A DNA stretch of 35,121 nucleotides. Source: a virus. Both the position numbers and the translations under genes were made by a program. Where the stretch lies: positions 1-35,121 of the IMG/VR virus record IMGVR_UViG_3300047462_000032; one strand, written 5' to 3'. A model generated the notes under the pieces. It was given only the letters and a program-made list of their open reading frames with translations. It was not told where the DNA came from and ran no database searches. Below, in pieces: positions 1 through 35,121 of the stretch (the first letter of the stretch is position 1; each line of letters begins with the position of its first letter).

Positions 1-127
1 TTTACAAGGCATAAGGTTATTGTCAGTGCACATGAGGAACTAATTGCACATCTTGATAGTGAATATGAAGGAATTAAACTAGTTGAACTTACATTAAGTA
101 GTAAATTAAAGGAATTGGAAGACCGGG
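1..127. repeat. Terminal direct repeat, left copy (assembly overlap)
   Basis: Bases 1-127 are identical to 34995-35121. The length of exactly 127 is the usual maximum k-mer of common short-read assemblers, and the repeat lies inside an uninterrupted gene. I read it as the overlap of a circular assembly graph, not as a biological terminal repeat. The unique circle is 34,994 bp. Confidence 0.95.
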
Positions 128-189
128 TTGGTAAAATCCAAACCGTTGGGTTCTTAACTAAGAGAGTACAGGATGGAACCAGTAGTTAA
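1..189 (+). CDS. Small membrane protein with coiled-coil tail, 3' part (gene crosses the circle join)
   Basis: This is the C-terminal 62 codons plus stop of an 84-aa protein whose start lies at 34929. Reading 34929-34994 and then 1-189 gives one open frame. The protein has an N-terminal hydrophobic segment (about residues 5-22) followed by a charged, Leu-spaced, probably coiled-coil tail. It overlaps the terminase gene that starts at 173 by 17 bp, so it is translationally linked to packaging genes. Its topology (one TM, then a cytoplasmic or periplasmic coil) would fit a lysis accessory or spanin-like protein, but I see no family signature and the function is unknown. Confidence 0.8.
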   Translation, partial: FTRHKVIVSAHEELIAHLDSEYEGIKLVELTLSSKLKELEDRVGKIQTVGFLTKRVQDGTSS

Positions 190-1738
190 GAAAAGGACCT
201 CTTCTAAAGGTGTTCACCAAGTTCCAAAAAATAGTGCTGGTATAGATAAGAGTAAAATCTCCAAAGAGCAGATGGTAATGGCTGCTTGGCAAAGGGGGAT
301 GTTGGCTTATAAATTGGACCAGCATCAACTTCCTTTGTATAAGGCAATTTGGAATGCCATAGAGAATAAGTATGACACATATACCATCAATTGCTCCCGC
401 CAGTTTGGAAAAAGCTTCCTGTTATTGCTTGTTGCTATTGAGTTCTGCTTACGCAATAGGGGAGCACAAGTCAGGTTTGCTATCCCAATTGCATCAAACT
501 ATGAGGAAATGTACGGACTCTCTTTGTCTACCATCCTTGATGATGTACCGTCCTCCTATAAACCAGAACACCAAACAAGTAAGAAGGCAATCTTCTTAAA
601 GAATGGTTCTCACATAAAATTTGCTGGAACTGATGGGACCAATTATCAAAACTTACGTGGTAGCCTAAGTCATTTGAATATTATTGATGAGGCTGCATTT
701 TGTGATAATTTGAAGGAGACATTTGAGCATGTGTTAAAACCACAAACTACCCGTACTGGTGGTTTGACTGTTTTTTGTTCTACGCCACCTACCACCCAGG
801 ATCATTATTACATCCAGCAGTACTTTAAAGATAAGGCAAGAGATAGGGTTCAGCAGTTTACAATCTATCAAAATTCAGCGCTTACACCTGAACGTATTGC
901 ACAAATTGCAGCTGATGCAGGCGGAATTGATTCAAGTACGTTCCGTAGAGAATACTTGTGTGAATTTGTTGTAGATGAAGAAACTGTCATTATTAAGGAA
1001 TGGGATAAGGTAAAAGATAAGTGCATCAGAAAACCTGATACATCCATCTATCAAGATAAGTTTGGGTATGTGCACAAGTATGAGGGAATGGACTTAGGAG
1101 TTGAGGACTTAACAATCTGTTTGTTTGGATATTATGATTTTCTGGAAAGCACATTGTACATCCAAGATGAACTTAAGATGAATGGACCTACATTGGTAAC
1201 ACCTGACCTTGCTAAGGGAATTAAAGATAAGGAGAAGGAACTTTGGGGCGGACTTAATCCACCAAGTAGTAACCCCTATAGACGTATTGCTGACTCAAAC
1301 AACAAGCAATTACTTAATGACTTGCAGATTGTTTATGACTTAAGTTTCATTCCTGTTAGGAAGACAAAGGCTGGACCAGATCAGCCATCTGATAGCAAGC
1401 AATCAATTTTGAACGGAATGATTAATAAACTCCGTGTTATGATTGGTGAGGGGAGAGTGGTGGTGGATCCAAAATGCACCCAGCTACTTGGTTGCTTGCA
1501 ATATGCAAGTTGGAATAAAACTAGAACTGAATTTGCAAGAAATGCAATGTTTGGGCATTATGATGCGCTGGCTGCATTAATTTACATGGTAAAGATGCTA
1601 GATTGCTACACAAACCCATTTCCTACACTGATGGGTGTTAAGAAGAGCACTCACTACATTCCAGTAAACCAACCAAAAGAAGAGAGCAAAGTGGCATCTG
1701 AGATTAGAACTATCTTCAAACCAACAAGATTCCGGTAA
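173..1738 (+). CDS. terL: Terminase large subunit (packaging ATPase/nuclease)
   Basis: A 521-aa protein of normal TerL length that pumps DNA into the prohead and cuts it. The ATPase half shows a Walker A-like CSRQFGKS at residues 74-81, a Walker B LNIIDEA at 168-174 (Asp172, Glu173) and a coupling-motif-like FCSTPP at 201-206. The C-terminal RNase H-fold nuclease has candidate metal ligands Asp307 (GMDLGVEDLT), Asp374 (RIADSN) and Asp464 (GHYDALAAL). The first ATG lies within the end of the preceding small membrane gene. The stop codon is also the start of a TAAATA motif (1736-1741) that may act as a late promoter for the portal gene. Identification is secure; the packaging type (pac or cos) is not shown by this gene alone. 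Confidence 0.96.
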   Translation: MEPVVKKRTSSKGVHQVPKNSAGIDKSKISKEQMVMAAWQRGMLAYKLDQHQLPLYKAIWNAIENKYDTYTINCSRQFGKSFLLLLVAIEFCLRNRGAQVRFAIPIASNYEEMYGLSLSTILDDVPSSYKPEHQTSKKAIFLKNGSHIKFAGTDGTNYQNLRGSLSHLNIIDEAAFCDNLKETFEHVLKPQTTRTGGLTVFCSTPPTTQDHYYIQQYFKDKARDRVQQFTIYQNSALTPERIAQIAADAGGIDSSTFRREYLCEFVVDEETVIIKEWDKVKDKCIRKPDTSIYQDKFGYVHKYEGMDLGVEDLTICLFGYYDFLESTLYIQDELKMNGPTLVTPDLAKGIKDKEKELWGGLNPPSSNPYRRIADSNNKQLLNDLQIVYDLSFIPVRKTKAGPDQPSDSKQSILNGMINKLRVMIGEGRVVVDPKCTQLLGCLQYASWNKTRTEFARNAMFGHYDALAALIYMVKMLDCYTNPFPTLMGVKKSTHYIPVNQPKEESKVASEIRTIFKPTRFR

Positions 1739-1741
1739 ATA
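1734..1741 (+). promoter_or_regulatory. Candidate gp55-type late promoter (GGTAAATA)
   Basis: TAAATA overlaps the terL stop codon and lies 23 bp upstream of the portal ATG. It matches the TAAATA core of the T4 late promoter. It is listed because the phage encodes a gp55-like sigma factor and the same core recurs before other structural genes. On its own this site is weak evidence. Confidence 0.35.
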
Positions 1742-1764
1742 GATAACAACTTTAAGGGTAATTC

Positions 1765-3849
1765 ATGAAAGAACCATCTAGTACATATTGGGCAGCTGAA
1801 ACAGATCCAGACAAATTGGGTGGAGAACTGATTGAGCGTATTGAGGAATACTACAAGTATTTGCTAACTTACAACTACATGGGTAGGTGGTCAAGAATCT
1901 ATAAGTCCTATTATGTTGGTCAATCACGTGATGATAGGCTAAATTCCGGTGGTGATCAGGGACAATATACCATTGGTAATGTTAACCATTTGCACTCAAT
2001 TATCCGTAGAATTTTAGTATTAACCATTACTCAAAGACCTGCGTTTCAGCCAAGAGCTACCAATTCAGATGTTAAGTCTCAAAGACAAACTATCTTAGCT
2101 AACCAATTGCTTGATTACTATACACGTGTTAAGCGTGCTGAGAAGGACTTATTCCAAGCAACTGAATTTGCCTGCCTATTTGGTGAAGGATTTGTCCACG
2201 TCTGTTGGGATACAGCAAGTGGAGATTTAGCTGGATACCTAAATGCAAAGACAGGGGAGCCAGCCACTCCAGATGATGTGATGGAACTTCAGTCCCATGA
2301 ACTCCACGCAGTTCATGATGGAGATATCAGAATTACAGCAGCAGAACCAATTGATGTTATCCGTGATGTTAGGTTAGAGAATTTTAGAAGCAGAGATTGG
2401 ATTATTGTACGTGAGTACATGAATAAGTATAACGTTGCTGCTAAGTATCCAGAATACCATGATGAGATTACCTCTATGGAAATCTCAACAATGAGCATTA
2501 AGAATAACTACCGCCAGAAGGTCCTCCCAAGCTACAGCACAGACCAGATCCCTGTCTATACATTTTATCATGCAAAGACACCTGCAGTTCCTAAAGGTGC
2601 ATTTGCTGTTCTACTTGAGAATGGCACCTTACTGCAAAACGGAACATTACCTTACAAACACCTTCCTGTCTACAGAATTGTAGCAGAGGACAGAATTGGA
2701 ACTCCATTTGGAAACTCTCCTGCTAATGACCTATTGCCATTGCAAGAGGCATATGATATGGAATTCAGTACAGTACTTACTAACCATAATGCATTTGGTG
2801 TCCAAAATATTATGGTTCCAAAGGGAAGCGGAATGTCTGTTACTCAAATGGAGGGAGGACTTAATCTAGTTGAGTATGACCATAACATTGGAAAACCAGA
2901 ACCACTTAACTTGCTATCCACTCCCCCAGAAGTTTTTAATTTTATGGGAAGCATTGAACAGAACATGGAAATGGTAAGTGGTGTCAATAGTACAGTCCGT
3001 GGCAATCCACAAGCTGGTCTTGGTAAGGATTCATCAGGTGCTGCTATGGCACTTGTCCAATCCCAAGCTATTGAGTTTAACTCCCCACTTCAGATGTCAT
3101 ACGCTCAGTTGCTTGAAGACTTTGGTACTGGTGTTATTCAAATTATCCAAGATTATGCAAAGACAAAGAGAATTATGTCTATTGCAGGCAAATCTGGAAG
3201 GTCTGATGTAGTTGAGTTTACAGGTACTGATTTGGCTAACATTGAAAGAGTAGTTGTAGAGACTGGCAATCCACTTGCAAAGACCGTAGAAGGTAAAATG
3301 CAGATTGCACAGATGTTGCTACAAGCACAAATCATTAAACATCCAGATGAATTGCTCCAAGTTATCCAAACAGGTAATTTGGATCCAATGATTGAGGGAA
3401 AGACAAGTGAATTAATGAACATTCAGGCAGAAAATGAAGAGCTGTCAAATGGTCAATCAGTCCAAGCCATCCTAACAGATGAGCATTTGCTACACATTAG
3501 TGAGCACAAGAGTGTATTGGCTGATCCATCTGCACGTAAGAATCCAACCATTACTAAGGCTTCATTGGATCATATTAATCAACATCTAAACATTCTTAAA
3601 AACCCAGACAACGCTCAGATCTTGCAATTGCTTGGTCAACCAAGTTTGAGCAGCCCACCACCTCAAGGTGGTGCACCAGGAAATCCAGCCTCTCCTGGTC
3701 AAGGTGCTCCAAATCCAATCAGTGGCGGTCAGCAGCCTCCACCTCCAAATAATGGAATTAAGCAACCAGGATTACCAGAGGCACCAAAGAATCCAATGAA
3801 CGGACAACATGCACCAGTAGCACCAGGTACTGCAGTTAGGGGGCACTAA
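1765..3849 (+). CDS. Portal protein
   Basis: A 694-aa protein directly after TerL, of the size and position expected for the dodecameric portal through which DNA enters and leaves the capsid. The N-terminal half carries long helices with YYKYLLTYNYMGRWSRIYKSYY-like aromatic segments and a VNHLHSIIRRILVLTITQRPAFQPR stretch typical of podovirus portals. The middle has an ENxEMVSGVNSTVRG-like region near residue 400. The last 60 residues are Pro/Gly/Gln-rich low complexity. AAGGG precedes the ATG by about 8 bp. The assignment rests on synteny plus general composition rather than a diagnostic catalytic motif. The stop overlaps the next start by one base. Confidence 0.85.
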   Translation: MKEPSSTYWAAETDPDKLGGELIERIEEYYKYLLTYNYMGRWSRIYKSYYVGQSRDDRLNSGGDQGQYTIGNVNHLHSIIRRILVLTITQRPAFQPRATNSDVKSQRQTILANQLLDYYTRVKRAEKDLFQATEFACLFGEGFVHVCWDTASGDLAGYLNAKTGEPATPDDVMELQSHELHAVHDGDIRITAAEPIDVIRDVRLENFRSRDWIIVREYMNKYNVAAKYPEYHDEITSMEISTMSIKNNYRQKVLPSYSTDQIPVYTFYHAKTPAVPKGAFAVLLENGTLLQNGTLPYKHLPVYRIVAEDRIGTPFGNSPANDLLPLQEAYDMEFSTVLTNHNAFGVQNIMVPKGSGMSVTQMEGGLNLVEYDHNIGKPEPLNLLSTPPEVFNFMGSIEQNMEMVSGVNSTVRGNPQAGLGKDSSGAAMALVQSQAIEFNSPLQMSYAQLLEDFGTGVIQIIQDYAKTKRIMSIAGKSGRSDVVEFTGTDLANIERVVVETGNPLAKTVEGKMQIAQMLLQAQIIKHPDELLQVIQTGNLDPMIEGKTSELMNIQAENEELSNGQSVQAILTDEHLLHISEHKSVLADPSARKNPTITKASLDHINQHLNILKNPDNAQILQLLGQPSLSSPPPQGGAPGNPASPGQGAPNPISGGQQPPPPNNGIKQPGLPEAPKNPMNGQHAPVAPGTAVRGH

Positions 3850-4088
3850 TGAGTGAAGAAAGGGAATTAAGAACAGAAGAAGTTCTAAGAAGTGTTTCAA
3901 CGCAGCTTGGTGGGCTAATTGCTGACATTGCATCTATTAAAGTAGATGTCAGTGAAATTAAAACCCAAACAACCAAAACAAATGGCAAGGTAATTCACCT
4001 TGAAAAATGGCAAGCGTATATAAAGGGTGCAATAGGAATTGTTGTACTTGGTGTTGGTTGGTTAATTGAGATCTTCCACCACCGCTAA
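3849..4088 (+). CDS. XhlA-like small membrane protein (possible holin-associated)
   Basis: A 79-aa protein: about 50 residues of charged, heptad-like sequence (with SEIKTQTTKTNGKVIHLEKW), then a C-terminal transmembrane segment (IKGAIGIVVLGVGWLIEIF, about residues 55-74) and a basic end. A coiled coil followed by a terminal TM is the layout of hemolysin XhlA-type proteins, which work with holins in some phages. It overlaps the portal stop by one base (TAATG), so it is probably translationally coupled. It is the only lysis-like candidate in this part of the genome. A virion or assembly role is also possible. Confidence 0.55.
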   Translation: MSEERELRTEEVLRSVSTQLGGLIADIASIKVDVSEIKTQTTKTNGKVIHLEKWQAYIKGAIGIVVLGVGWLIEIFHHR

Positions 4089-4138
4089 ACGCCTTATCTT
4101 AACAGACAGGCAACATTTGATTATCTAAGGACATCATC

Positions 4139-5041
4139 ATGGCAGAAAATAGTATTGCCGCACAGGCAACGGGGACCACTCCACCAGGAAATCCAGGACA
4201 GGCTCCTGCAAATCAAACACCAGGCGCAAAGCCAGGTGAAACACCATCTCAAACACAAACCCGCCTCTTTAAGGTAAAGATTGATGGAGAGGAACGTGAA
4301 GTTCCAGAAGATATCCTAATCCGTGATTACCAATTACGTGAAGCATCACAATCAAAGATGACTGAAGCTGCAAAAATGCGCCAGCAAGCAGAAGAAGCAT
4401 TGAAGTTAATTAAGGGTGATACAAAAGAAGCACTACGCCGTCTTGGTATTGACCCATATGAATTTGCACAGAGGGTTGCAGCTGAGCAGATTGAAGATGA
4501 AATGCTCTCCCCTGAACAAAAGGAAATGAGGGATACAAAGAAGCAATTGGCTGAGTTCCAAAGAGAGAAGGAACTAAGAGAACAAGAAGCAAGAAATCAG
4601 GAATTGCAAACTGCACAAGCAAATTATGTTAAGGAACTACAGCCAAAACTAATTGATACGGCAAAGAGTGCAAAACTACCAGTTACTGGTACTGCTGGTG
4701 CAAGAACATTCATGAGATTTGGTGAATACATGTCCAAGTTATATGAACAAGGATACACAGGAGTTGAACCAAAGGATGTAGTTGATTTGGTAGTTAATGA
4801 CTACAAGACAGATATCAAGGAATTGCTTGGTGCAGGTGATGATGACCTTATTTCATCCATCTTGGGTGATGACTTAATGAAGAGGATCTCAGGAACACAA
4901 CTAAAGCGGATCCAAAATGCATCTCCAAACAATAAAGTGCCACCTGGTGCCCAAAAGAACAAAGCACCTGGAAAAAAGAAGGAAAAAACAAAAGATCCTG
5001 GCTCTTTCTTTGATAGGGTAAGAGAACAGTACGGTAGATAA
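4139..5041 (+). CDS. Probable capsid scaffolding protein
   Basis: A 300-aa, highly charged protein between portal and major capsid, which is the usual scaffold position. The first 45 residues are Pro/Ala/Gly/Thr-rich and look disordered. Residues 42-60 (LFKVKIDGEEREVPEDIL) form a short beta-like segment. Residues 70-170 are strongly helical and coiled-coil-like (repeated E/Q/A/K). The last 40 residues are Lys-rich and end in a basic/aromatic tail, as in scaffolds that contact the coat protein. No protease motif is visible. It could instead be a head-maturation or minor head protein, but order and composition favour scaffold. Confidence 0.75.
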   Translation: MAENSIAAQATGTTPPGNPGQAPANQTPGAKPGETPSQTQTRLFKVKIDGEEREVPEDILIRDYQLREASQSKMTEAAKMRQQAEEALKLIKGDTKEALRRLGIDPYEFAQRVAAEQIEDEMLSPEQKEMRDTKKQLAEFQREKELREQEARNQELQTAQANYVKELQPKLIDTAKSAKLPVTGTAGARTFMRFGEYMSKLYEQGYTGVEPKDVVDLVVNDYKTDIKELLGAGDDDLISSILGDDLMKRISGTQLKRIQNASPNNKVPPGAQKNKAPGKKKEKTKDPGSFFDRVREQYGR

Positions 5042-5069
5042 CAACACCAATCATATATACCCATTAGAA

Positions 5070-5101
5070 TTGACACAATCATGTTTAGCTCTACGGATAC
5101 T
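5070..5101 (+). promoter_or_regulatory. Weak sigma-70-like promoter upstream of major capsid gene
   Basis: A perfect TTGACA (5070-5075) is followed by GATACT at 5096-5101, but the spacing of 20 bp is too long for a good sigma-70 site. The 167-bp gap also holds GATAAATG (5158-5165), a TAAAT-containing near match to the late motif, 43 bp before the capsid ATG. Either or both could drive the highly expressed capsid gene. This is low confidence. Confidence 0.3.
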
Positions 5102-5208
5102 TTACTGGTTGTTGATATCACCTAACAAAGGACTCCAATTGGATATCCAGAAGTAAGGATAAATGGTTTTAACAACAAAAATTAACAGTAAGTTTTAGGA
5201 GTAATCTA

Positions 5209-6498
5209 ATGGCTGGAACTACAGTAGCATCTCTAAATGGTGTTTTTAAGCAGGCATATGCTGAAGGTATTGAGGATCTAATCCCAAAGTCTAGCATTCT
5301 TCAGAAGGAAATTGATTTTAAACTAGGAACTGAAAAGTTGGGTGATAAGTTCAACCAACCAGTTGTAGTTGCAAATGAACTTGGTATCACATTTGGTGGT
5401 TCAGCAGGTTCAGCATTCAATCTAAACAACCCAATCTCAGTATCAACTCAAAACGCATTGGTCCCAGGCGTCAGCATGGTCCTACGTTCAAGTCTTAGCT
5501 ATGATGCTGCAGCAAAGGCATCTTCAAATGTTAACGCATTTGTGGACTCAACTAGTTTCCAAATGGAAAACATGGTTGAATCTATGTCAAAGTTTGTTGA
5601 AATTGAATTGATCTATGGATCAAGTGTGTTTGGTCTTGGTACATTGGCATCTGTAACATATGCAGGTTCACCAGCTACCACAGCAACACTAACATTCAAC
5701 GCACAGCAATGGGCAGCAGGTATCTGGTCAGGTTTTGAAAATGGCTTGGTTGATATTTTTGCAGGTAGCTCTTCTGGTGTAACTGGTTCATCTCCACTTA
5801 ACAGTGTAGGTCCAATCACAGTAACAGCAGTAAGTGTTGCTTCAAAGACATTGACAGTTTCAGGTGCAGCAGCAGACTTGGTTGCAATTGCAGCTTCTGC
5901 AACAAATGCAGTAGTTTATTTCTACGGTGCATTTGGTAATGAAATTCAAGGACTTGATTACTTGATCTCAACTGTTGGTACTGTAAACAACATCAACAAC
6001 GTAACTTGGAACTTGTGGCAGGGTAATGTCTACAACGTAGGCAACGTAGGACTAACAACCGCATTGGTTGGTTCTGGTCTTGCATTGGCACAGGCACGTG
6101 GTTTGATGGAAGATACAATGCAGATCATCAGCCCAGCTTCATGGGTTAACTTGAACACAAGCTTGGTTACAAATAACCGTAAGTTTGACTACAAGTACAG
6201 CACAGCAAAGGCAGAGGACGGTTCAGAAGTAATTCAGTACTACACTCAGTCTGGTGTTGTTGATATTCACAGCCACATCTATGTCAAGGAAGGTGAAAGC
6301 TACAATCTTCCAACCAAGCGTGCAAAGCGTATTGGTGCACAAGACATTTCATTCCAGATTCCTGGAAGTACAGAAGGTGAAATCTTCTTGCAGCTCCCAA
6401 ATGCTGCAGGCTTCGAGTACCGTTTGTATACTAATCAAGGCATGCTATTGACCAAGCCTGCCGCATGTACTAAGTTCTATAACATTGCAGCTGTATAA
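5209..6498 (+). CDS. Major capsid protein
   Basis: A 429-aa protein following the scaffold, with a strong Shine-Dalgarno (TAGGAG) and a dedicated terminator just downstream, as expected for the most abundant virion protein. The N-terminal 130 residues and C-terminal 150 residues look like the conserved coat fold. The middle (about residues 145-255) is an Ala/Gly/Ser/Thr/Val-rich beta segment (with PITVTAVSVASKTLTVSG), which may be an inserted surface domain. Assignment is by position, length and composition; there is no catalytic motif to check. Confidence 0.85.
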   Translation: MAGTTVASLNGVFKQAYAEGIEDLIPKSSILQKEIDFKLGTEKLGDKFNQPVVVANELGITFGGSAGSAFNLNNPISVSTQNALVPGVSMVLRSSLSYDAAAKASSNVNAFVDSTSFQMENMVESMSKFVEIELIYGSSVFGLGTLASVTYAGSPATTATLTFNAQQWAAGIWSGFENGLVDIFAGSSSGVTGSSPLNSVGPITVTAVSVASKTLTVSGAAADLVAIAASATNAVVYFYGAFGNEIQGLDYLISTVGTVNNINNVTWNLWQGNVYNVGNVGLTTALVGSGLALAQARGLMEDTMQIISPASWVNLNTSLVTNNRKFDYKYSTAKAEDGSEVIQYYTQSGVVDIHSHIYVKEGESYNLPTKRAKRIGAQDISFQIPGSTEGEIFLQLPNAAGFEYRLYTNQGMLLTKPAACTKFYNIAAV

Positions 6499-6525
6499 TA
6501 GCTAAAACCGCAGTAAAATGCATTA

Positions 6526-6556
6526 GGAAGCCACCTTAGACGTGGCTTTCTTTTTG
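6526..6556 (+). terminator. Rho-independent terminator after the capsid gene
   Basis: A stem GAAGCCAC/GTGGCTTT with a 7-base loop (CTTAGAC) is followed by C and a run of T (6551-6555). It sits 28 bp after the capsid stop and would separate capsid transcription from the inserted endonuclease and the fibre genes. Confidence 0.85.
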
Positions 6557-6579
6557 TCCCTAATTTTGTTGAGTTTTTG

Positions 6580-6609
6580 TTGCTTATATGCTTGTCTCCT
6601 GTATATACT
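6580..6609 (+). promoter_or_regulatory. Candidate sigma-70 promoter for the HNH gene
   Basis: TTGCTT (6580-6585), an 18-bp spacer and TATACT (6604-6609). The -10 hexamer is identical to those of the two strong promoters at 26018 and 30110. It lies between the capsid terminator and the endonuclease start, so the endonuclease may be expressed independently. Confidence 0.45.
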
Positions 6610-6652
6610 AAATCTGCGTTATTACGCATTTACACTAACCAAGGAGATTAAT

Positions 6653-7189
6653 ATGAAGATTTTGATTCAACCACCAGAACCAGCTGCACCTATTGCATCT
6701 TGTCCTGGATATTATGCAACAACAAGTGGAAAAATTTGGTCAGCACATTCAGGCAAGTGGAAATCACAACAACTAAATCCATATGGATACTATGTGGTTA
6801 AGTTAGCACCTGAAGGTTGGGACAAGGCAAACCCAACTACCCGCCAGGTTGCACGTCTTGTGCTTGAGGCTTATGTTGGTCCTCCACCTTCCCTTAAACA
6901 TCAAGCTAATCATAAAAACGGTGTTAAAACAGACAATAGTTTGTTTAACCTTGAATGGTTGACACCAGCACAGAATGTTCAACATTCCTATGATCAGCTT
7001 GGAAGAAAACAAAAAGGACAAAGAGGATCAAAGAACCCTCAGTCTAAGCTAACAGAAGATGTTGTACGTCAAATTAAAGTTGATCTTGCCCTTGGCACAA
7101 TCCGCCAGTCTGTTATTGCAAGGAAGTACGGAACATCACCAATGACTGTGTCTCTGATTGCTAATGGCAAGGCTTGGACACACATATGA
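6653..7189 (+). CDS. NUMOD4/HNH homing endonuclease
   Basis: A 178-aa protein, counting from the ATG that follows AAGGAGATTAAT. An upstream in-frame ATG at 6542 lies inside the terminator hairpin and is unlikely. Residues 20-30 (YYATTSGKIWS) resemble a NUMOD4 motif. Residues 83-112 form an HNH_3-type nuclease core (HQANHKNGVKTDN, then LFNLEWLTPAQN). Residues 140-172 look like a helix-turn-helix DNA-binding tail. This is the classic layout of free-standing phage HNH homing enzymes, which make site-specific breaks to spread their own gene. It sits between capsid and fibre genes, flanked by its own terminator and promoter, like an insertion into an ancestral capsid-fibre junction. Confidence 0.9.
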   Translation: MKILIQPPEPAAPIASCPGYYATTSGKIWSAHSGKWKSQQLNPYGYYVVKLAPEGWDKANPTTRQVARLVLEAYVGPPPSLKHQANHKNGVKTDNSLFNLEWLTPAQNVQHSYDQLGRKQKGQRGSKNPQSKLTEDVVRQIKVDLALGTIRQSVIARKYGTSPMTVSLIANGKAWTHI

Positions 7190-7220
7190 CCTAGTATGCT
7201 TGGAATGATTGTCCTTAATA

Positions 7221-7228
7221 CATAAATA
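7221..7228 (+). promoter_or_regulatory. Candidate gp55-type late promoter (CATAAATA)
   Basis: The TAAATA core ends 25 bp upstream of the large fibre ATG, in the 64-bp gap after the HNH gene. It is one of the better placed members of the TAAATA set, because the fibre gene otherwise has no visible promoter after the homing gene. Confidence 0.45.
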
Positions 7229-7253
7229 GACTATCTATTGAGGGTAATCATTA

Positions 7254-10200
7254 ATGCCAATTACAGTTCACGTCTCCGGATCTCCTTACTACATTGCTGA
7301 ACCTGGAGAATACGGATGGGGTCAAAATATGACCAATTGGGCTGTTGCTGTTAGCAATAGTCTAGTCTTCCCTAAAGGTGGTGGTCAATATACGTTAACT
7401 GGTGATGTTGATTTTGGTCCTTATGCAGGACTAATTGTAAATTACATTAAATCTGAAACTGGTACCACATATCCCACAACTAAACCTGTAGCCTCCCAAG
7501 GTGTACTGCGTCTATCTGATACGGATGTTATTGCTTGGAGAAATTATGCTAATACAGGTGATAATGTTCTAGGTGTTAATTCAAGCAATCAACTTACATT
7601 TAATGGAACAACTTTAGGATCAGGTTCTGTTTCTTCTGTTGGATTATCCACACCAGGTGTTATCTTTTCTGTATCTGGTTCTCCAGTTACTACTTCTGGT
7701 ACACTTGCATTAAATCTCTTAACGCAAACTGCACACACAGTTCTTGCTGGTCCTACTTCTGGTAGTGCTGCAACACCTACATTCCGTGCATTAGTTGCTG
7801 CTGACTTGCCATCAGGAACTGGCACTGTAACCTCTGTTGGTATTACAACCACATCTTCAAGATTAACTGTATCTGGTTCTCCTGTAACAACGTCAGGAAA
7901 TATTGCACTTGATTTAGCTACAACTGCTGTGACAGCTGGTTCATATACAGCAACCAATTTAACAGTTGATGCATATGGTAGAATCACGGCGGCAAGTAAT
8001 GGAACTCCAGGTGGTGTTACTTCTTTTAATACAAGGACAGGTGCAATAACACTTAACCAAACAGATGTTGATTTAGCATTTGGTTCCTTAACAGCTAATA
8101 ACATTTATGCAACACCAAATGGATCTGCAGGCATTCCTGGTTTCCGTCCATTGGTGGCAAATGATATTCCAAGTCTAAATTATGTTACATCTGTTTCTGG
8201 AACAAGTGGACAAATTACGTCCACAGGTGGATTAACGCCAACGCTTGGACTTGCTACAACTGGTGTAGTTGTTAACACATATTTAAATGCCAATATTGCA
8301 GTAGATCAATATGGACGTATTACAGCAGCAACAAATGGATCTTCTGGTACTGGCACTGTAACTTCTGTTGGATTAACTTCAACAAATTTAACAGTTACTG
8401 GTTCACCTATAACAACAAGCGGAACTTTAACCGTAGCCTTGCCAACTACTGCTGTCACAGCTGGTTCATATACAAATGGAAATTTCACTGTTGATGCTTA
8501 TGGAAGATTAACTGCAGCATCAAATGGATCTGCTGGTGGTGTCACAAGTTTTAATACAAGAACTGGTGCCGTTACTTTAACCTCAGGTGATGTAACAACT
8601 GCACTTGGTTTCACTCCAATTTCTGGCAACCAAACAATTACACTTTCTGGTGATATAACTGGATCTGGTGCAACTGCAATTTCAACTACATTGGCTACTG
8701 TTAACTCTAACGTTGGTTCATTTACAAATGCTAACATTACTGTAAATGCAAAGGGATTGATAACTGCTGCATCAAATGGAGGTGCAAGTGGTGTTAGTTC
8801 TTTTAATACAAGAACAGGAGTTGTAACGCTAACAAGTTCAGATGTAACAACTGCACTTGGGTTTACTCCAGGAACTGGCACCGTCACATCCGTTGGTTTA
8901 TCACTACCAGCCATTTTTACAGGTAGTGGTGCTCCAATTACTACAAGTGGAACTTTGGGAATTACTCTCAATAGCCAAAATGCAAATTTGGTTTTTGCTG
9001 GACCAACTACAGGTGCGGCAGCAACTCCAACATTCCGTGCATTGGTAGCAGGAGACATCCCATCACTTTCATATGTTACATCCGTTGGTTTAACAAGTAC
9101 AGATTTCACGGTTAGTGGTTCACCAATCACTTCATCTGGTTCTATTACAGCTAATCTAAACACACAAGGTGGGTTGACATCTGGTTCTTACACCAACACA
9201 AACATTACTGTAAACAGCAAGGGTATCATTACTGCTATCAGTAATGGAACTTCTGGATCTCCATCACTAACTGCAACTTATGTTGGTTATGGAAGTGGAA
9301 GCAACCTATTAACTGGCACAAGTGATTTTACCTATACATCAAATACCTTAAGTATTGGTACCGCAGGTGCTACATTTAATTTGGGTGTTATTGGTACCGT
9401 AGGTGCTACTATCAACGCTGGACCTACTGCAATAGCTGGAACAAGTATTACCAATGCAGGACCATTAACTCTTAATGGAATTAGTAGTTCATCCACTGCA
9501 ACAAGTGCAAGAGCTGGTTTTGTCATTGTAAATTCAGGTAGCTATACAGGAACAGGTTCTACTAAACATGATGCTGGAAAATTACAACTCTTTGCTGGAA
9601 ATACAGCTTCAACAAGTACGTTATCAAATGGTGGTAGTGTAGAACTTTATGGCGGAAGTTCTGTAAATGGACCTGGTGGAAATGTAGCCCTAACCAGCGG
9701 AAGTAATGGAACTTATGGTGGTTGCACTTTAATTCTTGGTGGAGCTGGTACCACTTATAATGGAAGCGTAGACATAAGTGCTCCAGGAACTGGAGCTTCC
9801 ATTTTTATGACAGCAAACGGAACTTCTGGTTCCATTCAATTACAAACTTTAAGTTCATCAGGTCAAATTGCATTTTACACTGGAGCTTCAAACCAATTTT
9901 TTATCTTGGGTACTGGTGATTTTAACTTTAGTGGAAACTCTGGTAATTCAGGAGACGTATTAACTTCACAAGGTTCTGGTGCACAGCCCACTTGGACAAC
10001 TCTTTCTTATGGGACCGTCACATCTGTTGGGTTATCCAGCACAGACTTTACTGTTAGTGGTTCACCAATCACTTCATCTGGTTCTATTACAGCTAACTTA
10101 AACACACAAAGTGGATTGACAGCTGGTTCTTACACTAACACAAATATCACTGTAAACAGCAAGGGTATTATTACAGCCATTGCAAATGGATCTGCTGGTG

Positions 10201-12266
10201 GTGTTACTTCTTTTAATACAAGAACAGGGGCAGTAACGCTAACAAGTTCAGATGTAACCACAGCACTTGGATTTACACCAGGGACGGGGACCGTCACATC
10301 CGCATCTGTTGTTTCTGCTAATGGTTTTGCTGGTTCTGTTGCAACCGCAACCACAACACCTGCAATAACAATCAGTACATCTATTACTGGATTGATAAAA
10401 GGAAATGGTACTGCAATTAGTGCAGCTACAAGCGGAACAGATTACTCTGCCGGAACGTCTGCCTTAGGAACAGGTATTTTGAAGTCAACAACTTCAACTG
10501 GTGCATTAACTATTGCTGTTGCAGCTGACTTCCCAACACTAAATCAAAACACAACTGGTAATGCAGCAACCGCAACCAATGTAGCCGGTGGTGCGTCAGG
10601 TAGCATTCCATATCAAACAGGAGCAGCAACAACTTCAATGCTTTCTGTTGGACCTAATGGTGATGTTCTTACAGTAGTAGGTGGAATTCCAACATGGCAA
10701 ACTCCATCTGGTGCTGGACTTGGTTCTGTATCCAGCGTTGCAATGACAGTACCATCAAGAATGTCTGTAAGTGGTTCTCCAATTACCACAGTTGGAACCT
10801 TAGCATTAACTGATAATACACAAAATCCAAATCTAGTATTTGCTGGACCAAGTTCTGGCTCAACAGCAGCAACTCCAACATTCCGTGCATTAGTAGTTGC
10901 TGATCTACCAACAAGCATTCCAAATGCTAATTTGGCTAATAGTTCTCTTACAGTTGGTACAACAAGCATTTCTCTTGGTTCATCTGCAACTACAATTGCA
11001 GGTCTAACCTCTGTTTCATCAACTGGATTTACAGGCGCATTGACTGGAAATGCAAGTACTGCTACATCACTTGCTGGTGGAACTGCAAACTACATTCCTT
11101 ATCAATCAGCATCTGGAACAACTGGATTCATTTCACCATCAACAAGTGGATATGTCTTAACATCAAATGGAACAGGAAGTGCACCTACATTCCAAGCGGC
11201 AAGTGGTGGAGGTGTAAGTTGGGCAACATATACTGGAAGTAATTCAGCTCCAACTGTAACCGCATCCACAAATGTATTAGCATTAAACTTTGGTGCTGGT
11301 GCAAATTCTATTGCAGAAACTGGGACACCTTATGGTGCGTTGTATGCTGGTGCTTCTATTACAACTTCAGGTGCAACAGATAGAAACATTGTCTTTTGGG
11401 GTGGTGCAGATAGTGGCGGAACCTCTACTGCAAGAACATTAACTATGACTGCAAAAGACAGTGTTATCATTGTCCCAAGTGCATCATCATCAATGACTTT
11501 AGGCGCACCAACTGGTTTAAATGTTATCATTGGTGCAAAGGCTTATGTTGTAAGCAATGGAGATGGTGGTGAAAATACTGTTATTGGTGCCGGTGCTAAC
11601 TCTCAAAATACAAACGGACAAAGTACATCTGTAGGTTACAATGCTTCAACAAATGCTGACCAGGCAACTGCTATTGGAACTTTTTCATCTGCTACAGGTC
11701 AAAATAGTGTTGCACTTGGTGCAAGTGCAACTGCCAGTGCTAAACAATCTACTGCTATAAATGGAACTGCCTCAACTGTAAATTCAACCGCACTTGGTTA
11801 TAACTCTCAAACAGATTCTGTTGGTGAAGTTTCATTAAGTAGTGGATACCAATCTACTGCTGGTGATAGAGCAACTAAAATTATTACACTTTGGGGCAAC
11901 ACTACTAATGCCACACCACTTCAACTTGGAACAAATTCAACTGGTTCAGGAGCACCAAATTCATACATTACATCTGCAATTAACTCTGCTTACTACTATG
12001 ACATAACTGTTGTTGGAACTAATACTACAAGTGGTGGTAATGTATTTGGACAAAATTTCTGGTACATTGGATACATGGGAGCCACTGCATCAACATTCCA
12101 AATTAGCGGAAGCGCCATTGATAGTTGGGGTATTGGAACTACAACCGGTTGGTCTGTTGCTATTACGGCAGATACAACAAATGGTGGTCCAAAAGTGTCT
12201 GTAACAGGTGTTGCATCCACAAACATCCATTGGGCAGCAACAGTAAAAATAACAAAGGTAGCATAA
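7254..12266 (+). CDS. Giant repetitive tail fibre/adhesin with YadA-like head repeats
   Basis: A 1670-aa protein, largest in the genome, almost all Ser/Thr/Gly/Asn/Val with very few charged residues. The N-terminal ~120 residues (YYIAEPGEYGWGQNMTNWAVAV, then AWRNYANTGDNVLGVN) are shared with the next gene and probably form the virion anchor. The body contains many copies of phage-fibre modules such as GGVTSFNTRTGAVTLTSSDV, TALGFTPGTGTVTSVGL and NTNITVNSKGIITA. About residues 1440-1540 carry AIGxxSxATGxxSVALGxxA-type repeats like trimeric autotransporter (YadA/Hep_Hag) heads. The C-terminus is a non-repetitive, probably receptor-binding or chaperone-free domain. It is predicted to be a trimeric receptor-binding fibre. 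The DNA-level repeats make it prone to recombination and mis-assembly. Confidence 0.88.
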   Translation: MPITVHVSGSPYYIAEPGEYGWGQNMTNWAVAVSNSLVFPKGGGQYTLTGDVDFGPYAGLIVNYIKSETGTTYPTTKPVASQGVLRLSDTDVIAWRNYANTGDNVLGVNSSNQLTFNGTTLGSGSVSSVGLSTPGVIFSVSGSPVTTSGTLALNLLTQTAHTVLAGPTSGSAATPTFRALVAADLPSGTGTVTSVGITTTSSRLTVSGSPVTTSGNIALDLATTAVTAGSYTATNLTVDAYGRITAASNGTPGGVTSFNTRTGAITLNQTDVDLAFGSLTANNIYATPNGSAGIPGFRPLVANDIPSLNYVTSVSGTSGQITSTGGLTPTLGLATTGVVVNTYLNANIAVDQYGRITAATNGSSGTGTVTSVGLTSTNLTVTGSPITTSGTLTVALPTTAVTAGSYTNGNFTVDAYGRLTAASNGSAGGVTSFNTRTGAVTLTSGDVTTALGFTPISGNQTITLSGDITGSGATAISTTLATVNSNVGSFTNANITVNAKGLITAASNGGASGVSSFNTRTGVVTLTSSDVTTALGFTPGTGTVTSVGLSLPAIFTGSGAPITTSGTLGITLNSQNANLVFAGPTTGAAATPTFRALVAGDIPSLSYVTSVGLTSTDFTVSGSPITSSGSITANLNTQGGLTSGSYTNTNITVNSKGIITAISNGTSGSPSLTATYVGYGSGSNLLTGTSDFTYTSNTLSIGTAGATFNLGVIGTVGATINAGPTAIAGTSITNAGPLTLNGISSSSTATSARAGFVIVNSGSYTGTGSTKHDAGKLQLFAGNTASTSTLSNGGSVELYGGSSVNGPGGNVALTSGSNGTYGGCTLILGGAGTTYNGSVDISAPGTGASIFMTANGTSGSIQLQTLSSSGQIAFYTGASNQFFILGTGDFNFSGNSGNSGDVLTSQGSGAQPTWTTLSYGTVTSVGLSSTDFTVSGSPITSSGSITANLNTQSGLTAGSYTNTNITVNSKGIITAIANGSAGGVTSFNTRTGAVTLTSSDVTTALGFTPGTGTVTSASVVSANGFAGSVATATTTPAITISTSITGLIKGNGTAISAATSGTDYSAGTSALGTGILKSTTSTGALTIAVAADFPTLNQNTTGNAATATNVAGGASGSIPYQTGAATTSMLSVGPNGDVLTVVGGIPTWQTPSGAGLGSVSSVAMTVPSRMSVSGSPITTVGTLALTDNTQNPNLVFAGPSSGSTAATPTFRALVVADLPTSIPNANLANSSLTVGTTSISLGSSATTIAGLTSVSSTGFTGALTGNASTATSLAGGTANYIPYQSASGTTGFISPSTSGYVLTSNGTGSAPTFQAASGGGVSWATYTGSNSAPTVTASTNVLALNFGAGANSIAETGTPYGALYAGASITTSGATDRNIVFWGGADSGGTSTARTLTMTAKDSVIIVPSASSSMTLGAPTGLNVIIGAKAYVVSNGDGGENTVIGAGANSQNTNGQSTSVGYNASTNADQATAIGTFSSATGQNSVALGASATASAKQSTAINGTASTVNSTALGYNSQTDSVGEVSLSSGYQSTAGDRATKIITLWGNTTNATPLQLGTNSTGSGAPNSYITSAINSAYYYDITVVGTNTTSGGNVFGQNFWYIGYMGATASTFQISGSAIDSWGIGTTTGWSVAITADTTNGGPKVSVTGVASTNIHWAATVKITKVA

Positions 12267-12267
12267 A

Positions 12268-14130
12268 ATGTCAGTAGCATTAACAGTTAACGGAACAACA
12301 TTTAACTATCCAACAACCAATGATACAGCTTGGGGTTATGATGCCACTGGTTGGGCTGTTGCTATTACTGCTGGAACCTTACCAAAAGCAGGTGGTACGT
12401 TTACATTAACAGGTCCAGTTAATTTTGGTTCTATTGCAGGTTTACTTGCAAAAAGTTTTAGTTCAAATGCCACATCTGCTGTTGCAACTTCTGGTGTCCT
12501 TAACTTAGTTGATACAGATAGTATTGCTTGGAGAAATACAACCAACACTGGGGATAATTTGCTTGGTGTCAATGGAAGCAACCAAATTATATACAATGGA
12601 ATACCTATCAGTGGTAATCAATTAACAACAAAAGGTGATTTGCTTGGATATAGCACACAAGCTGTCCGTGTTCCTGTAGGATCAAACCAAACATTATTAA
12701 TGGCTGATAGCACACAGGCAGATGGATTAAGTTATTCTGCGCTTGTTGTTGGTGCAGGTATTTCTTTAAATTATGCATCAAATGTATTCACATTTGCAAA
12801 TACAGGTGTGTTGTCTATTACCACAAATACTGGTTTGAGCACAAACGTAAGTGCAACTGGCAATGTTACAATTACTAACACTGGTGTTTTAAGTATTACC
12901 ACAAATACTGGTTTGAGCACAAACGTAAGTGCAACTGGCAATGTTACAATTACTAACACTGGTGTTTTAAGTTATAGCTTAAATGATCAATCTACAACAC
13001 CAATTTACTTAACAGCACCAACTGGAGCATCTACAGGTAATATTGCTTCAACGCTAACGCTAATTGTTCAACAACCAAATTACGTCTTTGCTGGACCAGC
13101 AAGTGGTTCTTCAACTGCACAACCTAACTTTAGACATTTGGTTGCTGCTGATCTTGGTGGTACTGCACCTGGAAGTGCAACTGATATCATTTACAATGGA
13201 ACGGTTAATGGTATAGCAAATAGCTTTGCTGCAGATGGTGGGTTTACATATACCACTTCAACTGGAACTGTAACTCTTGGAACCACATCAAAAAACAGCA
13301 CCATTAACTTGTTAGGAACAACAAGTGGACAAAATTCCATTACAAGTACAGGTGGGTTTATTGATTTCTTCAATGGCTCACCAACTATTAGTTTAGAAAT
13401 TAACTCAACAAATTACATGGAACTTGTTGCAGGTGGTGAAATTTCCTTCTTTACAAATGCACCCGGAACTGTTGGTGTTCAAGCTGAACACTACAACATT
13501 TATGGTGCGTGGGCATTAGGTGGAAATCCATCTTCAAGTTCATCTTATGGAACATCCGGACAAGTATTAACATCAAGTGGTGCTACAGCACCTCCAATTT
13601 GGTCAAATGGAATTGTTACATATGTTGCTGCTGCAACCGCAGGTTCATACGCTGGAGCACTAACAATTACTGGTTCTCCAATTACTACATCCGGAACAAT
13701 TACTATTACACCAAATGAGTTTACAAGCACAACTCCTGGTGTTGTTCCTGCTTCTGGTGGTGGATCAACCAATTACTTAAATGCTAGTGGAACATGGACC
13801 TCTCCATCACCACCAACAGAATTTACAAAGGAATATGCAACCGCTGCAAATGGTGGTAGCCATACAATGGTTATTGGTGGTACGTACACGCAGTACTATA
13901 CATTAATGCTAAATGGAACAGGAACTGTTAGCAGTTATACAATTAATTTCCCTACTTCACCAAATGATGGAATGACGGTATGTGTTGCATTTAACTATGC
14001 AATTAGTGGGTTATCAATTGTAGGAAATAGCGGAAGTACTGTTTTTGGTGGACTAGGTTCTGCAGCTGCACAAAGTTTTGCAAAGTGGACTTATGATGCT
14101 ACAACAAAGAATTGGTTTAGAAGTGGATAA
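12268..14130 (+). CDS. Second tail fibre, N-terminal paralogue of the giant fibre
   Basis: A 620-aa, Ser/Thr/Gly/Asn-rich protein starting one base after the giant fibre stop. Its N-terminal ~115 residues align with those of the upstream fibre (AWGYDATGWAVAITAGTLPKAGG versus YGWGQNMTNWAVAVSNSLVFPKGGG; AWRNTTNTGDNLLGVNGSNQ versus AWRNYANTGDNVLGVNSSNQ), pointing to a common attachment domain and origin by duplication. The middle contains a perfect 78-bp tandem duplication. The C-terminal ~90 residues (KEYATAANGGSHTMVIGGTYTQYYTL and onward) look like a compact beta domain, probably the tip. It is likely a second receptor-binding or branched fibre. Confidence 0.85.
   Translation: MSVALTVNGTTFNYPTTNDTAWGYDATGWAVAITAGTLPKAGGTFTLTGPVNFGSIAGLLAKSFSSNATSAVATSGVLNLVDTDSIAWRNTTNTGDNLLGVNGSNQIIYNGIPISGNQLTTKGDLLGYSTQAVRVPVGSNQTLLMADSTQADGLSYSALVVGAGISLNYASNVFTFANTGVLSITTNTGLSTNVSATGNVTITNTGVLSITTNTGLSTNVSATGNVTITNTGVLSYSLNDQSTTPIYLTAPTGASTGNIASTLTLIVQQPNYVFAGPASGSSTAQPNFRHLVAADLGGTAPGSATDIIYNGTVNGIANSFAADGGFTYTTSTGTVTLGTTSKNSTINLLGTTSGQNSITSTGGFIDFFNGSPTISLEINSTNYMELVAGGEISFFTNAPGTVGVQAEHYNIYGAWALGGNPSSSSSYGTSGQVLTSSGATAPPIWSNGIVTYVAAATAGSYAGALTITGSPITTSGTITITPNEFTSTTPGVVPASGGGSTNYLNASGTWTSPSPPTEFTKEYATAANGGSHTMVIGGTYTQYYTLMLNGTGTVSSYTINFPTSPNDGMTVCVAFNYAISGLSIVGNSGSTVFGGLGSAAAQSFAKWTYDATTKNWFRSG
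12816..12971 (+). repeat. Perfect 78-bp tandem repeat inside fibre gene 2
   Basis: 12816-12893 and 12894-12971 are identical and in frame, giving two copies of a 26-residue unit containing ITTNTGLSTNVSATGNVTI. Perfect identity indicates a recent duplication or ongoing length variation. Confidence 0.9.
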
Positions 14131-14156
14131 GGGCAACGTGCTAACCCTATTAAACA

Positions 14157-14164
14157 GATAAATA
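14157..14164 (+). promoter_or_regulatory. Candidate gp55-type late promoter (GATAAATA)
   Basis: The TAAATA core ends 21 bp upstream of the ATG at 14186, in the 55-bp gap after the fibre genes. It would head transcription of the acidic protein and the adaptor/tail genes. Confidence 0.45.
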
Positions 14165-14185
14165 GCACATTAAGGGAGTTTTGAA

Positions 14186-14572
14186 ATGTTAACAAAAGAA
14201 GAACACAATGAAATGAAGATGAAAGTCCTTCATGCAATGGTTAAGGAAATGGGTAGCCAAATGGGTGGTTATGCCACCAAGCACCTAAAGGACAAGTACG
14301 GTTCATTGCCATTTGCACCTCACGGTGAAGCACATGAAGAGCCACAAGCTCACTCATATTCAGATGAAGGTGGCAAGGTCCTACATGATACAGATCATGA
14401 TGGTGATGATGACCTTTATGGAATGCCAAAGACAGAACATCCAGAATCTATTATGTCAGGTGATCACCAGACAGAAGAGGAAATGGAAACTGATGGTGAA
14501 GAACCAGATGCAGTTGAAGTTCCACGTGCAAAGGATAAGGCAAAGAAGACAAAGAAGCCACCACGTTGGTAA
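14186..14572 (+). CDS. Small acidic virion-region protein, unknown
   Basis: A 128-aa protein with a helical N-terminus (EEHNEMKMKVLHAMVKEMGSQ) and a very acidic, His/Asp/Glu-rich middle including HDTDHDGDDDLYG, which resembles a calcium- or metal-binding DxDxDG-like loop. The tail is basic (AKDKAKKTKKPPRW). GGGAG lies upstream of the ATG. It sits between fibres and the adaptor-like gene, so a structural or assembly-chaperone role is likely, but no family is recognised. Confidence 0.75.
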   Translation: MLTKEEHNEMKMKVLHAMVKEMGSQMGGYATKHLKDKYGSLPFAPHGEAHEEPQAHSYSDEGGKVLHDTDHDGDDDLYGMPKTEHPESIMSGDHQTEEEMETDGEEPDAVEVPRAKDKAKKTKKPPRW

Positions 14573-14583
14573 TGGAGGCTTAA

Positions 14584-15612
14584 ATGTCTACTGGTTCATA
14601 TGATGTAACATCTCAGGTGCAGATTGTTAAGTTGATGGAAGCTCTCCCAACTGGTGAGACCGCATTCCTTGATACTGACATAATCTCATTCCTTGACATT
14701 GAACTCCGTTCAACAATACTCCCTGTTCACCAACGGGTCAATGAAGAGTTTTTTGTAAAAACCATGGACTACTCATTCTCTGCTACTTCAAGTGCAACAA
14801 ATATCCACATCCCTCAAACCATTGGTATGAGGCTACGTGATGTGTTATTTGCAACTGCACCTGGAACAAATCCAAATCAGGCTGGATTTACAAATATCCC
14901 AAGACTAAACCCAGAAGATATTTCAGCACAAGGATTTGATTACAGCAGTGCAAGTTTGAATATGACTTTGAACCAGTCCTTGATGGGGTTCTTTATTCAG
15001 AACAACACGCTTGAGTTTTATCCACCAACTTTATTGCAAAACCAAACAATCCGTTTGAAGTATTTTGCTCAACCTGCAACTCTTTGTGCTACAAGTCTAG
15101 CTGGTCAGATCATTTCAATCAGTGGGGACCTTATTACATTAAATAATGCACCTACGGGATGGGGAGTGGGAACTGCAGTAGACTTTATTTATTCAACGCC
15201 ACCTTATGATTATGTTGCTGATACAAGAGTAACCACAGCACCTTATCAGTCTTCAACTCCACTTACTAATCAGATCTTAACTTCTGTTAGTGGTACAACA
15301 TATGGAGTTCCAACAGGAGTAGGTGCATTGCTTGCTGTTGGGGAGTGGGTAGCACCTACCGGATATGCACCTGTCTTTCAGTACATTCCGGTTGAAAGCT
15401 ACAATCTACTTGCACAAGCTACAGCCATCCGTTGTTTGCGTGCATTGAATGACCGTGAAGCTGAACAGATGGCAATTGAAAAGTACAAGGATATGTTGGA
15501 GAACTATTTGTTCTTAATTGAACCAAGAGTTCAAGGTAAACCAAAGAAGTTCAATAATATTAATAGTGTCCTGCAATCAAGTAGGTTCACCTCAATGCGT
15601 CCACTTAATTAA
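14584..15612 (+). CDS. Structural protein, probable head-tail adaptor/tail component
   Basis: A 342-aa protein with a TGGAGG ribosome site. It has a mostly beta N-terminal and middle region and a C-terminal helical segment (residues ~275-310, SYNLLAQATAIRCLRALNDREAEQMAIEKYKDML) that resembles the helical layer of phage adaptor or connector-type proteins. It precedes the small beta protein and the large nozzle-like protein, an order seen in podovirus tails (adaptor before nozzle). The exact role is inferred; I recognise no diagnostic motif. Confidence 0.65.
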   Translation: MSTGSYDVTSQVQIVKLMEALPTGETAFLDTDIISFLDIELRSTILPVHQRVNEEFFVKTMDYSFSATSSATNIHIPQTIGMRLRDVLFATAPGTNPNQAGFTNIPRLNPEDISAQGFDYSSASLNMTLNQSLMGFFIQNNTLEFYPPTLLQNQTIRLKYFAQPATLCATSLAGQIISISGDLITLNNAPTGWGVGTAVDFIYSTPPYDYVADTRVTTAPYQSSTPLTNQILTSVSGTTYGVPTGVGALLAVGEWVAPTGYAPVFQYIPVESYNLLAQATAIRCLRALNDREAEQMAIEKYKDMLENYLFLIEPRVQGKPKKFNNINSVLQSSRFTSMRPLN

Positions 15613-15624
15613 AGGAGATTTATT

Positions 15625-16011
15625 ATGTCATTACTTAACACAGACCAATCAGTTAGTTCATTCTCTGGTGTTGGTATGTTTACAAAACTTGCTTCTGTAA
15701 AGGGCAACATTCTAGTTGATTCAGGAACTCAATTTCCTGCTGGTAGGGAAGTACAGTCCTTATTTCAATCTGTTCCAGCAAGCACTGCTCTTGCAGGTGC
15801 ACTAGATACAGGAAATGCTACACTAGTTGCTGGGACTGTTACAGTTGCAGATACAAACGTAACAGCAAACTCTGTCATTCAGCTTACGTATAAGACCATT
15901 GGTGGCACAGCAGGCATTTTGCTTTACACAACAAGTGCCGGTGTTGGATTTACAATCACAAGTTCTTCAAATACAGACACATCTGTTGTTAGCTGGTTGA
16001 GAATTAACTAA
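15625..16011 (+). CDS. Small beta-sandwich phage structural protein
   Basis: A 128-aa protein. Residues ~60-126 contain a pattern I recognise from phage fibre tips and small structural proteins: GNATLVAGTVTVADTNVTAN, an IxLTYKTIGGTAGILL-like strand, GVGFTITSSSNTDTSVVSW. In other phages this module is usually at the C-terminus of a fibre or stands alone as a decoration or fibre-associated protein. AAGGAG lies 9 bp upstream. Its stop shares a base with the next start (TAATG), linking it to the nozzle-like gene. Confidence 0.75.
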   Translation: MSLLNTDQSVSSFSGVGMFTKLASVKGNILVDSGTQFPAGREVQSLFQSVPASTALAGALDTGNATLVAGTVTVADTNVTANSVIQLTYKTIGGTAGILLYTTSAGVGFTITSSSNTDTSVVSWLRIN

Positions 16012-18806
16012 TGCCAAGCCAACAGTCAATGGACTTGAAAGTATCTGGTTTGTGGTTAAACCCAAGCCAGTTTGCGGAAGTACCGCCAGGTGCATTATCA
16101 CAAGCTGATAATGTAGTCATTGACCGTGAGTCTATTGCAACCAAAAGACGTGGATTTGCTTGGTATGGAAATGAACTTGGATCTGTTTCAACCAACCAAT
16201 TACTTCAATACAATAGCACACTACTTGCTCACACAAGTGATGGTACTCTTTGGTATGATAGTAATGGACAAGGTGATTGGATTGCTTATTCAGGAACTTA
16301 TACAGAACCATCTTCTATGGCTGGTTCACGTATTAGAGCTATTCAGGCAAATAAGTCTATCTTCTTTACAACCAATCAAGGTATCTTTGTAACAGACACA
16401 GTTACAAAGGCACCATTTTTGGCTGGTGCACCTCAGGGATATGGTGGTTCAGGAACAACTACTGGAAGTTCTGGTTGGATGGGAGACCAAACCAACGTTG
16501 CTTACCGTATTGTTTGGTTCTACACAGATCCATACCAAAGACAAATTTTAGGACCACCAAGTGAACGTGTTATTGTAACAAACAACACAGGTGCACCAAT
16601 TGCTACAGTTTCTATTACAGATACTGGTGCTGGATACACAAATGGAACTTATACAAGTGTTTCATTAACTGGAGGTTCAGGTTCTGGTGCAGTTGCAACC
16701 ATAGTGGTTGAGTTGAACATTGTTCAAGAAGTAATTATTACAAGTGCCGGAACTGGATACAGAATTAATGACACACTAACTGCAACCATTGCAGGTGGTG
16801 TTGGTTTCCAATGTGAAGTTGCAACATTAACTGGTGGCACTGTTAATGTAAACTTGAAGTTCTACATTCCACCTAACATTAATACAACTTGGGGTTATCA
16901 AGTTTACAGAAGTCCACAGACACTAGGTGTTACAGATGTTCCATTGGATGACTTGCAACTTTGTTATGAATCAAATCCAGCCAGTGCAGATATCACAAAT
17001 GGATACATTACATTTACTGATGTTGTTCCTGATGACCTACTTGGTGCTTACATCTACACAGCACCAGCCGTAGCAGGTGCAGATGGTATTTTGCAATCCT
17101 ATTACCGCCCACCATTTGCAGAACTTATTGCTCAGTATAAGACATATACGTTCTATGCAAATACAAGAACATTACAAACATTGCAAACTGAATCATTGGT
17201 TGCATCTGGACCAACACTTGGTATTCAAGTAGGTGATACCGTTACATTTACAGATTCAACAACAAGCACAAGTTTCACAATGACTGGTGTATCTTCAACT
17301 AGTCCAGGTAATGGTCAGTTTACAATCTATAGTACTGGCAACCCTGCACTTGATATTCAGAATACCTCACAGAGTTTAGTTAACCAAATTAACTTGGCTA
17401 CTGCAAATACGTTCTTAAGTGCCTACTACACAAGTGATTACAATACCCTACCTGGACAATTTATGTTCCAGAAGCGCACATTGGATGCAGGGTACTTCTA
17501 TATGAATAGTTCCCGTCAAACTTGTTGGTCTCCACAAGTACCAGCAAGTGGAACTTCCATTCAATCTACAAATGACACTTATGTCAATAGAATGTTCTAT
17601 AGCCAGGAATTGCAACCAGAAGCAGTCCCATTGCTTAACTACTTGGACATTGGTTCAGCAAACTTCCCAATTCAGGCAATGATCCCATTGCGTAATGGAT
17701 GTTTGTTCTTTAAGGAAGATGGTATCTTCCGTTTGTATGGACTAACAACTCCATTTACAATTATCCCATTGGATTTTAGTGCACGTATTACTGCACCAAA
17801 TAGCGCAGTAGTTTTGAATAACCTAGCGTTTGTGTTAACAGACCAAGGTGTTATTCAGTGTGATGAATCAGGTGCTGTGCAGATTTTATCCCGTCCAATT
17901 GAAAATGTACTAAATGAATATACGTCTCCAACGTTGTATCCAAATTTCCAGAACCTTTGTTTTGCAGTAGGATATAATGCTGACCGTAAGTACGTATTGA
18001 ATCTACCAACTCAATCTACAGATACATCTTGCACACAGCAATTTGTATGGAACCACATTACACAAACATGGACTCACTGGCTACTTAATACAACATGCGG
18101 AATCATTTCAGACAATGATGATAAAATGTACTTGGGTTCACCTTATGTCACAGGAATTGGTGGCTATGTACTACAGGAACGTAAATCATTTAATAGCGGT
18201 GATTACGTTGATCTGCAGTTTCCTGTAACAATTACAGGTTCAGTTTCAAATTACATTAATGTTAACTCAACTACTAACCTAGCGGTTGGTGATGTTATTG
18301 TTCAGTCTTCATTGCAACTACAAAGTGTGATTACCAATGTTGTAAGTGGTACTTCAATTCAAGTTGAAGATACAGGTCTACCTTGGGCAACTGGTCCTGC
18401 ATTAATTTACCAACCAATTAATACAGTAATCACAAGCATTCAACAGGATTGCAAAACTCCTGGCACATTGAAGCATTTTAGATCTGCTTCTTTCCTATTC
18501 AGTGAAACCACATTCAATTCTATTGATGTTACCTTCTTTAGTGATATGTCTGCAAGCCAGCAAACAAACACTTTAACTGCACAAGGTTCTTATGGATGGG
18601 GAACTTTTGCTTGGGGTGCTGTACCATGGGGTGGAGGTAATCCAGGTCAATCCCGTTTGTATACATTAGTCCCAAGAGGAAATGCAAGAGCAAACTGGAT
18701 CATCTATCAAATTCTAAATGATGATGCATTTACTGATTTGGCATTCAGTGGTGTTTCATTGACGTACACAACAAGCAGTGAACGTGAGGGTACAGTTAAT
18801 GGCTAA
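16011..18806 (+). CDS. Large tail (nozzle/stabilisation-like) protein
   Basis: A 931-aa protein. The N-terminus (GLWLNPSQFAEVPPGALSQADNVVIDRES, then KRRGFAWYG) matches the general pattern of podovirus tail tubular B/nozzle or stabilisation proteins, which begin with a P.GAL..A.N...R.....RRG segment before a beta-propeller-like body. Residues ~200-265 carry two GAGYTNGTY/GTGYRINDTL modules of a kind common in phage structural proteins. Repeated FxLxG, YYRPPFAELIAQYKTYTFYANT and WNHITQTWTHW segments fit propeller blades. It would form the distal tail tube that conducts DNA. The overlap with the preceding gene implies coupled translation. Confidence 0.75.
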   Translation: MPSQQSMDLKVSGLWLNPSQFAEVPPGALSQADNVVIDRESIATKRRGFAWYGNELGSVSTNQLLQYNSTLLAHTSDGTLWYDSNGQGDWIAYSGTYTEPSSMAGSRIRAIQANKSIFFTTNQGIFVTDTVTKAPFLAGAPQGYGGSGTTTGSSGWMGDQTNVAYRIVWFYTDPYQRQILGPPSERVIVTNNTGAPIATVSITDTGAGYTNGTYTSVSLTGGSGSGAVATIVVELNIVQEVIITSAGTGYRINDTLTATIAGGVGFQCEVATLTGGTVNVNLKFYIPPNINTTWGYQVYRSPQTLGVTDVPLDDLQLCYESNPASADITNGYITFTDVVPDDLLGAYIYTAPAVAGADGILQSYYRPPFAELIAQYKTYTFYANTRTLQTLQTESLVASGPTLGIQVGDTVTFTDSTTSTSFTMTGVSSTSPGNGQFTIYSTGNPALDIQNTSQSLVNQINLATANTFLSAYYTSDYNTLPGQFMFQKRTLDAGYFYMNSSRQTCWSPQVPASGTSIQSTNDTYVNRMFYSQELQPEAVPLLNYLDIGSANFPIQAMIPLRNGCLFFKEDGIFRLYGLTTPFTIIPLDFSARITAPNSAVVLNNLAFVLTDQGVIQCDESGAVQILSRPIENVLNEYTSPTLYPNFQNLCFAVGYNADRKYVLNLPTQSTDTSCTQQFVWNHITQTWTHWLLNTTCGIISDNDDKMYLGSPYVTGIGGYVLQERKSFNSGDYVDLQFPVTITGSVSNYINVNSTTNLAVGDVIVQSSLQLQSVITNVVSGTSIQVEDTGLPWATGPALIYQPINTVITSIQQDCKTPGTLKHFRSASFLFSETTFNSIDVTFFSDMSASQQTNTLTAQGSYGWGTFAWGAVPWGGGNPGQSRLYTLVPRGNARANWIIYQILNDDAFTDLAFSGVSLTYTTSSEREGTVNG

Positions 18807-19227
18807 CGCAAGTAATGCTCCAGATTACATCCGTATGGATGCAGGTCAAATTAAAAGTGTTGGTGATGTAGGAAACGTAATTGTTGGTCCACAAAATAAG
18901 TTTAATGAACAAGCATACTCTTTGTTCAATGGTGGATTGACAATGCAACAAAACGTTGCAGTCCCCTATACAACAATCACATTTAAGGTGCCAGGTGGTT
19001 ATAGTGATGGTGTAAGTGCAACGTTCAATGCATTTACCTTCCTTGCTACGTATACAGGTATTGAAGCAGTTTTGGTTGGTGCAATTTCAGATAACGCAGG
19101 GGGAGCAATACTAAAACCTGTATTTGTTACAAGTTGGACAGAGAGCAAACCAGGACAAATTACCGTAAATTATATCACTGGATTGACTGCAGGACACACT
19201 TATAGTGCAACTTTCCTTGCATTCTAA
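18799..19227 (+). CDS. Small virion-associated protein, unknown
   Basis: A 142-aa protein from the ATG at 18799, chosen because GAGGGT lies 9 bp upstream; an in-frame GTG at 18778 is also possible. It overlaps the end of the tail gene by 8 bp. The sequence is beta-rich, with a possible fibronectin/Ig-like C-terminal half (ILKPVFVTSWTESKPGQITVNYITGLTAGHTYSATFLAF), a pattern seen in many phage surface proteins. It is probably a tail or decoration component. No family is firmly recognised. Confidence 0.75.
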   Translation: MANASNAPDYIRMDAGQIKSVGDVGNVIVGPQNKFNEQAYSLFNGGLTMQQNVAVPYTTITFKVPGGYSDGVSATFNAFTFLATYTGIEAVLVGAISDNAGGAILKPVFVTSWTESKPGQITVNYITGLTAGHTYSATFLAF

Positions 19228-19230
19228 ATA
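19223..19230 (+). promoter_or_regulatory. Candidate gp55-type late promoter (TCTAAATA)
   Basis: The TAAATA begins at the stop codon of the preceding gene and ends 23 bp upstream of the TTG start at 19254, the first of the ejection-protein genes. Placement closely matches the other TAAATA sites. Confidence 0.4.
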
Positions 19231-19253
19231 TAGGGCTTAATTAGGGGATTATA

Positions 19254-21497
19254 TTGGCTTACGCATTACCAACAGCAGCACAAGAAGAAGAGGATAAGAG
19301 TCCTACTACCAGCGCAGGTGGTACGTCTGTTATTACCCCAACTTCTGCAACTCCACAAGCTGTTGTTCAATCAACAGGTGCTTCTGGTGTAGGTGCAGGT
19401 AAGTCCTCTCCAACAACAGGTCAGGCTGGTGCTACTCCTACTGGAGGTGGGACTGCAACAACTGGAACTGGTGAAGTATCTGAGAGCAAACCATCAAGTT
19501 CTGGGTTGTTTACTAACCTATCTGCTTATTTGAATGCAAACCCTAATGGTGGATCAGAAGTTGAGAAATTAGCGGCAGACCCTATTAATTCAGCCGTTTC
19601 TACTGGTAATACCGCCTTAAATGCATCAAATACCGGATTTAACAATGCAGTTAAATCAGGAACAGATACCTACAACCCAAATCTAGTCAATGGTTTTGTT
19701 CAGAACCCAAGTGGAACTTCAGCTGCCAATGTATCTAAACTTGAAACTCAATTAGCTGGAACATATAGTGGTCCTTCTTCCTTTGAGGGATCAGGTTATG
19801 GTACTTCAGCACAAACTGCAGTTCAAAATGCACAGCAACAAGCTCAGCTTGCTGGAACACAAGGTGGTCAGCAACAACTACTTGAAGAACAAAACGCCAA
19901 CAACCCATCTCAATACACACAGGGTGGTTTGCAACTAGACCAATTCCTTATGGGTGCATCACCAACTGCAACCAAGGCATTAAGTACTGCTGCTGGTTCT
20001 GCTCTACCACTAGCAAGTAATTTTGCAAAAGATACAACTGCAAATGATGCAAATGTAACAAAGGCACAAACCACAAGCGCAAATACAGGTGCTGATACCA
20101 AGCAAGATATTCTTAATGCAGAAAATACAATGCAGACAAATTTGACTAATCAGGCTAATGCTGATAAGACAAATGCAACCAACCAGTATAATGCATTGAA
20201 GACAGCATTAACAAGTGCTAACAATTGGGATCCAACTAAAATTAATACTGCTATCACTCCAGATAAGACAGCAGTAACCAATGCACAAAATACTGTTAAC
20301 CAATTGCAGAGTGAAATTGCAGCAGCACAGAAGGCTGGTTCAAATACAGTATCTACAACAAGAACAATTAACATTGGTAATGAGAGCGGACGTGGGGGTG
20401 GTAATAGGACCATTACAACTCAAATTCCTCTTGCCACAGCACAAGCTCAACTTGCAGCAGCACAAACAACATTAAACAATGCAAATGCAGCACTAACTAA
20501 GGTAGAGAATACACAACCTGGTGCTCTAACACCAGCACAGCTTAGCCAGCTTGGTATTACCAATCAGCAGTTCATTAACCTACTTGAATCAAACTATGCA
20601 AGTAAGGATGCAGGTGGAAAGGGAGTTGATTTAAGTTCATTCCTAACAGCACCTAACACAGCTGCCATTACACCATCTTCTATTGCAACGCAAGCAGATG
20701 TTGCAAACTGGAATGCACTAAATGCTGTTGTCCCTGGAACAAACACTCAGTTCCTTTCTGGTGCAACTGGTAATCCAACAATTAGTCCAGCTACATTTAA
20801 TGATGCATCTGCTACTACCACATTGGCTGCTCAAATCCAATCAAGTAGCCAAGCACAGAAGATTCTTTCTGCTGAACAAAGTGCAACTAAGGCAGCTGAA
20901 CAAACTACACAGAACGTTAGCGTTATTGGTGGAGTTGTTGCAGGTGCTGAACTTGGAGCACAAATTGGTTCTATTGTTCCTGGTATTGGAAACGTTATTG
21001 GTGCAGTAGTAGGTGGTATAGTAGGTGGTATTGTTGGTTTATTTGCCTGTTTTGAAGCAGGGACTCCAATCTTAATGGAAGACTGGACTTACAAAAATGT
21101 TGAAGACCTAAGACTTGGTGATATGACAATGATGGGTGGAATGGTAATGGGTTGTGGTCAGAATTACACCAATCAACTTTATTCCTACAAGCAGACTAAA
21201 CTTTCAGGTGAACACACAGTATTTGAAGATGGTGTTTGGATGAAGGTTTCTGATAGCAAGCATGCGGAATTGCTTGATACAGATCACCTAGTGGTTGTCT
21301 ATCCAATTGTTACAGAAAAACACATACTGGTTACATCTACGTTTGTTTCTGCTGATTTAGTAGAAGTAGAAGATCCACACTGGGAATTATCACAGGAACA
21401 GAGATTGTTTGCGTTAAATAATGCAATAGAACGCAATAACAAAATTACGGAAGCATGGAATCAGATCCAAGCAATGAATTACAGCAAGGTAGGATAA
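19254..21497 (+). CDS. Internal virion (ejection) protein with C-terminal Hint domain
   Basis: A 747-aa protein with a TTG start behind AGGGGAT; there is no closer ATG. Residues 1-590 are Gln/Ala/Asn/Thr-rich, helical and low in charge, as in podovirus ejection proteins, and end in a glycine-zipper membrane-active stretch (GAQIGSIVPGIGNVIGAVVGG, then IVGGIVGLFA). Directly after it, Cys599 opens a Hint (Hedgehog/intein) domain: CFEAGTPILMEDWTYKNVEDLRLGD (block A), then LSGEHTVFEDGVWM with His654 as the block B histidine, then HLVVVYPIVTEKHILVTSTFVSADLVEVED. No C-terminal HN and nucleophile extein junction is seen, so Hedgehog-type cleavage or ligation at Cys599, not protein splicing, is the likelier chemistry. 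Such a domain could release or modify the membrane-active part. Confidence 0.82.
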   Translation: MAYALPTAAQEEEDKSPTTSAGGTSVITPTSATPQAVVQSTGASGVGAGKSSPTTGQAGATPTGGGTATTGTGEVSESKPSSSGLFTNLSAYLNANPNGGSEVEKLAADPINSAVSTGNTALNASNTGFNNAVKSGTDTYNPNLVNGFVQNPSGTSAANVSKLETQLAGTYSGPSSFEGSGYGTSAQTAVQNAQQQAQLAGTQGGQQQLLEEQNANNPSQYTQGGLQLDQFLMGASPTATKALSTAAGSALPLASNFAKDTTANDANVTKAQTTSANTGADTKQDILNAENTMQTNLTNQANADKTNATNQYNALKTALTSANNWDPTKINTAITPDKTAVTNAQNTVNQLQSEIAAAQKAGSNTVSTTRTINIGNESGRGGGNRTITTQIPLATAQAQLAAAQTTLNNANAALTKVENTQPGALTPAQLSQLGITNQQFINLLESNYASKDAGGKGVDLSSFLTAPNTAAITPSSIATQADVANWNALNAVVPGTNTQFLSGATGNPTISPATFNDASATTTLAAQIQSSSQAQKILSAEQSATKAAEQTTQNVSVIGGVVAGAELGAQIGSIVPGIGNVIGAVVGGIVGGIVGLFACFEAGTPILMEDWTYKNVEDLRLGDMTMMGGMVMGCGQNYTNQLYSYKQTKLSGEHTVFEDGVWMKVSDSKHAELLDTDHLVVVYPIVTEKHILVTSTFVSADLVEVEDPHWELSQEQRLFALNNAIERNNKITEAWNQIQAMNYSKVG

Positions 21498-21498
21498 A

Positions 21499-22788
21499 AT
21501 GGAAAACATAAAATTGCCAAAGGAAAAGATGCCAACTAGCCCAAAGAACATCAGAGGACTACCAAAGTTTGATGATGGTACTACTGGCGGAACTAACTTT
21601 ACCGCTCTTGGTAATACACTAGGTGGTATTGGTGTATCCAACCTGCTTGGTGCTTCAGGTGTTACATCTGCTACTGCTAATGCAAATTCAGGTGGTGAGT
21701 ATGGAACTGTAAACTCTGATGCACAAACTGCAATGTCTATGTTACAGAATGCAGTTGACCCACAACTTGCAAGTTTGATTCCTCAGTTAAGTCAGCAAGT
21801 CCAACAAGGAACAATGACACCAGCACAAGCTCAGGCTGCTATTCAGCAAAAGAGTGCAATGCTTGGTATTCAGGTAAGTCCATCCTTAATGCAGGCACAA
21901 ACTGCTGCATTGAATGGGTTGCAACAAATTGCAACCCAAGGTGGATTGACAGCAACTGATAGAGCACAACTTCAGGACATTAACAATCAAGTCAATAGCC
22001 AGAATGCTGCACGTCAGGGTGCTATTCAGCAACAAATGCAATCACAAGGTATTGGTGGTTCAGGTGCTGATATTGCTCAGAGATTGGCTGCTGGACAAAC
22101 AGCAAATGAAACAGCTGGTCAGAATGCAGTTCAAGTAGGTGCTAATGCACAGCAACGTGCATTGCAGGCACTTCAATCTTCAGGACAACTTGGTGGTCAG
22201 ATCCAAGGGGAGCAGTTTGGTGAACAAGCACAACAAGCACAGGCACAAGATGCTATCAACCAATTTAATGCACAGAACCAACAACAAGCTAGCCTAACTA
22301 ATGCTGCTAATGCACAAAATGCAAATACACAGAACTTCCAGATGGCTAACCAAATTGCTGGAACCAATACTGGTATTCAGAACCAACAGGCAATGATGCC
22401 ATTGACTACAGCTGAGACACAATCTCAATTGAATACTGCTGCTGGTGCTGCTGCTGGTTCAACCGCTGCTGGAACAGGAAAGAACTTGACACAAATTGGT
22501 CAGAACATTTCTGGTACTTCACAACAAACCGCAAATAGCCTAACAGGTAATAGCGGACTTGGAAGTTTAATTGGTCAAGGAATTGGTGCAGCTGCAAACT
22601 ATTTTAGTGAAGGTACGCCAGATGATATGGATTCAATGCTTGAGAAGCTATCAGGCATTAAATATAAGTATAAGGCTCCTACACCAAAGAGTGAGGGTGC
22701 CAAGAAAGACGCATCATCTGAAGAACATGGTGCAATTGTAGATTGCTTACGTAATTTACATGGACGTGTTAAAGGACTAGAGGCTTAA
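21499..22788 (+). CDS. Probable ejection (internal virion) protein
   Basis: A 429-aa protein starting one base after the Hint-protein stop. It is extremely rich in Gln, Ala and Asn, with long helical stretches (residues 70-330), Gly/Ser-rich turns and almost no Cys, Trp or His, as in DNA-ejection proteins that unfold to cross the cell envelope. The C-terminal end has MLEKLSGIKYKYKAP, like the L..L..Y.Y.Y motif seen at the ends of some phage tail or ejection proteins, then a charged tail. Near the N-terminus it carries KFDDGT, a short motif repeated in the next protein. Confidence 0.7.
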   Translation: MENIKLPKEKMPTSPKNIRGLPKFDDGTTGGTNFTALGNTLGGIGVSNLLGASGVTSATANANSGGEYGTVNSDAQTAMSMLQNAVDPQLASLIPQLSQQVQQGTMTPAQAQAAIQQKSAMLGIQVSPSLMQAQTAALNGLQQIATQGGLTATDRAQLQDINNQVNSQNAARQGAIQQQMQSQGIGGSGADIAQRLAAGQTANETAGQNAVQVGANAQQRALQALQSSGQLGGQIQGEQFGEQAQQAQAQDAINQFNAQNQQQASLTNAANAQNANTQNFQMANQIAGTNTGIQNQQAMMPLTTAETQSQLNTAAGAAAGSTAAGTGKNLTQIGQNISGTSQQTANSLTGNSGLGSLIGQGIGAAANYFSEGTPDDMDSMLEKLSGIKYKYKAPTPKSEGAKKDASSEEHGAIVDCLRNLHGRVKGLEA

Positions 22789-22789
22789 T

Positions 22790-24862
22790 ATGACACAACT
22801 TCAAGTAGGACAGAAAATTCCAGAGCAACTAAATCAGCCTGCTCCACCACCAAAATCTCCACAAATTGCAAAGTTTGCTGCAGGGAAGGACCTACCTACC
22901 CCTCCATCACAACTTGTTGCTTATTTTGTTCAGAAATTTGGTGTTAACCGCAAAGCTGCTGTCCTTGCCTATCAAGAAATGGCACGTAGACTTGCTGCAC
23001 AGAACATTGACATCACAACAATGCAACCAGCACAGATTGCACAGATTATTACCCTTGTTGCTCAACATCCAAAGGTAGCCGGTCAACAACAAACCCCTAT
23101 GCCTAATATGCCACAACAGGGTAATCCTCAATCTATGCAGCCATCACAAATGCCTCATGCTGAGGGTGGGATGACATTGCCTGCTGGTAGATCAGTTGTA
23201 GGTGATCCACACCCAAGTTCTCCAAATAAGCCAAATCCAGAGATTATCCATAATCCTACTGGTGCACCAGTTTCTGTTACACCAATTCATCCAAGTAAGG
23301 AACAGATGAAGAGGTTTGCAGCTGGGACTCCAATTATGGCTCATCCAATTACTCAGCCTGTACGTGAGCCAGTTAATATGAATACTCCACCTGCAACCGG
23401 TGTGTCTGTTGGTCAGCCAGTTCAGCCAACTCCTATTACTCAACCAGTTCCAGTACCACATTATGGTGGTGAGAACCGCTATTCAGTTGGTCAACCTCCA
23501 CGTGCAATTCAAAGATTTGATGATGGTACCCCTCCAGATCAAATGGATCCAATTGAGGTTACAGGAAATGCAGAAGCACCAGTTGCAACCCCAACCAGTG
23601 TTACAACCCCACATTCATCTGATACAGAGATGGCTGTTAATGAAGCACTTGCTAAACAAATTCTTGGTCATTTTGGACCAGATGCAGTTTCTGCCGCTTA
23701 TGATAAGCTAAAGAATTCCTCATTGGATATGCAACCAGGAATGGTTCAAGGTGCAACTCCAGAGGCTGCTGCTCAATTCCAAACTGCTCAATATAACCGC
23801 AACAAGGACCTAACAACTGGTCTGTTGACTGCACAGCAGAAGGGATTGACAGATGCTGGTGCATTAAGTAATTCACTAGCTGGTGCAAATCAGCAACAAG
23901 AAACACATGACCTTGATGCTACTAAGAAGAAGAATGATTTAATCATTCAGCAATTGAATACAGATCAACAAAAGAAGTTAATGGATCCAAACAATCCAGT
24001 TAATGTAGTTGTCCGTGAGTCATTAAAGAAACTTGGTTTTGTTGTTCCAAACAATGCAAATGCACTAGACCTTCAAAGTCTAACTGCAATGAACAAAGAA
24101 GCAAATGATGTTGTTAACTCAGTTATCAATGCACATGCAAATCAAACAAATGCAGCTGCTTCTGCTCAAACTGCTGCAACTGGTCAGCAAAATGAGAACT
24201 TCATTGAAGGGGTGGCAAAAAATAATCCAAATTATGCAGTTGAAGGCAAGGGAATTGCTCCATCACCTGCAGCCAGGGCTGGTGCTCCAGATTGGGCAGC
24301 TGATGTTAAGAAGTCTCAAGATTTCATTGAAGAACAAACTAGCAAAAATGACCAACTTATTGACCAAGCAATTCAAGCTACAAAACACGCAACTTACTCA
24401 GGTCCACTTGGTGGCTATGTTGCAAAACTACCTGATGGAACAACTCAAAGCCTTCAGAAGTTGTATGATACATTAGGTGTTCAGCAAATTGCTTCAGCTG
24501 TTAATGCTGTTGGTGGAAGTGCTGTAACACGTAGTCCAACAATGGATCAAAAGTTCTTGAATACTGGTCCACAAGTAACTGATGGCAGAAATGTCAATCT
24601 TGAGAACTTAGTACGTCTTAAAATTGCAGCTGAGAAGAATAAGTTGTATGCACAAGAGAAGGTAAAGTATGCATCAGAACATCCAGATGACTGGACTGGT
24701 AAGGGATTTACAGCAGACTTCCAATCAAAGCACCCAACAGTCAAAGCATTCTATGAACCAAAGAGTGGTAAGGTAGCATTAGCAACAGATCCAGAGAGTG
24801 CAAAGGCAGCAATTAAGGCTGGTTATGTCCCAGCAGATAATGGTTTGGGATTGGTTAAGTAA
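22790..24862 (+). CDS. Large probable ejection (internal virion) protein
   Basis: A 690-aa protein, one base after the previous stop (TAATATG). Residues 1-250 are Pro/Gln-rich, probably disordered, and contain several F-x-x-G short motifs: KFAAGKD, AEGGMTLPAG, RFAAGTP and RFDDGTP. From residue ~270 the protein is helical and rich in Gln/Ala/Asn/Lys (EALAKQILGHFGPDAVSAAYDKL, with long QTAQYNRNKDLT-like coils). No lysozyme or transglycosylase motif was found. Position among the ejection-type genes and composition support an internal virion protein that helps DNA cross the envelope. Confidence 0.7.
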   Translation: MTQLQVGQKIPEQLNQPAPPPKSPQIAKFAAGKDLPTPPSQLVAYFVQKFGVNRKAAVLAYQEMARRLAAQNIDITTMQPAQIAQIITLVAQHPKVAGQQQTPMPNMPQQGNPQSMQPSQMPHAEGGMTLPAGRSVVGDPHPSSPNKPNPEIIHNPTGAPVSVTPIHPSKEQMKRFAAGTPIMAHPITQPVREPVNMNTPPATGVSVGQPVQPTPITQPVPVPHYGGENRYSVGQPPRAIQRFDDGTPPDQMDPIEVTGNAEAPVATPTSVTTPHSSDTEMAVNEALAKQILGHFGPDAVSAAYDKLKNSSLDMQPGMVQGATPEAAAQFQTAQYNRNKDLTTGLLTAQQKGLTDAGALSNSLAGANQQQETHDLDATKKKNDLIIQQLNTDQQKKLMDPNNPVNVVVRESLKKLGFVVPNNANALDLQSLTAMNKEANDVVNSVINAHANQTNAAASAQTAATGQQNENFIEGVAKNNPNYAVEGKGIAPSPAARAGAPDWAADVKKSQDFIEEQTSKNDQLIDQAIQATKHATYSGPLGGYVAKLPDGTTQSLQKLYDTLGVQQIASAVNAVGGSAVTRSPTMDQKFLNTGPQVTDGRNVNLENLVRLKIAAEKNKLYAQEKVKYASEHPDDWTGKGFTADFQSKHPTVKAFYEPKSGKVALATDPESAKAAIKAGYVPADNGLGLVK

Positions 24863-24871
24863 GGAATATAA

Positions 24872-26014
24872 ATGGCACTAATTGTAAATGGATTACCAGT
24901 AGACCCAGACAAGTTTGCATCTGATAACGCTCAGGCTGCTCCTTCCAAACCTACACCATCAGAGGATGATGGTCCTGGTGCTGCAATGACATTTTTGCGT
25001 GAATATGGTAATGCAATCCCAGGAGTGAACTTACTAAGGGCTGGTGTTGAAAAGGCAACTGGTAATAGCAATAGCATTGCTGATATTGAAGCAGCAGAAG
25101 AACATGAAGCTGCTACTGGAAAGTATAATCATCCACTTGCTGGTAGTTTGGGTGAAGTAGCTGGTAATGTTGCTACGGTTGCTGCTGGTGCTGGTGCAGG
25201 TGGACTTGCTGCTAAGGCATTGGGTTCTGCATCTAAGGTAACGCCACTTTGGCAAGGACTATCAAGAGTTGTTGGTGCTGGTGGTGGAGGGGCAGCATCT
25301 GCTGAGCAAGAAGGTAAGGACCCAGCAACTGGTGCAATGTGGGCAATGGCTGGTCAAGGTTTGGGTGAGGTAGCAGCACCTGTTGCAAAATATGTGATTG
25401 GTAAAGGTGTGCAAATGGCAGATAAGATGGCATCTACATCTGCAAAGGCAGATCAAGCTGCACAAACCGTTGAAGATTTGCAAGGTAAAAATCTACAAGA
25501 CGTAGCATCTAATGCACCACGCCCAGCAACTAAACCACGCGTTAATGCAATGGGTGAAATTCCTGATACAGTAATTGATATCTCAGATAATCCTGATGCA
25601 ATGAGAGAACTTGGTATTGCAAAGCAATTAGCAGATAACCCAATGTTTGCTGCTATGGCTAAACAATCTGCTGAAAAAGCAGTTGATGCTGCCACAAAGG
25701 CAAGACAATCTGCTAGCTCTGCAGGTAGAGATGTGGTGGGTTCTATAATTGGTAGTGGAATTGGTACTGCTATTGGTGGTCCTGTGGGTACTGCTCTGGG
25801 TGGTGCTGGTGGATACATAGCAGGTCATTATGCACCTGAAATACTCTCTGGTGCAGCAAAGGGAGCTAATGCCATTTCACCCGCATTTGCTGGGTCAAAG
25901 AATATGTTTGGTGGACTTGCAGAATCTTTGAACCAAACACCAGCAGATGCTGATCAAGAGCGTATCAATGAATTTATAGATCAATCAAGTAATCCAGCTG
26001 CACGTCAACAATAA
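24872..26014 (+). CDS. Probable ejection protein with membrane-active glycine zippers
   Basis: A 380-aa Ala/Gly-rich protein closing the structural block, 9 bp after the preceding stop with AAGGA upstream. It has two Gly/Ala-rich, membrane-inserting-type stretches: residues ~85-115 (GEVAGNVATVAAGAGAGGLA) and ~285-320 (GSIIGSGIGTAIGGPVGTAL). Helical charged segments lie between them. This composition is typical of small ejection proteins that form a pore in the inner membrane. The gene is followed by the promoter/palindrome region at 26018. Confidence 0.7.
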   Translation: MALIVNGLPVDPDKFASDNAQAAPSKPTPSEDDGPGAAMTFLREYGNAIPGVNLLRAGVEKATGNSNSIADIEAAEEHEAATGKYNHPLAGSLGEVAGNVATVAAGAGAGGLAAKALGSASKVTPLWQGLSRVVGAGGGGAASAEQEGKDPATGAMWAMAGQGLGEVAAPVAKYVIGKGVQMADKMASTSAKADQAAQTVEDLQGKNLQDVASNAPRPATKPRVNAMGEIPDTVIDISDNPDAMRELGIAKQLADNPMFAAMAKQSAEKAVDAATKARQSASSAGRDVVGSIIGSGIGTAIGGPVGTALGGAGGYIAGHYAPEILSGAAKGANAISPAFAGSKNMFGGLAESLNQTPADADQERINEFIDQSSNPAARQQ

Positions 26015-26017
26015 CCC

Positions 26018-26045
26018 TTGACTTAAATACACCAAACCTTATACT
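26018..26045 (+). promoter_or_regulatory. Strong sigma-70-type promoter for the accessory operon
   Basis: TTGACT (26018-26023), a 16-bp spacer and TATACT (26040-26045). The same hexamers and spacing occur at 30110-30137. It begins 3 bp after the last ejection-gene stop and is directed at the epimerase and the following small genes. Confidence 0.75.
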
Positions 26046-26074
26046 CCTTATAAATAAAATCATATAATTATAAG
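26046..26074 (+). promoter_or_regulatory. Perfect T4-type late promoter TATAAATA within a palindrome
   Basis: TATAAATA at 26049-26056 is identical to the T4 late promoter recognised by gp55. It directly follows the sigma-70-type -10 box. It lies in the left part of an inverted repeat, CCTTATAA at 26046-26053 and TTATAAGG near 26067-26074, which could be an operator or an RNA hairpin covering the ribosome site. Together they suggest early and late control of the same operon. Confidence 0.6.
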
Positions 26075-26081
26075 GAATAAG

Positions 26082-27071
26082 ATGGATCACATCCTCTTGA
26101 CTGGAGCATCAGGTCTCCTTGGTAAAAGAATTCAACAAGTATTAAAGACAAGGGAAGTGCATCTTACTTGTTTGGATAGGCATCATGGATATGACCTAAC
26201 TAACCCATCTTCTTTCTATCCGTTGTTTAAATCTGGAATAGAACCACCAATCAGTCATGTAATTCATGCTGGAGCATGTACATCATTTTCCCCTAATAAA
26301 CAAAAAATCTTTAGTGTAAATGTTCAAGGAACCAAATACCTTGCAGATGCGTGCAACAATCTACTCCCACCACTTAAGAGGTTTGTCTATGTCTCCTCAG
26401 CTTGGCAAGGGGAAGATTTAAATGTCCCCTACACACATAGCAAGCAAGTAGCAGAAGAATTCCTATTGGGGAAATCAGATATGTTTGATCAGTATAAGGC
26501 AAACTTTCCTGTTACCATTGTCCGTCCAAGTATCCTATTTGACCAACAATCAACTAGCATTATTTGGATGTTCCTACTCACATATGCACTTGGTCAGGGA
26601 ATTGTAGATTTGCAGAGTAAGTTTGATGCAGTAGAGGCAAGTTATGCAGCAGAGGCAATTGTAAACATAACTTTGAAAGATTCACTAAAAACAAACATTT
26701 ATAATATTTCTAGTAACTATCCTACCCAAACTTTGGATAGGATCTTTAGGGGATTTGATGATTTCTTTAGTAGACAGGGAGTTGCACATGAGCTTGATGT
26801 CTTCCATCAAAGATACATTCAGGTCTCACAGAAGCAACTAACGGAACTAATCTATTCATCCAATTTGGATGATAAGATGAAAAAGATTTGTGATTATGCA
26901 TTAAGGACATTTGTTCCAGTAGCAGCTAAGGATAGGCTGTTTGATAACACAGACCTTATAAATGAGGGTATTAGTAGACCACCGCCCTTGGTCTCATATC
27001 TTAAGCAGGTACTTGAATACACAACTAACTTCTCTATGGAAGAGATGATAGAATTTGAAATGAAGGACTAA
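26082..27071 (+). CDS. NAD(P)-dependent epimerase/dehydratase-like SDR
   Basis: A 329-aa extended short-chain dehydrogenase/reductase. The Rossmann nucleotide-binding motif TGASGLLG is at residues 7-14, NVQGT at 80-84, the VSS strand with the catalytic Ser at ~105-106, and the YxxxK pair is Tyr117/Lys121 (YTHSK). A C-terminal substrate domain follows (IVRPSILFDQQ and onward). Members of this family act on NDP-sugars (epimerases, dehydratases, reductases); the substrate cannot be told here. In a phage it may alter host surface polysaccharide or supply a sugar nucleotide. It is the first gene after the 26018 promoter and is not part of the virion block. Confidence 0.88.
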   Translation: MDHILLTGASGLLGKRIQQVLKTREVHLTCLDRHHGYDLTNPSSFYPLFKSGIEPPISHVIHAGACTSFSPNKQKIFSVNVQGTKYLADACNNLLPPLKRFVYVSSAWQGEDLNVPYTHSKQVAEEFLLGKSDMFDQYKANFPVTIVRPSILFDQQSTSIIWMFLLTYALGQGIVDLQSKFDAVEASYAAEAIVNITLKDSLKTNIYNISSNYPTQTLDRIFRGFDDFFSRQGVAHELDVFHQRYIQVSQKQLTELIYSSNLDDKMKKICDYALRTFVPVAAKDRLFDNTDLINEGISRPPPLVSYLKQVLEYTTNFSMEEMIEFEMKD

Positions 27072-27073
27072 CA

Positions 27074-27304
27074 ATGAGAGTAGAAATTACTGCAGTCAGA
27101 AACAAAGAAACAAATCAGGAAACCCTAAGACTTAAAACACCAGATGGAGAAGTAGATGGTATCTTCTTAATTGGTGCACTGGATCTTCTATTGGAGGCAT
27201 GTTCAAGGAATTTCAATATGCCAAGGGAAGATGTAATGAAGCACGTTGAAGTCCGTAGGAAGGAGAGGTTAACGGATATGATTGATGAGAAGGAGCTTAA
27301 CTAA
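27074..27304 (+). CDS. Small hypothetical protein (76 aa)
   Basis: It starts 2 bp after the epimerase stop in the same operon. It encodes a compact, charged alpha/beta-looking protein (MRVEITAVRNKETNQETLRLK, then DGEVDGIFLIGALDLLLEA) ending in a basic/acidic helix. No cysteines pair as a zinc site, and no family is recognised. Placement suggests an early or middle accessory protein. Confidence 0.7.
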   Translation: MRVEITAVRNKETNQETLRLKTPDGEVDGIFLIGALDLLLEACSRNFNMPREDVMKHVEVRRKERLTDMIDEKELN

Positions 27305-27305
27305 C

Positions 27306-27662
27306 ATGGAAACATCTACCATAACATATCAACAAAAGCGTAAAAATTTAATAGACTATCTAAAGGTTAAACTTGATCAGCAAGACCTTCACGGAATACG
27401 TGACGTTTGTGTGGACATAGAAATTCTTGATGCTGTTCATAATGCACAGCAAGGTATGACCCAAGACCCCAATAAAAATAAAGTTTTTAGGGTGGAGAAA
27501 ACAACTGCACGGATTCACAAACATCACTTAAAGACGCTAACTACTAAACAGCAAGAAGAGATCAAGTCTCTCTATGCAAATACTACAATCAGCCAAAGGC
27601 AATTAGGTAAAAGGTTTGGTGTAACGCAACAAACAATCAGTGAAGTAATTAATAAGAGATAA
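27306..27662 (+). CDS. Small helix-turn-helix DNA-binding protein
   Basis: A 118-aa protein from the ATG at 27306 (AAGGAG 8 bp upstream), one base after the preceding stop. The C-terminal 45 residues (TLTTKQQEEIKSLYANTTIS, then QRQLGKRFGVTQQTISEVINKR) form a clear resolvase/Hin- or sigma-4-like helix-turn-helix; GVTQQTISEVI is the recognition helix. The N-terminal half is charged and helical. No catalytic domain is attached, so it is a DNA-binding regulator or accessory factor. Possible targets are the repeated promoter elements at 32.6-33.1 kb, but this is only a suggestion. Confidence 0.8.
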   Translation: METSTITYQQKRKNLIDYLKVKLDQQDLHGIRDVCVDIEILDAVHNAQQGMTQDPNKNKVFRVEKTTARIHKHHLKTLTTKQQEEIKSLYANTTISQRQLGKRFGVTQQTISEVINKR

Positions 27663-27665
27663 ATT

Positions 27666-28091
27666 ATGCCAGGTAAGCCACATATGGAATGCAAAGCAGG
27701 GTATAGGCACTGCAGAACTTGTGATAAGGTTATGAAAGAGGAATTCTTCTATCAATCCCATAAGGCAAGGTGTAAGCAATGCTATAAGGCAAAGCAACAC
27801 GCTTATTATGAGAATATGCCAGCTAAACAATATGTTCAGCACATTAAGAGGACGTCAAAGAATATTAAGAAGTGGCTTAAGATTCCAAAGAATTGGGAGA
27901 AGCATAAGGCTGTCTCACTTGCGTACTTCCATGAAGTAATCAAACCAGATCCAGAGAAGTATTCACAAAGAAAGCAGGACAACTTGAAGTATTATCATGA
28001 ACACAAAAATGACCCAAAATTCATTAAACGCCGTAAGGCAGCTTACAAGAAATGGTTATCTAAGAGGACCAACTCAGAGGAAAGTGTTTAA
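27666..28091 (+). CDS. Small zinc-finger protein A (basic)
   Basis: A 141-aa, very Lys-rich protein. Cys16, Cys19, Cys36 and Cys39 (CRTC ... CKQC) form a four-Cys zinc finger of the type found at the N-terminus of phage HNH/endonuclease VII-like proteins, but no HNH catalytic segment is visible in the rest of the chain. The remainder is helical and basic, rich in Lys, Tyr and His (KYYHEHKNDPKFIKRRKAAYKKW), suited to nucleic-acid binding. It lies 3 bp after the HTH gene and shares a gene overlap with the second zinc-finger gene. Confidence 0.75.
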   Translation: MPGKPHMECKAGYRHCRTCDKVMKEEFFYQSHKARCKQCYKAKQHAYYENMPAKQYVQHIKRTSKNIKKWLKIPKNWEKHKAVSLAYFHEVIKPDPEKYSQRKQDNLKYYHEHKNDPKFIKRRKAAYKKWLSKRTNSEESV

Positions 28092-28326
28092 GGAACCAAA
28101 AGTAACTGATCCGGATGTGGCTAATGTTAACATCCCATTCAAGTGGGAAATGAAATTTATTAATGGAAAGTGGATGGAAACAAAGATATGCAAACTTTGC
28201 AAACAAGAGAAGGATCTTAATCTATTCTATAGAAACCACTCCATGAAAGATGGACACTTGAATAAGTGCAAGGTCTGCCATGATAGCACTGACAAATATA
28301 AGTTAAGGAAGAAGAGGACAAAATGA
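28084..28326 (+). CDS. Small zinc-finger protein B
   Basis: An 80-aa protein if the GTG at 28084 is used. I chose this start because AGAGGA lies just upstream and the overlap with the previous gene is then only 8 bp; an ATG at 27997 would force a 95-bp overlap. Cys36, Cys39, Cys62 and Cys65 (CKLC ... CKVC) make the same kind of four-Cys finger as zinc-finger A, with LFYRNHSMKDGHLNKCKVC typical of endonuclease VII-like N-terminal fingers. The tail is basic. The pair probably arose by duplication or by shuffling of a common finger. Confidence 0.7.
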   Translation: MFKEPKVTDPDVANVNIPFKWEMKFINGKWMETKICKLCKQEKDLNLFYRNHSMKDGHLNKCKVCHDSTDKYKLRKKRTK

Positions 28327-28481
28327 ACAAAACAGAAGATGATTACACTAAAGGGTATGGAGATGGTTTGAAGGATGCTTATGACTATTGGAAGAGGAAT
28401 GGAAAGTTGCCTGAACCAGCATCAAATACAGTAGAAAAAGGTTCTACCTCACCCCAAGAAAAGAATAAGGAACAGTTATGA
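28323..28481 (+). CDS. Small hypothetical protein (52 aa)
   Basis: ATGA overlap with the preceding stop and ATGA overlap with the next start, so it is clearly inside a coupled operon. It encodes a short charged protein (MNKTEDDYTKGYGDGLKDAY, then DYWKRNGKLPEP) with a Gly/Tyr repeat-like YxxGYxDGxxDAY pattern common in small phage proteins. The C-terminal half is disordered. Function unknown. Confidence 0.65.
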   Translation: MNKTEDDYTKGYGDGLKDAYDYWKRNGKLPEPASNTVEKGSTSPQEKNKEQL

Positions 28482-28723
28482 GTAACTACAAAGCACAGGT
28501 TTGGTTTCAAACTGACAGGTTCATTTTTGATTGTATGAAACATAGGTGGACTATCAGCAGTGACCGCCCGTTTGTTACTCAAGAAAAATGGAAAGAGATT
28601 TGTAAGTGGTGTGTAGCTCACAGATACCACAAGCAGAAATGCTTGAATGAACGTTTGGTCTATCCAGTAGACACAAATCAAGTATGGTCAATACCACACA
28701 AAGCAAACCCACCAGTAGTATGA
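28478..28723 (+). CDS. Small hypothetical protein (81 aa)
   Basis: The start overlaps the previous stop (ATGA). It is Trp/Cys/His-rich for its size (KAQVWFQTDRFIFDCMKHRW, then EKWKEICKWCVAHRYHKQKC); CxxC with nearby His and Cys might bind a metal. It is the last gene of the accessory operon, followed by a hairpin-rich gap. No family is recognised. Confidence 0.65.
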   Translation: MSNYKAQVWFQTDRFIFDCMKHRWTISSDRPFVTQEKWKEICKWCVAHRYHKQKCLNERLVYPVDTNQVWSIPHKANPPVV

Positions 28724-28730
28724 CCTAAAG

Positions 28731-28798
28731 GTGGGTCCAGTGCCCCCACAATCACGTGATGAAAAAAGGGCAGAAGTTGACGCTTCTGCCCTTATACT
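28731..28798 (+). promoter_or_regulatory. Hairpin/palindrome control region upstream of the sigma factor
   Basis: Four elements lie in 68 bp: a GTGGG/CCCAC stem-loop (28731-28749), a perfect 10-bp palindrome ATCACGTGAT (28751-28760), an 11-bp perfect hairpin (28766-28793), and TATACT (28793-28798), the same -10 hexamer as the strong promoters but with no good -35 at 16-18 bp. The palindrome looks like an operator. Together they could gate sigma-factor expression. Confidence 0.5.
28761..28793 (-). terminator. Hairpin with terminator signature on the opposite strand
   Basis: AAGGGCAGAAG pairs perfectly with CTTCTGCCCTT around a 6-base loop (TTGACG). Six A residues precede it on the + strand, so the T-run required for intrinsic termination is on the minus-strand transcript. 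On the + strand it lacks a T-run and would act only as a weak terminator, pause site or RNA-stability element. Confidence 0.5.
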
Positions 28799-28831
28799 GG
28801 TCTACATTGTTACAAGGAGTACAAGGTATTT

Positions 28832-29242
28832 ATGAAGAAAGTTAACTATTTAAACAACAAAGATTTACTTGCTGATGTCATTCAATCAAAGAAGAATGGA
28901 AAGATGTCAGATCAATTAGCTAAGAAGTTAATTATGCTTGCTGAAAGGTTTGCAACTAAGCCAAATTACTCTGGATACACATATGTTGATGACATGGTAG
29001 CACACGCAATGGATCAGCTATGTTCCTCTTGGGATAAGTTTGATGAGAAGAGGTTTGACAATGCATTTGCATTCTACACTCAGTGCATTAAGAACTCCTT
29101 CACTCAGGTCTTGAACAAGGAGGCACACCAAAGAGACATAAGGGATGCAAAGTTAATTGAGGCAGGATTTGAACCAAGTTGGAATTACATAGAACCAACA
29201 GAGATAACTCAACCAAAACCTGATCCAGAGGTTCAAGATTGA
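28832..29242 (+). CDS. T4 gp55-like late sigma factor
   Basis: A 136-aa protein. The sequence follows the gp55 pattern: an N-terminal NYLNNKDLLADVI (residues 5-17), a middle AERFATKPNYSGYTYVDDMVAHAMDQ (37-62), and FDEKRFDNAFAFYTQCIKNSF (70-90), corresponding to the sigma region 2-like part that binds RNA polymerase beta-prime and reads the -10 element. gp55 is a minimal sigma that directs host RNA polymerase to TATAAATA promoters. T4 gp55 is somewhat longer (185 aa). No gp33 coactivator or gp45 sliding clamp, which activate it in T4, is seen here. TAAATA motifs before structural genes fit it as the regulator of late transcription. Confidence 0.85.
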   Translation: MKKVNYLNNKDLLADVIQSKKNGKMSDQLAKKLIMLAERFATKPNYSGYTYVDDMVAHAMDQLCSSWDKFDEKRFDNAFAFYTQCIKNSFTQVLNKEAHQRDIRDAKLIEAGFEPSWNYIEPTEITQPKPDPEVQD

Positions 29243-29254
29243 ACGTTGATTTAA

Positions 29255-29262
29255 TCTAAATA
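29255..29262 (+). promoter_or_regulatory. Candidate gp55-type late promoter (TCTAAATA)
   Basis: The TAAATA core lies 43 bp upstream of the next ATG (29306), in the 63-bp gap after the sigma gene. Confidence 0.35.
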
Positions 29263-29305
29263 AGTCAAGACAATCTACTTGTCAATCATAAAGGAGACAC
29301 CAAAT

Positions 29306-29746
29306 ATGACAAGTGAATTAACGTACCGGCAGCAAAAAGAAGCAGCCAAAAATAAACTACTTAAATTGGTTGAAGAAGAACAAACAACTCTTGGTGAGTT
29401 TGGTTCATTTCAAAGAAGCCAATGGATTCTAATTTACATAACCAAAAAGACGTTTGATCACAAAAAGAACGTAGGAAAGGTTCATTGGAATTTCCCCTAT
29501 TCAAGAGATAGGAAGAATCACACACATGAGGTTGAGTTAGAGAAGTTGCCACATATGGACTTTGATGCGCTTGAATTTGAAACGTACGCACTTGTCCAAA
29601 CGGATGAATACAGGAAGGCTAATGCTAGTAAGTCCTCCTGGATTTGGTCAAAAATTGAGCCATTATCAGTTAATGAGGTTGAAGCATTAGTTAAACTAAC
29701 TGGGATTAGAACCATAAGTGATACGGATCCACTTGCATCAATATGA
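29306..29746 (+). CDS. Hypothetical protein (146 aa)
   Basis: The start at 29306 was chosen because AAGGAG lies 9 bp upstream; an in-frame ATG at 29279 lacks a site. It encodes a charged, mixed alpha/beta protein. The N-terminal helix is RQQKEAAKNKLLKLVEEEQT, followed by WILIYITKKTFDHKKNVGKV and a central YSRDRKNHTHEVELEKLPHMDF. No catalytic motif is recognised. It stands alone between the sigma gene and the structured RNA region, probably sharing the sigma-factor transcript. Confidence 0.7.
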   Translation: MTSELTYRQQKEAAKNKLLKLVEEEQTTLGEFGSFQRSQWILIYITKKTFDHKKNVGKVHWNFPYSRDRKNHTHEVELEKLPHMDFDALEFETYALVQTDEYRKANASKSSWIWSKIEPLSVNEVEALVKLTGIRTISDTDPLASI

Positions 29747-29786
29747 TGTGGACAAACCCAAAATTGTTCAAGTATCCTCTATCAAT

Positions 29787-29841
29787 CAGAAGTGAATATA
29801 GATAATTAGACAACTTAAGAACATTCAGAAGTGAACATAGA
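29787..29841 (+). repeat. Two imperfect 16-bp direct repeats at head of the structured region
   Basis: CAGAAGTGAATATAGA (29787-29802) and CAGAAGTGAACATAGA (29826-29841) differ at one base and are 39 bp apart. They immediately precede the hairpin array and could be protein-binding sites or part of the RNA. Confidence 0.6.
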
Positions 29842-29849
29842 ACTAACTC

Positions 29850-30070
29850 ACTCCAGTGTAGCTCTGGACGGCGGGAACAGGAATAGATTGAGTAATTGAT
29901 CTATTGCATGCAAGACTAACATTGCATGGTTTACTGCTTGATACCAAGACAACGTGTCTGGGTCTGATGCCCGTACCAAGGTGGAATTCCAATTAGGGAT
30001 TCCACAGCATCACATAAGGGTTCAACTCCCTGGGTCTTCCTCCCACCCAAGTTTGAAGAACTTGGATCTT
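29850..30070 (+). ncRNA. Densely hairpinned presumptive structured RNA
   Basis: The 465-bp gap 29747-30211 has no convincing ORF but holds consecutive perfect or near-perfect hairpins: TCCAG/CTGGA (7-base loop, ~29851), AATAGAT/ATCTATT (29882-29905), CATGCAA/TTGCATG (29907-29928), AGACA/TGTCT (29947-29959), GGGT/GCCC (29960-29972), a 10-bp stem GTGGAATTCC/GGGATTCCAC (29981-30005), AGGG/CCCT with a TTCAACT loop like a tRNA T-arm (30017-30031), and CCAAGTT/AACTTGG (30047-30065), then a T-rich tract. That many adjacent stems in about 215 nt suggests a folded RNA. It does not fold into a normal tRNA and matches no RNA family I recognise. Strand is assumed + from the neighbours. Confidence 0.55.
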
Positions 30071-30109
30071 GCTTCTTCCTCCCTTTAATTTTTGTTGATT
30101 TAATTTTTG

Positions 30110-30137
30110 TTGACTTCCTTGTTTATTGGGTTATACT
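30110..30137 (+). promoter_or_regulatory. Strong sigma-70-type promoter for the AIPR/hemerythrin unit
   Basis: TTGACT (30110-30115), a 16-bp spacer and TATACT (30132-30137): the same hexamers and spacing as the 26018 promoter. CTTAAATA (30146-30153), a late-motif-like element, follows 8 bp later, again repeating the 26018 arrangement. Confidence 0.75.
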
Positions 30138-30145
30138 TCCCTTGT

Positions 30146-30153
30146 CTTAAATA
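30146..30153 (+). promoter_or_regulatory. Candidate gp55-type late promoter (CTTAAATA)
   Basis: It lies just downstream of the sigma-70-type -10 box and 58 bp before the AIPR ATG. The close pairing with the early-type promoter repeats what is seen at 26040-26056. Confidence 0.4.
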
Positions 30154-30211
30154 TTAATTGCTACCACATTAACTTAAATGACCAGTGGTAGGGTCCAATA
30201 AGGAGTTTGAT

Positions 30212-31438
30212 ATGAAGAAGCTTAGTCTTGAATTAACTCAACGCCCAAACCAGCAAGCTGATATCTCATTCAGCAAAAACACCAAGTGTGTTGTCTGGGA
30301 AGGAAGTATCCGTCTAATTGATTTGGTACCAGGAATTGGAAATGATCCAAACACAAGAGACCCAAACCTGAAGTCCAAAGTAGCCAAGGCTGTCCGCCAT
30401 ACTCTTAGATATGAACCACAGATGTTCTACCTAAAGAACCAAGGGATTGACATTACTTGTGATAACTTTTGGTTTGACAAACAAAATCAGAATAAGGTCC
30501 ATTTGGAATTACCTGAGTTATCTGACAACACAGACACGGTCCCAGGTGGAATAATCAATGGATTTACAACGTATAGTCTAATTCAAGAAGCACTGACAGA
30601 CTCAGATGTGTTTACACTGATTAAGAACTCAGGTGCTACTGTCAGAATCACATTCCTGGTCAACTGCCCAGTTTCTGAGTGGGAACAGATTGTTAAGGCA
30701 AGGAATGCAAGCAACCCACAGGAGCAATGGGGACTAGGTGCAATTGGTGGGCAATTTGATTCATTAATTAGTGAAATTGAAAAGTATCCAACCATTGCCA
30801 ATCAAGTTAATACCAAACCAGGTGGACCAAAACCTCATGACTTGGATGATCTTATCCGCTTAGTTTCATTGTTTAGGTTGGATTATAGCCTTGATCAGTG
30901 GATTGAACATGATAAACACCCAATCAGTAGCGCTACGTCCATTGGTTCAGTGGTTAATGGATACACATATGATGCATACAAGCCACTTCACAGACTAATT
31001 CCTGACTTTGTTCAATTGGATAACCTAATCAGAGAGGAATATCAACGCCAACTTCAAGATGGACGTATCAGGTCTCCTCATGGTGTTTCAAAAACACCTT
31101 ACATCTCCTTCAATGGTGAGAAGTTTGATTACACACTGAATGACCCACTTACCTTACCATTGATTAGTGCATTCCGTATCCTTTTAGTCAACGCAAACAA
31201 TAAACTTGCTTGGAAAGGCAATGTCAGCATTAAGGACGTTTGGGAAACTCACCAAGCATTCTTTAGGAAGTTAGTCTCTGACCATAGGAAGTTGGTGCAA
31301 GACATAGTTGAAGCACAGGACATCCCTTCAGGCAAACTTGTCCTAAAGAGGAACATAACCATGAATGGTGTTTCAAGGAGTTTTGTTCTCTGGGATTCAC
31401 CAGTTAAGAAGATTGCACGTGAATTCAAACTCAACTAG
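30212..31438 (+). CDS. AIPR (abortive infection phage resistance) family protein
   Basis: A 408-aa protein from the ATG at 30212 (AAGGAG 8 bp upstream); an in-frame GTG at 30185 has no ribosome site. Three signatures of the AIPR family appear in order: FYLKNQGIDI at residues 72-81 (family form: FxxxNNGI), GGIINGFTT at 112-120 (family form: INGxQT), and a strand plus VKARNASNPQ at 161-170 (family form: AxNxQ). Family members are known from abortive-infection and other phage-defence loci; their biochemistry is poorly defined. In a phage the likely role is exclusion of competing phages or manipulation of host defence. It is the first gene of a promoter-to-terminator unit with a tiny ORF and a hemerythrin gene. 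Confidence 0.82.
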   Translation: MKKLSLELTQRPNQQADISFSKNTKCVVWEGSIRLIDLVPGIGNDPNTRDPNLKSKVAKAVRHTLRYEPQMFYLKNQGIDITCDNFWFDKQNQNKVHLELPELSDNTDTVPGGIINGFTTYSLIQEALTDSDVFTLIKNSGATVRITFLVNCPVSEWEQIVKARNASNPQEQWGLGAIGGQFDSLISEIEKYPTIANQVNTKPGGPKPHDLDDLIRLVSLFRLDYSLDQWIEHDKHPISSATSIGSVVNGYTYDAYKPLHRLIPDFVQLDNLIREEYQRQLQDGRIRSPHGVSKTPYISFNGEKFDYTLNDPLTLPLISAFRILLVNANNKLAWKGNVSIKDVWETHQAFFRKLVSDHRKLVQDIVEAQDIPSGKLVLKRNITMNGVSRSFVLWDSPVKKIAREFKLN

Positions 31439-31565
31439 AGTTGTAGTCATCAATGCAAGATCCAGGGCAATTGCCCTGGAGTACCTTAAGTTGATTAAGC
31501 AATTCAATCCAAAGTACTTCAAGAGGAACATTCAAGGTAGGCAAATCAAGATAAATACCAAATGA
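31419..31565 (+). CDS. Tiny coupled ORF (48 aa)
   Basis: From the GTG at 31419, overlapping the AIPR stop by 20 bp, to a TGA that overlaps the hemerythrin start (ATGA). It encodes a basic peptide containing TRVVVINARSRAIALEYLKL. The tight overlaps at both ends argue for a real, translationally coupled gene, but there is no homology signal and the start is uncertain. Confidence 0.5.
   Translation: MNSNSTRVVVINARSRAIALEYLKLIKQFNPKYFKRNIQGRQIKINTK
31550..31557 (+). promoter_or_regulatory. Candidate gp55-type late promoter (GATAAATA)
   Basis: It lies inside the end of the tiny ORF, 4 bp before the hemerythrin ATG. Transcription from it would start inside the gene unless used for a shorter product, so it may be fortuitous. 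Confidence 0.2.
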
Positions 31566-31963
31566 GTTGGTATTCACAAATACAGAAGGATCATAAGGAA
31601 ATCAAAAGTGCATTTGAACATGCAATCCAAGACCCATCTGAACCTAATATAACCAAAGCAAGGGAATTGCTACTTGCCCACGCATATGCAGAAGAGAAAA
31701 GTATCTACCCCTCCTTAAAGAAACACCAAATAGGGGACTCAGACCTCCTAAGTGAACAACATCAAGCAGAAGAAGAGATTAAACATATCAATTCCAAGAC
31801 AAAAGATGTAAAGGAGAAGTTGTCCAAATTGCTACAAGCAGTACTAGAGCATGCCATTTCCCATGAAGAAAAGGACAAGTTCAAACAACTTAGGGAGAAG
31901 TTAGGGATCCAGCAGAATCTTGAACTTGGTTCTTTGTATAAGCAACACTACCACTTGAAATAA
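31562..31963 (+). CDS. Hemerythrin HHE domain protein
   Basis: A 133-aa four-helix protein with the hemerythrin HHE ligand pattern: His11 (DHKEIKSAF), His40 with Glu44 (HAYAEEKSIYPSL), His67 with Glu71 (EQHQAEEEIKH), and His97/His101 with Glu102 (LEHAISHEEKDKF). Spacing fits the two HHE repeats that bind a di-iron centre and sense O2, NO or oxidative species. The ATG overlaps the stop of the tiny ORF (ATGA). Hemerythrin-like genes are unusual in phages; here the gene is co-transcribed with an AIPR protein, so a redox- or gas-sensing partner is conceivable. A strong hairpin follows directly. Confidence 0.88.
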   Translation: MSWYSQIQKDHKEIKSAFEHAIQDPSEPNITKARELLLAHAYAEEKSIYPSLKKHQIGDSDLLSEQHQAEEEIKHINSKTKDVKEKLSKLLQAVLEHAISHEEKDKFKQLREKLGIQQNLELGSLYKQHYHLK

Positions 31964-31965
31964 CC

Positions 31966-31986
31966 AATTTGGTTCAAAACCAAATT
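31966..31986 (+). terminator. Hairpin after the hemerythrin gene
   Basis: AATTTGGTT and AACCAAATT pair perfectly over 9 bp around a 3-base loop, 2 bp after the hemerythrin stop. The following sequence is T-rich (ending GATTTT) but has no uninterrupted T-run right after the stem, so termination efficiency is uncertain. Confidence 0.55.
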
Positions 31987-32069
31987 TACCGGTTGATTTT
32001 CATGTTTGGCTTGACCCCACCCCTATTAAATCAAATGTTTTTATGGGTCTTAAATTCCTCCTAGCGTCA

Positions 32070-32106
32070 ACACTACGTGCGCATCTGAGCACTACGTGCC
32101 TGCACA
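32070..32106 (+). repeat. Iteron-like 37-bp repeat, copy 1
   Basis: Identical over 37 bp to 32537-32573. Each copy holds two CACTACGTGC elements 20 bp apart, with GCATCTGAG between them. Related elements: ACGTGCGCAC and ACTACGTGCA at 32223-32240, and inverted ATGCGCACGTA at 32749-32759 and 33425-33435. Confidence 0.85.
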
Positions 32107-32274
32107 TAAGTTAGCCGTCTGCCCCATCTACCCCCAATCAAAAACAAGTTAAGATAAACGCACTTGACTAGATCAGGTAGGTGAAACGTTGCCCTTAACT
32201 AGGAAAAATGGATAATGACCCTACGTGCGCACTACGTGCACCCTCATTGATTAGCAACACAGGTGGGTTTTAAG

Positions 32275-32346
32275 ATGTTTACTCTTTTTGTTATTGGCGT
32301 TGTCTTATCCATCCTTTACTATATTGGAACTAGACCTATGAAGTGA
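32275..32346 (+). CDS. Possible 23-aa single-TM peptide
   Basis: ATG to TGA encoding MFTLFVIGVVLSILYYIGTR and three more residues, almost entirely a hydrophobic helix. AGGTGG lies about 9 bp upstream and a small GGTC/GACC hairpin follows the stop. It could be a small membrane toxin, holin-like or regulatory peptide. Evidence is limited to codon continuity and the RBS. Confidence 0.3.
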   Translation: MFTLFVIGVVLSILYYIGTRPMK

Positions 32347-32536
32347 TTAACGTGGTCTTAAGGACCAATTTTAGTCTGAACAATCAAAAGTAAAGAGATC
32401 ACGTAGTTGATTGAAAATACTGATTGTTTGTATCTAAATTGAAAATGTTATAGGGTGATAGACTGGAATTAAACGGATTTTGGATGGTGTTTTTGATGGA
32501 AAAGACACCAACCACACCCTTTATCATCCATACTGC

Positions 32537-32573
32537 ACACTACGTGCGCATCTGAGCACTACGTGCCTGCACA
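32537..32573 (+). repeat. Iteron-like 37-bp repeat, copy 2
   Basis: An exact copy of 32070-32106, 467 bp downstream, in the same orientation. Confidence 0.85.
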
Positions 32574-32584
32574 CTATCTGTTGA

Positions 32585-32613
32585 TTGATCTGTCATACAA
32601 TTAGGGTGATAGA
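32585..32613 (+). promoter_or_regulatory. Candidate promoter TTGATC-17-GATAGA
   Basis: TTGATC (32585-32590), a 17-bp spacer and GATAGA (32608-32613), with TTAGGGT just ahead of the -10. It shares the AGGGTGATA -10 context with the two promoters in the 80-bp duplication. Confidence 0.4.
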
Positions 32614-32651
32614 GCACTAAAAATGGATGATAAGTGAAATCAAAAATCACG

Positions 32652-32731
32652 TTATTCCTGCAGAAAAATCCGTATCACTCCCCCCGTAAACGGCAAATGA
32701 GACGTTGACCTATTAGGGTAATAGGGTGATA
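32652..32731 (+). repeat. 80-bp duplicated promoter element, copy A
   Basis: 78 of 80 bases match 32984-33063. It includes TTGACC (32705-32710), a 17-bp spacer holding two TAGGGT motifs, and GATAGT (32728-32733). It lies upstream of the 59-aa gene at 32785. The repeated TAGGGT in the spacer may be an operator. A short basic ORF (32634-32708) also runs through the copy. Confidence 0.85.
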
Positions 32732-32740
32732 GTTCATTTC

Positions 32741-32759
32741 TGTGCAGTATGCGCACGTA
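32741..32759 (+). repeat. 19-bp repeat with inverted iteron core
   Basis: TGTGCAGTATGCGCACGTA, identical to 33417-33435. It contains ATGCGCACGTA, the reverse complement of the TACGTGCGCAT core of the 37-bp iterons. Confidence 0.75.
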
Positions 32760-32784
32760 TGTGTTAAACAACTTGGAGATTTAA

Positions 32785-32964
32785 ATGAACATAAAGGCTT
32801 CCATTCCTCTTACTTCACAAGAAAGGCGGTTCATTCAGATGTATGGCAAGATGCTAAAGGAAGGCTGTCCTGGTGCTATTGTTGGTGAGGACCAGATAAG
32901 TGGTATCCATTTCACAGTAAAGGGTGATAGTATCATTGTACTTAACAGACAGATGAAGAGGTAA
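32785..32964 (+). CDS. Small hypothetical protein (59 aa)
   Basis: TTGGAG lies upstream of the ATG and it is driven by the copy-A promoter. It encodes a small mixed protein (MNIKASIPLTSQERRFIQMY, then GKMLKEGCPGAIVGEDQIS) whose C-terminal half could form a beta hairpin (IHFTVKGDSIIVLN). Probably an early protein. No family is recognised. It was too short to appear in an ordinary ORF screen but has a good ribosome site. Confidence 0.6.
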   Translation: MNIKASIPLTSQERRFIQMYGKMLKEGCPGAIVGEDQISGIHFTVKGDSIIVLNRQMKR

Positions 32965-32983
32965 GAGAAAATGAATGACATAC

Positions 32984-33063
32984 TTATTCCTGCAGAATAA
33001 TCCGTATCACTCCCCCCGTAAACGGCAAATGAGACGTTGACCTAATAGGGTAATAGGGTGATA
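32984..33063 (+). repeat. 80-bp duplicated promoter element, copy B
   Basis: The second copy of 32652-32731, with TTGACC (33037-33042), a 17-bp spacer and GATAAT (33060-33065), the better -10 of the two. It precedes the 82-aa gene at 33096. Confidence 0.85.
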
Positions 33064-33095
33064 ATGTGTTTATTGAGTAACTAATTGGAGAGACA

Positions 33096-33344
33096 ATGGA
33101 AGCAATACTAAGTGAAGAGATGGAAGTGATCAACCCTAATATGGTTGAAGAGATATTCAGCAAATCACCTGTACACTTGAAGGCTATGATCAAGGCTGCT
33201 GAAGACACTGTTGAGTTCTACAAGGCTGCACTTCTGGTAGTGGAGGCTAAGCAATCAGAGAAAATAGAGAAAGGATCAGCTGAACGGTTTGAGTTGAATA
33301 CTAAGTGTGACATACTGGAGTCAGCTGGCATTATTGGCTACTAA
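33096..33344 (+). CDS. Small hypothetical protein (82 aa)
   Basis: TTGGAGAG is the ribosome site and the copy-B promoter lies about 30 bp upstream; a perfect 15-bp hairpin follows the stop. It encodes an acidic helical protein (MEAILSEEMEVINPNMVEEI, then FSKSPVHLKAMIKAAEDTVE) with likely coiled-coil character. It forms a single-gene transcription unit, so it is probably an early takeover or regulatory protein. No family is recognised. Confidence 0.7.
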   Translation: MEAILSEEMEVINPNMVEEIFSKSPVHLKAMIKAAEDTVEFYKAALLVVEAKQSEKIEKGSAERFELNTKCDILESAGIIGY

Positions 33345-33383
33345 ACAATAACCAACAGTTAAATTTGCACTGTTGGTTATTGT
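33345..33383 (+). terminator. 15-bp perfect hairpin after the 82-aa gene
   Basis: ACAATAACCAACAGT pairs perfectly with ACTGTTGGTTATTGT around a 9-base loop, starting right after the stop. There is no T-run after it (CCCCC follows), so it may terminate poorly alone but would protect or punctuate the mRNA. Confidence 0.65.
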
Positions 33384-33416
33384 CCCCCATTGTTGTCCAC
33401 TATGGTGGGATTGGCA

Positions 33417-33435
33417 TGTGCAGTATGCGCACGTA
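33417..33435 (+). repeat. 19-bp repeat with inverted iteron core, copy 2
   Basis: Identical to 32741-32759. With that copy it brackets the two small early genes. Confidence 0.75.
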
Positions 33436-33517
33436 GGGTGCAGTCCCAGTTATTTGGTTTGACCCAAACGCTCCCCTGCCACATATATTTTCTCCATTTT
33501 TAAAGCACCGGGGTCAA

Positions 33518-33787
33518 CCAGTGATCCCATTTGGCTAACCAGCCATCTGATTTGGCTAATTGCAGCCATCCCATTTGGCTAACCAGTGATCCCATTTGGC
33601 TAACCAGTGATCCCATTTGGCTAATTGCAGCCATCCCATTTGGCTAACCAGTGATCCCATTTGGCTAACCAGTGATCCCATTTGGCTAACCAGTGATCCC
33701 ATTTGGCTAACCAGCCATCTGATTTGGCTAATTGCAGCCATCTGATTTGGCTAGCACGGGGGTCAACCAGCCATCTGATTTGGCTAA
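33518..33787 (+). repeat. 12-unit minisatellite upstream of terS (candidate pac/terminase site)
   Basis: Twelve units of 21 or 23 bp share the core ATTTGGCTA. The main forms are CCAGTGATCCC or CCAGCCATCTG (21 bp) and a 23-bp form starting TTGCAGCC. A 21-bp period equals two helical turns, so the same face of DNA repeats. The array is bracketed by GGTCAACCAG blocks and lies 145 bp before the probable small terminase gene, as packaging-recognition (pac) repeats do in some phages. It could also be an origin or partition-like site. The 587-bp gap 33345-33931 otherwise holds a hairpin, a 19-bp repeat and the terS leader. Confidence 0.8.
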
Positions 33788-33915
33788 TTGGTCAAATCCC
33801 CCAGTTTGTAAAATTTTTTGGTTCTATTTTAAGCACAAGGGGAACCACTCCTTGTCTGACCAGTAGATTTGGAACCAGATGCCTTAATCTTACTTGGTGC
33901 TTATCCTTACTTATC

Positions 33916-33923
33916 TCTAAATA
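33916..33923 (+). promoter_or_regulatory. Candidate gp55-type late promoter / terS leader (TCTAAATA)
   Basis: The TAAATA overlaps the AGGGG ribosome-site region of terS and lies 8 bp before its ATG, too close for a normal leader unless the mRNA is nearly leaderless. It is included because it repeats the TCTAAATA form seen at 19223 and 29255. Confidence 0.25.
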
Positions 33924-33931
33924 GGGGTACT

Positions 33932-34540
33932 ATGGATGACCAATTAAAACCAACTGAAGCAGAACCCAAGAAACATTACCGGACCATTACTGAACGCGTG
34001 GCTGAACGCAAGGAGGAACGGACACGTATTAAGCGGGGACGTAAACCTAAGTGTGTTGAAGGCAAACGCCTTTATAAGCGTATTGAGGACATTGTTATGA
34101 AGGGGGTAACTTACCAACGTAATGTTGCTGCTGCATTGGGGTTAACTTATGTTGCTTGGCAACGTATGTGTGAAAAGCCTGGATCCAAATTACGTGAAGT
34201 CTATGCTGAATCTGTTGCTAAAAGGGATGCACTAGTTCAAAGGGCATATTATGACATTATGGCTGATGAGAACATCAACATGCGGATTAAGGCTGATTTT
34301 GTCAAAACTGAGAAGTTACTAATTGATAAGCGTGCAATGGATGAGGAGCAACCACGTGGGTTTGGTATTGCAAACCCAGGTCTTTACTTAACCAATGATG
34401 AATTGATGGCTGCATTGATGAGACCTCAGTTGCAGATGACATTTACCAGCAGTCAGCCAGAAATAGTTAGTGAGATACAAGAAGCAGAAATTATAGGAGA
34501 AGTAGATGAACATAAGGAACGTAGAGAAGAAAACAACTGA
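33932..34540 (+). CDS. terS: Probable terminase small subunit
   Basis: A 202-aa protein from the ATG at 33932 (AGGGG 6 bp upstream); an earlier in-frame ATG at 33869 lacks a site. A basic N-terminus (TERVAERKEERTRIKRGRKP) precedes a helix-turn-helix-like segment (IEDIVMKGVTYQRNVAAALGLTYVAWQRMCEKP, residues ~53-85), then a helical oligomerisation-type region (EVYAESVAKRDALVQRAYYDIMADENINMR) and an acidic tail. This is the general plan of phage TerS, which binds the packaging site and hands DNA to TerL. It lies just after the minisatellite and four small genes before TerL. Function inferred from layout and position. Confidence 0.7.
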   Translation: MDDQLKPTEAEPKKHYRTITERVAERKEERTRIKRGRKPKCVEGKRLYKRIEDIVMKGVTYQRNVAAALGLTYVAWQRMCEKPGSKLREVYAESVAKRDALVQRAYYDIMADENINMRIKADFVKTEKLLIDKRAMDEEQPRGFGIANPGLYLTNDELMAALMRPQLQMTFTSSQPEIVSEIQEAEIIGEVDEHKERREENN

Positions 34541-34766
34541 TATTGTGATGGCTGCAACATTGATTGTAGGTGGGTTTAAACTAACCAAGATTGACCTCTG
34601 CAACCAAAGGGGATGTTTTTGGTTTGAAGATAGCAATCCTACGGACTTGGCTAAGTTCATTGGGGAGTACTCCCTTGGTGATATCCGTGTTGAACCAAAA
34701 GCGTTTAATCATAAGATTAGGGAATTAACAACTGAATTTAAGAAACTACATGGGGCAAGGACATGA
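34506..34766 (+). CDS. DUF5659-like small protein (86 aa)
   Basis: Overlaps the TerS end by 35 bp, with AGGAGA upstream. Residues 7-50 (KKTTDIVMAATLIVGGFKLT, then CFWFEDSNPTDLAKFIGEY) resemble the small DUF5659 domain found in many phages: a short ATLxxxGxKLxxID strand-helix, a xxFxFED strand and a helical tail. Function of that family is unknown; it is often seen near early or packaging genes. Confidence 0.65.
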   Translation: MNIRNVEKKTTDIVMAATLIVGGFKLTKIDLCNQRGCFWFEDSNPTDLAKFIGEYSLGDIRVEPKAFNHKIRELTTEFKKLHGART

Positions 34767-34936
34767 ACATTCCTCCAAAACTAATGATTGCTGAATGCAT
34801 TCATTGTAAGAAGAAGACAAGAGCAATCCTAAATGGATACATGTTTAAGGCTAAGTGCTTGGAGTGTGGTGCACCAGTTATCCTAATTAAGAAGATTAAG
34901 GACCTAGGTGCACCTAAGGAGAAATTAGATGGTTGA
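34763..34936 (+). CDS. Small zinc-ribbon protein (57 aa)
   Basis: ATGA overlap with the previous stop. Cys12, Cys15, Cys32 and Cys35 (CIHC ... CLEC) form a classic zinc ribbon (AECIHCKKKTRAI ... MFKAKCLECGAPVILIKK). Such tiny ribbons are common phage accessory proteins that bind nucleic acids or host proteins. It is translationally linked on both sides. Confidence 0.75.
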   Translation: MNIPPKLMIAECIHCKKKTRAILNGYMFKAKCLECGAPVILIKKIKDLGAPKEKLDG

Positions 34937-35121
34937 AGTCTCATTGGTGTTACTTGGTGGGCTGGTTGTATTTGCAATTTGGGCGTATGTTGAGTTTACA
35001 AGGCATAAGGTTATTGTCAGTGCACATGAGGAACTAATTGCACATCTTGATAGTGAATATGAAGGAATTAAACTAGTTGAACTTACATTAAGTAGTAAAT
35101 TAAAGGAATTGGAAGACCGGG
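34929..35121 (+). CDS. Small membrane protein with coiled-coil tail, 5' part (continues at position 1)
   Basis: The ATG follows AAGGAG and overlaps the zinc-ribbon stop. It encodes MVEVSLVLLGGLVVFAIWAY, a transmembrane segment, then a charged tail. The frame runs to the end of the window and continues at base 128 of the left end, giving 84 aa in total on the circle. Confidence 0.8.
   Translation, partial: MVEVSLVLLGGLVVFAIWAYVEFTRHKVIVSAHEELIAHLDSEYEGIKLVELTLSSKLKELEDR
34995..35121. repeat. Terminal direct repeat, right copy
   Basis: Identical to 1-127; see the left copy. It marks the join of the circular map. Confidence 0.95.

Follow-up and report, generated by a model that had tools for sequence, protein, structure and literature searches.

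The window analysed here is the virus record in its full length of 35,121 bases. An identical 127-nt repeat is present at both ends (1-127 and 34995-35121), so the genome appears complete, at about 34,994 bp, in a circular or circularly permuted assembly. The record contains terminase, portal and major head genes together with further structural genes, and its right arm is made up of small genes, among which lies an operon on the plus strand encoding an AIPR-family protein (30212-31438), a tiny ORF (31365-31565) and a hemerythrin-like HHE protein of 133 aa (31562-31963). The earlier note, made from the letters of the sequence, had described these as three overlapping genes. The overlaps are those of the tiny ORF, which overlaps the AIPR gene and whose stop codon overlaps the start of HHE as ATGA, whereas the AIPR and HHE genes themselves have 123 nt between them. 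Translated from ATG 31365, the tiny ORF would encode 66 aa, and from GTG 31419 it would encode 48 aa; it has no homologue or database match, and its codon usage does not discriminate between coding and noncoding. It is plausible as a putative gene linking AIPR and HHE.

Analysis of the noncoding elements around the operon (all on the plus strand) yielded a mixed picture of the features previously proposed to delimit it. The "strong promoter" corresponds to a promoter-like sigma-70-type site, TTGACT-16-TATACT (30110-30137, 10/12 matches), which has the joint best score within 8 kb, but such sites are rarer in the region than in shuffles (16 vs 22.9), i.e. there is no enrichment. Upstream of the operon lies a structured noncoding stretch with several hairpins (29868-30065). 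As regards folding, the proposed "structured RNA" holds up, with sequences more stable than shuffles (z about -3.3; -3.26 for 29850-30085 and -3.55 for 29868-29960), but it matches no Rfam family or tRNA. The stretch has strong hairpins and includes GGGTTCAACTCCC, which resembles a T-arm; neither ARAGORN nor Rfam supported reading the stretch as a tRNA or tmRNA, and both assignments were dropped. The "terminator-like hairpin" did not survive scrutiny: the A+T-rich hairpin 3' of HHE (31961-31995) is no more stable than shuffles (z -0.97), lacks a T-run and is absent from the terminator scan, and we dropped this role.

The AIPR ORF, as listed, spans 30185-31438. The likely start is ATG 30212, with a Shine-Dalgarno-like AAGGAG just upstream (30200-30205, plus strand), which gives a protein of 408 aa; GTG 30185 would give 417 aa. 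Its assignment in the earlier note is confirmed: the ORF scores 69.1 bits against the Pfam AIPR profile (PF10592; gathering cut-off 25) and matches many annotated AIPR proteins in tblastn (E 1e-13), and we regard the family membership of the predicted protein as secure. Published work ties AIPRs to abortive infection as well as to restriction loci (PMC3506569, PMC2292703, PMC9523054); the protein is commonly called an abortive-infection protein, and a HEPN RNase is sometimes ascribed to it (PMC3506569). PADLOC defence models matched neither the operon proteins nor the pair (best score MzaE, 10.8 bits, and weak Csn2-like), and direct 8-mer searches of IMG/VR gave no relative for the window AIPR, for HHE or for terminase. 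In length and domain the window AIPR is like the "short-form" AIPRs of about 400 aa from plasmids and cyanobacteria, at about 20-25% identity, and it retains their N-x-R and N-x-G motifs as well as the conserved Arg and Trp of the C-terminal half. A divergent HTH gene flanks the five Firmicutes plasmid AIPR copies that we examined, whereas the window AIPR has none. AIPRs are encoded in other phage genomes too (e.g. Podoviridae sp. ct8nN1 in BFVD, and IMG/VR loci L012-L018). Unlike the window copy, those of L013, L014, L017 and L018 reside in a replication module, with no HHE nearby; for example, an intact-motif AIPR in L013 (5782-6942; also in L014, L017 and L018) lies between the genes for DNA polymerase A and RecA. 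Loci of this type suggest a place in DNA metabolism for some of the AIPRs that phages encode.

The AlphaFold2 model of the window AIPR is confident (pLDDT 87.9, from a 66-sequence alignment). Its top Foldseek match is a phage AIPR protein (E 3.5e-8), followed by GmrSD N-terminal, DNA-sulfur-modification-associated (DndB-like) and ParB-like proteins; a fold search of the PDB with the same model gave nothing significant, the best match being BrxU, a GmrSD-family enzyme (E 0.42). In profile comparisons with hhalign, the AIPR segment containing GGHT aligns with the DndB segment containing DGQHR (P 9e-4, probability 22%); DndB versus GmrS scores 96%, AIPR versus GmrS directly 0.2%, and the unrelated HHE control 0.1%. 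GmrS has a ParB/Srx fold, and its DGQQR motif, which resembles DGQHR, has been proposed to bind NTP (PMC4619093), and a DndB-like protein binds ATP/GTP (PMC12704722). On the strength of the fold matches and the profile alignment with DndB, the AIPR family is probably ParB/Srx-like; we hold this model-based assignment to the DndB and GmrS (DUF262) relatives with moderate confidence. The window AIPR differs from these systems in that the glutamine/histidine and arginine of DGQHR are missing, and no phosphorothioation or restriction partner was recognised in the window genome. The ParB/Srx-like placement, toward which the model and the profile comparison lead in place of the HEPN RNase label, gives AIPRs a testable biochemistry, namely NTP and DNA binding.

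The window AIPR is unusual in that very segment. Where it reads NGFTT (codons 30557-30571, plus strand), the motif is (D/N)GGHT in short relatives and mostly NGGQT in long AIPRs. GGHT occupies the motif position in 86/86 short-form relatives, a unanimity that may partly reflect selection, because these sequences were collected in part with a motif-region pattern that permitted either G or F, and either H or T. The 30 long-form AIPRs, gathered with the Pfam profile alone, all have a Gln variant, nearly always NGGQT. The (D/N)GG(H/Q)T motif is conserved as observed in this analysis and is not a Pfam rule. Judged by the aligned sequences, the window AIPR has lost the conserved Gly-His/Gln (GGH) of the family motif; further near-invariant residues are also changed. 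This loss argues against standard AIPR activity, although it may alter nucleotide binding rather than abolish it. When further AIPRs of the GFTT type were sought with a degenerate search, the three matches returned were all due to chance.

In the tree, the tip branch of the window AIPR is long (1.9 vs a median of 0.28), and the protein groups with AIPRs of cyanobacteria (support 0.75, and 0.95 for the grouping with Nostoc plasmid copies). Two of the nearest cyanobacterial AIPRs (L022, 5926-8395, and L028, 5902-9422) adjoin defence-type genes. One member of this nearest branch adjoins a DndA/SspA-like cysteine desulfurase, and the other an AriA/PtuA-like ATPase followed by an AriAB-like protein, i.e. 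a PARIS-like arrangement; a different short AIPR adjoins MzaC. AIPR may thus be a DndB-like partner of DndA/SspA-like or PARIS-like systems, but the DndA/SspA-like match may equally be an ordinary housekeeping cysteine desulfurase.

The hemerythrin assignment of the downstream protein holds as well. It scores below the cut-off of the Pfam Hemerythrin profile (PF01814; 18.5 bits vs 25.3, E 0.0029), but it shares 31% identity over 96% with an annotated hemerythrin-domain protein (tblastn E 2e-6; phmmer 1.6e-12, in a small database), and the core ligand residues are in place: H11, H40, E44, H97 and E102 occupy conserved ligand columns of the alignment. H67 is three residues off the consensus helix-3 His, and a one-residue insertion precedes E102; the histidines at 67 and 101 are additional. 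The single-sequence model is helical, with a pLDDT of only 55, too low for the fold to be used. The predicted protein resembles the bacterial HHE hemerythrin-like proteins in its length, in being predicted helical and at most ligand positions, and departs from them in its sub-cut-off score, the insertion before the last ligand and the shifted helix-3 histidine. The family call is weaker than that for AIPR but sound. Sensing of redox state, O2 or NO, as the earlier note suggested, would have its basis in the family name and the conserved ligand residues.

To place the operon among related phages, we used a hand-made portal motif, which retrieved 80 stretches, at least 79 of them from relatives, and in nearly all of these the portal identity was 30-51%; a scan with a portal alignment had found no relatives. 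The window phage is thus, by portal sequence, a member of a large clade; its structural genes are of a clade resembling Silvanigrella phage. Neither an AIPR nor a credible HHE was found in any of 50 long related phage records, some of them fragments. The lone HHE-like match among the related phages (G452, 14.5 bits) lies below the cut-off and was not counted. Seven relatives compared with the window phage have the structural block in common but not the right arm, and since relatives are without the operon, it appears to be accessory in the window phage. A homologue of the T4 gp55-type late sigma factor is encoded in this short phage (28832-29242, PHROG E 2e-27), and none was found in the seven relatives; T4-type late promoters (TATAAATA) show no enrichment.

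The pairing itself was sought with an HHE profile in about 125 other AIPR loci in all, scanning as far as 6 kb to either side of AIPR or, in a second set of 30 loci, about 1.5 kb to either side. No HHE was found beside AIPR in the approximately 125 loci, with the limit that a divergent HHE might escape detection because few sequences went into the profile; a two-sequence HHE alignment used as query likewise found no relative in IMG/VR. The earlier note had treated the adjacency as a self-contained unit, and had named confinement to this genome, with no conservation, as what would refute its reading. Within the sample examined (these AIPR loci and the 50 related phages), the pairing indeed appears private to one genome. 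AIPR genes in phages have been annotated before, and they occur in other viral contigs here; what is new is an AIPR form lacking the motif, and its pairing with HHE, both in one genome. Until the pair turns up elsewhere, the hemerythrin partner appears incidental.

In order to reconcile these observations, we tentatively favor a moron-like accessory cargo operon encoding two separately acting proteins, with no conserved AIPR-hemerythrin system; an accessory, moron-like operon is also the likeliest setting for the two genes. The starting points are the observed homologies, the motif loss and the absence of the pair from relatives. A single promoter would probably drive co-transcription of AIPR, the tiny linking ORF and HHE, with translation of HHE probably coupled to that of the tiny ORF. 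The AIPR gene was probably acquired from the AIPR branch of defence-linked cyanobacterial proteins. Having apparently lost the GGH/GGQ motif, its product most likely does not hydrolyse a nucleotide but works by binding, either to DNA or to a protein partner, and it might act as a regulator, or as a decoy against host defences of the AIPR/DndB type. HHE, as a small di-iron protein, would probably work alone and buffer the infected cell against O2, NO or peroxide, and the two proteins would be mutually independent, although the operon layout could still reflect their cooperation. A naturally occurring phage AIPR without the motif lends itself to comparisons that ask if "dead" AIPRs serve phages as decoys or regulators.

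The earlier note had proposed a joint anti-competitor function, for which the tests that we ran gave no support; the operon might still serve superinfection exclusion as such. As a two-protein superinfection-exclusion or abortive-infection module, with an AIPR effector gated by an HHE sensor of redox state, O2 or NO, the operon would fit what is known of AIPRs in abortive infection and at restriction loci (PMC3506569, PMC2292703, PMC9523054), the defence genes adjoining the nearest AIPR relatives, and the carriage of anti-phage cassettes by phages and satellites (PMC9122126); its own promoter-like site and the ATGA overlap with HHE point the same way. Against this stand the missing adjacency in the AIPR loci and related phages, the lost AIPR motif and the failure of the pair to match any PADLOC model, and we consider such a module unlikely. 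The most specific version, in which a dead-motif phage AIPR coupled to a di-iron hemerythrin forms an oxygen/NO-gated decoy or exclusion module, and hence a new two-component anti-competitor or anti-defence system, seems to us highly improbable.

The AIPR might instead serve the phage's own replication, partition or copy control, acting like ParB or Rep on the adjoining repeat-rich DNA, with HHE incidental. This would accord with the replication module of the other phage group, where AIPR accompanies DnaB helicase, primase, DNA polymerase A and RecA, with the ParB-like fold matches, with a 21-nt tandem array 1.5 kb downstream, and with the apparently complete 35-kb window genome, in which PHROGs and Pfam searches recognised no DNA polymerase, primase or helicase anywhere. 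However, the 50 related phages without AIPR must replicate too, and the GC-skew has no clear switch at the repeats (33516-33753), which leaves this role rather unlikely. Finally, the unit could be a decayed or recently acquired passenger, its AIPR degenerate and neither gene of importance to the phage. The long AIPR branch, the loss of near-invariant residues and the lack of conservation of the AIPR-HHE unit agree with decay, but neither reading frame is disrupted, AIPR gives a confident model and HHE retains its main ligand residues; we regard this as unlikely too. Weighing these alternatives, we retain the cargo operon of two independent proteins as our provisional interpretation.

Several other features of the genome were observed in passing. 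The tandem array at 33516-33753 comprises about 10 iteron-like 21-nt units (AACCAGTGATCCCATTTGGCT) and is flanked by a small gene and by an ORF (33869-34540) that may be small-terminase-like. Closer to the operon, a single, mostly noncoding stretch of 1.1 kb contains two sets of duplicated blocks, one of 80 nt (32652-32731 and 32984-33063, 98% identical) and one of 37 nt (32070-32106 and 32537-32573, 100% identical); both 80-nt copies have a promoter-like TTGACC-17-GATA(A/G)T ahead of a short ORF. Elsewhere in the record, two large neighbouring proteins (7254-12266 and 12268-14130) each match one and the same N-terminal segment, about 117 aa long, of related phages (e.g. G428, 6099-6422), and are probably encoded by paired tail-fibre-type genes with a common attachment domain.
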